The translations under genes were made by a program, and so were the position numbers. Below, piece by piece: positions 1-58,626 of a stretch of 58,626 nucleotides of DNA. The DNA is from Chloroflexota bacterium (GTDB lineage: Bacteria > Chloroflexota > Anaerolineae > Aggregatilineales > Phototrophicaceae): contig JACRPS010000014.1 in assembly GCA_016223085.1 (NCBI GenBank), positions 14,643 to 73,268 on the forward strand. Reading direction: 5' to 3'. Position 1 is the first letter of the stretch. Every line of letters starts with the position of its first letter. The notes below the pieces were generated by a model. It was not told the origin of the DNA. It saw only the letters and a list, made by a program, of their open reading frames with translations, and did no database searches.

Positions 1-580
1 CGACCGCCAGCCAGGCATAAGCCGCCGGCGCAGTTAAGCCGAGCACCGTGGCAAGGCCGGCAGTACTGGAAAGCAAGAGCGCGTAGGCCAGAGCGGCATA
101 ATGCAGCGGCGTGGCCGTCTGCCCGCGAAACACGACGAAATACCAGCCCCAGGCTCCGATTAGCCACCAGATGACCAGTGCCCACCAGGGCGTGCTTTCG
201 CCGGACGGTATGGTGCCGGAAGCGAGAACGCCGGTCTGGAAAAAGGCCAGAATGTAAATAATGTGGCCGAGGCCGAACGCGCCAATGCCGCCGAGCACGT
301 GATTATTCACCGGAAGCAGCCGCGCCATGAATAGATCCCCGATAAAGCCGAGCGTCATGCCGAGCGCCACCAGCACGGCAAGCGTGCCGGGCGCGACCAG
401 CACCATGCCCCAGGCGGCGACAACCAGCGTGAACGACGAGGCCATACGTGTCCAGGTCGGCATCCGGCGCTTGCCGTTTTCGTGCACCCGGCCAAACATG
501 AATCCACCGAACAGCAGGACCGCCCACAGCGCCAGCAGCGCGGTCAACCAGGCATTTTGGACAATCACCTGCAAAAACAT
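1..580 (-). CDS. YhhN/TMEM86-like membrane protein (lysoplasmalogenase family), 3' end cut by window
   Basis: An open frame of 193 codons starts at an ATG at 580 and runs off the left edge, so the C-terminus is missing. The translated part is very hydrophobic, with several predicted membrane helices (for example WLTALLALWAVLLFGGFMFG near the N-terminus). Conserved-looking stretches such as LGFIGDLFMARLLPV and GAFGLGHIIYILAFF fit the YhhN family, whose characterised members hydrolyse the vinyl-ether bond of lysoplasmalogens. Family assignment is by pattern only; the enzymatic role here is an inference. It is transcribed in the same direction as the downstream-lying BtrH-like gene at 649, which is upstream of it in the transcript. 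Confidence 0.6.
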   Translation of the reverse strand, partial: MFLQVIVQNAWLTALLALWAVLLFGGFMFGRVHENGKRRMPTWTRMASSFTLVVAAWGMVLVAPGTLAVLVALGMTLGFIGDLFMARLLPVNNHVLGGIGAFGLGHIIYILAFFQTGVLASGTIPSGESTPWWALVIWWLIGAWGWYFVVFRGQTATPLHYAALAYALLLSSTAGLATVLGLTAPAAYAWLAV

Positions 581-648
581 GTTGAGCCTCAACTTTGGGT
601 GGAGCCGGAAAACCAGATTGTACCTCGCTCCGGTTGAGGCTGGTGGCT

Positions 649-1866
649 TTACGACATGGCCGCCTGCATCATCCCGACGGCGCTTCGCTCCAGATCGCGG
701 ATGGTCAGGACGTGCTGTGCCAGCGTTTCGCACCACTCCCGAACTTCTGCCTCACTCAATGGGAAGTTGTCGCCGGCGCTCCGCTTCAGTTCGTCCAGCC
801 GCCTGTTGATGGCGCGAATGTCGTCTAACGCCTCGCCGCCCTGCTCAACAAACAGCCGGTGCTTTTGCAGCTTCAAATCGCGGGTTTCCTTCAGCAGCGG
901 CACATCGTCCGGCAGCAACGCCGCCGCCAGCGCGCACCAAGCGTTCGCCGCGGTACGGAACTGCGCGGCGGCTGATTTCAGATCAGGCTTGTTGAGAATG
1001 GCGGCAGCTTCGTCGAGGAAGTTCGCGTATACATTCCGATCAGCACCAGCGTCCGTTCCCCAGGTGCTTATCCAGTCAAACGCTCCTGGCTGTACGGTGT
1101 CGCCGGCCAGCGCGGCGTACAGCCGGCTGCCCACCGGGAAATACCGTTCCCAACTGTGTTTGTTGCGGGTGTTGGTCAACATAGTTGCCCAGTATTCAAG
1201 CGCGGCCAAGCCAAAATTCTCCCTTCGGCCTTTGGGCGGCGCGTCCGTGTACAGGCTGAGGCACTGCCAGATACCCTTCTGCACGGCGGCGGGCAGTTTG
1301 TTCATGTCCGGCGTGTCCAGCACAAGGATGCGGAACCTGTCGGCTTTGACGCGAGCGCGCGCCTGGGTAAGTGTCTCCATCGGCACGGTTAACGGCTGGC
1401 CGGAGCGATCAGCAACATACGTGGTATCATCATCCGCGCCGTACACGACGATGGGTGTCATCATCCACATTCGATCATCGTGCGGCAGCAGGTTATACGG
1501 CAGCAGGAAGGCATCGGCCCAGACCAGCGCCGGATGGCCGCTGTCCAGCGTATCCAGCAGATGTTTAACGCCCGTTTCCGGCTTGCTCGTTTGCAGCACC
1601 TCGCGCGGAAGCGCCAATCGCTCAAACATCGTTTCGAGGGGGTCAAACGTGTTGCGCGTCAGCAGTGCGATATGCGGGAGATAACCTTCATATTCAAACG
1701 TGAAGTAGCCAACCGTAATCCCGCCGCTGATACCCAGCAGCAGCGCCTCACTGATCGGCTGACCGGTGTGCGGTGCGGGTTGTCCCTGGTAGGCGAGAAT
1801 ATTATGCAGCGACCCTGTTTCCCGATGGCGGCCTGCAAAATGACGATAGTTTTTTAGGATAGGCAT
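649..1866 (-). CDS. BtrH N-terminal-domain family protein
   Basis: A 405-residue protein. The start at 1866 is preferred over an in-frame ATG ten codons upstream because GGAGA lies 8 nt before it and the protein then begins MPILKNYRHFAGRHRETGSL. The N-terminal half matches the pattern of the butirosin-biosynthesis protein H N-terminal domain: a C1-peptidase-like fold that in BtrH transfers an acyl group from an acyl carrier protein. The stretches GSLHNILAYQG, SEALLLGISGGI and HPALVWADAFLLPYN are typical. The Cys expected in many family members near 'H-C/L' is replaced here by Leu (SLHN), so a cysteine-based acyltransferase mechanism is doubtful. The C-terminal half is helical with charged repeats. 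No biosynthetic cluster surrounds it; function unknown. Confidence 0.6.
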   Translation of the reverse strand: MPILKNYRHFAGRHRETGSLHNILAYQGQPAPHTGQPISEALLLGISGGITVGYFTFEYEGYLPHIALLTRNTFDPLETMFERLALPREVLQTSKPETGVKHLLDTLDSGHPALVWADAFLLPYNLLPHDDRMWMMTPIVVYGADDDTTYVADRSGQPLTVPMETLTQARARVKADRFRILVLDTPDMNKLPAAVQKGIWQCLSLYTDAPPKGRRENFGLAALEYWATMLTNTRNKHSWERYFPVGSRLYAALAGDTVQPGAFDWISTWGTDAGADRNVYANFLDEAAAILNKPDLKSAAAQFRTAANAWCALAAALLPDDVPLLKETRDLKLQKHRLFVEQGGEALDDIRAINRRLDELKRSAGDNFPLSEAEVREWCETLAQHVLTIRDLERSAVGMMQAAMS

Positions 1867-2187
1867 CTTCTGCTCTCCATTGTACCTGTTTGCCAAGCCC
1901 AGTGTACCGGCAAACAGCGCCCATTTTAAAAATCAGCGACATAGTTTGCAGTTTCTGGGACACTACCGGCGCTGGTGACAGGCACTTCAAAAGCATGTAG
2001 CCATATTGCTTTGTGTAAAGTGTCTATACAAGCCGCTGGATTCTGCCCCTGAATTTGTAGACTTTGACAAAACGTATTCAGAAATGCTTTCTGAAAGGAT
2101 ATACTAGCCGGAGAAAAGCAACGGCGGTAGGGGCACGGCAGACCGCTTTCCACCGCTGCAACCACGAGATTTCGATAAGGAATTTTT
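1867..2187. other. Divergent intergenic region
   Basis: About 320 nt between the BtrH-like gene (minus) and rocD (plus). Apart from the dyad and promoter at 2077-2105 it contains TTGACA at 2064 without a matching -10, and a 14-nt left half of the GTAGGG palindrome (2127-2140, GTAGGGGCACGGCA) whose right half is missing. Confidence 0.5.
2077..2105 (+). promoter_or_regulatory. Candidate rocD promoter with overlapping dyad operator
   Basis: A perfect inverted repeat, TTCAGAAA then TGC then TTTCTGAA (2077-2095), lies directly before a -10-like TATACT (2100-2105). Its left end, TTCAGA, sits at the right distance (17 nt) to act as a weak -35. The ATG of rocD is 83 nt downstream. An operator in the -35/spacer region suggests repression or activation by a dimeric regulator, which is not identifiable here. 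Confidence 0.4.
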
Positions 2188-3390
2188 ATGAACACGCAAG
2201 ATTACATCGCCCTCGAAGACCAGTATAACGCGCATAACTATAAACCGCTGGATGTGGTGCTGGAGCGCGGGGAAGGTATCTGGGTCTGGGACGTGGACGG
2301 CCACCGCTACCTGGATTTCCTGAGCGCGTATTCGGCCTTAAACCAGGGCCACAAACACCCGCGCATCTTACAGGCGCTGATCGAGCAGGCGAACAAACTG
2401 CCGCTGACGTCCCGCGCCTTTCGCAACGACCAACTGCCGCTGCTGGCAAAAGAATTGTGCGAGCTGACCGGCTACGAAATGATGCTACCAATGAATACCG
2501 GCGCAGAAGCGGTCGAGACAGCGCTGAAAGCCGCCCGCAAGTGGGGCTATACCGTCAAGGGTGTGCCGGAAGGCAAAGCGGAGATCGTGACCTGCACCGG
2601 CAATTTTCACGGACGAACCATCACCATCATCAGCTTTTCCAGCGAGCGCCAGTACCGCGACGGGTTTGGCCCGTACACACCAGGGTTTGTGAGCGTCCCG
2701 TACTGCGATGCTGACGCGCTGGAAGCCGCAATCACGCCAAATACGGTGGCGGTGTTTATCGAACCGATTCAGGGGGAGGGCGGGGTAATCGTGCCGCCAG
2801 ACGGCTACCTGCGGCAGGTGCGTGAGCTATGTGACCGCCACCAGCTTTTGATGATAACCGACGAAATTCAGACCGGCCTGGGGCGCACCGGGCGGCTGTT
2901 CGCGGCGGAATGGGATGGCGTAAAAGCGGATATGGTGACGATTGGCAAGGCGCTGTCCGGCGGTTTTTATCCGGTGTCGGCGGTGCTTGCCAGCCGCGAA
3001 GTGCTGGGGGTGTTTAAGCCGGGCGATCATGGTTCAACCTTTGGCGGCAATCCGCTGGCGGCGGCCGTAGCACGGGCGGCGCTGAAGGTGCTGACCGAGG
3101 AAAACCTGATTGCCAACGCCTGTGTCCAGGGCGAGTATCTGATGGGACGGTTACGCCGGATCGAAAGCGACCATATTAAGGAAGTGCGGGGGCGCGGCCT
3201 GCTGATCGGCGTTGAACTGAAGCCAGCGGCAGGTGGGGCGCGCCGCTTCTGTGAGGCGTTGAAGCAGGAAGGGCTGCTGTGCAAGGAAACGCACGACAAT
3301 GTAATTCGCTTCGCGCCGCCGCTGGTCATCCGGCGTGAGGATATTGACTGGGCGATGGAGCGCATTGAAACCGTGTTAATGATGCCATGA
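2188..3390 (+). CDS. rocD: Ornithine--oxo-acid aminotransferase
   Basis: A 400-residue class III, PLP-dependent aminotransferase, full length for the family. It converts ornithine and 2-oxoglutarate to glutamate-5-semialdehyde and glutamate, linking arginine breakdown to proline and glutamate. Family landmarks: [19 protein letters not shown] (cofactor phosphate region), [32 protein letters not shown] (PLP-ring Asp) and [12 protein letters not shown] with the Schiff-base lysine at about residue 254. An AAGGA ribosome site is 7 nt before the ATG. It is a single gene followed by a peptide-type importer. The dyad just upstream suggests its own regulator. Confidence 0.92.
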
Positions 3391-3554
3391 GGATTTTAAT
3401 GGGTTGGCAAGCAAACTCAACCTAAAAACCGGCGTGATTCTCTAGCCAAATCCTACTGTCTGTGTTAAATTGTATCCGGCTGTGTGTAATAATCGAGTCC
3501 ATGAGCTTATTACATGCAGCTACGTCTTATTTTTTAGGGGAAAGGATTTTGAGG

Positions 3555-5213
3555 ATGAGAAGCGTTCTGAAGTATCTCAGTCTGGCGATGATTATTCTGA
3601 TCCTCGCCGCGCCGGCAGTTGCCCAGGACACCACGTTCCGTTGGGGCGCTTTCGGCAATCCGGTTCAGCTTGACCCGGCCCTGGTTACGGACGGCATCTC
3701 GCTGAACGTCACCAACCAGGGCTGCGAAGCCCTAGCCTCTTTCGTCGGCTCGACCACCGAGGTGGAACCCTGGTTGGCCGAAAGCTGGGAAGTGAGCGAC
3801 GATGGCCTGACGTGGACGTTTAAGCTGCGCGAGGGCATCACTTTCCATGACGGCACACCTTTCAATGCCGAAGCGGTGAAGTGGAACTTCGACCGCTGGC
3901 GCCTGACCGATCATCCGGAACACAGGGATGAAGAAGGCCAGGTGTATGAGTACTACGAGGCGCAGTTCGGCGGCTTCGATGATGCTTCGCTTATCACCAA
4001 TGTGGAAGCGCTGGATGAGACGACAGTGGTTATCACTCTGTCGCAGCCAATGGGCGCGTTCCTGAACAACCTCGCCATGTCGAACTTCCAGATTGCCAGC
4101 CCCGCCGCCGTTGAAGCGGCAGGAGCGGCCTATGGCACGCCGGAAGTGGGCTTTGTTTGCACCGGCCCGTTCAAGTTTGTGGAGTGGACGCCGGACGTAC
4201 AGGTGGTGATGGAACGGAACGAAAACTACTGGGGCGAGATTCCGGGTAACGTGACACGCATCGAATACAAGGCCATCCCGGACAGCGCGGCCCGCTTTGC
4301 CGCCCTGCAAGCCGGAGAGATTGACGGTTTTGAGCAGCCCAACGTTGAGGACATCCCGACGATTGAGGGCAGCGACAATATGCACATCGTCTATCGCCCA
4401 TCGTTTAACACCTTCTACCTGGCGTTTAACTACCGCATCCAGGAATTCCGTGACCCGAAGGTGCGGCAGGCGATTTCGCTGGCAATCAACCGTCAGGCGA
4501 TTGTGGACGCTTTCTACAACGAGGAAGCTGTCGTTGCCAATACGATGAATCCGCCCACGATTGCCATCGGTTTCAATCCTGACGTAAAGACGCCGTATGA
4601 CCCCGAACAGGCAAAGGCGCTGCTGGCCGAGGCCGGGTATGCCGATGGCCTGAGCGAGGTGAACGTCCTGGGTGTGGACGACAACGGCAACATTACTGAC
4701 GAAGTGGTTGAAACGATTCCGGTGCGCCTGTACTACATGCCGGTAGTGCGCCCATACAATCCTGACGGCGAAGCGATTGCCAATGCCATGGCCGCCGACC
4801 TGGCTGCGGTCGGTATCACGGCGGAACTGGCGTCGGCTGGCGACTGGTCAACCTATCTGTCCGAACGCTCCAACGGCAACCTGTTGGGCCTGTATCAGCT
4901 TGGCTGGACGGGCGACAACGGCGACCCGGACAACTTCATCGGCTACTTCTTCCATGACGTAGATGAGCCGCTGCCGCGTGAAGGTTTCTATCAGAGTCCC
5001 CAGGTGGCTGCGCTGCTCCAGCAGGCACGCGCCCTGACCGACCCTGCCGAACGCGACGCGCTGTACAAGGAAGCGGAAGCCCTGCACGCCGCCGAATCTG
5101 GACGCATCTATATCGCTCACGGCCCGGTGCCGCTGGCTTTCAGCAACCGTGTCAGTGGGTGGGTGCCCAGCCCGTTTGGCAAGGAACTGTATAAATTCGT
5201 CACGCTTCAGTAA
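3555..5213 (+). CDS. ABC transporter substrate-binding protein, family 5 (peptide/nickel type)
   Basis: A 552-residue secreted solute-binding protein. The ATG at 3555 is chosen over an upstream frame start because it yields a clean signal peptide (MRSVLKYLSLAMIILILAAP, cleavage likely after AVAQ) and has AGGGGAAAGGA just upstream. There is no lipobox cysteine, so it should be released into the cell envelope or held by the permeases rather than lipidated. Family-5 landmarks: DPALVTDG, AESWEVSDDGLTWTFKLREG followed by FHDGTPFNAEAVKWNFDR, and the late LGWTGDNGDPDNF motif. The ligand is probably a short peptide or similar compound; it cannot be read from the sequence. Two permease genes follow. 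Confidence 0.9.
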   Translation: MRSVLKYLSLAMIILILAAPAVAQDTTFRWGAFGNPVQLDPALVTDGISLNVTNQGCEALASFVGSTTEVEPWLAESWEVSDDGLTWTFKLREGITFHDGTPFNAEAVKWNFDRWRLTDHPEHRDEEGQVYEYYEAQFGGFDDASLITNVEALDETTVVITLSQPMGAFLNNLAMSNFQIASPAAVEAAGAAYGTPEVGFVCTGPFKFVEWTPDVQVVMERNENYWGEIPGNVTRIEYKAIPDSAARFAALQAGEIDGFEQPNVEDIPTIEGSDNMHIVYRPSFNTFYLAFNYRIQEFRDPKVRQAISLAINRQAIVDAFYNEEAVVANTMNPPTIAIGFNPDVKTPYDPEQAKALLAEAGYADGLSEVNVLGVDDNGNITDEVVETIPVRLYYMPVVRPYNPDGEAIANAMAADLAAVGITAELASAGDWSTYLSERSNGNLLGLYQLGWTGDNGDPDNFIGYFFHDVDEPLPREGFYQSPQVAALLQQARALTDPAERDALYKEAEALHAAESGRIYIAHGPVPLAFSNRVSGWVPSPFGKELYKFVTLQ

Positions 5214-5236
5214 GCCCCTAGTAAAGTGAGTGAAGG

Positions 5237-5260
5237 AGGGGAGGGTTTAAACCCTCCCCT
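5237..5260. repeat. Perfect 24-nt palindrome
   Basis: AGGGGAGGGTTT followed immediately by its reverse complement. It lies between the binding-protein gene and its permease genes, with no T-run after it. It is a variant of the GTAGGG...CCCTAC palindrome family in this window (right arm ends CCCCTAC). Confidence 0.8.
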
Positions 5261-5333
5261 ACCTTTTGAACGGATTGAACTTTGTGGCTAAAATAGGCGT
5301 ACTCTTTTTAAGCTGGCCTTCTGGAATGCGGTG

Positions 5334-6338
5334 ATGACAACTTATTTGATTCGGCGCACGCTTGAATCGATCCCGGTGATTATCGGCGTGTCCATTCTGG
5401 TGTTCATGCTACTGCGCCTGATTCCCGGCGATCCGGCGATTGCGATACTGGGCGAGCGGGCCACCCCCGAAAATGTGGCGGCTATTCGGGAACGGTTGGG
5501 GCTAAACAAACCGTTACCGGAACAGTATATGATCTGGGTGAGCGGCCTGCTGCGGGGTGATCTGGGAAATACGGTGCGGGGCAATATCCCGATTGTGAAC
5601 GAGTTGCGCGCCCGATTTCCGGCCACGGTCGAATTGTCGCTGGTAGCGATGACGCTGGCGGCAGTAATCGGGGTGCCGCTAGGCATCATATCCGCTGTTC
5701 GGCGCAATTCGATTATTGATACGTCTACCATGTTTGGGGCGCTGCTGGGTGTCTCCATCCCGATTTTTGTCCTGGGGCTGCTGCTGATTTATCTGTTCGG
5801 CGTCCAGTTAAAATGGCTGCCGTTTATAGGGAGGCTGGACTCCGGCATAAAGCTGGAAACACGCACCGGCCTGTTTGTGGTGGACTCGATTTTGACAGGG
5901 AACTGGGATGCCCTGAAAAATGCGCTCATCCATCTTATTTTGCCTGCCATGACGCTGTTCACTGTCCCGCTCGCGATTATTGCCCGTATCACGCGCTCAT
6001 CCATGCTGGAAGTGCTGAACCAGGATTACATCCGTACCGCGCGCGCCAAGGGTCTGGGTGAGCGTCCGGTGGTCGTCACCCACGCCCTGCGGAATGCGCT
6101 GCTGCCGATCATTACGATCATCGGGTTGCAGTTGGGAACTTTGCTCTCCGGCGCAGTGCTGACGGAAACGATCTACGCCTGGCCGGGCATTGGCAAGTGG
6201 CTGTACGACTCCATTATCGCGCGCGATTACCCGATTGTTCAGTCAGTCACACTGGTCATCGCGCTCATCTACGTGATTATCAACTTTGTGGTGGACATCC
6301 TGTACGCGCTGGTGGATCCCCGGATTCGAGTGGCCTGA
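5334..6338 (+). CDS. ABC transporter permease, DppB/OppB type
   Basis: A 334-residue inner-membrane permease with about six helices. It starts MTTYLIRRTLESIPVIIGV, the usual N-terminal pattern of DppB-like subunits; a GTG immediately before the ATG is an alternative start. The cytoplasmic EAA loop is seen as RTARAKGLGERPVVVTHALR near residue 235-255, the contact site for the ATPase subunit. It should pair with the next permease to pass the ligand delivered by the protein at 3555. The stop codon overlaps the start of the next gene by one base (TGATG), so the two are translationally coupled. Confidence 0.9.
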   Translation: MTTYLIRRTLESIPVIIGVSILVFMLLRLIPGDPAIAILGERATPENVAAIRERLGLNKPLPEQYMIWVSGLLRGDLGNTVRGNIPIVNELRARFPATVELSLVAMTLAAVIGVPLGIISAVRRNSIIDTSTMFGALLGVSIPIFVLGLLLIYLFGVQLKWLPFIGRLDSGIKLETRTGLFVVDSILTGNWDALKNALIHLILPAMTLFTVPLAIIARITRSSMLEVLNQDYIRTARAKGLGERPVVVTHALRNALLPIITIIGLQLGTLLSGAVLTETIYAWPGIGKWLYDSIIARDYPIVQSVTLVIALIYVIINFVVDILYALVDPRIRVA

Positions 6339-7321
6339 TGAGTACTGTAGCCCATCTCAATAAAACGTCGAATAAATCCCGCCGTTACACCGCACTGGAT
6401 GCGCGAATAGATGCCCTGCGTGATGTCATGTATCGGCTGGGCAAAAACCCCAGCGCCCGCATCGGCGGTTTTCTGGCGATCACCTTAACCACGATTGCGC
6501 TGGCCGTCGCTGTGTTTGATGCCTATGATCCGGTGCGGGATAATAACCTCAGCGCCCGCTACCAGCCACCAGACTGCATCGTTGGTTGGCTGGGGTCGCA
6601 GTTGAGCGGCGAGCGCCAGTCACTGGGCGAGATTACGTGTGACTATCCCTTCGGCGCGGATAAAAATGGGCGCGACATCATGCGGCGGGTCGGACACGGG
6701 ATGTCGGTTTCGATCAGCGTTGGTTTCTTTGTAGTTGCCATTTCGCTGACTATCGGCACGACCGTTGGGCTGGTGGCCGGTTTCCTCGGCGGCTGGGTTG
6801 AAAGTGTTTTGATGCGGACGATAGATGTCATCCTGGCGTTTCCGTCGCTGCTGCTGGCAATCGCGCTGGTGACAGTGGCTGGCGCGAGTCTCACCAATGG
6901 CATGATCGCCATCGCCATCACGCAGATTCCCACCTTCGCCCGGCTGACGCGGTCAATGGCGATTTCCATTCGGAACACTGAATACGTCACTGCCGCCCGC
7001 AGCGTGGGAGCAGGGGGCTTCACCATCATGCGTAACCATGTACTGCCGAACAGCCTTGCGCCGTTAATCGTGCAGTCCACACTGATGCTCGGCACGGCGG
7101 TGATTACAACGGCGGCCCTGGGTTTCCTGGGATTGGGACAGCAGCCGCCGCATCCCGAACTGGGCAAGATGCTGGCCGAAAGCCAGCCGGCGCTGGCCTC
7201 CGGCAAATGGTGGGTGATGCTGTTCCCCGGCCTGGCGATTGTCCTGATCGTACTCGGCTTTAACCTGCTTGGTGACGCCCTACGTGACGCGCTCGACCCC
7301 CGGCTGCGCGGGACGAATTAG
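6338..7321 (+). CDS. ABC transporter permease, DppC/OppC type
   Basis: A 327-residue permease starting at the ATG that overlaps the preceding stop. A polar N-terminal segment of about 40 residues precedes the first helix (GGFLAITLTTIALAVAVF). Then comes a periplasmic loop, PPDCIVGWLGSQL...CDYPFGADKNGRDIMRRV, the typical 'GTDxxGRDxLSR' region of DppC proteins. The EAA loop is EYVTAARSVGAGGFTIMRNH. The periplasmic loop carries an extra stretch with two cysteines between PPDCIVG and GEITCDYPFG, which could form a disulfide. No ATPase gene follows; the next genes are on the other strand. Confidence 0.9.
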   Translation: MSTVAHLNKTSNKSRRYTALDARIDALRDVMYRLGKNPSARIGGFLAITLTTIALAVAVFDAYDPVRDNNLSARYQPPDCIVGWLGSQLSGERQSLGEITCDYPFGADKNGRDIMRRVGHGMSVSISVGFFVVAISLTIGTTVGLVAGFLGGWVESVLMRTIDVILAFPSLLLAIALVTVAGASLTNGMIAIAITQIPTFARLTRSMAISIRNTEYVTAARSVGAGGFTIMRNHVLPNSLAPLIVQSTLMLGTAVITTAALGFLGLGQQPPHPELGKMLAESQPALASGKWWVMLFPGLAIVLIVLGFNLLGDALRDALDPRLRGTN

Positions 7322-7381
7322 CGGTTGGCTTTTGGCAAGAAGGCAACTGTTCCTTAGTGCTGGCTGACTGCCAACTGCTAA
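7318..7381. repeat. Imperfect inverted repeat between convergent genes
   Basis: Left arm TTAGCGGTTGGC (7318-7329) and right arm GCCAACTGCTAA (7370-7381) pair with one mismatch. The element fills the gap between the convergent permease and paaG genes and overlaps the permease stop codon. A related, longer inverted repeat is at 22153-22222. No T-run is evident. Confidence 0.5.
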
Positions 7382-7384
7382 AAG

Positions 7385-8170
7385 CTATTCGCCTCGAAAC
7401 TGCGGCGACCGCTTTTGCAGGAACGCGCTCACGCCTTCCTGGTGATCGGCGGTTTTGCCGGCCAGTTCCTGTAGTTCCGCTTCCTTGTCCAGCGCGGCTT
7501 CCAGCGAGTGATCGAGGCCAAACTCGACCGCCTGCTTGATATAACCGATGGCGCGTGTGGGGGCGCCGGCATATTCACGCGCCAGCTTGTCCACCACATC
7601 CGCAAATTCTCCGTCTGGAACAACCTGATTCACCAACCCCATCGCCAGAGCTTCCGGTGCGCTCACCTTGCGGCCACTGAGCATCAAATCCATCGCTCGC
7701 GTCAGGCCGACCAGGCGCGGCAGCAGCCAGGTCGAACCGCTGTCTGGCACGAGGCCGATCTTCACGAAGGCTTGCAGGAACGAGGCGCTATCGGCAGCGA
7801 TGCGCAGATCGCAGGCCAGCGCCACGCTCATGCCCGCACCGGCGGCCACGCCGTTCACCGCTGCGATGATCGGCTTGGGCAGACAGCGCATCCGCATGAT
7901 GAGCGGATTGTACGTATTCCGCAGCACGTGGCCGAAGTCCACCGGCTGGCCGCTTTCCACCGCTGCCGCCAGGTCAGCGCCAGAACAGAAGCCGCGCCCC
8001 GCGCCGGTCAGCACCACCACCCGCACCGAGGCATCGTCGCCAGCGCGGGTGAAGGCGTCAATCAGTTCATATCGCATCGTCTCCGTCATCGCGTTGAGGC
8101 GTTCCGGGCGGTTCAGCGTAATACGCAGAATACGATCTTGCAATTCGTAAAGAATCGTTTCGTAAGCCAT
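7385..8170 (-). CDS. paaG: 2-(1,2-epoxy-1,2-dihydrophenyl)acetyl-CoA isomerase (enoyl-CoA hydratase family)
   Basis: A 261-residue crotonase-fold enzyme. It contains the oxyanion-hole regions GAGRGFCSGADL and VNGVAAGAGMSVALACDL. The QAFVKIGLVPDSGSTWLLPR segment, with the Asp that acts as the catalytic acid/base in PaaG-type isomerases, separates it from ordinary hydratases. In the phenylacetate pathway PaaG turns the ring epoxide into the oxepin. It is the last gene of the paa run on this strand, 60 nt after paaD and separated from it by a palindromic repeat. An AAGGAACC ribosome site precedes the ATG. Confidence 0.85.
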   Translation of the reverse strand: MAYETILYELQDRILRITLNRPERLNAMTETMRYELIDAFTRAGDDASVRVVVLTGAGRGFCSGADLAAAVESGQPVDFGHVLRNTYNPLIMRMRCLPKPIIAAVNGVAAGAGMSVALACDLRIAADSASFLQAFVKIGLVPDSGSTWLLPRLVGLTRAMDLMLSGRKVSAPEALAMGLVNQVVPDGEFADVVDKLAREYAGAPTRAIGYIKQAVEFGLDHSLEAALDKEAELQELAGKTADHQEGVSAFLQKRSPQFRGE

Positions 8171-8192
8171 GATGGTTCCTTTTGACGTTTCC

Positions 8193-8219
8193 GTAGGGGC
8201 GCACGGCGGTGCGCCCTAC
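8193..8219. repeat. Palindromic repeat between paaD and paaG
   Basis: Left arm GTAGGGGCGCAC, 4-nt centre, right arm GTGCGCCCTAC; one extra G in the left arm. Member of the GTAGGG...CCCTAC family, inside a co-directional gene run. Confidence 0.8.
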
Positions 8220-8230
8220 AACCCAACAAA

Positions 8231-8707
8231 TTATAACGGCTTAAATGCCTCAAACGGCTGGCGGCAGTCGTTGCAGGTGTAGATCATGCGGCAGGGCGTG
8301 GGGCCAAACGGGTTGCGCAGGACGGTGTTGGCCGAGCCACAGTTTGGGCAGGTGACCGCTTCCAGCAACATGACGTTGCCGCCGTGCCGGGGCGCAGGCG
8401 CGATGCCAAACGCTCGCAGTTTTTCCCGCGCGGTATCCGTTATCCAGTCGCTCGACCAGGGCGGACTATAAGTTGTCATGATTTCAATCGCTGCATCCGT
8501 CACCTGCCGCAACCGGTCGCAGATAGCATCCTGCATGGCGTAATGCGCCGGACAGCCGGAGAACGTCGGCGTGATCGTGACGACGATTTTGCCCGCTGTT
8601 ACCTGGACATCGCGCACAATGCCTAACTCCACCAGCGATACGACCGGCAGTTCAGGGTCGGGTACGTCGTTCAGGGCCTGCCACAGGCGCTCGATTTCGA
8701 TCATCAT
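8231..8707 (-). CDS. paaD: Phenylacetyl-CoA epoxidase subunit PaaD
   Basis: A 158-residue protein with an N-terminal MIP18/SufT-like (DUF59) domain: LWQALNDVPDPELPVVSLVELGIV and the TPTFSGCPAHYAM loop with the conserved Cys. A C-terminal zinc-ribbon-like or iron-sulfur site follows, with CPNC and CNDC pairs. PaaD is needed for maturation of the PaaABCE epoxidase. It starts 4 nt after the paaC stop codon; a second ATG directly after the first is an equal alternative. It belongs to the paaABCD run. No paaE (reductase) gene is seen in the window. Confidence 0.9.
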   Translation of the reverse strand: MMIEIERLWQALNDVPDPELPVVSLVELGIVRDVQVTAGKIVVTITPTFSGCPAHYAMQDAICDRLRQVTDAAIEIMTTYSPPWSSDWITDTAREKLRAFGIAPAPRHGGNVMLLEAVTCPNCGSANTVLRNPFGPTPCRMIYTCNDCRQPFEAFKPL

Positions 8708-8710
8708 GAC

Positions 8711-9472
8711 TTACCACCGAGCGTCCGGTATCAGCCGGGCGACACTCTGCATCTCATCCAGCAGCGCCGATAAATGTTCGGTGTGACGCTGGCGGTCGAA
8801 CGGGGGCAGGATGGTCTGGTGCGGCACGTCCAGCCCCGAATCCTGTAGGTGTGGGATAACCATGTCTTCCCACGCATGGCGCAGGTCGTCCTCTGCTGGC
8901 ACGTAACCGGCTTCAACCAACTCTGCGGAAGGCTGCTCGATCATCTGGAGCGCATACGGCCAGAGCGTTTCGAGCGCCGCCTGCATCCGGCGCCGGCTTT
9001 CCTCCGTGCCGAGTCCCAGCCGCCGTACCCAAGCGGTTGTGTGGCGCAAATGATATAGTTCCTCGGTACGGATTTTGGCGTCAGCTTCCGCCAGCGGTGG
9101 GTAGGCGCTGGCCGCCAGCCGTTCCAGCCGCACCGACTCCAGAGCGTCAAACAAATACTGGCGCAGCATCGTTAGCGCCCAATCACCTTTGGGCAGTTCG
9201 ACCAGCGGCGCACTGCGGTAGTCAGCCATCTCCCGGAAGTAAATCAGTTGGTCGGGATAGGTTTCCGGCCTTTCGTCGCGCAGGTCGGCCACCAGCCGGT
9301 ACCAGACACCCGCGTGGCCGATCTCGTCAAGTGCGATATTGGCAAACGCGATGTCCTCTTCCAGTATCGGCGCGTGGCCGCACCATTCGGAATCGCGGTG
9401 GCCGAGAATCAGTTCATCGTCGGCCAGCGCCAGCAGATAGTCTGCCAGGGCGTTGTGTAGCTCATTCGTCAT
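8711..9472 (-). CDS. paaC: Phenylacetyl-CoA epoxidase structural subunit PaaC
   Basis: A 253-residue ferritin-like helical protein. The start at 9472 (MTNELHNALADYLLALADDE) is preferred over a far-upstream frame opening because the upstream part is low-complexity Arg/Pro sequence overlapping paaB in another frame. PaaC pairs with PaaA as the structural partner. Typical stretches are DDELILGHRDSEWCGHAPILEE, DEIGHA, and RTEELYHLRH. It overlaps the paaB stop by 11 nt, indicating coupled translation. Confidence 0.88.
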   Translation of the reverse strand: MTNELHNALADYLLALADDELILGHRDSEWCGHAPILEEDIAFANIALDEIGHAGVWYRLVADLRDERPETYPDQLIYFREMADYRSAPLVELPKGDWALTMLRQYLFDALESVRLERLAASAYPPLAEADAKIRTEELYHLRHTTAWVRRLGLGTEESRRRMQAALETLWPYALQMIEQPSAELVEAGYVPAEDDLRHAWEDMVIPHLQDSGLDVPHQTILPPFDRQRHTEHLSALLDEMQSVARLIPDARW

Positions 9473-10001
9473 CGTCCTGCCCTCGTTTGATCTGCTGCAT
9501 GGTCGTGGTAATGTGGAACTCGGCCTGGTCGCGGAAGTGGGTTTTGGCGCGAGCCGGGGCAAACATCGGCTGGATGTCGTCGGACGTTGAACAGCGCGCA
9601 GCCTTCGCCGGGAACACCCAGATTGCTTTTGCCGTCTGTCCGTCGTCGGTGGCGTAGGCGGCAGCCAGCGCGACTGCCGGCGAACCAGCGTCCACCTCGC
9701 CACTGTGGATCAAGGTTCCTTTTTCCAACAGTTTATAAAAAACGAAATATGGTTCTTTAGCGCCGTCGTCCTCACGATTGTAGGTGATGGTTTCCCGCGC
9801 CAGTTCTTCCGCCGTTTTCATCAGCACGGCGCTGGCCGGAACGACCCACAGGCTCAAACAGGCAGGTCGCCGCACAAACACGTCGCGGGCGTTCATCAGC
9901 GCCATATCCGCATCCGGCGCGTGAACCGAGCCGACATACTGGTGCGGGGCATTGGCCCGTTCCTGCAAAAAGACGATGAAGCGCGGCCACTGGGTATCCA
10001 T
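9462..10001 (-). CDS. paaB: Phenylacetyl-CoA epoxidase subunit PaaB, extended form
   Basis: A 179-residue protein, about twice the usual ~95 residues of PaaB from E. coli. The start at 10001 (MDTQWPRFIVFLQERANAPH) is chosen because it follows the paaA stop by 1 nt. Residues about 1-60 match PaaB (HQYVGSVHAPDADMALMNAR, then a region ending SLWVVPAS). A second, weaker copy of the same fold pattern follows (YFVFYKLLEKGTLIHSGEVD through AKAIWVFPA). The usual C-terminal tail motif appears only at the very end (FRDQAEFHITTT). PaaB bridges PaaAC units in the epoxidase. Confidence 0.85.
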   Translation of the reverse strand: MDTQWPRFIVFLQERANAPHQYVGSVHAPDADMALMNARDVFVRRPACLSLWVVPASAVLMKTAEELARETITYNREDDGAKEPYFVFYKLLEKGTLIHSGEVDAGSPAVALAAAYATDDGQTAKAIWVFPAKAARCSTSDDIQPMFAPARAKTHFRDQAEFHITTTMQQIKRGQDDDE

Positions 10002-10002
10002 C

Positions 10003-10968
10003 TCACGTCCCTGATTGTTTTTCGGCGTAGGCGGCCAATGCTTCTCGTACCCAGCGGCCATCCTCATGTGCCCGTCGGCGGGCGTCCATACGCTCCTGAT
10101 TGCACGGCCCGTTACCCTTGACCACCTGCCAGAACTCGTCCCAGTTGATCGGACCGATGCGCCAGTTGCCGGATTCTTCGTCGTAGCGCAGATCGGGGTC
10201 GGGAATTGTCAGACCGAGCGCCAGCAGTTCCGGCACCGTCTGGTTGATAAACATTTGCCGCAGTTCGTCGTTGGTTTTGGTTTTGATGCCCCAGCGAATG
10301 AGCACGGCGCTGTTGGGCGAATCGGTGTCGTGCGGGCCAAACATCATCAGCGTCGGCCACCACCAGCGGTTGATAGCGTCCTGCATCATAACTTTCTGTT
10401 CCGGCGTGCCGGTTGCCAGCGTAATCACGATGTCCTGCCCCTGGCGTTTATGAAAATTTTCTTCAGCACAGATGCGTTTCATGGCACGAGCATACGGGCC
10501 GTAGGAACATTTCGCCAGCATGGTCTGGTTGAGGATGGCCGCGCCGTCCACCAGCCAGCCAATCGCCCCCATATCCGCCCAACTGAGTGCCGGATAGTTG
10601 AAGATGCTGGAATATTTGGCCCTGCCGGAAAGCAGCGCGTCCAGCATGTCTTCGCGCGTCGCGCCGAGTGTTTCCGCCGCGTGGTAGAGATACTGGCCAT
10701 GCCCGCCTTCGTCCTGCACTTTCGCCAGCAGAATCAGCTTGCGGCGCAGCGTCGGCGCGCGGGTGATGAACGTGCCTTCCGGCAGCATCCCGACGATTTC
10801 GCTGTGGGCGTGCTGCGAGATCATGCGGATAAGCTGGCGGCGGTATTCGTCCGGCATCCAGTCACCGGGTTCGATCTTCTCACCCCGCGCGATGCGGGCT
10901 TCAAACTCGCGTAAGCGGTTGTCGTCGGTTTGTGCGTCTTCGATGGGTTCAACCGTCGCGCCGTACAT
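10003..10968 (-). CDS. paaA: Phenylacetyl-CoA epoxidase catalytic subunit PaaA
   Basis: A 321-residue di-iron oxygenase subunit. It carries both carboxylate/histidine iron motifs, [16 protein letters not shown] and [14 protein letters not shown], in the ferritin-like helical bundle, plus the Glu in [11 protein letters not shown]. The complex epoxidises the ring of phenylacetyl-CoA, the step that commits aromatic acids to the aerobic CoA-ligated pathway. First gene of the paaABCD run. An AGGATATT-type ribosome site lies just upstream of the ATG. Length is normal for the family. Confidence 0.93.
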
Positions 10969-10992
10969 TAATATCCTCCAACCGATCTACCC

Positions 10993-11022
10993 GTAGGGGC
11001 GGGTTTCTAAACCCGCCCCTAC
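10993..11022. repeat. 30-nt palindromic repeat between aldehyde dehydrogenase and paaA
   Basis: Arms GTAGGGGCGGGTTT and AAACCCGCCCCTAC around a 2-nt centre. Sits between two genes read in the same direction, with no T-run. Confidence 0.85.
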
Positions 11023-11033
11023 ATCCGTCGTTA

Positions 11034-12542
11034 TTACCCCAGATTTACCCACACCGTTTTCACCTGTGTATACAGTTCCAGCGCGTCCTTGCCCATCTCG
11101 CGTCCAAAGCCACTTTCTTTATAGCCGCCAAACGGCGCGGCGGCGTCAATCAGGCCGTACTCGTTAATCCACACCGTCCCGGCCTTCACGCCCTGGGCGA
11201 AGCGGTGCGCCCTGCCTACGTCGCGCGTCCAGACGCCAGCGGAGAGGCCGTAGCGCGTCGAGTTGGCGCGCGCCATCAGTTCGTCCCAATCGTCAAAAGC
11301 GGCCACTGCCACCACCGGGCCAAAAATTTCTTCCTGCACCAGTTGTAGCTGATCGTTCTCGTGGGTGAACACGGTCGGCGGCAGAAAATAGCCGTCGGCC
11401 AGATCGCCGCCCAGCCGTTCGCCACCGGTAACAATCTGCGCGCCGCCGCTGCGCCCACTGGCGATGTAACCCGTCACCCGGTCAAGCTGCTCCTGCGAAA
11501 CCAGCGGCCCCAGGTGCGCGCTGCCAAAGCCCGGTCCAACGCGGATTTTCTGCGCTTCCGCCGCCAGCCCTTCAACCACCTGATCGTAAACCGACCGTTC
11601 GACAAACAGACGCGACCCAGCGGTACATTCCTGCCCGGTATTGCTGAACACCGCCCAGGTCGCGCCTTTGATGGCGCGCGGCACGTCGGCATCGGCGAAG
11701 ATGACGTTGGGTGATTTGCCGCCCAATTCCAGGCTGACGCGCTTGAGATTGCTGCTGGCGGCAGCCTGCATGATCTTGCGCCCAACCTCGGTTGAGCCGG
11801 TGAACGCCACTTTATCCACGCCGGGATGCGACGTAATTGCCGCGCCGGTCGGGATGCCGTAGCCGGTGACGATGTTGACGACACCCGCCGGTACACCGGC
11901 TTCGATCAGGATTTCGCCCAGCCGTAGCGCCGTCAGCGGCGTTTGCTCCGCCGGTTTGAGGATGCAGGTATTGCCACAGGCCAGCGCCGGCGCGAGCTTC
12001 CAGGCCGACATCAGCAGCGGGAAATTCCAGGGGATAATCAGCCCGACAACGCCCACCGGTTCGCGCACGGTGTAAACAAGCTGGTTCGGGAACGAGACCG
12101 GGATGGTCGAACCTTCGATTTTGCTGGCCCAGCCGGCGTAATAACGAAAGTGGCGTATCGCCTGCGGCACATCCACTTTTGACGACACCCGCAGCGGCTT
12201 GCCGTTGTCCAGCGTTTCCAGTTCGGCCAGTTCGGTGGTGTATTTTTCGATCAGGTCGGCGATCTTCCACAGCAGATTACCGCGCTCCGAACCACTCATC
12301 TTCGGCCACGCGCCAGTGTCGAACGCCCTGCGCGCGGCTGCGACAGCGCGGTTTACGTCGGCCTCGCCCGCCGCCGCCACCTGCGCCAGCACCTGCCCGT
12401 TGGCAGGGTTCACCGTATCAAACGTGCTGCCGTCCGCTGCGTCTACCCATTCGCCGCCGATGAGCAGGCGTTTGGGACTGTCCTCCAAAAATCGCAGCGT
12501 CCCTTCCTGTAACGTCACATCCGCTAACGGCTGTTGCACCAT
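11034..12542 (-). CDS. NAD(P)-dependent aldehyde dehydrogenase (ALDH superfamily)
   Basis: A 502-residue, full-length aldehyde dehydrogenase. It shows the Asn in IIPWNFPLLMSAWKLAPALA, the Rossmann loop FTGSTEVGRKI, the general-base Glu in SLELGGKSPN, the nucleophilic Cys in NTGQECTAGSR and the EIFGPVVAV motif. The ribosome site AAGGAAAAGGGC precedes the ATG. Its position just upstream of paaA on the same strand suggests phenylacetaldehyde or another aromatic aldehyde as substrate (inference). It is not the PaaZ ring-cleavage fusion, because no hydratase domain is attached. Close relatives include betaine- and retinal-type dehydrogenases, so the substrate is not fixed by sequence. Confidence 0.85.
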   Translation of the reverse strand: MVQQPLADVTLQEGTLRFLEDSPKRLLIGGEWVDAADGSTFDTVNPANGQVLAQVAAAGEADVNRAVAAARRAFDTGAWPKMSGSERGNLLWKIADLIEKYTTELAELETLDNGKPLRVSSKVDVPQAIRHFRYYAGWASKIEGSTIPVSFPNQLVYTVREPVGVVGLIIPWNFPLLMSAWKLAPALACGNTCILKPAEQTPLTALRLGEILIEAGVPAGVVNIVTGYGIPTGAAITSHPGVDKVAFTGSTEVGRKIMQAAASSNLKRVSLELGGKSPNVIFADADVPRAIKGATWAVFSNTGQECTAGSRLFVERSVYDQVVEGLAAEAQKIRVGPGFGSAHLGPLVSQEQLDRVTGYIASGRSGGAQIVTGGERLGGDLADGYFLPPTVFTHENDQLQLVQEEIFGPVVAVAAFDDWDELMARANSTRYGLSAGVWTRDVGRAHRFAQGVKAGTVWINEYGLIDAAAPFGGYKESGFGREMGKDALELYTQVKTVWVNLG

Positions 12543-12765
12543 GTAGCCCTTTTCCTTATGAAATATCTATGATCCTGTTAACCTATATTAGCAACCATTA
12601 TATTGGCATTTCGTCAGATGATGGGTGTTATTGCCCTGTATGATTCACCCAATCTTACTCGATCGGTTGTGCTGAAAAGGTTGGGCATTGACCCAACGCC
12701 GAGTAAACTGGTACGCGGTTGAAACGCTAGAACACCGGAGTGGCAACCGGGTAACAGGAGGGATT

Positions 12766-13737
12766 ATGAAACGGATTGCAGTTCTGACCAGCGGTGGTGA
12801 TGCTCCGGGCATGAATGCCGCCATTCGCGCCGTCGTCCGCACCGGCCTGGCGAAAGGCTGGGAGGTGTACGGCGTCGAGGCCGGTTACAGCGGCCTGATG
12901 AACGGCAACATGCGCTCGTTAGGCGCGCGCGATGTCAGTGGGATCATTCAGCAGGGCGGTACGATGCTTGGCAGCGCCCGCGCGCCGGAGTTTAAAACCG
13001 AGGAAGGCCGGCTGCGCGCCCTGCGCGAACTGAACCGACGCGGTATTGAGGGGTTGGTGGTTATTGGCGGCAATGGCTCGCAGACCGGCGCGAATGCCCT
13101 GTCGCAGATGGGCTTCCCAGTGGTAGGGGTTGCTTCGACGATTGACAATGACCTGTATGGCTCAGAAATCACGATCGGGGTGGACACGGCGCTCAACATC
13201 GCACTGGAAGCGATTGACCGCCTGAAAACAACAGCGTCGTCGCACCAACGGGCATTTATGATCGAGGTGATGGGGCGCGACTGTGGTTATCTGGCGCTGA
13301 TGGCCGGTATCGCTGGCGGCGCGGAAGCGATTGTGATTCCTGAACGGGAATTTCCGCCAGAACAGATTGCGTCCGAATTGCGTGAGGCTTATGAACGCGG
13401 CAAGGCTCACGCGATTGTCGTGGTGGCCGAGGGGGCGCAGCACAATGCTGAAGAACTGGAACAGTATTTCAAGCAGCATGAGGAACGCCTGGGCTTTGAT
13501 CTGCGGGTGACCAAGCTTGGCCACGTGCAGCGCGGCGGCGAACCGGGCGCATTTGACCGCCTGCTGGCGACGCGGCTGGGCGCGGGGGCGACGCGCTGCC
13601 TGGAACAGGGGCAGCACGGCGTGCTGGTAGGGTGGAATCGGAGTGAAGTAACGACTACGCCACTGACGGAAGTAGTGGCGCACAAAAAGCAGATTGACCT
13701 GTCGCTGCTGGACTTGGCGGTGGAACTGTCGCAATAA
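12766..13737 (+). CDS. pfkA: ATP-dependent 6-phosphofructokinase, variant active site
   Basis: A 323-residue group A phosphofructokinase, which phosphorylates fructose 6-phosphate to the 1,6-bisphosphate in glycolysis. AGGAGGG lies 3 nt before the chosen ATG. Numbering runs parallel to E. coli PfkA: GGDAPGMNA near 10-18, R72 in GSARAPEF, TIDND at 125-129 (catalytic D127 and D129), MGRDCGYLA. Gly104 points to ATP rather than pyrophosphate. The usual Mg-binding Asp103 in GGDGS is Asn here (GGNGSQTGA). PASTIDND is replaced by VASTIDND. It is a single gene after a 220-nt upstream region containing a GTTGGG/CCCAAC hairpin. Confidence 0.88.
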   Translation: MKRIAVLTSGGDAPGMNAAIRAVVRTGLAKGWEVYGVEAGYSGLMNGNMRSLGARDVSGIIQQGGTMLGSARAPEFKTEEGRLRALRELNRRGIEGLVVIGGNGSQTGANALSQMGFPVVGVASTIDNDLYGSEITIGVDTALNIALEAIDRLKTTASSHQRAFMIEVMGRDCGYLALMAGIAGGAEAIVIPEREFPPEQIASELREAYERGKAHAIVVVAEGAQHNAEELEQYFKQHEERLGFDLRVTKLGHVQRGGEPGAFDRLLATRLGAGATRCLEQGQHGVLVGWNRSEVTTTPLTEVVAHKKQIDLSLLDLAVELSQ

Positions 13738-13745
13738 ATGTGGCC

Positions 13746-13774
13746 TTGAAATGTAACGATGGATGTAATATAAT
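13746..13774 (+). promoter_or_regulatory. Strong promoter for the 13.8-kb small RNA
   Basis: TTGAAA (13746-13751), 17-nt spacer, TATAAT (13769-13774). Transcription should begin near 13781, just before the start of the structured RNA. Confidence 0.75.
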
Positions 13775-13785
13775 CTAACCATCAC

Positions 13786-13951
13786 GGGCGTGAAATAGTC
13801 TCGATGTGGAGACCGGGCCGGCAAGTAGCGGGAAGGCGCACTGCAAAAACGCGAAACCGGCTGCTAACGGCTTCGCAGACGGGGGTGCGATACCCTCCAC
13901 GTCCATACCCGACCTCGCTGACCGATACTGCTTCAGCGAGGTTTTTGTTTT
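13786..13951 (+). ncRNA. Candidate small structured RNA with tRNA-like closing fold
   Basis: A transcription unit of about 165 nt with no convincing gene inside: a near-consensus promoter upstream and an intrinsic terminator at the end. The 5' end GGGCGTG (13786-13792) can pair with CACGTCC (13898-13904) over seven base pairs (one G-U). Directly next to that 3' strand is a 5-bp stem with a 7-nt loop, GGGGG-TGCGATA-CCCTC (13881-13897), placed like a tRNA T-arm. After the 5' strand, GTCTC-GATGTG-GAGAC (13798-13813) resembles a D-arm. The 67 nt between them form other hairpins (GCCGG/CCGGC; CTGC/GCAG). The tail after the acceptor strand is ATA, not CCA. I do not recognise the family. Confidence 0.5.
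13912..13951 (+). terminator. Intrinsic terminator of the small RNA
   Basis: Stem ACCTCGCTGA / TCAGCGAGGT with an 11-nt loop, followed by TTTTTGTTTT. It ends the small RNA about 100 nt before the desaturase gene. Confidence 0.88.
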
Positions 13952-14055
13952 GTCTGACAGGCTTCTATCAAAGCTCTCATCTTTTTCACCTCTGAATCCG
14001 TTCGCCCTGTGATACAGTAACGTGCGTTTGTGCATTCCCGTATCTATTATTCACT

Positions 14056-15105
14056 ATGGAGATTAACACCAGCGTGTCTATTGAAGCCGTATCCAGCGCC
14101 CTCCCTCCCAAAGCAAAAAAACTCCCCTGGCAGCAGGCCGTCGCCCGGTATCAAAATTCCGATGTTCGTCAAAGTGTCTGGCAATTGGTGAACAGCATCA
14201 TCCCGTATTTTATTTTGTGGTATCTGGCCTATCGCAGCCTCGAAGTTTCATACTGGCTGACGCTAGTGTTTGCCTTTGTCGCCGCGCTGTTTGCCCTGCG
14301 TGTGTTTATCATTTTTCACGACTGCGGGCATGGCTCTTTCTTTAAGTCGAAGACGGCCAACGATATGGTTGGCGTTTTCACGGGCATCCTCACCTTTACA
14401 CCCTATTATGCCTGGCGGCACAGCCATGCCGTCCACCACGCCACTTCCGGCGATCTGGACCGGCGCGGGGTGGGCGACATCTGGACGCTAACCTACGAGG
14501 AATACCGGACGCTGCCGCGCTGGAAGCAGATGTTTTACCGCCTGTACCGCAACCCGTTTGTGATCTTCGTTATCGGCCCAACGATTGATTTTGTCGTGCT
14601 GCAACGGCTGCCATACGTGAACGTCTCCGAGAAGGCACGCGAAAAAAACAGCGTGGTGTATACCAATCTGGCGCTGCTGGGCATCCTGGTCGGGATGAGT
14701 CTGACGATTGGCTTCTGGGAATACATTGCCGTGCAGCTTCCGATTATCGCGGTGGCGTCCTCGATTGGCGTGTGGCTGTTTTACGTGCAGCACCAGTATG
14801 AAAACGTGTACTGGGAACGGCATGAGTCGTGGGATTATGCGACGGCGGCGCTGTACGGCAGTTCATTTTACAAGCTGCCCAAGATCATGCAGTGGTTCAC
14901 CGGCAATATCGGTTTCCACCACATTCACCACCTCAGCCCGCGTATCCCCAACTACAACCTGGAAGCCTGCCACAACAACAATCCGATTTTCCACGATGTC
15001 GAGCCGCTGACGCTGCGGACAAGCCTGAAGTCGCTGCGGGTGCGCCTATGGGATGAAGACCGGCACAAAATGATCGGCTACCATCAGCCGGTCGAGGCGG
15101 AATAA
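14056..15105 (+). CDS. Fatty acid desaturase (acyl-lipid, omega-6/delta-12 type)
   Basis: A 349-residue membrane di-iron desaturase. The three histidine boxes are present: HDCGHGSFF (near residue 90), HSHAVHHATSGDLD (near 118) and HHIHHLSPRIPNYNLEACH (near 290). Hydrophobic pairs of helices lie before the first box and between the second and third. The family introduces cis double bonds into membrane-lipid acyl chains with electrons from ferredoxin or cytochrome. No Shine-Dalgarno sequence is seen, and a TATTAT hexamer ends 5 nt before the ATG, so the message may be leaderless. It stands alone downstream of the small RNA terminator. Confidence 0.88.
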   Translation: MEINTSVSIEAVSSALPPKAKKLPWQQAVARYQNSDVRQSVWQLVNSIIPYFILWYLAYRSLEVSYWLTLVFAFVAALFALRVFIIFHDCGHGSFFKSKTANDMVGVFTGILTFTPYYAWRHSHAVHHATSGDLDRRGVGDIWTLTYEEYRTLPRWKQMFYRLYRNPFVIFVIGPTIDFVVLQRLPYVNVSEKAREKNSVVYTNLALLGILVGMSLTIGFWEYIAVQLPIIAVASSIGVWLFYVQHQYENVYWERHESWDYATAALYGSSFYKLPKIMQWFTGNIGFHHIHHLSPRIPNYNLEACHNNNPIFHDVEPLTLRTSLKSLRVRLWDEDRHKMIGYHQPVEAE

Positions 15106-15109
15106 AGTC

Positions 15110-15137
15110 GTAGGGACGAGATATATCTCGTCCCTAC
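15110..15137. repeat. Perfect 28-nt palindrome between convergent genes
   Basis: Arm GTAGGGACGAGATA followed directly by its reverse complement. It is between the convergent desaturase and ThuA-like genes. Confidence 0.9.
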
Positions 15138-15146
15138 ATCACGTTT

Positions 15147-15869
15147 TTATTCAATCTTCTCCAACGGCTGCGGACGGTGGCCGAACGCCAGCTTTGGCCC
15201 GGCGGGCAGCGCCGCCCAGCGCACGCCGTTGGCGATCACGCGGAGCACCTGCTCGTTATAGTAGGTGGGGTAGGTTTCGTGGCCGGGGCGGAAGTAAAAG
15301 ATTTTGCCGCGCCCACGATAGAAGCAGCAGCCGCTGCGGAAGATTTCGCCGCCCTGGAACCAACTGGTAAACACCAGTTCGTCCGGCGCGGGGATGTCAA
15401 AGAATTCGCCGTACATCTCCTCGTGCGGGATTTCGATGTATTCGCCTAAACCTTCGGCAATCGGATGTCCCGGAGCGACCACCCAGATCCGTTCGCGCTC
15501 CTCGGCTTCGCGCCATTTCAGGTCGCAACTGGTGCCCATCAGCTTCCTGAATATTTTGGAGAAGTGGCCGGAGTGTAACACCACCAGCCCCATGCCTTCC
15601 ATCACGCGCTTATGAACGCGCTCTACGATTTCATCCTGCACATCACCGTGCGCCATGTGCCCCCACCACGTCAGCACATCGGTTTCCGCCAGAACCGCTT
15701 CGGTCAGGCCGTGTTCGGGTTCGTCCAGCGTGGCAGCGCGGGCATCCATACCCTGTTCGCGCAGGTACTTCACAATCGGAGCGTGCAGCCCTTCGGGGTA
15801 CACCTGCTGCACTTTCGGATTCTTCTTCTCGTGGCGGCCTTCGTTCCAGACCGTTACACGCAGTGTCAT
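15147..15869 (-). CDS. ThuA-like (trehalose-utilisation) domain protein
   Basis: A 240-residue class I glutamine-amidotransferase-like fold protein. The start at 15869 ([20 protein letters not shown]) follows AAAGGA by about 8 nt, which decides against an ATG 31 codons upstream. ThuA-family features: VTVWNEG at the first strand, [28 protein letters not shown] (the position of the amidotransferase nucleophile is occupied by Ser/Gly rather than Cys) and [14 protein letters not shown] near the end. ThuA proteins are linked to keto-disaccharide metabolism and are often near sugar genes. Here there is no such neighbour, so the role is open. Confidence 0.8.
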
Positions 15870-16037
15870 GACGGCTATCCTTTGTGAGCGCGAGTACAAA
15901 TACGGCAGTGATTGTAACGCAGATGAGGATGGAAAACACGGGATAGGCTGGATAGACATCACTGTACAGGTTACACTAGATAACGCTATTGTTTATCAGG
16001 CATAACGAACAAATACAGAGGAGCTTGGCAGCACATT

Positions 16038-17375
16038 ATGTCCCGCATTCGCACGCTAATCATGGGCGCAGCCGGGCGCGACTTCCACAACTTCAATGTC
16101 TTTTTCCGCGACAACGAAGCCTATGAAGTGGTCGCCTTTACCGCCACACAAATCCCTGGCATCGAAGGCCGTTTGTACCCGGTCGAACTGGCCGGGCGGC
16201 TGTATCCGCAGGGCATCCGCATCTACGATGAGCGCGATCTGCTCAAGCTGGTGAAGGAACTGAAGGTAGAGCAGGTGGTGTTCGCCTACAGCGACGTGCC
16301 GCACGAGTATGTGATGCACAAGGCGTCGCAGGTGTTGGCGGCGGGTGCGGACTTCCGGCTGATGGGCACCAACACGACACAGATCAAAAGCAGCAAGCCG
16401 GTTGTTTCCATCGGTGCGGTGCGCACCGGCAGCGGCAAAAGCCAGACGTCGCGCCACGTCGTAGAGACGCTGCAATCGTTTGGCCACCGCGTCGTGGCGA
16501 TACGCCACCCAATGCCCTACGGCAATCTGGTGGCGCAGGCGGTGCAGCGGTTCGCGGAATATGACGACCTGGACGAATACGACACGACCATCGAGGAGCG
16601 TGAGGAATACGAACCGTATGTTGATCGTGGCGCAGTTATTTACGCGGGTGTGGATTACGGCGCGATTCTCAAGCGTGCCGAAGAAGAAGCCGACGTGATT
16701 GTCTGGGACGGCGGGAACAATGACCTCCCGTTTTACAAATCGGACATGCACATCGTCGTGGTTGACCCGCATCGCCCCGGCCATGAAATGAGTTACCATC
16801 CCGGCGAAGCCAACGTGCGTATGGCCGACGTGGTGGTTATCAACAAGGTGGATACGGCGGATTACGCTTTCATCCGCGCGGTGCGCGACAACGTGGCGCA
16901 GATGAACCCGAACGCGGTGGTGCTGGAAGCAGCCTCGCCCCTGTTTGTGGACAATCCCGGCGCGATTCGTGGCAAGCGGGTGCTGGTGGTCGAAGACGGC
17001 CCGACGCTGACACACGGCGAAATGGCTTACGGCGCGGGCGTGATCGCGGCGCAGCGGTTCGGCGCGGCGGAAATCATTGACCCGCGTCCATTTGCCGTCG
17101 GTTCGATTGTGGACACGTACAACAAGTATCCGACGACGGGCAAGGTGCTGCCCGCGATGGGCTACGGCGCGAAGCAGATGGCCGAACTGGAACAGACGAT
17201 TAACAATTCTGACGCGGAACTCGTTGTTGTCGCCACACCGATTGATCTCAGCCGTGTCATCAACATTAAACTGCCGATGGAGCGTGTCCGGTACGAACTC
17301 CAGGTGATCGGCACGCCCACGCTGGCCGACCTGCTGCACAAGCAGTTTGCCACGCTGGCGCAGGTCGCCCCGTAG
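16038..17375 (+). CDS. COG2403-type predicted GTPase (cyclic 2,3-diphosphoglycerate synthetase-like)
   Basis: A 445-residue cytosolic protein. A Rossmann-like N-terminal part (IRTLIMGAAGRDFHNFNVFF) is followed by a P-loop GAVRTGSGKSQTSRHV at about residues 137-152, a VIVWDGGNNDLPFY Walker-B-like region and NKVD-type specificity in VVINKVDTADYA. The pattern matches the COG2403 family, which includes archaeal cyclic 2,3-diphosphoglycerate synthetases but whose bacterial members are uncharacterised. GAGGAG lies 14 nt before the ATG, an unusually long spacing. It is read toward argG, but a promoter-leader region separates them, so it is probably an independent unit. Confidence 0.75.
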   Translation: MSRIRTLIMGAAGRDFHNFNVFFRDNEAYEVVAFTATQIPGIEGRLYPVELAGRLYPQGIRIYDERDLLKLVKELKVEQVVFAYSDVPHEYVMHKASQVLAAGADFRLMGTNTTQIKSSKPVVSIGAVRTGSGKSQTSRHVVETLQSFGHRVVAIRHPMPYGNLVAQAVQRFAEYDDLDEYDTTIEEREEYEPYVDRGAVIYAGVDYGAILKRAEEEADVIVWDGGNNDLPFYKSDMHIVVVDPHRPGHEMSYHPGEANVRMADVVVINKVDTADYAFIRAVRDNVAQMNPNAVVLEAASPLFVDNPGAIRGKRVLVVEDGPTLTHGEMAYGAGVIAAQRFGAAEIIDPRPFAVGSIVDTYNKYPTTGKVLPAMGYGAKQMAELEQTINNSDAELVVVATPIDLSRVINIKLPMERVRYELQVIGTPTLADLLHKQFATLAQVAP

Positions 17376-17389
17376 TTTCGCTGTTTGGA

Positions 17390-17419
17390 GTAGGGGCAGC
17401 TTTGCATAGCTGCCCCTGC
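17390..17419. repeat. Palindromic repeat after the GTPase gene
   Basis: Arms GTAGGGGCAGCT and AGCTGCCCCTGC around TTGCAT; one mismatch in the outer arm. Member of the GTAGGG family. Confidence 0.75.
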
Positions 17420-17446
17420 CCATCAATTTAAGGTTTCAGTTCGCCC

Positions 17447-17469
17447 GCCCTGGGTTCAAAACCCAGGGC
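17447..17469. repeat. Inverted repeat GCCCTGGGTT / AACCCAGGGC
   Basis: A 10-bp perfect inverted repeat with a 3-nt centre. It belongs to a different sequence type from the GTAGGG palindromes and starts a cluster of hairpins upstream of the argG leader. Confidence 0.75.
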
Positions 17470-17525
17470 TAACCAAAAACCAAGCCTACTGAAGGGGCTA
17501 GGAAGGATAATACAGGTGTCTTAAT

Positions 17526-17592
17526 AGCCCATTTAGTGGGCTTAAAGCAGCCTGAACGCTGGCAATTCAGCCAGATGGCTTTAGCCTCTGGC
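17526..17592. repeat. Hairpin cluster upstream of the argG leader
   Basis: AGCCCA-TTTAG-TGGGCT (17526-17542) and GCCAGA..GGC-TTTA-GCC..TCTGGC with one bulge (17570-17592). No gene is apparent in the 364 nt between 17376 and the leader peptide; the rest of the interval shows nothing else I can name. Confidence 0.55.
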
Positions 17593-17703
17593 GGTGCAAC
17601 CAGCAGTTTAACTTGATACCTATGGGGGCCCTGGGTGACCGCCCCTCCTGAAATCTGACCACTTTCCACTCGGAACTCGGAACTTTGCACTTGCCCCAAT
17701 TCC

Positions 17704-17731
17704 TTGACATCCCGTAATCTCGCGTTATGCT
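17704..17731 (+). promoter_or_regulatory. Promoter of the argG leader
   Basis: TTGACA (17704-17709), 16-nt spacer, TATGCT (17726-17731). The first good purine start, A17740, is the A of the leader-peptide ATG, so the leader peptide may be translated leaderless. Confidence 0.7.
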
Positions 17732-17739
17732 TATCGCCC

Positions 17740-17832
17740 ATGTCTGCGAAGCTGAACTGTCTCACCCGCCGTATCCGTCGTCGCTGGACTGATCTCAAGT
17801 CCGGCGGTTTGAGCGTGCCCGCGCGCGGGTAG
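17740..17832 (+). CDS. Arginine-rich leader peptide of argGH
   Basis: A 30-codon ORF between a promoter and the argG terminator. Its middle reads RRIRRR: five arginine codons (CGC CGT, CGT CGT CGC) within six codons at 17767-17784, plus a later Arg. It ends with TAG at 17830. Immediately 3' of the Arg run begins the first pairing segment of the attenuator. A short ORF rich in codons for the pathway product, a mutually exclusive hairpin set and a biosynthetic gene downstream are the hallmarks of ribosome-mediated attenuation. When arginyl-tRNA is short, the ribosome should stall on the run and allow argG transcription. No Shine-Dalgarno is seen. The peptide itself probably has no function. Confidence 0.8.
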   Translation: MSAKLNCLTRRIRRRWTDLKSGGLSVPARG

Positions 17833-17883
17833 AGCAAACGATAAGGGAATTCAACCCCGGACTGAAGGCAGTTCGGGGTTTTT
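17786..17883 (+). promoter_or_regulatory. Transcription attenuator of argGH (1:2, 2:3, 3:4 pairings)
   Basis: Segment 1-2 hairpin: GGACT-GATCTCA-AGTCC (17786-17802). Antiterminator: AGTCCGG-c-GGTT (17798-17809) with AACCCCGGACT (17853-17863), 11 bp with one bulged C. Terminator: AACCCCGGACTG (17853-17864), loop AAGG, CAGTTCGGGGTT (17869-17880), then a T-run. Segment 2 is shared by the first two structures and segment 3 by the last two, so they exclude each other. A ribosome stalled on the Arg codons covers segment 1 and favours the antiterminator; a ribosome that passes to the stop codon leaves 1-2 to form and the terminator wins. An extra hairpin, GTTTG/CAAAC, spans 17807-17839. Confidence 0.8.
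17853..17883 (+). terminator. Intrinsic terminator in the argG leader
   Basis: 12-bp stem with AAGG loop followed by TTTTT, ending 25 nt before the argG ATG. Serves as the regulated stop of the attenuator. Confidence 0.9.
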
Positions 17884-17907
17884 CGTTTCATGAGGGAGGC
17901 GTCATCC

Positions 17908-19170
<1,263 letters not shown>

Positions 19171-19182
19171 ACATTATCAACC

Positions 19183-19210
19183 GTAGGGACACGATATATC
19201 GTGTCCCTAC
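19183..19210. repeat. Perfect 28-nt palindrome between argG and argH
   Basis: Arm GTAGGGACACGATA followed directly by its reverse complement. The identical sequence recurs at 24531-24558. No T-run, and it lies within a likely operon. Confidence 0.9.
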
Positions 19211-19236
19211 AGAACGGCGGTTAGAAAGGTGTCCCT

Positions 19237-20607
19237 ATGACGCTGTGGGGTGGGCGGTTTTCCGAGCCAACCGACGAACAGTTGCGCGCGCTCAATGACA
19301 GCATCGGCTTTGACCGGCGCATGTACCGGCAGGACATCGCCGGCAGCATCGCCTATGCGCGGGCGATTGCGCTGGCAGGCGTGCTTACGCCGGACGAGGC
19401 GGACACCATCATCGCGGGTTTGCGCCAGGTGCTGGCCGAATTTGAGGCCGGGGCGTTTGAACTGAAGCCGGGAGATGAAGACATTCACACGGCAGTCGAA
19501 CGCCGCCTGACGGAACTGGTCGGCGCGGTCGGGGGCAAGCTGCACACCGGACGCAGCCGGAATGACCAGGTAGGGACCGATTTCCGCCTATGGGTGCTGG
19601 ACGCCATCAGTGTGGTGGACCGGCTGCTGAACGACCTGCAAGGCGCGCTGTTGGGGCAGGCGGAGCAGCATATCGAAACGTTGATGCCCGGTTATACCCA
19701 CCTGCAACCGGCGCAGCCGATCACTGCCGCCCACTGGTTAATGAGCTTTTTCTGGATGCTGGCGCGTGACCGGGAACGGCTGGCGGATGTGCGCCGCCGT
19801 ACATCGGTCTCTCCATTGGGGTCGGGCGCGCTGGCGGGCACGCCCTTCCCGATAGACCGCGACGCGCTGGCCGAGGCACTGGGTTTCCATTCGTGTAGTC
19901 AGAACAGCCTCGATGCCGTGAGCGACCGGGATTTCGCCGCCGAGTTTCTGTTCGCGCTGGCGCTGCTAGGCACACACCTCAGCCGGTTAGCCGAAGATAT
20001 CATCCTCTACAGCAACCCACGCCTGGGTTTCATTACCCTTGACGACCGCTACAGCACCGGCTCCAGCCTGATGCCGCAGAAGCGCAACCCTGACCCGGCG
20101 GAGCTGGCGCGCGGCAAGGCCGGGCGGTTGATCGGCAATCTGACGGGATTGCTGGTAACGCTGAAAGGGCTGCCGAGCACTTACAACAAGGACTTGCAGG
20201 AAGACAAGGAAGCGGTCTTTGACTCGTTTGACACGATGACAACCCTGCTGCCTGTTATCACCGCCGTCGTTCATACCTTGAGTCTAAACCCAAACGCCAT
20301 GCGCGCTGCGCTCACCGAGGATATGCTGGCAACCGACCTGGCCGATTATCTGGTGAAAAAAGGGCTGCCATTCCGGCAGGCGCACCATGTAGTAGGCCAG
20401 GCCGTGAGCGAGGCCGCGCGCCAAAACGTGCCGCTGTCCCGGTTGTCGTTGGAAGTTCTGCACGGTCTTTCGCCGCTGTTTGAGGTGGAGGTAACAGAGG
20501 TGTTTGACTTCGCCGCTTCTGTTGCCCGCCGCGCCGCGCCGGGCGGGACTGCGCCGGCGGCTGTCCGGCAGCAGATTGAGGCAGCAAAACAGATGCTTGG
20601 GGTGTAG
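19237..20607 (+). CDS. argH: Argininosuccinate lyase
   Basis: A 456-residue fumarase/aspartase-superfamily enzyme that splits argininosuccinate into arginine and fumarate. Landmarks: LWGGRFSEPTDEQL at the start, EDIHTAVERRLTE, the HTGRSRNDQVGTDFRLW region, GYTHLQPAQPITAAHW and the signature GSSLMPQKRNPDPAELARGK. Length is standard. GAAAGGTG precedes the ATG. It completes arginine synthesis from citrulline together with argG and is most likely cotranscribed with it under the same leader. Confidence 0.95.
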   Translation: MTLWGGRFSEPTDEQLRALNDSIGFDRRMYRQDIAGSIAYARAIALAGVLTPDEADTIIAGLRQVLAEFEAGAFELKPGDEDIHTAVERRLTELVGAVGGKLHTGRSRNDQVGTDFRLWVLDAISVVDRLLNDLQGALLGQAEQHIETLMPGYTHLQPAQPITAAHWLMSFFWMLARDRERLADVRRRTSVSPLGSGALAGTPFPIDRDALAEALGFHSCSQNSLDAVSDRDFAAEFLFALALLGTHLSRLAEDIILYSNPRLGFITLDDRYSTGSSLMPQKRNPDPAELARGKAGRLIGNLTGLLVTLKGLPSTYNKDLQEDKEAVFDSFDTMTTLLPVITAVVHTLSLNPNAMRAALTEDMLATDLADYLVKKGLPFRQAHHVVGQAVSEAARQNVPLSRLSLEVLHGLSPLFEVEVTEVFDFAASVARRAAPGGTAPAAVRQQIEAAKQMLGV

Positions 20608-20628
20608 GAATACGATGTGGGACACAAC

Positions 20629-20655
20629 GTAGGGACACGAACTATCGTGTCCTCC
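20629..20655. repeat. Imperfect palindrome after argH
   Basis: GTAGGGACACGA, four-base centre, TCGTGTCC then a degenerate end. Decayed member of the GTAGGG family. Confidence 0.65.
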
Positions 20656-20731
20656 TTGTATACCTCGCACAACGGCTTCCTGTTAAGGTAAACGAACTTT
20701 GCCTATATTAATCACTTTTTTCACCAACTTA

Positions 20732-20760
20732 TTGACAATGTTCGTGAAGAACGTTACGCT
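20732..20760 (+). promoter_or_regulatory. Promoter of the ilv-leu cluster
   Basis: TTGACA (20732-20737), 17-nt spacer, TACGCT (20755-20760). It drives the leader peptide at 20789, giving a short 5' untranslated segment of about 20 nt. Confidence 0.65.
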
Positions 20761-20788
20761 ATGTAACAGTTCATTGATACATGGAAAT

Positions 20789-20875
20789 ATGACCGTGTTC
20801 ACGCGCAGCATCAGCAACGGCCTCATCCTTATTAGCATCGTTATCGTACTCGTCCTTATTAGCGGCGGGTTATAA
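20789..20875 (+). CDS. Branched-chain amino acid leader peptide (ilv-leu)
   Basis: A 28-codon ORF just before the ilvE terminator. Residues 12-24 read LILISIVIVLVLI: twelve of thirteen residues are Ile, Val or Leu. It ends with TAA at 20873-20875, one base before the antiterminator strand. The composition parallels the leaders of enterobacterial ilv operons although the sequence is different. A ribosome slowed by lack of any of the three charged tRNAs should stall inside the run; a ribosome reaching the stop codon would cover the antiterminator strand. A short overlapping ORF (ATGGAAATATGA, three codons) ends at its start codon. The ribosome site is weak (GGAAA). Confidence 0.82.
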   Translation: MTVFTRSISNGLILISIVIVLVLISGGL

Positions 20876-20876
20876 C

Positions 20877-20952
20877 GGCTTGGGTGGTGGTTGATACCAG
20901 CGTAGACGGTGTGTAAACAGCAAAAGCCCCCAAGCCGGGGGCTTTTTATTTT
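20877..20952 (+). promoter_or_regulatory. Transcription attenuator of the ilv-leu cluster
   Basis: Antiterminator strand GGCTTGGG (20877-20884) is perfectly complementary to CCCAAGCC (20929-20936), which contains the 5' strand and loop of the terminator AAAAGCCCCC / GGGGGCTTTT. The two structures cannot coexist. The antiterminator strand begins directly after the leader stop codon, so a terminating ribosome hides it and lets the terminator form, while a ribosome stalled upstream leaves it free. A small hairpin TGGT-TGAT-ACCA (20888-20899) sits between. Confidence 0.78.
20922..20952 (+). terminator. Intrinsic terminator in the ilv-leu leader
   Basis: 10-bp stem AAAAGCCCCC / GGGGGCTTTT with a 5-nt loop, followed by TTTTTATTTT. 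Confidence 0.92.
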
Positions 20953-20972
20953 CACAGAGGAGAGCAAAGCCC

Positions 20973-21176
20973 ATGTTCCCGCAGATGATGACGCAGCAGC
21001 AAACCGAACGCCGTGACGATTACCCGACCAGCCCCTGGACGGAGACGTTCCAGTCCTGTCTGGCGGATTCCGCCACCCCTGCCAGCTACCCAGCCATGCA
21101 GCCGGCTGCGGCTGACAACGATACCCAGTCACCGACGCACGACGCGCTTTCCGCCATTTACAACCAGGGCTATTAG
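20973..21176 (+). CDS. Small hypothetical protein between attenuator and ilvE
   Basis: A 67-residue ORF with a good ribosome site (GAGGAGAG, 9 nt before the ATG). The product is hydrophilic, rich in Gln, Thr, Pro, Asp and Ala (MFPQMMTQQQTERRDDYPTS at the start), with no membrane segment, cysteine pair or recognisable motif; it looks disordered. It lies after the leader terminator and 38 nt before ilvE, so it would be the first gene expressed when the attenuator is open. It might be a real small protein or a chance frame; the ribosome site and position favour the first. Confidence 0.45.
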   Translation: MFPQMMTQQQTERRDDYPTSPWTETFQSCLADSATPASYPAMQPAAADNDTQSPTHDALSAIYNQGY

Positions 21177-21214
21177 GAAAGCGCGTTCTGTTTATCAAGG
21201 GGAGAGGAGACACC

Positions 21215-22153
21215 ATGCCCGCTGAATGGATCTGGAGGAACGGCAACTTTGTCAAATGGGAGGATGCGACCGTCCACGTTACGGCCCACGCGCTGCATTA
21301 CGGGTCGAGCGTGTTTGAGGGGATACGCGCCTACGCCACGCCGGAAGGGCCAGCCGTATTCCGCCTGCAACCGCACACCAGGCGGCTGTTCAACTCGGCC
21401 AAGATTGCGCGCATTGAGATGCCGTTTTCCGAGGATGAAGTGAATGCCGCCATTCTCGAAACCATCCGACGCAACGGTCACGAGTCCTGCTACGTGCGTC
21501 CGCTGGTATTTCGGGGCGCGGGCAGGCTGGGGGTTGAGGGACGTAAAAACCCAACAGAAACGATCATCCTGACAATGGAGTGGGGGCGCTACCTGGGCAA
21601 CGAGGCGATTGAACAGGGCGTGGACGTGCAGGTGAGTTCGTGGCGGCGCATCGCGCCGGACACGTTCGCTTCGATGTCAAAGATCGGCGGGCAGTACGTC
21701 AACAGCCAGTTTGTGACGATGGAGGCCACCGACAACGGCTTTACCGAGGGCATCGCGCTCGATTTTAACGGCTATGTCAGCGAAGGCGCGGGCGAAAATA
21801 TTTTTGTGATTGTGGATGGCGTAGTGTATACGCCCGGCGCGTGGTCATCCATCCTGCTTGGCATCACCCGTGACACGGTGCTGACGCTGCTGAATGACCT
21901 GGGCTACGAAGTGCGCTACGAGCCGATTGCCCGTGACATGCTGTACGTCGCCGACGAGATGTTTTTTACCGGCACTGCGGCGGAAGTGACGCCGATTCGC
22001 TCGGTGGACCGCATCACCGTCGGCGCGGGCAAACCGGGGCCGATCACCCGGGCGGTACAGGAAGAATTTTTTGCGATAACTTCCGGTCAGAAACCGGACC
22101 GTCACGGCTGGCTAACCTACGTGCGCCAGTCCGAACCGGCAGCGGGAGATTAG
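21215..22153 (+). CDS. ilvE: Branched-chain amino acid aminotransferase
   Basis: A 312-residue fold-type IV PLP enzyme that catalyses the last transamination of Ile, Val and Leu synthesis. Features: HALHYGSSVFEGIRAY, YVRPLVFRGAGRLGV, the Schiff-base lysine at about residue 156 in ASMSKIGGQYVNSQF, and EGAGENIFVI. AGGGGAGAGGAG lies before the ATG. It begins the long co-directional run ilvE-ilvB-ilvN-ilvC-leuA-leuCD-cimA-leuB. D-amino acid and 4-amino-4-deoxychorismate enzymes share the fold, but the context supports IlvE. Confidence 0.93.
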   Translation: MPAEWIWRNGNFVKWEDATVHVTAHALHYGSSVFEGIRAYATPEGPAVFRLQPHTRRLFNSAKIARIEMPFSEDEVNAAILETIRRNGHESCYVRPLVFRGAGRLGVEGRKNPTETIILTMEWGRYLGNEAIEQGVDVQVSSWRRIAPDTFASMSKIGGQYVNSQFVTMEATDNGFTEGIALDFNGYVSEGAGENIFVIVDGVVYTPGAWSSILLGITRDTVLTLLNDLGYEVRYEPIARDMLYVADEMFFTGTAAEVTPIRSVDRITVGAGKPGPITRAVQEEFFAITSGQKPDRHGWLTYVRQSEPAAGD

Positions 22154-22222
22154 CTAATGGCGATTGGTGGTTGGCATTTGGAAAAAGCGAGCAGCTAATT
22201 GCCAGAAGCCAACAGCCAATAG
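22153..22222. repeat. Imperfect inverted repeat between ilvE and ilvB
   Basis: The left part contains GGTGGTTGGCATTTGG and the right part CCAGAAGCCAACAGCC; together they can fold into a long imperfect hairpin. Similar in type to the element at 7318-7381. Confidence 0.5.
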
Positions 22223-22258
22223 CAGCATGTGGGGAAAACGAGGGGAGCAGAGAAAACG

Positions 22259-23956
22259 ATGATTTTAACCGGCGCTGAAATTGTGATGGAGTGTCTCATC
22301 CGCGAGGGTGTGGAAGTCATGTTTGGTTATCCCGGTGGCGCAATCCTGCCGACCTACGATGCCATGACCAAATACCCGCAGCTTCGGCACGTCCTCGTCC
22401 GGCACGAACAGGGTGCAGCGCACATGGCCGATGGCTATGCGCGGGCGACGGGTCGGGTTGGTGTGGCGATTGCCACCAGCGGCCCCGGCGCGACCAATCT
22501 GGTTACGGGCATCGGCACGGCGATGATGGACTCGTCCCCGATTGTGTGCATCACCGGCCAGGTGCCACGCGGCACGATTGGCTCCGATGCGTTCCAGGAG
22601 ATTGACATCACCGGCATTACGCTGCCGATCACCAAACATAATTATCTGGTGAACGACGTGCGCGAGCTGGCCTACACCATCCGCGAGGCGTTTCACATCG
22701 CCCGGACTGGCCGCCCTGGCCCGGTGCTAATTGACATTCCGAAGGATGTGCAGAACGAAAAGACCGAGTTTATCTATCCCGAAGGCCCGATTCGCCTGCC
22801 CGGCTACCGCCCACCCAGCAGCGCCAGTGAGGAGCAGCTTGCCGACGCGCTGGAACTCATCAGGCAGGCGAAGAAGCCGGTTATCCTGGCTGGGCACGGC
22901 ATCCTGATGTCCGGCGCAGTGAACGAACTGCGCGAACTGGCGGAACGGGCGCAAATCCCGGTCACGCTGACGCTGCTCGGCAAAGGGGCAATCGCGGAGC
23001 AGCATCCGCTGTGTGTGGGCATGATGGGGATGCACGGCGCGGCAGCCTGTAATTATGCCATTCAGGAAGCGGATTTGCTGATCGCGCTGGGAATGCGCTT
23101 TGACGACCGCGTGACTGGCAACCTCAAAACCTATTCGCCCAACTCGCGCAAAATCCACGTGGACATTGACCCGTCAGAAATCAATAAAAATGTGAAGGTG
23201 GATGTCGGCATTGCGGGCGACGTGCGCACTGTCCTGTCACAACTGCTGCCACACGTGCCCTCGAAGCAGCACATCGAATGGATCAACCGTATCCGTGACT
23301 GGCAGGAAGACGGTGACGAGCGCGACATCGTGCACCACGACAGCGGCGATAAACTGTATGGAGCGCAGGTGATTAACGATCTGTGGCATTACACCGGCGG
23401 CGACGCGCTGACCGTCACCGATGTTGGTCAGCACCAGATGCTCGAAGCGCAGTATTACCCGCACCAGCGCCCGCATACCCTGCTGACCAGCGGCGGCCTG
23501 GGCACGATGGGTTTCGGGCTGCCGGCGGCGATTGGCGCCAAGCTGGGCAGGCCGGAAGAAGAAGTTTGGGCAGTTGTGGGGGATGGCGGCTTCCAGATGA
23601 CACTGTGTGAACTGGCGACAGCGATGCAGGAAAACGTGAAAGTGAACATCGCCATCCTGAACAACGCTTTCCTGGGCATGGTGCGTCAGTGGCAGGAATT
23701 CTTCTACGAGGAGCGTTACCACGCCACGCCGATGTACAGCCCGGACTTCGTGAAGCTGGCGGAAGCCTATGGTATCCCGGCCATGCGTGTTACCAGCCGT
23801 GACCAGATCGAGGAGTCGGTGCGGTTCGCGCGCAGCCACGACACAACGGTGCTGATCGAATACGCCATCGAGAAGGAAGAAATTGTGTACCCAATGGTTC
23901 CGGCAGGGGCCGACCTGCATAACATGCTCCGCCGTCCGAAACCAGGAGAGAAATAA
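22259..23956 (+). CDS. ilvB: Acetolactate synthase, catalytic subunit
   Basis: A 565-residue thiamine-diphosphate enzyme making 2-acetolactate or 2-aceto-2-hydroxybutyrate. The ATG at 22259 follows GAGGGGAGC and yields MILTGAEIVMECLIREGVEV; an in-frame start ten codons earlier lacks support. Glu50 in VRHEQGAAHMADGYARATG activates the cofactor. The FAD-linked middle part contains ALGMRFDDRVTG, and the TPP/Mg motif GDGGFQMTLCELATAMQE ends in NN near residue 441-469. It pairs with ilvN, which starts 2 nt after the stop. Confidence 0.95.
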   Translation: MILTGAEIVMECLIREGVEVMFGYPGGAILPTYDAMTKYPQLRHVLVRHEQGAAHMADGYARATGRVGVAIATSGPGATNLVTGIGTAMMDSSPIVCITGQVPRGTIGSDAFQEIDITGITLPITKHNYLVNDVRELAYTIREAFHIARTGRPGPVLIDIPKDVQNEKTEFIYPEGPIRLPGYRPPSSASEEQLADALELIRQAKKPVILAGHGILMSGAVNELRELAERAQIPVTLTLLGKGAIAEQHPLCVGMMGMHGAAACNYAIQEADLLIALGMRFDDRVTGNLKTYSPNSRKIHVDIDPSEINKNVKVDVGIAGDVRTVLSQLLPHVPSKQHIEWINRIRDWQEDGDERDIVHHDSGDKLYGAQVINDLWHYTGGDALTVTDVGQHQMLEAQYYPHQRPHTLLTSGGLGTMGFGLPAAIGAKLGRPEEEVWAVVGDGGFQMTLCELATAMQENVKVNIAILNNAFLGMVRQWQEFFYEERYHATPMYSPDFVKLAEAYGIPAMRVTSRDQIEESVRFARSHDTTVLIEYAIEKEEIVYPMVPAGADLHNMLRRPKPGEK

Positions 23957-23958
23957 CC

Positions 23959-24525
23959 ATGAGTGAGAGCCAGAAACAAACGGTCGTCGCCCTGGTGGAG
24001 AACAAACCGGGCGTGCTGAACCGGGTCGCCAGCCTGTTCCGGCGGCGTAACTTTAACGTGGACAGCCTGACCGTTGGCCGGACGCACAAGCCGCATCTAT
24101 CCCGGATGACGATTGTGGTAGATGCCGCGCGCACCGATGGCCGCCGCATCGCTGCCAACCTGTTTAAGCTGGTCAACGTGATTGACGTAAAACTGGTGTC
24201 GGAAGAACCTTACGTCAGCCGTGACCTGGCACTGATTAAGGTGCGGACGGACGACGCCGACTCACGCAATGCTGTGACGCTGATCTGTGACCGCTACCCG
24301 GCGCGCATCGTGGACATGGGTGTGAAGGTGGCGATTGTGGAGATCACGGCGCAGGAAGACATCGTGGAATCGCTCATCCGCGAACTGGAACCCATCGGCA
24401 TTGTTGAGATGGTGCGTACCGGCGTAGTGGCGATGGGGCGCGGCGTGCGTATCCTCGATACTGATTACGAGCCGCCGCTGAAAGTAGCGGAAACCAACGG
24501 CAACTATCAGGTCTACGGGGTGTAA
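23959..24525 (+). CDS. ilvN: Acetolactate synthase, regulatory subunit
   Basis: A 188-residue subunit with an N-terminal ACT domain (VVALVENKPGVLNRVASLFR, RRRNFNVDSLTVG) and the C-terminal ALS_ss_C half. It activates IlvB and transmits feedback inhibition, usually by valine. Its length corresponds to the IlvH/IlvN type of about 160-190 residues. It directly follows ilvB with a ribosome site (AGGAGAG) inside the ilvB end, consistent with coupled synthesis. Confidence 0.94.
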   Translation: MSESQKQTVVALVENKPGVLNRVASLFRRRNFNVDSLTVGRTHKPHLSRMTIVVDAARTDGRRIAANLFKLVNVIDVKLVSEEPYVSRDLALIKVRTDDADSRNAVTLICDRYPARIVDMGVKVAIVEITAQEDIVESLIRELEPIGIVEMVRTGVVAMGRGVRILDTDYEPPLKVAETNGNYQVYGV

Positions 24526-24530
24526 TTGTG

Positions 24531-24558
24531 GTAGGGACACGATATATCGTGTCCCTAC
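24531..24558. repeat. Perfect 28-nt palindrome between ilvN and ilvC
   Basis: Same sequence as at 19183-19210 (arm GTAGGGACACGATA). It lies inside the ilv-leu run and lacks a T-run. Confidence 0.9.
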
Positions 24559-24624
24559 GGAAGTGTTCTGGATAAAGTCAGGCGGTATGCAGCCGCCGCT
24601 AGGGAGCAACAGGAAGGTTTTTGA

Positions 24625-25635
24625 ATGGCAACCATGTATTACGACAATGACGCGGATTTATCGCTGCTGCAGGGCAAGACGATTGCGGTCATCGGCTACG
24701 GCAGCCAGGGACATGCCCACGCGCTGAACGCGAAGGACAGCGGGCTGGAGGTGGTTGTCGGCCTGCACGCCGGCAGCACCAGCGCGGTGAAGGCCGAGGC
24801 CGACGGGTTGAAGGTGCTGTCGGTCGAAGACGCGACGAAAGCCGCCGACGTGGTGATGGTGCTTATCCCCGATACCAAGCAGGCCGAGGTGTACGAGAAG
24901 TCCATCGGGCCGAACCTGAAGCCGGGCAGCATGTTAATGTTCGCGCACGGCTTTAACATCCACTTTGGCACGATCAAACCGCCGGCTAACGTGGACGTGG
25001 CGATGATCGCGCCGAAAGCACCGGGCCACCGCGTCCGTGAAGTGTTTAAGGACGGCGGCGGCACACCCGGCCTGCTGGCAGTACATCAGGACGCCAGCGG
25101 CTGCGCCAAGCAGTTGGCGTTGGCCTACGGCAAAGCGATTGGCTGCACCCGCGCCGGCGTGATTGAGACGACGTTTAAGGAAGAAACGGAAACCGACCTG
25201 TTTGGTGAGCAGACCATCCTGTGCGGCGGTGTGACGGCGCTGATTCGCGCAGCGTTTGAAACCCTGGTGAAGGCCGGTTACCAGCCGGAAGTCGCCTACT
25301 TCGAGTGTATGCACGAACTGAAGCTGATCGTTGACCTGCTGTACCAGGGTGGCCTGAGTTACATGTGGTACAGCGTAAGCGACACGGCGGAATACGGCGG
25401 CTACGTCGTGGGCGATCAGGTCGAAGGCATGGTGAAGGAAGAATTCGACGGCGTGCTGCACCGGATTCAGGACGGCAGCTTTGCCAAAACCTGGATTCAG
25501 GAAAACAAGGATGGCCGCCCGAACTTCCTGCCGCGCCGCCACCAGGAACACGATCTGCTGATCGAAAAAGTGGGCGCGGAACTGCGTGACATGATGCCGT
25601 TCCTGAACGCCAAGCGCATCAAGCAGGCGGACTAA
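24625..25635 (+). CDS. ilvC: Ketol-acid reductoisomerase, class I
   Basis: A 336-residue enzyme converting acetolactate to dihydroxyisovalerate with a reduced nicotinamide cofactor and Mg. Landmarks: [20 protein letters not shown] (Rossmann), [34 protein letters not shown] (metal ligands) and [20 protein letters not shown]. In the cofactor-selecting loop the usual GLRPGS is GLHAGS: His replaces the Arg that often contacts the NADPH phosphate, so cofactor preference may differ. AGGAAGG precedes the ATG. Confidence 0.95.
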
Positions 25636-25651
25636 TTAGCGAGAACGCGGT

Positions 25652-26509
25652 ATGCACGTGCGTCGCTTCGATGACGTCAGCGAATTTTATCAGCGTGTCG
25701 CGCCGTTCCTGATGGCGCGAGAGGCCGAACATAACCTGATGCTCGGCCTGTGTTCGGTGCTGCGGCAAGGTAACATGTACCAGCATCCACCGTATCTGGC
25801 GCTGGTTGAAGACGCGGGTGAGGTGGTGGCCGTGTCTATGCGGACGCCGCCTTACAACCTTATCCTGTCCGAAATGGCCAATACACGCCCGGTGCAGGTA
25901 ATTGCCGATGATGTGTACCACCTGTACGGTGAGGAGCTACCCGGCGTCAATGGCCCGAAAGCGTGGAGTAAAACCTTTGCCGAGTGCTGGTCATCCCTGA
26001 GCGGCAAGCCACATCGTTTGAAGATGGCACAGCGGATTTACCGGCTGGAATGGGTGCGCCCGGTCAGCGGTGTGTCCGGCGAAATGCGCCGGGCGACGGA
26101 AACCGACCGGGATCTGCTGCTGCGCTGGGAGCTGGCGTTCATGCAGGACGCATTCGGCGAGGCTGACCCGGAACAGGCGGAGCGTCTGGTTGAAACGGCG
26201 CTCTTGGCTGACCCGGCCATGCGCGGGCGCTTCCTGTGGTGGGACAGCGGCCAGCCCGTTTCGCTCGTTGGATACACCGGCCCTACGCCGAACGGGATGC
26301 GCATCGGGCCTGTCTACACACCGCCGGAACTGCGCGGGCGGGGTTATGGCAGCGCGTGTACGGCGGCAGTCAGCCAATGGCTGCTCGATCAGGGTCGTAA
26401 GTTCGTTTTTCTGTATACCGATTTGAGCAACCCCACGTCGAATCACATCTACCAGAACATCGGCTACAAGCCGGTGAGCGACGTGGATATGTATCGGTTT
26501 GGAGAGTAG
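25652..26509 (+). CDS. GNAT-family N-acetyltransferase, two-domain
   Basis: A 285-residue protein with a C-terminal GNAT domain: GPVYTPPELRGRGYGSACTA is the acetyl-CoA pyrophosphate loop, followed by VFLYTDLSNPTSNHIYQNIG, the usual last strand-helix. The N-terminal half is a divergent GNAT-like region (EAEHNLMLGL, PPYLALVEDAGEVVAVSMRT). The acceptor substrate is unknown. It sits between ilvC and leuA (gap of 16 nt after ilvC), so it is probably cotranscribed with the branched-chain genes, though no role in that pathway is established. Its stop codon TAG is part of the palindrome at 26506. Confidence 0.8.
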   Translation: MHVRRFDDVSEFYQRVAPFLMAREAEHNLMLGLCSVLRQGNMYQHPPYLALVEDAGEVVAVSMRTPPYNLILSEMANTRPVQVIADDVYHLYGEELPGVNGPKAWSKTFAECWSSLSGKPHRLKMAQRIYRLEWVRPVSGVSGEMRRATETDRDLLLRWELAFMQDAFGEADPEQAERLVETALLADPAMRGRFLWWDSGQPVSLVGYTGPTPNGMRIGPVYTPPELRGRGYGSACTAAVSQWLLDQGRKFVFLYTDLSNPTSNHIYQNIGYKPVSDVDMYRFGE

Positions 26510-26533
26510 GGACACGATCTATCGTGTCTGTAT
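26506..26533. repeat. Palindromic repeat overlapping the GNAT gene stop
   Basis: GTAGGGACACGAT then ATCGTGTCTGTAT around a 2-nt centre; two mismatches in the outer right arm. The TAG in the left arm is the stop codon of the gene. Confidence 0.8.
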
Positions 26534-26544
26534 GACCAACGCAC

Positions 26545-26572
26545 GTAGGGACACGGCATGCCGTGTCCCTAC
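26545..26572. repeat. Perfect 28-nt palindrome upstream of leuA
   Basis: Arm GTAGGGACACGGCA followed by its exact reverse complement. Second GTAGGG element in tandem, 11 nt after the previous one. Confidence 0.9.
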
Positions 26573-26712
26573 AGGAATAGAAAACGGAGCTGTTATGGAT
26601 GACGCATCCGGTGTAGCCAGAAAGGGGGTGGTCTGATGTCCGAAGATGGTCTTGCTGATCTTTGCCGTTCGACATTCGACCTGAGAGCATTTACAGAAAG
26701 GATCACCCCACA

Positions 26713-28338
26713 ATGGTTACACCACCTGTTGACGAGAACGTTGTCCGGTTTTTTGATACCACCCTGCGTGACGGCGAACAAAGCCCCGGCGCAACCCTGA
26801 GCAGCGCCGAAAAGCTGGAAATCGCGCGGCAGTTGGCGCGGCTCGGTGTAGACATTATCGAAGCGGGTTTCCCGGCGGCATCGCCGGATGATCTGGCCGC
26901 CGTGCAGCGTATCGCGCGGGAGGTTGGCACGGCAGACGGGCCGGTAATCTGCGGGCTGGCGCGCGCGGTCGAGAGCGACATCCGCACCTGCTGGGAAGGC
27001 GTGAAGGATGCGGCCAAACCCCGCATCCACACGTTCCTGGGCACGTCCGACATTCACCTGAAATACCAGACCGGTATGACCCGCGAACAGGCGTTGGCCG
27101 CGATTCGCAAGGCGGTCACGCTGGCGCGCAGCCTGTGTGACGACGTGGAGTTCAGCCCGATGGACGCGGGGCGCACCGACCCGGCGTTTCTGGTGGAAGT
27201 GTGTGCGCTGGCCGTCGAGTGTGGCGCGACCACGCTCAACATTCCGGATACGGTCGGCTACTGCACGCCGCAGGAATGGGGCGACCTGATCGCCAATCTG
27301 ATCGCGGAAACGCCGGGCGCAGGGCCGGGCAGCGGAGTGGCGTGGTCGGTTCACTGCCACAACGATCTGGGGCTGGCGACGGCCAACACGCTGGCCGGAG
27401 TGATGGCCGGGGCGCGGCAGGTGGAAGTGACGATCAACGGCATTGGCGAACGCGCCGGCAATACCAGTCTGGAAGAAGTGGCGATGGCGATAGCGACGCG
27501 CCCGCAGTTCTTCAACGTGCGGACAAACATAAACACGCGCGAGATCATGAAAACCAGCCGACTGGTGAGCAACTACACCGGCATGGCCGTGCAGCCGAAT
27601 AAGGCGGTTGTCGGAGCGAATGCCTTCGCGCACGAGGCCGGTATTCATCAGGACGGTGTGCTGAAGAATTCCAGCACCTATGAAATCATGACGCCGGAAA
27701 GCGTCGGCCTGCACCAGAGCCGCCTGGTGCTGGGCAAACACAGTGGCCGCCACGCCCTCAAAGCCCGCCTGAAGGAACTGGGTTACAACATCGAAGGTGA
27801 CGCGCTGAATCAGGTGTTTGCCCGGTTTAAGGATTTGGCCGATGCTAAAAAGACCGTCACCGATGCCGATCTGGAAGCGTTGATCGCCGACGAGTTCAAC
27901 CGCCCGGAGGAGATTTTTAGTCTGGTGGATATTCAGGTAACGTGCGGCACGATGGGGATGCCGACGGCGACCGCCAAGCTGCGTAACGCCAACGGCGAGG
28001 AATTTGTGTACGCGGCGGTCGGCGCGGGGCCGGTGGATGCGGCCTATAAGGCGATTGACGCGATCATCCAAGCGCCAAATACGCTGATCGAATACAGTGT
28101 CCACAGCGTAACGGAAGGCATTGACGCGCTGGGGGAAGTAACGGTGCGCGTCGCGCCCGCCGGACGCGAGGGTGACAAACGCTCATTCGGCGGCTATGGC
28201 GCGGACAGCGACATCGTGGTTGCCAGCGTGAAGGCGTACATGGCGGCGGTTAACCGCATGGTGGCGGTGCTCGGTTATGGCGACCGCCAGCCGGAAGGCG
28301 AAGCGGCGACGGTGGGCGTGAAGAGCGCCGGGGATTAG
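26713..28338 (+). CDS. leuA: 2-isopropylmalate synthase
   Basis: A 541-residue enzyme condensing acetyl-CoA with 2-oxoisovalerate, the first step specific to leucine. The ATG at 26713 follows AAGGA by 13 nt and gives [20 protein letters not shown]; an upstream frame opening at 26662 lacks a ribosome site. Landmarks: [12 protein letters not shown] (metal and catalytic), [32 protein letters not shown], and a C-terminal LeuA regulatory domain from about residue 390 that binds leucine. It is the long, feedback-regulated form. The 203 nt before it hold two palindromes and a 13-codon frame, described elsewhere. Confidence 0.95.
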
Positions 28339-28355
28339 GAAATGTAGGGAATGGT

Positions 28356-28385
28356 GTAGGGGCGGGTTTCGAAACCCGCCCCTAC
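28356..28385. repeat. Perfect 30-nt palindrome between leuA and leuC
   Basis: Arm GTAGGGGCGGGTTTC followed by its exact reverse complement. Nearly the same as the element at 10993. Confidence 0.9.
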
Positions 28386-28415
28386 GGAATGAGAATCAAA
28401 GGTAGACGAACAACG

Positions 28416-29852
<1,437 letters not shown>

Positions 29853-29853
29853 C

Positions 29854-30465
29854 ATGGAACCTATTACTACCTTTACCGGGCGGCTGGCGCCGCTACCGAT
29901 CAACGACATTGACACCGACCAGATTATCCCGGCGCGTTATCTGAAAGTGACGGATAAAAACGGCCTGGGCGCGGCGTGTTTTTCCGACTGGCGCTACAAC
30001 GCCGATGGTTCGCCCAAAGCCGACTTCGTGCTGAACAGATCCGAATACCAGGGCGCGGCGGTGCTGGTTGGCGGGCACAACTTTGGCTGTGGCAGTTCGC
30101 GCGAGCATGCGCCCTGGGCGCTGCTGGGCGCGGGTTTCAAGGCGGTTATCAGTACCTACTTTGCCGATATTTTCCGGGGCAACGCGCTCAAGAACGGCCT
30201 GCTGCCCGTGCAGGTGGACGCTGAGACTCACCGCCAGCTTATCAGCCTGGCGGAAGAAGACCCGTCAGCGCAGGTGACGGTGAATCTGGAAGCGCAGACC
30301 GTGACGCTGCCGGATGGCCGCAGTGTCGAATTTCCGATTGACCCGTTCTCGCGTTACTGCCTGCTGAACGGCGTAGATCAGCTTGGTTTCCTGCTCGGTC
30401 TGGATGAACAGGTAGCCGAATTTGAACGATTGCATCCAGGGCGCGTACAAACGACCGCCAGCTAA
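29854..30465 (+). CDS. leuD: 3-isopropylmalate dehydratase, small subunit
   Basis: A 203-residue swivel-domain subunit, normal in length for bacterial LeuD. It shows [38 protein letters not shown] and [17 protein letters not shown]. It joins LeuC to form the active site. The start codon is one base after the leuC stop, so the pair are coupled. Confidence 0.95.
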
Positions 30466-30474
30466 GGGGGAACT

Positions 30475-32067
<1,593 letters not shown>

Positions 32068-32078
32068 ACGGCAGAACG

Positions 32079-32441
32079 ATGATCGAAAAAGTGAATCTGG
32101 CGCACAAGTTCAGCCTGTTTAGCGACTACTGGAGTCCAAAACTGGCGGGGCAGGTGAACAACTTCGCCGTGAAGCTGGTGAAGCTGAAAGGCGAGTTTGT
32201 CTGGCATCACCATGACATTGAAGACGAACTGTTTCTGGTGGTTAAAGGCCGGTTACGAATTGAACTGCGCGACGGCGAAATCGTGCTGAATGAAGGGGAA
32301 TTTGCCATCATCCCGCACGGTGTCGAACACCGTCCGGTGGCGGACGCCGAGGTTCACGTGCTGCTGTTTGAGCCGAACACGACGCTCAACACTGGCAACG
32401 TTCAGAACGAGCGAACGATGCGCGATTTGAAGCGTGTTTAA
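32079..32441 (+). CDS. Small cupin-domain protein
   Basis: A 120-residue single cupin. The first motif appears as GEFVWHHHDIEDELFLVVKG (His, His and Glu metal ligands) and the second as GEFAIIPHGVEHRPVADAEV (His ligand). The start at 32079 (MIEKVNLAHKFSLFSDYWSP) is chosen because it lies just after the cimA stop and the upstream frame is shadow sequence. The reaction is unknown: cupins of this size are often metal-dependent isomerases, dioxygenases or sensors. It lies between cimA and leuB and is likely cotranscribed with them. Confidence 0.8.
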   Translation: MIEKVNLAHKFSLFSDYWSPKLAGQVNNFAVKLVKLKGEFVWHHHDIEDELFLVVKGRLRIELRDGEIVLNEGEFAIIPHGVEHRPVADAEVHVLLFEPNTTLNTGNVQNERTMRDLKRV

Positions 32442-32449
32442 TATTTATC

Positions 32450-32473
32450 GGACACGGCATGCCGTGTCCCTAC
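32450..32473. repeat. Palindromic repeat between cupin gene and leuB
   Basis: GGACACGGCA followed by its exact reverse complement and CCTAC; the left outer arm is lost (TATC instead of GTAG). Same core as the element at 26545. Confidence 0.8.
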
Positions 32474-32498
32474 GCTACACGAATATAGGGAAGTGTTG

Positions 32499-33560
32499 AT
32501 GAAAGCAACCATCACCGTGCTGCCCGGCGACGGCATTGGCCCGGAAGTTACGGCTCAAGCCGTGCGCGTGCTGGAAAAAGTTGCCGCGAAGTACGGTCAC
32601 GATTTTACGTTCCACGAAGCGTTGATGGGTGGCATCGCCATTGATAAAACCGGCCAACCGCTGCCGGACGAGACGCTGCGCAGCGCAGAGCAGTCCGACG
32701 CGATTTTGCTGGGTGCGGTCGGCGGGCCGCAGTGGTCTGACCCGACGGCAAAAGTGCGCCCGGAACAGGGGCTGCTCGGCATTCGCAAACACTTTGAATT
32801 GTTCGCTAACCTGCGCCCGGTGAAGGCTTACCCGGCGCTGGCGCAGCACACGCCGCTGCGGGCGGAACTGCTGGACGGCGTGGATATGCTGTTCGTGCGC
32901 GAACTGACCGGCGGCCTGTACTTCGGCCCACGCCAGGAGCAGGGCGACGGCGACAGCGCCTACGACACTGAAATCTACAGCGTGCCAGAAGTGGAGCGCG
33001 TGGCGCACGTCGCGTTCCGCGCGGCGCAGGGGCGGCGCAAGCAGGTCACGTCGGTGGATAAAGCCAACGTCCTCGCTGCGATGCGGCTGTGGCGGCGGAC
33101 GGTCGTCAAGGTGCATGAGGATTACAGCGACGTGGCGCTCGATCACGTGCTGGTGGACGCCTGCACGATGTATCTGGTCACACGTCCGGCCAGCTTTGAC
33201 GTGATTCTCGCCAGCAACATGTTTGGCGATATTCTCAGCGATGAAGCCTCGGTGCTGGCCGGGTCGCTGGGGATGCTGCCGTCAGCCTCGCTGGGTTCCA
33301 GCACGTTTGGGTTATACGAACCGATTCACGGCTCCGCGCCGGATATCGCTGGGCAGGGCAAGGCCAACCCGACCGGCACGATTCTCAGCGCGGCGATGCT
33401 GCTGCGTTACAGTCTGGGGCTGGATGCGGAAGCGAAAGCCGTAGAAAACGCTGTTGAGCAAACGCTGGCGGCGGGTGCGCGCACGGCGGACATCGCGCCG
33501 AAGGGCGGCGCGTGGATCAGCACCAACGAATTTGCCGAAACGGTTTTGGGCTGCCTGTAG
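32499..33560 (+). CDS. leuB: 3-isopropylmalate dehydrogenase
   Basis: A 353-residue NAD-dependent beta-decarboxylating dehydrogenase. Landmarks: LPGDGIGPEVTAQAVRVL, LLGAVGGPQWSDP, RELTGGLYFGPR, VDKANVLAAMRLWR and SNMFGDILSDEASVLAGSLG, then YEPIHGSAPDIAGQGKANP. The ATG at 32499 follows AGGGAAG; a GTG two codons earlier is less likely. Last gene of the ilv-leu run; its TAG stop is the TAG of the palindrome at 33557. It may also act on methylmalate in the citramalate route. Confidence 0.95.
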   Translation: MKATITVLPGDGIGPEVTAQAVRVLEKVAAKYGHDFTFHEALMGGIAIDKTGQPLPDETLRSAEQSDAILLGAVGGPQWSDPTAKVRPEQGLLGIRKHFELFANLRPVKAYPALAQHTPLRAELLDGVDMLFVRELTGGLYFGPRQEQGDGDSAYDTEIYSVPEVERVAHVAFRAAQGRRKQVTSVDKANVLAAMRLWRRTVVKVHEDYSDVALDHVLVDACTMYLVTRPASFDVILASNMFGDILSDEASVLAGSLGMLPSASLGSSTFGLYEPIHGSAPDIAGQGKANPTGTILSAAMLLRYSLGLDAEAKAVENAVEQTLAAGARTADIAPKGGAWISTNEFAETVLGCL

Positions 33561-33584
33561 GGACACGATAGATCGTGTCCCTAC
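33557..33584. repeat. 28-nt palindrome containing the leuB stop codon
   Basis: Arms GTAGGGACACGAT and ATCGTGTCCCTAC around AG. It also overlaps the last codon and stop of the convergent gene ending at 33581. Confidence 0.9.
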
Positions 33585-35629
33585 GATTCGGGTTCGTCCA
33601 TCTGTCGTGAGGCGTCCGGTGGGTGGGGCTGGGTGATGCCCTCGTCGGGTGTATCGGACGAAAACAGGTTGTGGAACACTTCGGTTTTGGGGGTGGAGGC
33701 GCTCGGTCCGACACTGAAATCAATGTCCTCGGGTGACGGGGTGAGCGCGTCCGGCTGAATCGGGCGGCTCAATTCCAGCGCCATCAGCCCGGCCAGCAGG
33801 AACATTAGGCGGCGGCCACCCAGCGACATGGTTTTCCAGGTGAAGGCCCGAATGGCACACAACGCCAGCGCAATATAGTATTCCTCCCAGCGGTTGGATA
33901 CCGCCAGACATTCGCCCACAATCTCTCGGATGGCGCTGACGACGCCAATTGCCGGCAGAATTTCGTCATCCACCGGCGGCGTAACCTTGCCGTGCAGCGC
34001 CAGCAGGTGACGAAGCACCCGGCGCGCCGTGTCCCAGCTATCGTCCAGCCCCAGCATCACGGCGTCGCCCAGCAGGCTGACTTCAAACGTCGCCCAATCG
34101 AACAGGGTATGGCCGTCCCGCGTGTGGCCGAAATCAATCAGCCACATGCTGTTGTTCGGGCCGATCAACACGTTGCCCAGGTGCAGGTCGCCATGAATTT
34201 TGCTCTGCGAGCCGGTCACATGGCGGTCAAGCAAGTCCTCGTAGACATGCAGCGGGTTAACCACACGCCCGCGCCCGATGGGAATCCACTTCTGGCGCGG
34301 GTGAAAATCCGGGTGCAGGTCGTGAACCGCGTCCATGAGCATTTCATGGCGTGTTTTCCAGACCCGGCCCACCAGCCGTTCGATGATTTCGCCCCGGTAG
34401 TACAGGTTTTCCGTCAGGTTGACGCCGCGCACCTCCACCTTGTGCGCCCGTTTATCAGCCTCGCTGCCGTAACCCATCGCCAGCTTCAGCACGTTTTCCT
34501 CGCGGTCCACTCGCTGGACGGCAAAATTCTCCAGAATCACCACGTCGCCGGACTGTAATTCGTGCAGCCGGGTTCGGGCTTTGGCGCGGTTGAGCGGAAT
34601 CCGCAGTACGAAGGCGTTCGGCGGTGGCACGGTGTCGTCGGCGAAGTCCAGCACCAGCAGCGGCGGCAGCAGCCAGTCGTATTCCATCCAGGCCTGGAAG
34701 GTGTATTCCCGGTTTTGCAACCACCAGTTTTTGCAGAAGCGGGTGTACAACTCCTGCTTCAGGTGCTGCCCCAGGTTATCCACACCCTGCGCGCGGACGT
34801 AGCTGCGCAGGTCCTGCGCGTCCATGCCGACGCTGGCAACGAGCGTGTATTTGATGCCGGCCAGGTCGGAGGCGTCCGGCGCGGTGGGCTGGTCTTCCAG
34901 CCGGGCGGCCTGGAGGGGCAGGGCAGATTTGACGTGCATTTCGTACCGCTGCACTTCGTCCAGAATGTTATCCGCCAGGTCAATCTTGGCAACAACCGGC
35001 GCGGCCTCGCGTTCGTCGGCCTGAATCGGTGTTACGACCAGAATCAGGGCCTTGCGGAAGCCAGTCAGCCGCCGTTCAATGCGGATGCGAGGATAGCTGG
35101 CAAACATACGCCGCAGGATAAACAGGTGTTCGCGCTCGATGACAAAATCCCGGTCGAAGTCCGCGCCGAAGGTGATGGCTGTGTCCGGCGGATAGGCTTC
35201 GGTGGTGGGAAGGTAGGTGTTGGCGGCATAAGCCAGCCAGTCCAAATCCACGCCCAGGGCGGACAGGACGCGGATGGGCAGGCTGTTACGCTCCGACACA
35301 ATCGCTTTTAACAGGTCGCGTTCGTTGGGTTCGTCGCGCCCGTCTTCCAGCGCAAATTCTTTGGCGATGTCCTGCACCAGTTCAGCGCGGGGGGTGGTGG
35401 GGATGCCGACCCACATCCGCTGTGCCGAGCCTTTGCCGGCTTTGCGCCGGATGGCTTCGATCACATAGTCCGGCGTTAAGCCCTGCTCCTGCAGGATGCT
35501 GCCGGCCAGACCGCCCTGGATTTGCAGCAGGGCAATCATCAGGTGTTCCACGCCGATGTAATAATGGCGCATCTGCACCGTTTCCTGCCGGGCGTTCACC
35601 AGAATATCGCGCAGGAGGATTGTCGTCAT
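33581..35629 (-). CDS. ClpN-domain protein with kinase/phosphotransferase-like domain
   Basis: A 682-residue protein of unusual architecture. Residues 1-135 resemble the two-repeat Clp N (R) domain (LLRDILVNARQETVQMRHYY, HLMIALLQIQGG, and a second repeat from NERDLLKAIVSE), a protein-binding module of Clp ATPases, but no AAA+ domain follows. Residues ~185-640 read as a kinase-like fold: LTGFRKALILVV (glycine-loop region), K215 in APVVAKID, an Glu in ILDEVQRYE, a beta-rich insert (GDVVILENFAVQRVD), then KIHGDLHLGNVLI (479-489) and MWLIDFGHTRDGHTLFDWA (498-513), as in aminoglycoside phosphotransferase-type enzymes. The last ~60 residues are Pro/Ser/Asp-rich. It resembles phosphotransferase-like partner domains (for example TCAD9) in predicted conflict systems, uncertain. 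The FHA gene lies 3 nt upstream. Confidence 0.72.
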   Translation of the reverse strand: MTTILLRDILVNARQETVQMRHYYIGVEHLMIALLQIQGGLAGSILQEQGLTPDYVIEAIRRKAGKGSAQRMWVGIPTTPRAELVQDIAKEFALEDGRDEPNERDLLKAIVSERNSLPIRVLSALGVDLDWLAYAANTYLPTTEAYPPDTAITFGADFDRDFVIEREHLFILRRMFASYPRIRIERRLTGFRKALILVVTPIQADEREAAPVVAKIDLADNILDEVQRYEMHVKSALPLQAARLEDQPTAPDASDLAGIKYTLVASVGMDAQDLRSYVRAQGVDNLGQHLKQELYTRFCKNWWLQNREYTFQAWMEYDWLLPPLLVLDFADDTVPPPNAFVLRIPLNRAKARTRLHELQSGDVVILENFAVQRVDREENVLKLAMGYGSEADKRAHKVEVRGVNLTENLYYRGEIIERLVGRVWKTRHEMLMDAVHDLHPDFHPRQKWIPIGRGRVVNPLHVYEDLLDRHVTGSQSKIHGDLHLGNVLIGPNNSMWLIDFGHTRDGHTLFDWATFEVSLLGDAVMLGLDDSWDTARRVLRHLLALHGKVTPPVDDEILPAIGVVSAIREIVGECLAVSNRWEEYYIALALCAIRAFTWKTMSLGGRRLMFLLAGLMALELSRPIQPDALTPSPEDIDFSVGPSASTPKTEVFHNLFSSDTPDEGITQPHPPDASRQMDEPES

Positions 35630-35632
35630 GCG

Positions 35633-35983
35633 TTATGGTTCCCGTTCAATTTGCAGCCAGGTGCGGCCAATGCGAAAAAGCTGCCCCGGTTGAATGGCGA
35701 CCGTACCCGTCACCCGTTCATCTTCTCCGCGCGCTTCCAGGAACGTGCCGTTGGTGCTGTTCAGGTCTTCAAGCTGCCAGTCGCTGCCGTCGAAGTGCAG
35801 ATGCGCGTGCAGGCGTGAGACAAACATATCGTGACGCAGACAGATATCACTGTCTTCGCGCCGACCAATGTTGAGCGTCCAGCGTCTGCCATCAAACTGG
35901 CCGTCGCCGTTATCGAGCGCGAGGTCCAGATGCTGACCGTCATCCACGCCGCTCATGATGGTTACTTCGACTTGCAGGCTCAC
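35633..35983 (-). CDS. FHA-domain protein
   Basis: A 116-residue protein that is essentially one forkhead-associated domain, which binds phosphothreonine peptides. Seen: WTLNIGRREDSDICLRHDMF, VSRLHAHLHF (Ser-Arg-x-His), and WQLEDLNSTNGTFLE. The GTG at 35983 (first codons MSLQVEVT) is chosen because GGAGCGG lies 6 nt before it and the first beta-strand must be included; a TTG 22 codons upstream would overlap the likely promoter. A phosphopeptide reader paired with a kinase-like protein (next gene, 3 nt downstream) suggests the two work together. Confidence 0.85.
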   Translation of the reverse strand: MSLQVEVTIMSGVDDGQHLDLALDNGDGQFDGRRWTLNIGRREDSDICLRHDMFVSRLHAHLHFDGSDWQLEDLNSTNGTFLEARGEDERVTGTVAIQPGQLFRIGRTWLQIEREP

Positions 35984-36016
35984 CGTTCGTCCGCTCCGCG
36001 TTGTCTCGTCAACCGC

Positions 36017-36045
36017 ATTATACGCCCGTTTGGGTTTTACCGAAA
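36017..36045 (-). promoter_or_regulatory. Candidate promoter for the FHA/kinase pair
   Basis: Minus-strand TATAAT (36022-36017) with TTTCGG 17 nt upstream (36045-36040). The -10 is consensus, the -35 weak. The start codon lies 33 nt downstream. Confidence 0.5.
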
Positions 36046-36053
36046 TCAAGCTG

Positions 36054-36082
36054 TTGCTATTCTATAAATGTTGTGTTACACT
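36054..36082 (+). promoter_or_regulatory. Promoter upstream of the SAM-I riboswitch
   Basis: TTGCTA (36054-36059), 17-nt spacer, TACACT (36077-36082). Transcription would begin near 36089, 15 nt before the aptamer. Confidence 0.55.
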
Positions 36083-36103
36083 TTTTCTCAACAATTGAAC
36101 AAG

Positions 36104-36203
36104 TCTCATAAAGAGCGGTGGAGGGAACGGCCCTGTGAAACCGCGGCAACCCCCGTAACAGGGAAGGTGCCAAGTCCGGCAGAAGTGTTTCTGAGAGATG
36201 AGA
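36104..36203 (+). ncRNA. SAM-I (S-box) riboswitch aptamer
   Basis: All S-box landmarks are present in order: TCTCAT (36104) pairing with ATGAGA (36198-36203) as P1, AGAGCGGTGGAGGGAA, CGGCCCTGTGAAACCG, CGGCAACC, the pseudoknot-bearing loop, AGGTGCCAAGTCCGGCAG and TGAGAGATGAGAG. The element senses S-adenosylmethionine and lowers downstream expression when it is abundant. It precedes cystathionine gamma-synthase, matching the known regulon. P1 and the downstream sequence should compete with the terminator at 36238. Confidence 0.96.
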
Positions 36204-36237
36204 GTGCGTATTTGGCGCGATGCGCCAATCGAACTCG

Positions 36238-36262
36238 AAGACTTCAGACCGAAGTCTTTTTT
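36238..36262 (+). terminator. First terminator after the SAM-I aptamer
   Basis: Stem AAGACTTC / GAAGTCTT, loop AGACC, then a run of T. A separate hairpin TTGGCGC-GAT-GCGCCAA lies between aptamer and terminator (36211-36228). Confidence 0.88.
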
Positions 36263-36276
36263 GTTCGCACAGAGAC

Positions 36277-36305
36277 ACCCGGATAACCGTCCGGGTTTTT
36301 ATTTT
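36277..36305 (+). terminator. Second, tandem terminator after the SAM-I aptamer
   Basis: Stem ACCCGGA / TCCGGGT, loop TAACCG, then TTTTATTTT. Lies 14 nt after the first terminator and 20 nt before the metB start codon. Confidence 0.82.
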
Positions 36306-36324
36306 ATCGCGGAGAGGGTGAGCA

Positions 36325-37569
36325 ATGGTACAGGAACGGCTTAACGATACCACCGCAGCAAACGGCAGCAGCCATCGTCCGGCGCGGGGCAGCAGCACGC
36401 GGGCGGTGCATGGCGGCACACCGCGGCGCAAGGCGTTTAGCGCGCTGACGACGCCGATTGTTCAGACAGCAACCTATACCTTCCGCGATACGCAGGATTT
36501 GATGGAGTACATGGAGCGCAAGACCTGGGGCGATGGTGACGACCGGGAAGAATACGGGCGTTACGGCAATCCAACGGTTGCGGCGGTGGAGCGCAAGCTG
36601 GCCGCGCTGGATGGCGGCGAGGACGCCGTGCTGTATGCTTCCGGCATGAACGCGGTTACGTCGCTGCTGTTGTCGGTGCTGTCAGCCGGCGGGCACATCG
36701 TCATGACCGACGACTGTTACCGCCGCACGCGCCAGTTCTGTTTGACCTTCCTGCAGCGGTTTGGTATTGAAACCAGCGTTGTGCCGATGGGCGATTACGC
36801 GGCGCTGGAAGCGGCCATCATCCCCAAAAAGACGCGCTTTATCATCTCCGAAAGTCCGACCAACCCGTATCTACGCGTTGCCAATCTGGAACGGATTGCC
36901 GCGCTAGGCAAAAAATATCGCGCGCTGACGGTGATTGACAGTACGTTTGCGACGCCAGTCAACCAGCGTCCTCTGGAATGGGGCATTGATTTTGTGGTTC
37001 ACAGCGCCACCAAGTACCTGTCCGGCCATAACGATCTGCTGGCGGGCGTGGTGGTGGGCCGCGCCGACCGCATCAAGGCGCTACGCGACGCGCGCGGGGT
37101 CTTGGGCGGGGTAGTTGACCCCCAGAATGCGTATCTGCTGGAACGCGGCGTCAAAACGCTGGCGGTGCGGGTGAAACAGCAGAACCAGTCGGCGCTGGCG
37201 GTGGCGCGCTTTCTGGAGGCGCACCCGCGTATCGAACGGGTATGGTATCCTGGCCTGCCATCTCATCCTGACCACGACACCGCCGCCGCGCAGATGAGTG
37301 GCTTTGGTGGCGTGGTGAGCTTCGAGGTCGCGGGTGACTTGCAGGCAACCGCGCGCTTCATTGACCACCTGCGGATTCCGTATATCGCGCCGAGTTTGGG
37401 CGGCGTGGAAAGCCTGATCGAGCAGCCGGCGCTGATGAGCTACTACGAAAAGACCAGCGAGGAACGGCTGGCGCTGGGTATCAAGGACAATCTGGTGCGG
37501 TTTGCCATCGGCATCGAAGATACTGAAGATATCCTGAACGATCTGGACCAGGCATTAGCCGCAGTTTAA
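36325..37569 (+). CDS. metB: Cystathionine gamma-synthase, plant-type
   Basis: A 414-residue Cys/Met-metabolism PLP enzyme. It condenses an activated homoserine with cysteine, feeding methionine synthesis. The Schiff-base lysine is about K230 in VVHSATKYLSGHNDLLAGV. Many segments (EYGRYGNPTV, GGHIVMTDDCYRRTR, YPGLPSHPDHD, GFGGVVSFEVAGD, IPYIAPSLGGVESL, GIKDNLVRFAIGIED) follow the plant enzyme closely. The first ~35 residues are low-complexity and polar. GGAGAGGGTGAGCA leads to the ATG. The upstream SAM-I riboswitch supports a methionine role; a gamma-lyase or O-acetylhomoserine sulfhydrylase cannot be strictly excluded. Confidence 0.9.
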   Translation: MVQERLNDTTAANGSSHRPARGSSTRAVHGGTPRRKAFSALTTPIVQTATYTFRDTQDLMEYMERKTWGDGDDREEYGRYGNPTVAAVERKLAALDGGEDAVLYASGMNAVTSLLLSVLSAGGHIVMTDDCYRRTRQFCLTFLQRFGIETSVVPMGDYAALEAAIIPKKTRFIISESPTNPYLRVANLERIAALGKKYRALTVIDSTFATPVNQRPLEWGIDFVVHSATKYLSGHNDLLAGVVVGRADRIKALRDARGVLGGVVDPQNAYLLERGVKTLAVRVKQQNQSALAVARFLEAHPRIERVWYPGLPSHPDHDTAAAQMSGFGGVVSFEVAGDLQATARFIDHLRIPYIAPSLGGVESLIEQPALMSYYEKTSEERLALGIKDNLVRFAIGIEDTEDILNDLDQALAAV

Positions 37570-37579
37570 TGGACAGGCT

Positions 37580-37608
37580 GTAGGGACATGACGCCGCTAT
37601 GTCCCTAC
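37580..37608. repeat. Palindromic repeat between convergent metB and thrC
   Basis: Arms GTAGGGACAT and ATGTCCCTAC around a 9-nt centre. Confidence 0.8.
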
Positions 37609-37638
37609 GTTAAATCAGCAATAACCGATTTTGGCTGG

Positions 37639-38928
37639 TTATGAAACGGCCTGCCGTGTTTCCAGTATCTGGCTGATCGCTTCAAGCGACGGTTCAGCCT
37701 GGTGCAGCGCATTGGAGTAGGCGGATTCAATGTCTGCCAGCGTGCCGCTGTGATACTGAATGGTCGCTTCCGGGTCTTTCAGGATATGGCCGGTAAGGAT
37801 GCCGACGACCGTTTCCCCCTGCCTGATGATACCTTTGCTTACCAGTTTGGCCGTTCCTGCCAGCGAACAGGCTGAAGCCGGTTCGCAGCCGATGCCCTGC
37901 CGGTCAATCAGCGCCTTCGCGTCCATGATTTCCTGATCGCTGACCTGCTCCACCACGCCATCGGTCCAGCGCAGGGCGCGGACAGCCTTCGCATAGTTGA
38001 CCGGATTGCCGATCTTGATCGCGGTCGCAATCGTTTCCGCGTGAACCGGCTCCAGCCCGTTTAAGCCGTGTTCGTAACTACGATACAGCGGATTCGCGCC
38101 TTCCGCCTGAACGATGGCAAGGCGGGGCAGGCGGTCAATCAGCCCCAGCTCATGCAGTTCGTGCAGCGCCTTGCCAAAGGCCGAACTGTTGCCCAGGTTG
38201 CCGCCGGGGACCACAATCCAGTCCGGCACCTGCCAGCGAAGCTGCTGCAACGTCTCGATAATGATGGTTTTCTGGCCTTCCAGCCGGAAGGGGTTAACCG
38301 AATTCAGGACGTAGATGCCGAGCGTATCCGCCACTTCCCGCACCAGCGTCATGTTGCGGTCGAAGTCGGCATTCACCTGGATACAGGTTGCGCCATAAGC
38401 GACGGCCTGCGCCAGCTTGCCCAGCGCAATCTGTCTGTTCTGGAAAAAAACGATGCCTTCGATACCGGCGAAGGCGGCATACGCGGCCAGCGACGCCGAG
38501 GTATTGCCGGTAGACGCACAGGCGACGCGCTGCACGCCTAGCACCCGCGCCTGCGTCAGGCCACCGGTCATGCCACGATCCTTAAACGAGCCGGTAGGAT
38601 TTTCGCCTTCGTGTTTGAGATACAGCGTTTTGACGCCGGCCCACTTCGCCAGCGTCGGAGAATGATACAGATTGGTGTTGCCTTCCGGTCGGCTGACGAT
38701 CTGATCGTCCGGCACGGCGGGGTATACCAGTTCCTTGTAGCGCCACACGCCGCTGCGGTAGGGCGTTTGCAGCGAACCCAATCGCTGGTCAAACAGCTCC
38801 CGGCTGATGCGGGCGGCGTCGAAGTCATGACAGACATCCAGCAGGCCGCCGCACGTTTCGCAAACGTAAATAATCCGGTCAACGGGGTACTGTTGACCAC
38901 AGTCCATACATTGTAGTATGCTCTGCAT
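37639..38928 (-). CDS. thrC: Threonine synthase
   Basis: A 429-residue PLP enzyme converting O-phosphohomoserine to threonine. It carries the N-terminal zinc-ribbon-like CxxC pairs (CMDCG and CETCG) common in plant-like and archaeal-type threonine synthases, the Schiff-base lysine in NPTGSFKDRGMTGGLTQA, ACASTGNTSASLAAYA, and VPGGNLGNSSAFGKAL. The ATG at 38928 (MQSILQCMDCG) follows GGTGAT; an ATG four codons earlier is also possible. Divergent from thrB with only ~50 nt between start codons. Confidence 0.93.
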   Translation of the reverse strand: MQSILQCMDCGQQYPVDRIIYVCETCGGLLDVCHDFDAARISRELFDQRLGSLQTPYRSGVWRYKELVYPAVPDDQIVSRPEGNTNLYHSPTLAKWAGVKTLYLKHEGENPTGSFKDRGMTGGLTQARVLGVQRVACASTGNTSASLAAYAAFAGIEGIVFFQNRQIALGKLAQAVAYGATCIQVNADFDRNMTLVREVADTLGIYVLNSVNPFRLEGQKTIIIETLQQLRWQVPDWIVVPGGNLGNSSAFGKALHELHELGLIDRLPRLAIVQAEGANPLYRSYEHGLNGLEPVHAETIATAIKIGNPVNYAKAVRALRWTDGVVEQVSDQEIMDAKALIDRQGIGCEPASACSLAGTAKLVSKGIIRQGETVVGILTGHILKDPEATIQYHSGTLADIESAYSNALHQAEPSLEAISQILETRQAVS

Positions 38929-38976
38929 GTTTATCACCATAACATGACGAATTCACCGCAAGGATAACAAGTTCCA

Positions 38977-39918
38977 ATGGCGAATACCAGTGCGGAAGCC
39001 TTTGCTCCGGCGACGGTAGCCAATTTAGGCGTCGGCTTTGACATTCTCGGACTGGCGCTGCAGGAGCCGGGGGATACGGTGCGCGCCGAACGGCGAACCG
39101 AACCGGGCGCGGTGATCGCCCGTATCGAAGGCGATGGCGGCAGGCTGCCACTCGACCCGACTAAAAACACGGCCTGTGTGGCCGCGCGGGAAACGCTTAA
39201 ACTGCTGGGCGCGGCGCAGGGCGTGGCGCTGACAATCCATAAGGACCTGCCGCTGGCAAGCGGCCTGGGCAGCAGCGCCGCCAGCGCGGTGGCGGCGGCA
39301 GTGGCGGTGAATGCGCTGTTTGGTTCGCCGCTAACCTGCGAAGAACTGCTGCCGGCCTGCATCGAAGGCGAGGCGGCGGTGAGCGGGTATCATGCCGATA
39401 ACGTCGCGCCGTGCCTGTTTGGCGGGGTGGTGCTGGTGGCAGGGACAACAGCGGAGCAGATTTTCCGCCTGCCGATTCCCGACCGGCTGCACCTGGCGCT
39501 GGTGACGCCGGATGTGGCCGTGCCAACGGCGATGGCGCGCGCCGTGCTGCCCAAGACGGTCGAACTGCACGACATGGTGCTGCAAACAGCGGCAGTGGCG
39601 CGGCTGCTGAACGCGCTGCACCGGGGTGACGTGGCAGACATGGCGGCGGCGATGGAACTGGACACCGTCATCGAACCGGCGCGGGCACACCTGATGCCGC
39701 TGCTGCCGGAAATCCGCGCCGCCGCCAAGCAGGCCGGGGCGCTGGGGGTCGTTATCAGCGGCGCCGGGCCGACGCTGTGCGCTGTGTGTGACAGCCAACC
39801 AACTGCGCAGGCTGTTGCCGGCGTGATGGAATACATCTACCGGAACGCCGGTATCCCCGCTACTGCCCGTCAGACTCGCATCTCAGCCGAAGGCGCGCGC
39901 GTGCTCCGTGTGGATTAG
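38977..39918 (+). CDS. thrB: Homoserine kinase
   Basis: A 313-residue GHMP-family kinase making O-phosphohomoserine for ThrC. Visible motifs: APATVANLGVGFDILGLAL, the ATP loop LPLASGLGSSAASAVAAAVA (GHMP motif 2), and VISGAGPTLCAV near the C-terminus. Length is normal. AAGGATAA precedes the ATG. Isoleucine is likely made from citramalate in this organism, so the thrB-thrC pair would mainly serve protein threonine. Confidence 0.93.
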   Translation: MANTSAEAFAPATVANLGVGFDILGLALQEPGDTVRAERRTEPGAVIARIEGDGGRLPLDPTKNTACVAARETLKLLGAAQGVALTIHKDLPLASGLGSSAASAVAAAVAVNALFGSPLTCEELLPACIEGEAAVSGYHADNVAPCLFGGVVLVAGTTAEQIFRLPIPDRLHLALVTPDVAVPTAMARAVLPKTVELHDMVLQTAAVARLLNALHRGDVADMAAAMELDTVIEPARAHLMPLLPEIRAAAKQAGALGVVISGAGPTLCAVCDSQPTAQAVAGVMEYIYRNAGIPATARQTRISAEGARVLRVD

Positions 39919-39945
39919 ATATTGAGTAATAATGGGTTAATTTCA

Positions 39946-39974
39946 TTGACTCTGACCGTCCATAATTGTATAAT
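39946..39974 (+). promoter_or_regulatory. Promoter of the polyprenyl synthase gene
   Basis: TTGACT (39946-39951), 17-nt spacer, TATAAT (39969-39974), 66 nt before the start codon. The interval to the gene shows no hairpin. Confidence 0.75.
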
Positions 39975-40040
39975 AAATTTAGATTGTTCTGAAAGTAACA
40001 AACGAAACTTAACGCTGGCGATTTAAAGGGTGACACCTCA

Positions 40041-40970
40041 ATGAATATTCAAGTGGCAATGGAAGCGGTCGAGAAGCGGATGTTTGAGGTGGTCAATAGC
40101 GACATAGCGGTGCTGCGGGATGCCAGCCGGCACATACTGGAAGCGGGAGGCAAGCGGGTTCGCCCGCGCTTGCTGCTGCTGGCTTATGCGGCCTGCGGCG
40201 GTACGGACATTCCTTATTCGGTGCCGGTGGCCGCCGCTGTTGAACTGGTGCATACCGCCAGCGTGGTGCATGACGACATCAACGATCACGGCGTGGTGCG
40301 GCGCGGACGGCCTTCGGTCAACGCGATCTGGGGGCGAACCTTCGCGCTGCTCGCCGGGGACTATCTGTTCACCAAAGTATACGAACTGATGGCGCCGTAC
40401 CGGGATATGAACGTCATCCTGGCGGAAGCGACGGTGGCGCTGGTTGAAGGGGAAACACTGCAAGCCAGCGCGGTGAAGGAAAATAACTTCTCGCGCCAGG
40501 TGTATTACGACATTATCTCACGCAAGACGGCGGCGCTGTTTAAATCAGCAGGCAAACTGGGTGCGAAACTGGCGGGCGCGACTGACGACGTGGCCGACGC
40601 GTTGGGCGAGTTCGGTTTCTACGTAGGTCTCGCCTTCCAGATTATAGACGACGTGCTGGACCTGACGGCAGATACCGATACGCTGGGCAAGACCGCCGGG
40701 ATTGACATTGCCCAGGGGCGTGGCTTCGCGGTGGCCTATGCCGGCAATCGTCCGACAGCGGCTGGCGTGGCGCTGGTTGACGAAGCGCCAGCCGATCCGA
40801 TGACGGCGATCCGCGAGAAGGTGCTACGCGGCAACGCAGTTGAGGAAGCGTACCAGCAGGCGGAACACTTCGCGGCACTGGCGGTCACTGGCCTGAACGT
40901 GCTGCCGGAATCGCCGGAGAAAGATGCGCTGGCCGATCTGGCTTACGCGATGGTGCGGCGCGACCACTAA
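40041..40970 (+). CDS. Polyprenyl (trans-isoprenyl) diphosphate synthase
   Basis: A 309-residue all-helical prenyltransferase that extends allylic diphosphates with isopentenyl diphosphate. First Asp-rich motif DDINDHGVVRRGRPSVN and second LAFQIIDDVLD with GKTAGIDIAQG after it. GGKRVRPRL binds the diphosphate. The residues just before the first motif (AASVVHDDI region with VHTASVVHDD) are small, as in long-chain (hepta- to nona-prenyl) synthases, so a quinone side chain is a likely product. GGGTGA precedes the ATG. Confidence 0.88.
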   Translation: MNIQVAMEAVEKRMFEVVNSDIAVLRDASRHILEAGGKRVRPRLLLLAYAACGGTDIPYSVPVAAAVELVHTASVVHDDINDHGVVRRGRPSVNAIWGRTFALLAGDYLFTKVYELMAPYRDMNVILAEATVALVEGETLQASAVKENNFSRQVYYDIISRKTAALFKSAGKLGAKLAGATDDVADALGEFGFYVGLAFQIIDDVLDLTADTDTLGKTAGIDIAQGRGFAVAYAGNRPTAAGVALVDEAPADPMTAIREKVLRGNAVEEAYQQAEHFAALAVTGLNVLPESPEKDALADLAYAMVRRDH

Positions 40971-40988
40971 CTGTTTGCGTACAAAACC

Positions 40989-41017
40989 GGAGAGACATGG
41001 CAGCGCCATGTCCCTCC
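40989..41017. repeat. Palindromic repeat after the polyprenyl synthase gene
   Basis: GGAGAGACATGGC, AGC-type centre, GCCATGTCCCTCC; variant of the GTAGGG family with altered ends. Confidence 0.7.
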
Positions 41018-41025
41018 ATAAAGTT

Positions 41026-41053
41026 ATCCGGCGTTATGCCGGATTTTTGTTTT
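41026..41053 (+). terminator. Intrinsic terminator
   Basis: Stem ATCCGGC-GTTAT-GCCGGAT then TTTTGTTTT. Ends the polyprenyl synthase transcript. Confidence 0.88.
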
Positions 41054-41105
41054 CTGATGGCCTGTTATAATCGGTGGTGATGGCGGAAGACAGGGAGGCG
41101 CGGGC

Positions 41106-42821
41106 TTGATAAAAGTGCTGACGGTGGAACAGGTGCGGGCTGTCGAAGTGGCGGCGGATGCTGCCGGCTGGACGTATGATGCGATGATGCAGGCTGCCGG
41201 GCGGGCCGTAGCCCGGCGCGCACTGGATTATCTTGGCCCGCTGGCCGACGCGCGGGTGACGGTGCTGGTTGGCCCCGGCAATAACGGCGGCGATGGGCTG
41301 GTCGCCGGGCGGATTATCGCCGAGGAGAGCAGCGCTCTGGTGCGGTTTTACCTGCTGAAACCACGTGACGAGAGCGACGTCCATTACGCGGCAGTGCGGG
41401 GTGCCGGGTTATTTGTGGCGGAAGCCGCCAACGACCACGATCTGCGGGTGCTGCGCAATATGGTCGCCAGCGCCGATGTGGTCATTGACGCGCTGTTTGG
41501 CATCGGCGTCCGGCTGCCAATTCAAGGTGACGCGGCCAAGGTCCTGCGTGGTGTGCGGCAGGCGCTTAACGAAGCAGCGCCGTTGGAACGGGATGACAGC
41601 CGCATTGTTACACCGGCACGGGTGGAGGCAGCCTCCAACAGCCACCGGCCTTACGTGATTGCGGTGGACTGTCCCAGCGGATTAAACGCCGATACCGGCG
41701 AACTGGACGCCCAGACCATTCCTGCTGATGAGACAGTTACCTTCATTGCGGCTAAACCCGGCCTGCTGCAGTTCCCCGGTGCGGGGGCGGTTGGAGAACT
41801 GCACGTGGCGGCCATTGGCGTGCCGGACGATCTGCCGGAGCTGAAGGTGGACGCGCCGCTGCTGGCCGATGCGCTGTTTGTCCGGTCGCTGCTGCCTGCG
41901 CGTAGCGCGGATTCTAACAAGGGGACATACGGCAAAGCGTTGATAGTCGCCGGGTCTGTCAATTATGTCGGCGCTGCGGGGCTGGCAGCCCGGGCAGCAT
42001 ACCGTGCTGGCGCGGGGCTGGTGACGGTGGGCGCACCACAGCCGGTAGTCACGGCACTGTGCGGCCACCTGCTCGAACCAACCTGGCTGCTGCTGCCGCA
42101 CGATCTGGGGGTGCTGGCGGAGAGCGCTGCGCCGTTGATTCGCGCGGAATTCGCCCGGTACGATGCGCTGCTGCTGGGGCCGGGGTGGGGCAGGGAAGCT
42201 GCTACCCGCGACATGCTGTTGAAACTGCTGGAACGCTCGTCACAGCCGCACGGCGCGCCTCGTCCCATCGGCTTTGCTGCTGGTCGTAATGATGAAGCTA
42301 CGGACACACCGCCGGCGGATACCCCGTTTCCCCCGCTAGTAATGGACGCTGACGGTCTGAATCTGCTGAGCGAGGTTGAAAACTGGTGGACGCTGCTCCC
42401 GCCCAATACCGTTATCACGCCACATCCAGGTGAAATGGCGCGGCTGGCGAAGCTGGAAACCGCCGACGTGCAACAGCAGCGGCTGGACATCGCCCGGACC
42501 AAAGCAGTGGAATGGAAGGTGGTGCTGCTGCTGAAAGGCGCGCATACGGTCGTGGCGGAACCGGACGGACAAATCGTAGTGCTGCCGTTTAAGACGGACG
42601 CGCTAGCGACGGCGGGCACGGGCGATGTCCTGGCCGGCGCAATCACCGGCCTGCTGGCCCAGGGACTCCAGCCATTTGAGGCAGCAGTGGCGGGCGCGTA
42701 TTTGCACGGGCTGGCCGGGTTACAGGCAGCCAAAAACTGGGGCAGCACACGTCCGGTGATCGCCGGTGATGTGCTGGAGGCGCTCGGCCACACTTTCTGG
42801 CTGCTGGAAGGTGACGACTAA
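41106..42821 (+). CDS. nnr: Bifunctional NAD(P)H-hydrate epimerase / ADP-dependent dehydratase
   Basis: A 571-residue repair enzyme that restores hydrated NADH and NADPH. The N-terminal YjeF_N epimerase domain (about 1-225) shows VLVGPGNNGGDGLVAGRI and VIDALFGIGV. The C-terminal ribokinase-like dehydratase domain (about 240-571) shows TPHPGEMARL, VLLLKGAHTVV, and TAGTGDVLAGAITGLLAQG with the catalytic Asp. Start is a TTG at 41106 with AGGGAGG 8 nt upstream; there is no better ATG nearby. The epimerase half contains an insertion around ERDDSRIVTPARVEAASNSH. Its end overlaps the convergent gene at 42818 by 4 nt. Confidence 0.92.
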   Translation: MIKVLTVEQVRAVEVAADAAGWTYDAMMQAAGRAVARRALDYLGPLADARVTVLVGPGNNGGDGLVAGRIIAEESSALVRFYLLKPRDESDVHYAAVRGAGLFVAEAANDHDLRVLRNMVASADVVIDALFGIGVRLPIQGDAAKVLRGVRQALNEAAPLERDDSRIVTPARVEAASNSHRPYVIAVDCPSGLNADTGELDAQTIPADETVTFIAAKPGLLQFPGAGAVGELHVAAIGVPDDLPELKVDAPLLADALFVRSLLPARSADSNKGTYGKALIVAGSVNYVGAAGLAARAAYRAGAGLVTVGAPQPVVTALCGHLLEPTWLLLPHDLGVLAESAAPLIRAEFARYDALLLGPGWGREAATRDMLLKLLERSSQPHGAPRPIGFAAGRNDEATDTPPADTPFPPLVMDADGLNLLSEVENWWTLLPPNTVITPHPGEMARLAKLETADVQQQRLDIARTKAVEWKVVLLLKGAHTVVAEPDGQIVVLPFKTDALATAGTGDVLAGAITGLLAQGLQPFEAAVAGAYLHGLAGLQAAKNWGSTRPVIAGDVLEALGHTFWLLEGDD

Positions 42822-43078
42822 CCCAGTCCCAGTTCGGATTGGCGGCGGCGGGCGGCGGCTTTGCCTTCGGCCAGCCCTTCGGCAATCGGGTCTGACGGGA
42901 CAACCGATTCAATTTTGTTGATGATGTTGTCGCCGGTGGCGCTGATCTGCTGGCGAGTCTGCTGGCCGCTCTGTGGTACTTTAAACAGCGCGGCAATACC
43001 CCCGCCGATCAAGCCAACCAGGAAGCCGGCGATAAACATACCGGTATCCAGCGTGTTTTCGATCTGATCAGTCTTCAT
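42818..43078 (-). CDS. YtxH-like small membrane protein
   Basis: An 86-residue protein. The start at 43078 gives MKTDQIENTLDTGMFIAGFL, followed by a glycine-rich membrane segment (VGLIGGGIAALFKVPQSGQQ) and a polar, alpha-helical C-terminal part with a basic stretch AAARRRQ. This one-helix plus glycine-rich layout is that of YtxH/gas-vesicle-like envelope proteins of unknown function. It overlaps the preceding gene of the run by 11 nt. Confidence 0.7.
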   Translation of the reverse strand: MKTDQIENTLDTGMFIAGFLVGLIGGGIAALFKVPQSGQQTRQQISATGDNIINKIESVVPSDPIAEGLAEGKAAARRRQSELGLG

Positions 43079-43568
43079 GGACACGATCCTTGCCATTATG
43101 CCGAATGGCGCGGCGGATACCACCCAGTTCCCGGATGAGAACACTCGTCCCGGCGACAAAGCCGCCGGCCCGGACGATGGGGCGGGTAACATTGGTGCTG
43201 ACAAACTCGACCGTGCCTTTGGCGCTGTTGACGGTGTCCTGGGTGTTTGCCAGAATCGGCTTAATTTCGTTTTGCAGGAGATTAATCAGCCGGGCCACCT
43301 GCAGGATGAGCACGGCCAGCGCGAGAATAATCAGGATAAATTCCAGCGCCATGACGATCAGGAAAATATCGCGGATGATCTGGATGCGCGGCGCGGTGGC
43401 TTCGACGTTGCTGAACAGGGCCAGCAGCAGCCCCAGAATGAACAGTAAGACGATCAGGCCGCCCAGAACACCGGCAGCAATCATCACAATTCGTTTGAGC
43501 GTCCAACCGCTTTTCGGCTGAACTTCGTCCTTCGCACCGGCTGTCAGTTGTTGATTTGTATCGGCCAT
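43068..43568 (-). CDS. DUF948-like membrane protein
   Basis: A 166-residue protein with two hydrophobic segments (IVMIAAGVLGGLIVLLFILG and FLIVMALEFILIILALAVLI), then an amphipathic helix with NEIKPILANTQDTVNSAKGT, a pattern of DUF948-type proteins that resemble methyl-accepting coiled coils. The last part, FVAGTSVLIRELGGIRRAIR, is basic. Function unknown; it forms a three-gene run of small membrane proteins, 12 nt after the first and overlapping the next. Confidence 0.65.
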   Translation of the reverse strand: MADTNQQLTAGAKDEVQPKSGWTLKRIVMIAAGVLGGLIVLLFILGLLLALFSNVEATAPRIQIIRDIFLIVMALEFILIILALAVLILQVARLINLLQNEIKPILANTQDTVNSAKGTVEFVSTNVTRPIVRAGGFVAGTSVLIRELGGIRRAIRHNGKDRVHED

Positions 43569-43580
43569 ATGCTGAACTTC

Positions 43581-43859
43581 CTAACTGGTTGGGCGTTTAC
43601 GCGCCCGGTTGGAGGTGAGGAAATGCGCGACGAGCAGGGCCACCATCGCCCCGGCAGAAGCTGTCACAATCCGCAGCGAACCGATGTTGAGAATATTGAT
43701 ACTGAGTGTGACGCCGACTAACTGCCCCAGGCCGAAGCCAATCCAGCCGCAGAGCAGAAACAGGGCCAACCGCCGGGCATCCCCGCCGACGACCAGATGA
43801 AAAGCTGCGCCAAACAGGGTGGCTAGAATGAATCCCAGAGTAATAATCGGGCTGAGCAA
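43581..43859 (-). CDS. Small hypothetical membrane protein
   Basis: A 92-residue protein with three predicted helices (IITLGFILATLFGAAFHLVV, LALFLLCGWIGFGLGQLVGV, IVTASAGAMVALLVAHFLTS). The TTG start at 43859 is preferred because AAAGGTAAAG lies 5 nt before it and the protein then begins in the first helix; an ATG 16 codons upstream would add a charged Cys-containing tail. No family recognised. First gene of the run of three. Confidence 0.6.
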   Translation of the reverse strand: MLSPIITLGFILATLFGAAFHLVVGGDARRLALFLLCGWIGFGLGQLVGVTLSINILNIGSLRIVTASAGAMVALLVAHFLTSNRARKRPTS

Positions 43860-43932
43860 GCAGTCTTTACCTTTGCGCTTTGGCGATGCAGGACAGTCAT
43901 GGTACAATGCAACCGCTGGCTAGTTTACCATA

Positions 43933-43964
43933 ACTTTGAATATTTCTTCAAAGTAGTTTATAGT
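43933..43964 (+). promoter_or_regulatory. Promoter with overlapping dyad for the SRPBCC gene
   Basis: TTGAAT (43936-43941), 17-nt spacer, TATAGT (43959-43964). A perfect dyad ACTTTGAA-TATTTC-TTCAAAGT (43933-43954) covers the -35 and part of the spacer and could be an operator. The -10 ends 8 nt before the ATG, which predicts a leaderless message. Confidence 0.6.
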
Positions 43965-43972
43965 TCGTCCAT

Positions 43973-45352
43973 ATGAAAAACGTTTTAGATCACCGCATTC
44001 TGATTCCCAGATCGCCACAAACCGTCTGGCAGTATCTCAGTGATGTGAGCAATAACCCGCACTGGCAGACGGACTGCGAGTCAGTCTCGTTTCTCACGTC
44101 GCGCCGCAGTGGGGTGGGTACGCGCTGGCGCTACCGGACGCCCGCCGGTCACGACTGCGTGGTGGAAACAACAGCCTGGTACGATGGCCTGGGGTATGAA
44201 TACACTTACATTGATGGTGTGCCCTTTGAGGAAAACCGGGGCCGCATCCGCCTTCAGGAAATCCCGGAAGGTACGGTGGTACAGTGGACGTTCAGCTACG
44301 ATACCAGAGGCTTTCTCAGCGGTGTGCGTAACAGCCTGACGCTGCGCCGCCAAATCGAGAAAGTGATGATGGACAGTCTGCGGTCGCTGTGGAAGAAGCT
44401 GAATCAGGCCGGTCTGGGTGAACCCATCCGCGAAGCGAAATCGCTGATTCGGGAAGCGCCGGACTACGAAGAACGCTCGCGTTATAAACCGCGCCATCCC
44501 TCAAAACTGGAACTGGAGACGGCAGCGCCGGTGCTGCCGGCTGCGCCAATCGTGTCAGAGCCACCGCTGACCGAGGAAGATACGCGGCCATCGGCGCGGG
44601 TGTCTCTGCCCGCCGAGCCGGCTGGCGAGACAGCCGACGTTCTGGCGGCTGATGTTCATCGCGAAGCGGAACCGTCGGCGGGGGAATTCGCCGCACCGGT
44701 AGGTGAACCGCCCACGACCCCCGCTGAAGCAGCGTCGGCGCCCGTGTCCGAGACTCTGCCGGAAGCGGCAGCTCCACCTGTGAGTGAGCCACCGCCAGAA
44801 GCAGCAGTGCCGGCAACGGTGGCCGAAACACCATCTCTAGAAGCTGCACTTGCGCCTGAACCAGAGCCGCCGCCCGTCGAAGCCGCGCCAGTATCTGAAA
44901 CAGCCGTGCCTGATGAACCACACGTTGAGCCGGAAGCGCCACCAGCCCAGCCGATGGCGGACGCGGTTAAGACGCCGCAGCCGGTCACGCCGGCAGTACC
45001 GGCCCATGCCGAAGCGACGACGGTACATGAGCAGCCGTCAGACGAAGCGGAGGCGGACCGGTCTGCCGAAACGGTGAAGACCCCGGCAGTTGAGGCGTCG
45101 GTGGTAGATGCAACGAATGCGCCGACGCGGGCAATGGTCCGGGAGCCGATACCGCCGGAAAAACTGGCGGCGATTGATACCCGCGAGGTGAGCGTATTTG
45201 ACATCTTCGGCCTGCCAAAGCCGAGCGAAACCCAAGAACACCTGCCAGCCGTTCCGTCGGTCGAGGTGAAACCCGAAGCGCCAGTCATGCGGCGTGTCGG
45301 GCTGCGGCTGCTGCTGCGCCGCAAACTGGTGAAACTCAGACGGCCAGCCTGA
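43973..45352 (+). CDS. SRPBCC-domain protein with long Pro/Ala/Glu-rich tail
   Basis: A 459-residue protein. Residues 1-150 form an SRPBCC (START/polyketide-cyclase-like) domain: DHRILIPRSPQTVWQYLSDV, DCVVETTAWYDG, VVQWTFSYDTRG and a final helix VMMDSLRSLWKKLNQ; such domains bind hydrophobic ligands. Residues ~185-400 are a low-complexity region dominated by Pro, Ala, Glu, Val and Ser (many PPxSEPPPEAA-like units). A more ordered C-terminus follows (IPPEKLAAIDTREVSVFDIF then GLPKPSETQ) and ends strongly basic (RRVGLRLLLRRKLVKLRRPA). The Val/Asp-Ile-Phe segment may be a docking motif (inference). Confidence 0.7.
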   Translation: MKNVLDHRILIPRSPQTVWQYLSDVSNNPHWQTDCESVSFLTSRRSGVGTRWRYRTPAGHDCVVETTAWYDGLGYEYTYIDGVPFEENRGRIRLQEIPEGTVVQWTFSYDTRGFLSGVRNSLTLRRQIEKVMMDSLRSLWKKLNQAGLGEPIREAKSLIREAPDYEERSRYKPRHPSKLELETAAPVLPAAPIVSEPPLTEEDTRPSARVSLPAEPAGETADVLAADVHREAEPSAGEFAAPVGEPPTTPAEAASAPVSETLPEAAAPPVSEPPPEAAVPATVAETPSLEAALAPEPEPPPVEAAPVSETAVPDEPHVEPEAPPAQPMADAVKTPQPVTPAVPAHAEATTVHEQPSDEAEADRSAETVKTPAVEASVVDATNAPTRAMVREPIPPEKLAAIDTREVSVFDIFGLPKPSETQEHLPAVPSVEVKPEAPVMRRVGLRLLLRRKLVKLRRPA

Positions 45353-45369
45353 CACCGGCGAGGTTGGAT

Positions 45370-45407
45370 AAAGAGAGCGCGGAAGCATTGCGGCTCTCTT
45401 TTTATTT
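45370..45407 (+). terminator. Intrinsic terminator after the SRPBCC gene
   Basis: Stem AAAGAGAGC / GCTCTCTTT around a 14-nt loop, then TTTTTATTT. Ends 16 nt before the SDR start codon, so the SDR needs read-through or its own promoter. Confidence 0.82.
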
Positions 45408-45422
45408 ACTGGAAGGGGATCA

Positions 45423-46202
45423 ATGGCGCGATTGGCGGGGCAGATAGCGATTATCACCGGCGGCAATTCGGGCATTGGGCAGGCAACGGCACGGTTATTC
45501 GCAGCGGAAGGCGCGGCGGTGGTGATTGCGGCTCGTAACGAGACGACCGGACGCGCGACCGTTGAGGCGATTCGGTCGGTAGGTGGGGCAGCGCACTTTA
45601 TTCGCTGCGATGTCCGGGTCTGGGATGACTGCGAGGCGGTCGTTCAGGAAACGGTGCAGCAACTGGGGCAGATTGACATTCTGTTTAATAACGCCGGTGT
45701 TGTACCCTCCGGCACGGTGCTGGATACGCCGCTGGACACCTGGCACGACGTATTTGCGACGAATGTCACCGGCACATTTTACATGAGCCGCGCCGTGCTG
45801 CCGCACATGATTGAACGAAAGGGCGGGGTGATCGTTAATAACGGTTCGGACTGGGCGATTGTTGGCGGACAGGAAGCGGCGTACTGTGCCACCAAAGGCG
45901 CGGTGGCGCTGCTAACGAAAGCGATGGCGCTGGACCATGCGCGGCAGGGGATTCGGGTGAACGCAGTCTGTCCGGGTGATACGTATGTCGAACGCTGGAA
46001 GTCACAACTGCAACCGGGCGAGGATTTGAACGCCTATCTGGCGCGACTGGGGGCGGATTTCCCGCTGGGTCGGGTCGGCACAGTGGAGGAAGTGGCGAAG
46101 GCCGTGTTATTCCTTGCCAGCGTCGATTCCAGCTATATGACCGGCCATTTGCTGGTGGTGGATGGCGGCAACACTGCCGGTGGTACGGCAGTCAAATACT
46201 AA
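45423..46202 (+). CDS. Short-chain dehydrogenase/reductase
   Basis: A 259-residue classical SDR. Present: cofactor loop TGGNSGIGQATA, NNAG in ILFNNAGVVPSG, the catalytic Ser (NNGSDWAIVGG), YCATK (YxxxK) and the C-terminal MTGHLLVVDGGNTAGG. Arg-rich loop AARNETTGR after strand 2 suggests NADP(H) use. GGAAGGGGATCA precedes the ATG. Substrate unknown; FabG-like and sugar-alcohol dehydrogenase-like roles are both possible. Confidence 0.85.
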   Translation: MARLAGQIAIITGGNSGIGQATARLFAAEGAAVVIAARNETTGRATVEAIRSVGGAAHFIRCDVRVWDDCEAVVQETVQQLGQIDILFNNAGVVPSGTVLDTPLDTWHDVFATNVTGTFYMSRAVLPHMIERKGGVIVNNGSDWAIVGGQEAAYCATKGAVALLTKAMALDHARQGIRVNAVCPGDTYVERWKSQLQPGEDLNAYLARLGADFPLGRVGTVEEVAKAVLFLASVDSSYMTGHLLVVDGGNTAGGTAVKY

Positions 46203-46233
46203 GAACCTATCCGTAAACCTCTTTTATTTGTCG

Positions 46234-46261
46234 GTAGGGGCACGGCATGCCGTGCCCCTAC
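46234..46261. repeat. Perfect 28-nt palindrome between SDR and LacI-type genes
   Basis: Arm GTAGGGGCACGGCA followed by its exact reverse complement, between convergent genes. Confidence 0.9.
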
Positions 46262-46281
46262 GAAGGGTTTATAGATAGACA

Positions 46282-47307
46282 CTAAACTGCCTGCGTACTC
46301 TGTCGTTCCACCAGATACGGATACAACACCCGTTGCTGAAGCGGTGTATCGGGATGCAGCATTAAATCGAGCAGATATTCCACGCTCTGACTGCCAAGCA
46401 TGTCAAAATTCTGGCGCATGGTGGTTAGGGGCGGCTCAAAGCAGGCGGCTTCGGGAATGTCATCGAAGCCGACCACCGACACATCATCCGGCACGCGCAG
46501 GCCGGCTTCCCGCAGCGCGCGCATCGCGCCGAGCGCCATCTGGTCGTTGCCGACAACCAGCGCCGTAAACTGGCAGTCGCTGTCCAGCAGGCGACGCGCG
46601 GCTTCGTAGCCGCTCCATGCTGTCCAGTCGCCTTCCTCGCTTCTTCCCGGCGTGATGCCAGCGGCCTTCAGCGTCTCAAGCCAGCTTTCGTGGCGAGCAA
46701 TTGCGCCGTGCCAGCGCAGCGGCCCGCTGATTTCGCAGATGTGGCGGTGCCCCAGGTCAATCAGATGCTGGGTCGCAATCTGGCTGCCGTGCCGCTGGTT
46801 AATCACCACCGACGGGGTGGTGGAACCCAGCGGCGTATCAATCATCACAAATGGAATGCCGCCGCACAGGTCAACCAGTTCTTCGTACTGCACGCCGATC
46901 ACCGGCGTGACCATAATCAGACCGTCCACCAGCCGTCCGCTTAAACTGTTGATCGCGGCCCGTATCTCATCGAGGCTCATCTCGCCAATGTTGGTGAGGA
47001 TGAGGTTGTAGCCCTGTTTGCGGGCGGCGCGCTCCACGTGCGCGACCATCTGCGAGGGGCCGTAATGGCCGCTGCCGAAGGTAATCACTTCGATGAGATT
47101 GGAGCGCCGCGTGACCAGGCTGCGCGCCACGTGATTCGGCTGGTAGTTTAATTCCTTGATCGCGCGCAGCACCCGGCGCCGGGTTTCTTTGGAGACATGG
47201 GGATTGTCGTTGACAACTCTGGATACGGTCTGGTACGAAACGTTGCAGTAATCAGCGACGTCGTGCAGCGTAACCCGTTTGATCTGGGAAGGTAATCGAG
47301 CCATCAT
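46282..47307 (-). CDS. LacI-family transcriptional regulator
   Basis: A 341-residue repressor-type protein. N-terminal helix-turn-helix and hinge: VTLHDVADYCNVSYQTVSRV then VSKETRRRVLRAIKELNYQP and NHVARSL. The rest is a periplasmic-binding-protein fold for the effector (SNLIEVITFG, VDGLIMVTPV, DDVSVVGFDDIPEA). It is divergent from a ribose-type sugar importer and most likely controls it and itself; two matching operators lie between them. The effector is presumably the transported sugar or a derivative. Confidence 0.9.
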   Translation of the reverse strand: MMARLPSQIKRVTLHDVADYCNVSYQTVSRVVNDNPHVSKETRRRVLRAIKELNYQPNHVARSLVTRRSNLIEVITFGSGHYGPSQMVAHVERAARKQGYNLILTNIGEMSLDEIRAAINSLSGRLVDGLIMVTPVIGVQYEELVDLCGGIPFVMIDTPLGSTTPSVVINQRHGSQIATQHLIDLGHRHICEISGPLRWHGAIARHESWLETLKAAGITPGRSEEGDWTAWSGYEAARRLLDSDCQFTALVVGNDQMALGAMRALREAGLRVPDDVSVVGFDDIPEAACFEPPLTTMRQNFDMLGSQSVEYLLDLMLHPDTPLQQRVLYPYLVERQSTQAV

Positions 47308-47318
47308 GACTCACAGGA

Positions 47319-47332
47319 TGTGAATGTTCACA
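47319..47332. promoter_or_regulatory. Operator 1 for the LacI-family regulator
   Basis: TGTGAA-TG-TTCACA, a perfect 6-2-6 dyad, 12 nt upstream of the regulator gene and downstream of its likely -10 (minus-strand TATAAT at 47354-47349). This position fits autorepression. Confidence 0.75.
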
Positions 47333-47481
47333 AACGCTATTGTGTTTGATTATAACCCCACTTACCAAAATCCACTGCAAGCTAATCACTGTGTTTGGCT
47401 GTTTCTTGTGTATTGTGCCTAAAGTTGAACTTTGTCCGGCGGCAACTGCTTGACCCTGCTGCCAGTCCATGTTATCGTATT

Positions 47482-47495
47482 TGTGAACCTTCACA
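47482..47495. promoter_or_regulatory. Operator 2 for the LacI-family regulator
   Basis: TGTGAA-CC-TTCACA, same half-sites and spacing as operator 1, 31 nt upstream of the importer ATPase gene, in its probable -35 region. The two dyads are 163 nt apart, allowing looping. Confidence 0.78.
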
Positions 47496-47526
47496 ACAAA
47501 TAGACTTGTTTGCGTAATTTTCTTTT

Positions 47527-49026
47527 ATGACACCACTGCTTGAAGCGGCTCGTATCACCAAACGATTCCCCGGCACAGTCGCGCTGGATGACGTGCAGTT
47601 TGAACTCCGGCGCGGCGAAATCCACGCGCTGATGGGCGAAAACGGCGCGGGGAAAAGCACGTTGATGAAAATCCTGTCGGGGGTTTACACGGCAGACAGC
47701 GGAGAAGTGCGGTTTGAGGGCCGACCGGTCGCGGCAGGCAATCCCCATCAGGCGCTGCAACTGGGCATTGCGATTGTTCACCAGGAACTGAGCGTGGTAC
47801 GCCCGTTGACGGTGGCGGAAAATATCTTTCCCGGACGTCTGCCGACCAATCGCTGGGGGATGGTCAATTACAACAAGTTGTTCAACGATGCCGGTCGCGT
47901 GCTTGAACAGCTCCAGGTCAGGATTGACCCTCGCCAGACAATGGACCGGCTGTCCATCGCCACCCAGCAGCTTGTCGAAATTGCCAAAGCGTTGTCCCTA
48001 AACTGTAAAGTGCTGATTCTGGACGAGCCAACCTCCGCGCTAACGGAACGCGAGGCGGAAATCCTGCTCGATCTGCTGCGCCGACTGGCCGCGAACGGCA
48101 CCGGCATTGTCTACATCAGCCACAAGCTGGACGAAGTGTTTAAACTGGCCGACCGGGTGACAGTGCTGCGCGACGGGCATTACATCGGCACGAAAGTGAT
48201 CGCCGAAACCACGCCAGATGAAGTGATTCGCATGATGGTCGGACGCGAACTGAGCGACCTGTATCCGGCCAGGAGCGCGGGGCAGGGCAAGCCGCTGCTC
48301 GAAGTCCGCAATCTGAGGCTGCCGGGACAGGCTGTCGGCAACAGTTTTCAGTTGTATGCCGGCGAGGTACTGGGCATTGCCGGGCTGATCGGCTCCGGGC
48401 GGACGGAACTGGCGCGAGCGATCTTCGGCGCTGACCCCATCGAAGCGGGCGAAATTCTGATGGAAGGCCAGCCGGTTCGGATTACGTCGCCGTCGCAGGC
48501 GATCAAGCTGGGTTTGGGCTACCTGCCGGAAGACCGCAAGGCGGCGGGGCTGTTCCTCGATATGGCGGTGAAGCTCAATATCGAGGCCGCCAATCTACCG
48601 GAAGTAACCCAGGGTGGCTTCATCAGTTCCCGGCGCGAAAAGTCGCTGGCGGAACACTACGTCAGACAGCTCAACATCAGTACGCCGGGGATCGAACAGG
48701 AAGTGCGGCGGTTAAGCGGCGGCAACCAGCAGAAAACGCTGGTCGCCAAGTGGCTGTCCATCCAGCCGCGTATCCTGATCGTGGATGAGCCGACGCGCGG
48801 GATTGATGTTGGCGCCAAACGGGAAATTCATTATTTACTACGGTCGCTGGCGCAGAACAACGTGGGTGTTATCATGATCTCGTCCGAACTGCCCGAAATC
48901 CTGGGCATGAGCGACCGAATACTGGTGATGCACGCCGGCCAGATCGTGGCGGAACTGGACGGCGGAACAGCGACCGAAGAACAGATTATGACCTACGCCA
49001 GCGGTCAACCAGTACAGGATAGATAA
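47527..49026 (+). CDS. Ribose-type sugar ABC transporter, ATPase (two ABC domains)
   Basis: A 499-residue CUT2-family ATPase with two fused nucleotide-binding domains. First: Walker A GENGAGKSTLMKILSGVY, the switch to VHQELSVVRPLTVAENIF, Walker B LILDEPTSALTEREAE. Second: the degenerate Walker A GLIGSGRTELARAIFGADP, signature LSGGNQQKTLVAKWL and ILIVDEPTRGIDVGAKREIH. This asymmetry is normal for RbsA-type proteins. No Shine-Dalgarno precedes the ATG. It starts an operon with permease and binding protein. Confidence 0.93.
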   Translation: MTPLLEAARITKRFPGTVALDDVQFELRRGEIHALMGENGAGKSTLMKILSGVYTADSGEVRFEGRPVAAGNPHQALQLGIAIVHQELSVVRPLTVAENIFPGRLPTNRWGMVNYNKLFNDAGRVLEQLQVRIDPRQTMDRLSIATQQLVEIAKALSLNCKVLILDEPTSALTEREAEILLDLLRRLAANGTGIVYISHKLDEVFKLADRVTVLRDGHYIGTKVIAETTPDEVIRMMVGRELSDLYPARSAGQGKPLLEVRNLRLPGQAVGNSFQLYAGEVLGIAGLIGSGRTELARAIFGADPIEAGEILMEGQPVRITSPSQAIKLGLGYLPEDRKAAGLFLDMAVKLNIEAANLPEVTQGGFISSRREKSLAEHYVRQLNISTPGIEQEVRRLSGGNQQKTLVAKWLSIQPRILIVDEPTRGIDVGAKREIHYLLRSLAQNNVGVIMISSELPEILGMSDRILVMHAGQIVAELDGGTATEEQIMTYASGQPVQDR

Positions 49027-49029
49027 GCC

Positions 49030-50049
49030 ATGCAAGCGACCAGTTCCGGCGAAATCCGCGTACCGGCAGAAGCGAGGACGTTCCAATCCGTCCTGCTGCG
49101 GCTGCTGCGCTTCCGTGAGTTCGCCCTCATTTTCCTGATTATCCTGATCGGTCTGGTACTCCAGGCGGCTACGGGCCGGTTCCTGACCACCGCCAACCTG
49201 AACGCGATCATGCTGGGGTTTGCCACCTCGGCCATCATCGTGGTGGGCATGACGGCGGCGCTGGTTTCCGGTGGCTTCGACCTGTCGGTTGGCTCAGTAT
49301 TTGCGCTCGGCGGGGTGACGGCAGCGATTGCGCTGCGCGCCAACATCCCGATTGGACTGAGCATCCTGATCGGTGTCGGGGTGGGGATGCTGGCGGGGTT
49401 TATTACCGGTACGATGATTACCCGTGCCGGCATCAACCCGTTTATTTCCACGCTGGGCATGATGAGCATCGCGCGCGGTGCGGGTTATGCCATTACCGAG
49501 GGGTCACCGCTGGCGAACCTGCCGAAAGAGTTTTTTGTGTTTGGGCAGGGGCAGATGCTGGGCATCCCCAATCTGGTGGTGATCGCGCTGGTGATCGTCT
49601 TCGTCGGTGACATCCTGATGCGGCGGTCGGCCCTGTTCCGCCAGATTTATTACGTCGGCGGGAATGAGGATGCGGCGCGGCTGTCGGGCATCAACGTCAA
49701 CCGGGTGAAACTGGGCGTATATACGCTGTCCGGGCTGCTGGCGGCGCTGGCCGGCGTGCTGTCTGTCTCGCGCTTCACAGTCGCAGACCCCGGCGCCGGT
49801 ACTGGCGAAGAACTGCGTATTATCGCCGCCTGTATTATCGGCGGTTGTAGCCTACAGGGTGGCAAAGGTACGGTCTTTGGCGGCCTGCTGGGATTGATCT
49901 TCGTGGGCTTCATCAACAATGGTATGGTGCTGCTGCGGGTGCCGGTGTACTGGCAAACGCTGGCGATGGGTGTGATTTTGCTCCTGGCTGTTGGTTTTGA
50001 TACGTTGAGCCAGCGCCTGCAGGCGCGCGCTCGGCGAGCCAAAACGTAA
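49030..50049 (+). CDS. Ribose-type sugar ABC transporter, permease
   Basis: A 339-residue RbsC-type permease with 8-10 hydrophobic segments. Landmarks: ATSAIIVVGMTAALVSGGFD (with the LSVGSV following), ITRAGINPFISTLGMMSIAR, YVGGNEDAARLSGINVNRVK (cytoplasmic coupling loop) and AACIIGGCSLQGGKGTVFGG. The start codon is 3 nt after the ATPase stop. It forms the channel with itself or as a dimer. The sugar specificity is not apparent. Confidence 0.92.
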   Translation: MQATSSGEIRVPAEARTFQSVLLRLLRFREFALIFLIILIGLVLQAATGRFLTTANLNAIMLGFATSAIIVVGMTAALVSGGFDLSVGSVFALGGVTAAIALRANIPIGLSILIGVGVGMLAGFITGTMITRAGINPFISTLGMMSIARGAGYAITEGSPLANLPKEFFVFGQGQMLGIPNLVVIALVIVFVGDILMRRSALFRQIYYVGGNEDAARLSGINVNRVKLGVYTLSGLLAALAGVLSVSRFTVADPGAGTGEELRIIAACIIGGCSLQGGKGTVFGGLLGLIFVGFINNGMVLLRVPVYWQTLAMGVILLLAVGFDTLSQRLQARARRAKT

Positions 50050-50083
50050 AGGGTTTTTTATTTAGCGCAAGGGGGTTACTCCG

Positions 50084-51079
50084 ATGAATCGTCGAGATTT
50101 TTTGAAGGCCGGCAGCGTGACGGCTGCTGCCGCTGCGGCTTGTCTGGCGCTGCCGGGCGGGATGAAAGTCGCCCGCGCGCAGGGCGATGAAACCTATTAC
50201 ATGGTGACGTTTGTTTCCGGCATTGATTACTGGAAAGACTGCTTCCGGGGCATGGAAGATGCCGCCGCCGAACTGGGCGTGAAGGCCGTGTACACCGGCA
50301 CGCCGGAAAATGACATCACTGCCGAAGCGCGGGTGGTGGACGAGGTGGCCGGGCAGAACCCTGCCGGTATTCTGGTGACGTGCGCCAATCCCGATGGCCT
50401 GAAGCCTTCGATTGACGCTGCCGTTGACGCCGGTATCCCGGTGGTGACGTTTGATGCCGACTCTCCCCTGAGTAAGCGGTATTCGTTTGTGGGCACGGGT
50501 AACTACTATGCCGGTGTAGTGGCCGCGCGCTATCTCGGGCCGATTGTGGGCTCGGGCCGGGTGGCGATTTCCAGCGTGACGGCGCAGTTGAACCATGTGC
50601 AGCGGCGGCAGGGTTTCATTGATACTCTGGCAGCGGAATTCCCGGACGTGACCACCGCCGATGATCTGATTATTGACGATCAGAATAACTCGACGGTGGC
50701 GGCGCAGGGGATGGCCGCGCTGCTCCAGGCTGCCCCCGACATCAAGGGCATCTTTGCGACGGACGCGCTGGGCGCGGTTGGTGTGGCACAGGCCGTGCGC
50801 GAAGCGGGTCTGGGCGAGCAGATCAAGATCATCGGCTTCGACTATGACGAAGGCACGCTCGACCTGATTGACAGCGGCCAACTGGGCGCAACGCTGGCGC
50901 AGGGCACGTGGCAGATGGGTTACTGGGGGCTGAAGATGCTGCACGCCGTCCGTAACGGCATGATTAAGTCGGTGTCGGACTGGCAGGCCGCCGGCATTTC
51001 GCCGCTGCCGCCGAACGTGGATACCGGTGTAGTGGTTATCACGGCGGAAAACAGCCAGTACTGGCGCAAGCAGTCGTAA
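50084..51079 (+). CDS. Ribose-type sugar ABC transporter, substrate-binding protein (Tat signal)
   Basis: A 331-residue type I periplasmic binding protein. The N-terminus MNRRDFLKAGSVTAAAAAA carries a twin-arginine motif (RRDFLK), so it is exported folded. It continues with ACLALPGGMKVARAQ as the likely cleavage region. Sugar-binding landmarks: DAAAELGVKAVYTG, DAGIPVVTFDADSPLSKRYS, KGIFATDALGAVGVAQAV and GFDYDEGTLDLIDSGQLGAT. AAGGGGG precedes the ATG. A terminator follows 54 nt after the stop. Confidence 0.92.
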   Translation: MNRRDFLKAGSVTAAAAAACLALPGGMKVARAQGDETYYMVTFVSGIDYWKDCFRGMEDAAAELGVKAVYTGTPENDITAEARVVDEVAGQNPAGILVTCANPDGLKPSIDAAVDAGIPVVTFDADSPLSKRYSFVGTGNYYAGVVAARYLGPIVGSGRVAISSVTAQLNHVQRRQGFIDTLAAEFPDVTTADDLIIDDQNNSTVAAQGMAALLQAAPDIKGIFATDALGAVGVAQAVREAGLGEQIKIIGFDYDEGTLDLIDSGQLGATLAQGTWQMGYWGLKMLHAVRNGMIKSVSDWQAAGISPLPPNVDTGVVVITAENSQYWRKQS

Positions 51080-51132
51080 GCAGCAACCGCATAGCCAGAG
51101 ACAATCCGGCTGTCCCCGGCCTGGGTCAACAA

Positions 51133-51168
51133 AAAAGCACCCGTTCCGATTTCCCGGCGGGTGCTTTT
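51133..51168. terminator. Bidirectional intrinsic terminator
   Basis: Stem AAAAGCACCCG / CGGGTGCTTTT with A and T flanks on the two sides; serves the sugar importer operon on plus and possibly the convergent secreted-protein gene on minus. Confidence 0.88.
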
Positions 51169-51209
51169 CTTGCGGAATACCCGCAATCGTGAAGCTGCTG
51201 CTGACTGAG

Positions 51210-54059
51210 CTATTGCAGCGGAACGGGCGCAGCCAGGTCAAAGCTGCTGCCCACTAACACAAGATCGGCAATGTTGATCTGACTGTCGCGGTTGAGATCG
51301 CTGTTTGGTGCCAGACTGGCTTCAACGCCGTAGTTGGCGCTGATATAGGTGGCATCTACCAGGTCAATTTTAGCGCTGCCATCCACATCGCCTACGACCA
51401 GTTCATCTGTGCCCAGATCAATGACCGAGCCATCAGCCTGAACCTGCACCGCCTGTTCCATTGCCAACGCCTGGGGCGCGCTGATTCGGAGCAGATAGGT
51501 GCCAACCGGCACATCGGTAAAGCGGTATGTGCCGGTGCTGCCGGTGCTAACGGCTACCTCCGCACCGGACTGTGTAACCAGCGTCACGTTGATGCCAGAA
51601 TGGTCGGTGAGGCCGGGGTAGGTGATAGTGCCGGTGATTTCGCTACGGCTGGCGACGGTCGCGGTCGGCTGAACAGCCGTTGGTGAGGCAAGGATACTGG
51701 TAGCAGTTGCCGGCACTACGGTGGCCGTCGGCACAGAGGGTGTTGGCGTCACGTTCTGGTTGAAGCCGCCGTTAATAACCTGCAATGCGGTGCTGCGCCC
51801 GGTGGGGCTGGCCGCCTGCGCGGCACAGACCAGGCTGCTGCTCCCAGCAGACAGGACGGTGTAGCGCAGGCCAAAAGCTGCGATACTACCGTTGATCGGC
51901 TGCTGCGGGCGGACACGGGTGGCAGCGACCGTCCAGGAACCATCGGAACGGAAGCCCTGATCGACAAAAAAGCTGTTGTTGTCGTTGAAGCCATCGCCGC
52001 CAAAATGGGCGCTGCCTTTCAGCACGGCAGGGTCTACACGGCAGATCACTTCCACACCATATACGTTATTCACATTCAGCAGTCGCAGGGTTACATCTAC
52101 CGTTGCCCCTACCGTAGCGGCGGGCGGGACGACCTCCACCTGTAGCGCCGGAGACGATGGCATCTGTGTCTGAACGGGAGTAGGCGACGGCGGTGCCGGG
52201 CTGGCCGTTGATGGTGCGGTCGTTGCCGTCACCGCTGGAACGATGCCTGTCGGCGTCGCTGTCGGTGGCAGGCGCGTCGGTGTGACTGGCAACGAGGTAG
52301 GGGTGACCGTCGGTAGCACACGGGTCGGTGATGGCGGCGGTGTCGTTGGGGTCGGCGTGGCAGTCGGCAGGCGCAGGGTGGGCGTAGCAGTTGGCTGCGG
52401 TGGCGTGCTGGTCGGGGTCACCGGCGCGGGAGTTACTGGCGGCGCGACGGTGCCGCTGTGTTTCAAAACAAACAGTTCGCCGCCATTCCCCTCGACGATC
52501 ACCAGGCCGTCACTGACGTAGGTATAGCGCGGTCGAAGCCCTTCGCTGTAGGCGCTGCGTACCGGGGTAGGTGGATCCATCACGTTCCAATAGACCCACC
52601 AGCCCGGGCCGGTCCAACTGCGAGTGTCACCAAATAGCGCCAGGTTACAGGTTGTCCAGTGCGTCACTTTGTCGTAGCTGCTGCACGAGGTCATCCGGCG
52701 AATCACGCCTGGATGATTCTGGGTACGGATGGGGGCGCTGTAGGTTAAGCCCAGGTTGCTGGAGCGATCAATGATCCGCGTGCTGGAACTGATTCCCCAG
52801 TGGGCGTAAAAGATCGTATCACCCGCCATTGTCAGCGGTGTTTGCTCGTCAGTGATGTGAACCGAGGAGTTAGTGAACTGCACAAAACGCAAATCGCCCG
52901 CCACCAGGTTGGGCACCGTCTGGTTGTCGAGTACCATTTCACCTAGATGCGAGTCCCAACGACCATCGGGCGGGTTGCTTTGGCCGCTGCGGAAAAGCTG
53001 GTAAGCGACCATTTTGCCACCCGGCACAACGCGGACAACCGGAACCGGTCCGACATCAATATAAGGCGAACCGTTCACCAGGTCCTCAACCCCACCATAA
53101 CCCACAGCGGGGATAAACGCTTCCTGTCCTGTATCCAGGCTAAGCGCAAATAGATTTTTGAGCTGGGGCCGGCTCTGGAGATATGCCCGGATTTCCGCGT
53201 TGGTGTTTGGATACATGCCACCCTTGCCAGGGCCACTCCATAACTCGTTATTGTTGAGGCGCATCCGTAGGAAAACAACACCAGGCTGTTCGGCGACAAC
53301 CGGCCAGTAGCCGTCAAATTCGTTGGGGAACCCTGCCGGGTTTGGCGTCGGTTTCACGCGCCACCGGGCCTGTCCGTCGGCATTTTTAACGCCATGCACG
53401 TACAGATCGTTGGTGGCGTAGATGATGAGGTCGCGGCTGGGCGAATACGCCGGCGGGGTGGCGATGGGCGCGTTGGCGGAGTAGACCCAGGCTGCCGTCA
53501 TGTTCGTGGTATTCACTTTATGAAGCTGGCCGCTGTCGGTCACGGCGTAAACAAACTGCCCAACGAGCAGGACAGATTTGTTCAGAGGATTTCCGGCGTT
53601 GTAGTTCTGGAGCACCGCGCCGGTGCGGGTATCAATCTTGTAGACGCGCCCATCCGCCCCGTTAGCGTAGAGATAGCCGGTAGCGGGGTCATAGGCGGGT
53701 GTTGCATTAAAGCTGGTAATGCGGATATTCCAGGCCGGTCGTCCGTCCAGTTTGGACAGGGCGTACAGTCCCTGACTGCCGGCGGGGACGTAAACATAGC
53801 TGCCGCCGGTAATCGTCCGCGCTTCGCGGGGCGCATCGTAAGCATGACCGCCGGCGCCGCCGTTAGCATCCGGGCCATTCCACGTCCACAGCAGTCGCCA
53901 GGGTTCAAGTGGTTCCTCCGGGATATAGCCGGTGCGCTGCGCGTCGTGGGCGTCCTGCGTCCATTCCTGGCTGACCGTACCGGTTTGCGCCAAGGTTGCC
54001 TGCTGCCGGCTGATCGCCAGCAGCAGGGTTATCAAGAGTATAAGATAACGTGATTTCAT
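51210..54059 (-). CDS. Secreted propeller-like protein with cohesin-like and dockerin modules
   Basis: A 949-residue secreted protein. The ATG at 54059 follows AAGGAAG by 7 nt; a GTG before it is possible. Order: signal peptide (to about residue 25, LAISRQQATLAQ), PQQ-like beta-propeller repeats (~30-540; units such as GGSYVYVPAGSQGLYALSKL), a Thr/Pro linker (~540-637), a cohesin-like domain (~640-765; VEVVPPAATVGATVDVTLRL, YGVEVICRVDPAVL), a second Thr/Pro linker, a carboxypeptidase-regulatory-like domain (~808-885; GTYRFTDVPVGTYLLRISAP) and a C-terminal type I dockerin (~891-941) with two calcium loops, DVDGSAKIDLVD and DLNRDSQINIAD. The last five modules match the next gene. Carbohydrate or cell-surface display role is inferred. 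Confidence 0.8.
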   Translation of the reverse strand: MKSRYLILLITLLLAISRQQATLAQTGTVSQEWTQDAHDAQRTGYIPEEPLEPWRLLWTWNGPDANGGAGGHAYDAPREARTITGGSYVYVPAGSQGLYALSKLDGRPAWNIRITSFNATPAYDPATGYLYANGADGRVYKIDTRTGAVLQNYNAGNPLNKSVLLVGQFVYAVTDSGQLHKVNTTNMTAAWVYSANAPIATPPAYSPSRDLIIYATNDLYVHGVKNADGQARWRVKPTPNPAGFPNEFDGYWPVVAEQPGVVFLRMRLNNNELWSGPGKGGMYPNTNAEIRAYLQSRPQLKNLFALSLDTGQEAFIPAVGYGGVEDLVNGSPYIDVGPVPVVRVVPGGKMVAYQLFRSGQSNPPDGRWDSHLGEMVLDNQTVPNLVAGDLRFVQFTNSSVHITDEQTPLTMAGDTIFYAHWGISSSTRIIDRSSNLGLTYSAPIRTQNHPGVIRRMTSCSSYDKVTHWTTCNLALFGDTRSWTGPGWWVYWNVMDPPTPVRSAYSEGLRPRYTYVSDGLVIVEGNGGELFVLKHSGTVAPPVTPAPVTPTSTPPQPTATPTLRLPTATPTPTTPPPSPTRVLPTVTPTSLPVTPTRLPPTATPTGIVPAVTATTAPSTASPAPPSPTPVQTQMPSSPALQVEVVPPAATVGATVDVTLRLLNVNNVYGVEVICRVDPAVLKGSAHFGGDGFNDNNSFFVDQGFRSDGSWTVAATRVRPQQPINGSIAAFGLRYTVLSAGSSSLVCAAQAASPTGRSTALQVINGGFNQNVTPTPSVPTATVVPATATSILASPTAVQPTATVASRSEITGTITYPGLTDHSGINVTLVTQSGAEVAVSTGSTGTYRFTDVPVGTYLLRISAPQALAMEQAVQVQADGSVIDLGTDELVVGDVDGSAKIDLVDATYISANYGVEASLAPNSDLNRDSQINIADLVLVGSSFDLAAPVPLQ

Positions 54060-54081
54060 CACTTACTTCCTTAATCATTAG

Positions 54082-57000
54082 CTACTGCATCGGCACGGGC
54101 GAGGCAAGGCCGAAGTAATTCCCGACCAGCACCAGGTCGAGGATATTAATCCGGTTGTCCCGGTTGAGATCGGCAGTGGGGAACAGCGTACCTTCCAGCC
54201 CGTAGTTGGCGCTGACAAAGGTGGCATCGGTCACGTCAATCACGCCGCTGCCATCAATGTCGCCCATGACTAGCAGATCGGTTCCCAGGTCAACAGCCGC
54301 GCCGTTTTTATCCACCAACACTGCCTGTTCCAGCACCAGCGCCTGTGGTGCGCGGATGCGCACATAATATGTGCCCAGCGGCACATCGGTAAAGCGGTAA
54401 GCGCCGCTGCTGCCGGTTGTCACTTCGACCAGCGTTCTGTCAGCCGACGCCAGCGAAACCGTGATACCGTTGTGGTCATCCCGCCCCGGATAGTTGGCGA
54501 TACCCGCAATTGTGCTGCTGCCGGACGGCGTGACGGTCGGAACGATGATCGTTGGGGTGGCGGTCGGTGCCAGCGTCGGCGGGACCGGCGTCGGAGAGGG
54601 TACGGTCGGTTGGTTGTAATTGGCGCTTACGGTTTGCTGCATCACTTCCCGACCTTTGGTATCAACCAGCCGGACCGGGCAGGTGATGGTTGTATTGCCC
54701 GGAGCGGCGATGGTATAGCGCAGGCTGAAGGCCACCATGCTGCCGCTGATCGGCTTATTGGGCCGGACGCGGGTAGCCGCAACCGTCCAGCTACCATCCG
54801 CAGCGCGGAAGCCCTGATTTACAAACAGGCTGTTGCGGTCATTAAAACCGTCACTGCCAACGTAATTTACCCCCACAAGCACAGTCGGATTCACCGTGCA
54901 GGTAACTTCCATACCAAACACGTTCGAGATATTTACCAGGTTAAAAATCACATCCAATGTGGAGCCAGGGCTGCCCACCGGCGGGTTAATGTCCAGCCGT
55001 ACGCCCGGCTGGCCGGGGATGCTGGTTGGCACTGGCGTTGTCGCCGGCGGCACTGCGCTCGGCGTGAGCGTTGCCGGCGCGGCTGTTACCGTTGGCGGAA
55101 GGCGCGTGGGGGTAGCGGTAGACGCGGATAGCGTGTTTGTCGGTGGCACGCGCGTGGGCGTGGCGCTCGGCATTACCGGCGTGCTGGATGGCAGCACGGT
55201 CACCGTTGGCGCAATCGGCGTTGGTGTAGCCGTCGCAGTGGCCGTGCCAGGAACACGAGTGGGCGTACTGGTTACAGTTGGGGTGCGGGTGGCGCCGCTG
55301 GTCGGGGTTGGCGTAGGCTGGTTGCCCGGTCGAATTTTGATCGCTACGTCCTTCGTCAGATTGCTGACGGGAACAACGATCTGGCTGTTATTCGCCGTGA
55401 CTGTGCCGCCGTTGGTGATTTGCCCGGTGTAGGTATCCCAGATTTCAATGCTGTAGCTGCCGGCGGCCATACCTGGAATGGTAAACGTGGCCGACAGCGG
55501 GGCCGGTACGCCAGTCTGGTCCCAGCGTGCGTTACCCTTGTTCTGCACCCAGGCGTAAGTCTCTGTGCCGTTGGCGGCGCGCATTGCCAGCACGCGCAAG
55601 GCGGGATTGCTGGCGTTAATCGTTTCGGAAGTCAGGCGCACATCCGCCGTTGAAAGATAAACAAAGCCTTTACCGGCATAATCCACCCCCCGGAAGAAAT
55701 CGCTGGCAATCTTGGCCTCTGCGTATTTCGTGGCCGTAAACGCGGCTGACTGTTGATTAAAGTACCAGTCAATCGGGGCCATGCCTATCGGAGAAAACAG
55801 CCCGGCCCAGCGCATGTCATGAGCCGCTTTTGGCTGTGGATTGGCTTCGTTCCAGTTGGTCGTGCCAGTGTCCAGTTCGGCCCACAAAATCGGCCTCGGC
55901 CCACCCTGCCAGGATGAGCCATCCCCCAGCCCCAGGCCGCACTGCTGCGCGTTGCTGGTGCGCAAACACTGGGCAAAGCGGTAGACAAAATTGGCCGCGT
56001 CGTAGGTGAGGTCGGCGCTATAACGCGAGATCATCATGTAGTCGTGATAGGTGGCGATGTCAAAGGCTGGCGATGTCCAGAAGGCCGGACTCCAGGCCTG
56101 CGACCCCTGAGAAGTCGTGCGCAGGTGGCGGTAAGCATCTACCTGCTGCTGGTACTGACTGTAGGCCTGATAGAAGTTATAAACGTCTGACGATGTGGAC
56201 ACGTGGCCGTGTTCGTTCCAGAGTTCCCAGGCGAGAATGGCTGTGGAATAGCCCCAGCGCGCGACGCGGTAGCGGAAGTTCCGCTGCCAGTAGCGCAAGC
56301 GCGCCGGGTCGCTCCAGCTTGCGGGAGTGGCGTTGTTGACAGACGCATCCCATATCCAGTAGGGATCGCCATGCGAACACAACAGAATGTAGACGCCGTT
56401 GCGTTCGGCAGCCTCGATGATTTTGTCCTCTTCATAGTTGCCGCGTTGGTTCATCTGTGTCCCCTTCGGAATCGTGTTGAGGTCAATGCCGCGATCCTGA
56501 GGGTTAAAATCATCGGGGTACTTGTAGGCGTCAAAGTGGCCTTCGACGGTTAACGCATAGCCATCGTTCTGGTCCCAGATGCGGGTCAGGTTGATACCGT
56601 TGCGGCCAAATTCGTTGAAGGTGTTGTCATAGTCCAGGCTGCGCAGCGCCGAGCCAGGCATCCACCACTGACGGCCCGCCGAGTTGGGGATGAAACTTTC
56701 ACCGTTGGAAAATTCCAGAAAACGCGGATCACGCGGGGAAACACGGATGAAACCTTTCGAGGACGATGCTAGCGACTGGAATTGCAGCGTCCCCGAAGCC
56801 GGATAACGGGATGAGCCACTGCGGTCTGCAACCGTAATGTAGTAGCTGTAAGTGCCGGTTTCTTCCGGCGCGAACCGCAGTTTCCAGGCAAAATTGGTAG
56901 TCGGCGTCATCATAGCCTGTGTTGTGCCGCTGCGGACGTAGTCCTGATAATAAAAAGCGGGAATCACCTGTTCACGGCCTGATGGCGCGATAAAGTGACC

Positions 57001-57267
57001 GTCAATCGTAATGCCGTCTATGCCGCGCGGGTCTGCCGGGTCGTAGTAGTAGTAGGGCAGGAATGAATCAGGCGGGAAGGCGCGTGTGAGCTGAAACGTA
57101 ACTTCAAACTTCTGGTAGCGTCCAACCTGATTGGCATTGGTTGAGTGCGATGTGACCTGTGTCATTGCGGCCACGCTGCCCTGAGCGGAGACACCTGCCG
57201 GCAGGCTCAAACTTAACCAGACGGCAAGAAGTATAAACAAGGTGATATGGCGCGAGTTGTGATTCAT
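54082..57267 (-). CDS. Secreted glycoside hydrolase-like protein with cohesin-like and dockerin modules
   Basis: A 1061-residue secreted protein; the ATG at 57267 follows GGAAGG. Order: signal peptide (~1-28), DUF5060-like beta domain (~45-165; YQKFEVTFQL, SGREQVIPAFYYQDY, APEETGTYSYYITV), a (beta/alpha)8 glycosidase-like domain (~170-545) with acid/base candidate E352 in AWELWNEHGH and nucleophile candidate E464 in ILWAELDTG, a C-terminal beta domain (~555-645; collagen-binding-like), Thr/Pro linker, cohesin-like domain (~755-880), linker, carboxypeptidase-regulatory-like domain (~918-995) and dockerin (~1002-1052; DIDGSGVIDVTD and DLNRDNRINILD). It lies 19 nt upstream of the related gene. 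Substrate is unknown, likely a polysaccharide. Confidence 0.8.
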   Translation of the reverse strand: MNHNSRHITLFILLAVWLSLSLPAGVSAQGSVAAMTQVTSHSTNANQVGRYQKFEVTFQLTRAFPPDSFLPYYYYDPADPRGIDGITIDGHFIAPSGREQVIPAFYYQDYVRSGTTQAMMTPTTNFAWKLRFAPEETGTYSYYITVADRSGSSRYPASGTLQFQSLASSSKGFIRVSPRDPRFLEFSNGESFIPNSAGRQWWMPGSALRSLDYDNTFNEFGRNGINLTRIWDQNDGYALTVEGHFDAYKYPDDFNPQDRGIDLNTIPKGTQMNQRGNYEEDKIIEAAERNGVYILLCSHGDPYWIWDASVNNATPASWSDPARLRYWQRNFRYRVARWGYSTAILAWELWNEHGHVSTSSDVYNFYQAYSQYQQQVDAYRHLRTTSQGSQAWSPAFWTSPAFDIATYHDYMMISRYSADLTYDAANFVYRFAQCLRTSNAQQCGLGLGDGSSWQGGPRPILWAELDTGTTNWNEANPQPKAAHDMRWAGLFSPIGMAPIDWYFNQQSAAFTATKYAEAKIASDFFRGVDYAGKGFVYLSTADVRLTSETINASNPALRVLAMRAANGTETYAWVQNKGNARWDQTGVPAPLSATFTIPGMAAGSYSIEIWDTYTGQITNGGTVTANNSQIVVPVSNLTKDVAIKIRPGNQPTPTPTSGATRTPTVTSTPTRVPGTATATATPTPIAPTVTVLPSSTPVMPSATPTRVPPTNTLSASTATPTRLPPTVTAAPATLTPSAVPPATTPVPTSIPGQPGVRLDINPPVGSPGSTLDVIFNLVNISNVFGMEVTCTVNPTVLVGVNYVGSDGFNDRNSLFVNQGFRAADGSWTVAATRVRPNKPISGSMVAFSLRYTIAAPGNTTITCPVRLVDTKGREVMQQTVSANYNQPTVPSPTPVPPTLAPTATPTIIVPTVTPSGSSTIAGIANYPGRDDHNGITVSLASADRTLVEVTTGSSGAYRFTDVPLGTYYVRIRAPQALVLEQAVLVDKNGAAVDLGTDLLVMGDIDGSGVIDVTDATFVSANYGLEGTLFPTADLNRDNRINILDLVLVGNYFGLASPVPMQ

Positions 57268-57545
57268 TCTCAAGCCTTCCATCATTAAGAAGGGTTTAGG
57301 CAGCTACGAGAATATACGTTTTTCACAACTAAACCTATAGTATTTGGGTCATAGGGGGAATTGCAACCTGATGAGGAATCAGGTCAAGCCTGACGTGCGT
57401 CTCTCAACGCAACGTTATTAAGGATTTGCTGTAAGCCGATCGCTGGCTGTAGTTCCAGCTCACGGCATGGGTTGAAGTGTGGGATGGCGACGTGATGCTG
57501 GACGAGGCAGGAATCACAAACTTATATATTTTTGTCGCAAGGGTG
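57268..57545. other. Intergenic region without a recognisable gene
   Basis: This 278-nt interval lies between the secreted hydrolase gene and tRNA-His. One hairpin CCTGAT-GAGGA-ATCAGG is visible near 57368. I see no confident promoter or ORF. Confidence 0.5.
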
Positions 57546-57620
57546 GGTGGCTAGTGGGATTTGAACCCACGGCCTTCTGGGCCACAACCAGACGCGCTGA
57601 CCAACTGCGCTATAGCCACC
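57546..57620 (-). tRNA. tRNA-His (anticodon GTG)
   Basis: Reading the minus strand, the acceptor GTGGCTA pairs with TAGCCAC. The D-arm is GCGC-AGTTGGTCA-GCGC-like; the anticodon arm is TCTGG-TTGTGGC-CCAGA with anticodon GTG; the T-arm is GTGGG-TTCAAAT-CCCAC. A G before the acceptor (57620) faces C73, giving the extra G-1 pair special to histidine tRNA. CCA is not encoded in the standard position. Confidence 0.95.
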
Positions 57621-57658
57621 ATATGGAGTAGGATTATAGCAGGCAGCTTCCGGTAATG

Positions 57659-58306
57659 CTAGGGTTGTTTCCGCGCAAGAATGACGGTCGCCAGGCTGCG
57701 CGGGCACGTCTCCTGGACGATCTGCGCTTCAAAGCCATACCGCGCAAAGAAGGCTCTCAAGTCGATTCCTGCTCCGCCGCGCTGCCCGGTGATGCGATAC
57801 AACCATTCCACTGCTTTATCGCCTGGTCTGCCGCCGGTTAGCGCGCCGGTTGGCACAATCAGAAGCTGGCCGCCGGGTTGCAGGACACGGTGGGCCTCGG
57901 CCAGGGTTTCCGGCATAAAGATAAAATCAGTGGGGAAGGTACAGATGATCGCTGGAAACGACTCCGCCGCGAACGGAAGCTGTTGCGCCAGCCCACGCAC
58001 GAGCCGGACAGGTATGTTATGCCGCTGCAGCTTGCGGTGCGCGATGCGTCCCATGTACGGGGACAGATCATAGCCAACAGGCAGGTAGCCGAGAGCGGCG
58101 AGATCAAGCTGGAGATTGCCCGTACCATGCGCCAGTTCCAGAATTCGCACGCCCGGCGGCGTTTCCAGATGGCGGAGCGCCGACCGCTGCCAGCAGCGCC
58201 ACGCGCCGAGCGACACCAGCCAACTGACCCAATCGTAGGTGAACGCCAGTTCGTTATACAGCAGGCGAAAGCCAAAGCGGACAAGCCGCCACCACAGCTT
58301 AACCAC
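57659..58306 (-). CDS. Class I SAM-dependent methyltransferase
   Basis: A 215-residue methyltransferase of the UbiE/Methyltransf_11 type. Motif I is ILELAHGTGNLQLDLAALGY (the common ELGxGTG with His in place of the first Gly), the acidic ribose-binding end of strand 2 is VGYDLSPYMGRIA, and CTFPTDFIFMPETLAEAHRV and LQPGGQLLIVPTG follow. An N-terminal hydrophobic stretch (YDWVSWLVSLGAW) may touch the membrane. It starts at a GTG (58306) overlapping the end of the upstream gene by 8 nt. Substrate unknown. Confidence 0.85.
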   Translation of the reverse strand: MVKLWWRLVRFGFRLLYNELAFTYDWVSWLVSLGAWRCWQRSALRHLETPPGVRILELAHGTGNLQLDLAALGYLPVGYDLSPYMGRIAHRKLQRHNIPVRLVRGLAQQLPFAAESFPAIICTFPTDFIFMPETLAEAHRVLQPGGQLLIVPTGALTGGRPGDKAVEWLYRITGQRGGAGIDLRAFFARYGFEAQIVQETCPRSLATVILARKQP

Positions 58307-58626
58307 CCAGCGCCTCGCGCACCTTACCGGGATGGTCGCTCATAATCGCGTCTACACCCAGATCGCGCAGTTCCACCGCGCGCGCCAGGTCGTTGACCGT
58401 CCAAGTGTTGACGCGGTAGCCGCTGTGGCGTGCCCAATCCATATAGTCGGCATCAATCATGGTATGGTGGGGGTGGCGGGCTTCGTGGGGCAGGCCGATC
58501 ATAAACAGACGCAGAAAGCGCGGCACGTCCTCGGCATAGAGGAAGCCAATCGGTACTTCTGGCAGCAGGCGGCGAAAGCGGCGCAGCGCAAACGGGCTAA
58601 AGGATGAGACGATCACACGTTGCGCC
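58299..58626 (-). CDS. Glycerophosphodiester phosphodiesterase, C-terminal part only
   Basis: The frame enters from the right edge of the window. It ends with a GDPD C-terminus: IVSSFSPFALRRFRRLLPEV, then DYMDWARHSGYRVNTWTVND, and GVDAIMSDHPGKVREAL. These are the last strands of the TIM barrel, including the Trp-Thr-Val-Asn segment. The N-terminal catalytic His-Arg-Gly and Glu-x-Asp parts lie outside. Its product hydrolyses glycerophosphodiesters to glycerol 3-phosphate and an alcohol. It overlaps the methyltransferase start. Confidence 0.88.
   Translation of the reverse strand, partial: AQRVIVSSFSPFALRRFRRLLPEVPIGFLYAEDVPRFLRLFMIGLPHEARHPHHTMIDADYMDWARHSGYRVNTWTVNDLARAVELRDLGVDAIMSDHPGKVREALGG

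Follow-up and report, generated by a model that had tools for sequence, protein, structure and literature searches.

Attenuators are the textbook example of positive codon selection, in which leaders abound in codons for whichever amino acid they sense, and the classical enterobacterial ilv and leu genes are preceded by leader-peptide attenuators. In E. coli pyrBI, a ribosome that translates the leader ORF close to RNA polymerase keeps the terminator open, and UTP is sensed through the behavior of the polymerase in a U-rich stretch. Candidate leader peptides have also been described upstream of ilvB in Actinobacteria, where runs of Ile, Leu and Val codons overlap the terminator hairpin and the way in which these leaders regulate was left open; a second ORF and terminator are not mentioned in the excerpted account of these leaders (PMC1262725). 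The Salmonella mgtCBR leader, as described in the excerpts of another study, was termed ‘a singular example’ of tandem attenuators that respond to different signals (PMC3641672).

The locus studied here lies in a 58,626-nucleotide stretch of DNA, called the window, from a member of the Anaerolineae (Chloroflexota); the original prediction, that an Ile/Val/Leu attenuator is found here in a different lineage, was right on this point. As in the enterobacterial ilv and leu attenuators and the actinobacterial ilvB candidates, so far as the excerpts describe the latter (PMC1262725), an Ile/Val/Leu-rich leader ORF and a terminator precede biosynthetic genes, and the window element also has a clear antiterminator that could be masked by a ribosome at the stop codon. 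Unlike the enterobacterial and actinobacterial leaders, it belongs to the Chloroflexota, has ilvE as the first gene, and has an attenuator strand 2 that adjoins the stop codon. We propose, with a probability of roughly two in three, that this ilv-leu leader is a two-gate transcription attenuator in which a second hairpin, T2, would be held open by a ribosome translating a second small ORF, ORF2. The attenuator of the original prediction is supported by a conserved leader and first terminator (T1), a covarying antiterminator and the position of strand 2, but the prediction was incomplete, in that T1 does not appear to be the last barrier to transcription and both ORF2 and T2, which are less ordinary than gate 1, had been overlooked.

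The first gate: leader peptide, antiterminator and terminator

The first enzyme gene of the cluster, ilvE (branched-chain aminotransferase; 21215..22153, + strand), scored above the cut-off with both NF005146 (430.5 bits) and TIGR01122 (415.1 bits). The closest named relative is the contig of an Aggregatilineales MAG, with an IlvE that is 89% identical, and it assigns the window to the Anaerolineae. On the + strand, ilvE is followed by ilvB, ilvN, ilvC, an unassigned gene, leuA, leuC, leuD and cimA (22229..32067; NCBIfam), and argH lies upstream (NCBIfam). With ilvE first and cimA last among the genes scanned, the gene order is indeed the different one that had been remarked upon. The unassigned gene (25652-26506, between ilvC and leuA) fell below every NCBIfam cut-off, and its sole match was a weak one to MshD (mycothiol synthase; 22 bits, far below cut-off). 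The same genome also has a second IlvE-like gene, 38% identical (L002, G000 C21 153232-154140), and no Ile/Val/Leu-rich leader ORF was found in the 900 bp upstream of it.

A promoter-like site, TTGACA-17-TACGCT, can be read from the sequence at 20732..20760 (+ strand). Its −10 element is weak, agreeing with the consensus at 3 of 6 positions, which is why a generic consensus scan lists no promoter here. The site recurs in leaders of the same genus: in all 16 that were examined, the best site was TTGACA-17-TAnnnT, from a search in which spacers could be 16-18 long and A and T were fixed at −10 positions 2 and 6. Downstream is the Ile/Val/Leu-rich leader ORF of 28 codons, ORF1 (20789..20875, + strand), which encodes MTVFTRSISNGLILISIVIVLVLISGGL with LILISIVIVLVLI as residues 12-24. 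A single C (20876) separates its TAA (20873-20875) from strand 2 (GGCUUGGG), which thus begins one base 3′ of the ORF1 stop and upstream of ilvE, reading GGCTTGGG at 20877..20884 (+ strand). Strand 3 (CCCAAGCC; 20929..20936, + strand) is complementary to strand 2, with which it could form the antiterminator, or it joins the intrinsic terminator T1, identified by a terminator scan (20922..20952 with its T-rich tail, + strand; fold of −16.8 kcal/mol, z −3.0), whose stem-loop is AAAAGCCCCC-AAGCC-GGGGGCTTTT (20922-20946). The promoter-like site, the 28-codon ORF with its residues 12-24, the spacing of one base between its stop and strand 2, and the complement of strand 2 inside the terminator had all been predicted, and each was found exactly as described.

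The original prediction depended on the ORF being conserved, and it is: an IlvE match at E 1e-100 or better was obtained in 93 of the 98 genomes of the family, and an Ile/Val/Leu-rich leader ORF lies 5′ of ilvE at 91 of these 93 loci. When gate 1 was defined as an ORF 10-65 codons long in which 8 or more of 12 residues are Ile, Leu or Val (I/L/V), together with a terminator within 110 nt, leader ORF and T1 were both present at 90 of the 93 loci, compared with 2 of 930 dinucleotide shuffles. The leader ORF was not found at G027, where a leader/T1 element stands before ilvB instead, or at G069, which has only 366 bp upstream; T1 was not found by the terminator rule at G028, a locus that a covariance model of the leader and T1 does detect. 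Complementarity between strands 2 and 3 reached at least 6 bp at 85 of the 90 loci and fell short of it at the other 5, and strand 2 started 3-5 nt past the first base of the ORF1 stop at 74 of 90. In an alignment (A1) of 62 of the 90 T1 loci, in which genera g16 and g17 were limited to nine each, the 8-bp antiterminator was formed in 93.5% of cells, and 5 of its 8 pairs showed double compensatory changes (on both sides). Its covariation score was 0.182, versus 0.071 in shuffles (0 of 500 reached 0.182) and 0.010-0.075 when the pairing was slid along the alignment.

These family counts leave out six order-level genomes (G042, G043, G047, G049, G054 and G059); in five of these, some I/L/V-rich ORF is accompanied by a terminator, and the strand 2 motif was not seen by eye. 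In four of the six (L122-L125; G049, G043, G054, G059) we noted a different small ORF, hydrophobic and conserved (MALFALPILSLILITGLL...), which has a strong terminator after it and is located 5′ of the IlvE match, again with the strand 2 motif absent by eye. Within the window's own genome, the covariance model found one strong site (106 bits; the next scored 20.9), and in a survey of the class it matched 150 of 396 genomes at E 0.001 or better (these E-values being rough), 27 of which belong to the window's family. We inspected 20 stretches hand-picked from the upper part of the list (one of them, G027, from the window's own family) and then 20 more (14 from family f42); an ORF with at least 8 of 12 I/L/V was present in 15 of the first 20 (one ORF each) and in 19 of the second 20. 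NCBIfam assigned 8 of 10 downstream ORFs from the first 20 stretches to branched-chain amino acid (BCAA) enzymes, namely ilvB (3), ilvD (4) and leuA (1, cut by the end of the stretch and just below its best cut-off), and gave no match at E 1e-60 for the other 2. By eye, the I/L/V codons of the leader ORF in the class-level relatives L163-L182 are often spanned by an inverted repeat of the type GCTCCTT...AAGGAGC, possibly a pause hairpin.

Judged by the features that can be tested in sequence, gate 1 is a classical leader-peptide attenuator: a short ORF rich in the end products precedes an intrinsic terminator ahead of the first gene, and pairing, position and covariation indicate a mutually exclusive antiterminator that would be masked by a ribosome at the stop site but left free by a stalled one. 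When Ile, Val and Leu abound, a ribosome at the ORF1 stop would cover strand 2 and T1 would end transcription; in shortage, a ribosome stalled on the I/L/V codons of ORF1 would let strand 2 pair with strand 3 and the polymerase would pass. The gate is widespread in Anaerolineae and of an ordinary kind in a little-studied group; these data document leader-peptide attenuators before BCAA genes across a class that is mostly known from metagenomes. A comparative attenuation survey by Lopatovskaya, Seliverstov and Lyubetsky may already include Chloroflexota, and we therefore claim no priority for gate 1.

Rfam gave no gathering-level match in the leader region, and the sub-threshold scores of Trp_leader (22.1 bits, cut-off 41) and Phe_leader (22.0 bits, cut-off 55) were not taken as membership. 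Elsewhere in the window there is a SAM riboswitch (RF00162, 89.7 bits; 36103-36204) upstream of the ORF at 36325-37569. In the same genome, trpE was considered as a second leader-peptide case and rejected, as a T-box precedes it instead (RF00230, 125.1 bits; L203 3023-3275, C1). With a T-box at trpE and a leader peptide at the ilv-leu cluster, this genome does not rely on one type of RNA device for all its amino acids.

A second hairpin and the ORF that enters it

Between T1 and ilvE is a second terminator-like hairpin, T2 (21141-21187), found by a search for stems with T-rich tails. Its 5′ arm is at 21141..21152 and its 3′ arm (21176-21187) with the T-rich tail is at 21176..21195, both on the + strand; the stretch 21138-21195 folds with −22.9 kcal/mol (z −5.3), and the tail in the window (CTGTTTAT) is weaker than most T2 tails of the family. 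Among the 91 leader-bearing family loci, T1 and ilvE are 180 nt or more apart in 55. With a minimum score of 17, T2 was present in 53 of these 55, compared with 92 of 1100 shuffles; when the minimum was raised to 24, the counts were 43 of 55 and 8 of 1100. Because T2 was chosen for its pairing, this shuffle comparison serves as the control. At threshold, T2 was absent from two loci with room for it (G107 and G117) and from the 36 of 91 leader-bearing loci with a gap below 180 nt, so gate 2 is dispensable. The T2 of G095, retained in the counts, is probably a different hairpin. More than one type of base pair occurs at 10 of the 11 aligned stem positions (51 anchorable hairpins of the 53), and the stem ends 22-60 nt 5′ of the start of the ilvE match at 46 of 53 loci. 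An RNA antiterminator upstream of T2 was sought and rejected, the best upstream complements of the 5′ arm scoring no better than single-base shuffles (15.7 vs 16.6), which makes a ribosome the likelier opener of T2.

A candidate for the path of that ribosome is ORF2 (67 codons; 20973..21176, + strand), which crosses the 5′ arm of T2 and whose stop codon abuts the 3′ arm. ORF2 was identified by a blind rule that takes the earliest ATG at least 8 nt past T1 whose frame is open beyond the start of the arm and ignores I/L/V content, and the rule picked an ORF2 at 51 of the 53 T2 loci (not at G076 or G088). An ATG ORF that begins after T1 and stays open up to the 5′ arm was present at all 53 real loci, versus 4465 of 10600 shuffles. 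In one locus the rule picked wrongly (G067, 13 I/L/V; the true frame likely starts with GTG) and in two others the frame may be wrong (G031 and G083); all three were retained in the counts.

In the window, the 56 codons of ORF2 before the T2 5′ arm include one Leu and no Ile or Val. Pooled over the loci, I/L/V make up 98 of 2159 residues (4.5%) upstream of the arm. The corresponding share is 23.7% in 16 long window ORFs, of which NCBIfam names 9, 718 of 4188 (17.1%) when this DNA is read in its other two frames, and 15.6% when a similar ORF rule is applied to shuffles. The three most depleted of the 20 residues are Ile, Val and Leu (0.13, 0.19 and 0.23 of their comparison frequencies), whereas Phe (1.09) and Met (2.32), whose codons also have a middle T, are not depleted. 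A compositional artifact is thus ruled out by Phe and Met (likewise encoded by NTN codons), by the other frames and by the shuffles. Disordered proteins are generally depleted in Phe, Tyr, Trp, Cys and Met; ORF2 is not, and intrinsic disorder was rejected for this reason. None of 1118 45-residue windows of the 16 long ORFs falls to 6% I/L/V, and 6% of shuffled ORFs are at 0.06 or less, in comparison with 35 of 51 ORF2s at or below 6%. In ORF2, moreover, Cys, Gln, Met, His, Ser and Trp reach two to three times their comparison frequencies and Gly is depleted (0.41), which may reflect sensing of other amino acids.

The avoidance of I/L/V ends at the hairpin or a few codons before it. In all 11 genera, I/L/V content is 0-5.0% up to codon −6, counted from the arm, and 11-30% from the start of the arm to codon +9. 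Pooled, I/L/V codons rise from 10 of 510 at −15 to −6 to 39 of 255 at −5 to −1 (Fisher P 8e-12), or from 6 of 370 to 21 of 185 without the largest genus, g17 (P 1.6e-6), P values that overstate independence because the loci are related. The rise before the arm is seen in 5 of the 11 genera (g1, g5, g9, g17 and g40), and g11 has 1 of 10; g16 (11 loci) shows no such rise, with 2 of 55 at codons −5 to −1, and in g16 and four small genera (g10, g14, g15 and g20) I/L/V return only at the arm. The distance from the ORF2 start to the arm has a median of 45 codons (20-63; 20-45 in g17), and at 23 of 51 loci ORF2 runs past the T2 loop rather than stopping in or at it.

A similar ORF occurs in another family, f42, where I/L/V account for 8 of 228 residues up to about five codons before the hairpin in seven loci, one of which (L163) supplies 5 of the 8; the seven were chosen from 19 fetched loci because a GCAGAAAAC/GTTTTCTGC hairpin had been noticed in them. 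The next gene in these seven is ilvB by NCBIfam in two (L163 and L168) and ilvB-like by eye in two (L192 and L193). In family f50, locus L201 has a 76-codon ORF with only 2 I/L/V codons 5′ of an ORF that by eye resembles acetolactate synthase, and this small ORF ends in DCYNG, resembling the ends of ORF2 in the window's family.

Several observations bear on whether ORF2 is translated. A Shine-Dalgarno-like GAGGAG can be read from the sequence before it (20957..20962, + strand), and GGAG, GAGG or AGGA precedes the ORF2 ATG at 17 of 51 loci, compared with 2 of 65 ATGs that lie out of frame in these stretches. Pooled over 263 pairs, which are not independent, with g17 left out, pN/pS was 0.61 in frame versus 1.21 and 1.28 in the other frames. 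Close pairs within g17 (pN/pS 0.74-2.63) gave no support for coding, and indel lengths showed no preference for multiples of three in alignments that were frame-blind and poor.

A two-gate model and its alternatives

In the two-gate model, T2 would be a second intrinsic terminator with its 5′ arm inside ORF2, and it would be open only if a ribosome starts ORF2, keeps pace with RNA polymerase and reaches the arm. ORF2 would be kept free of Ile, Val and Leu codons until about the point where a stalled ribosome would itself cover the arm; starvation could then open gate 1 without closing gate 2. Gate 1 would open by a stall for Ile, Val or Leu and gate 2 by the lack of a stall on other amino acids; the likely purpose would be to demand a shortage of BCAA alone while translation on the other amino acids works. 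From the conservation of T2 and from codon avoidance that ends at or shortly before the hairpin, we infer that T2 would terminate transcription in vivo, that a ribosome on ORF2 would open it, and that the gate would separate BCAA shortage from general starvation. We offer more tentatively, as a proposal about as apt to fail as to hold, that the leader computes “BCAA lacking AND translation otherwise healthy”, with ORF2 purged of conflicting codons up to about one ribosome leading edge from the arm.

Published distances agree with where the avoidance ends. The excerpts of two studies give the reach of a ribosome as about 12 nt downstream of the translated codon (PMC4833913) and as 12-15 nt from the P site (PMC3641672); with a reach of 12-15 nt, a stall at about codon −5 would therefore touch the T2 arm and a stall farther upstream would not. 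Where a stall would allow T2 to form, BCAA-stalling codons are rare; where it would block T2, they are tolerated. In E. coli experiments, ribosomes in translation were reported to silence a terminator just behind a stop codon almost completely but one late in a coding region only in part, for which the authors blame pauses in translation that uncouple the ribosome; a terminator in the first 100 bp was hardly affected (PMC4824070). The distance quoted there for a ribosome to catch up is 100-200 nt (PMC4824070). Most ORF2 lengths from start to arm lie within this range; in g17, the 20-45 codons before the arm are mostly near or below the 100 bp in which the E. coli terminator escaped the ribosome.

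The most serious rival, although we consider it unlikely, is that T2 belongs to a second BCAA sensor of the occlusion type, in which ORF2 would carry the ribosome unstalled as far as the arm, I/L/V codons at and after the arm would hold it there during starvation so that T2 stays open, and in plenty the ribosome would move off and T2 would form. Such codons are indeed close at hand, with at least one between codons −5 and +7 of the arm at 49 of 51 loci and single positions reaching 45% (codon +2) and 37% (codon +5) I/L/V. However, I/L/V amount to 136 of 725 codons (18.8%) from −5 to +9, at or below the 23.7% found in long ORFs of the window, which means that the arm is not enriched overall; much of the I/L/V there follows from the arm sequence itself (CTT read as Leu), and two loci (G003 and G031) have no I/L/V codon between −5 and +7. 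Because the codon at which avoidance ends differs between genera, we hold the two-gate model and the AND proposal with slightly less confidence, and this rival with slightly more, than we otherwise would.

We think it distinctly improbable that T2 does not terminate at all and instead affects how stable the mRNA is or how the ribosome-binding site of ilvE is presented, with ORF2 coupling translation to ilvE. The closeness of T2 to the ilvE match noted above (22-60 nt at 46 of 53 loci) and the overlap of some ORF2s with the ilvE start would suit such a role, but a T-rich tail follows the stem, and tailed stems exceed their shuffle control (53 of 55 vs 92 of 1100), an argument that is partly circular because the T2 search demanded such a tail. 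In addition, I/L/V codons come back before the ORF2 stop, so that reaching the arm is what matters and not finishing ORF2. The stop lies 35-76 nt before the start of the ilvE match at 36 of 51 loci, beyond the reinitiation distance of 10-11 bp discussed in the excerpted source (PMC4833913).

Still less probable is that ORF2 encodes a functional small protein whose lack of Ile, Val and Leu is coincidental. Two motifs, SPWTE and PTHDALSxIYN, are shared by a subset of the loci, and among the 21 pairs listed outside g17 pN/pS spans 0.16-0.58, a range lowered by their preselection for at least 55% protein identity. Yet loci without SPWTE still avoid I/L/V (for example G003, G009, G065, G070 and G072), Phe, Tyr, Trp, Cys and Met are not depleted, and the avoidance stops at the hairpin and not at the end of the protein. 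Pfam gave no match to ORF2 of the window and, for that of one relative, a single match below threshold (PF16665), so that no Pfam family is assigned. As for the idea that ORF1 is a hydrophobic membrane peptide or toxin and no attenuator leader, its strong hydrophobicity fits, but a core made almost only of Ile, Leu and Val, a near-constant distance from stop to strand 2 and a covarying antiterminator make this hardly credible.

Comparison with known attenuators

In the two-gate model, ORF2 is the mirror image of positive codon selection, with selection against the sensed codons that ends at the hairpin or a few codons before it. If the working proposed here is true, RNA alone could let a cell tell one particular shortage apart from starvation in general; amino-acid attenuation would include a specificity checkpoint, and the codon boundary would be a ribosome footprint written in the genome sequence. 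The pattern also supplies a search rule, a small ORF that avoids its operon's own amino acids ahead of a terminator, with which similar gates may be sought elsewhere. In the available extracts of the open-licence literature on tandem attenuators, coupled translation and Chloroflexota or Anaerolineae, we found no second ORF purged of the sensed amino acids before a terminator.

The Salmonella mgtCBR leader, as its excerpted description has it, is alike in combining two short ORFs and two stem-loop systems in one leader and in making the second system depend on the progress of a ribosome into its ORF (PMC3641672). It differs in that the second ORF, mgtP, is rich in the amino acid sensed, so that stalling favors expression, and in that its stem-loops are unlike intrinsic terminators, which the T2 of the window resembles (PMC3641672). 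ORF2, in contrast to mgtP, avoids the sensed amino acids and by eye has no run of a single residue. We conclude that the window leader works in part like mgtCBR but is not to be filed with it, since the two ORFs and two stem-loops are found here and a codon-rich second ORF is not.

The likeness to E. coli pyrBI lies in a leader ORF that runs into a terminator hairpin, where a ribosome near the polymerase keeps the terminator open; at our loci such an ORF is open to the T2 arm in 53 of 53 and, by the stricter rule, past the start of the arm in 51 of 53. The pyrBI leader senses UTP, whereas ORF2 is marked instead by its avoidance of three amino acids. By analogy, the gate formed by T2 and ORF2 would be comparable in principle to that of pyrBI.
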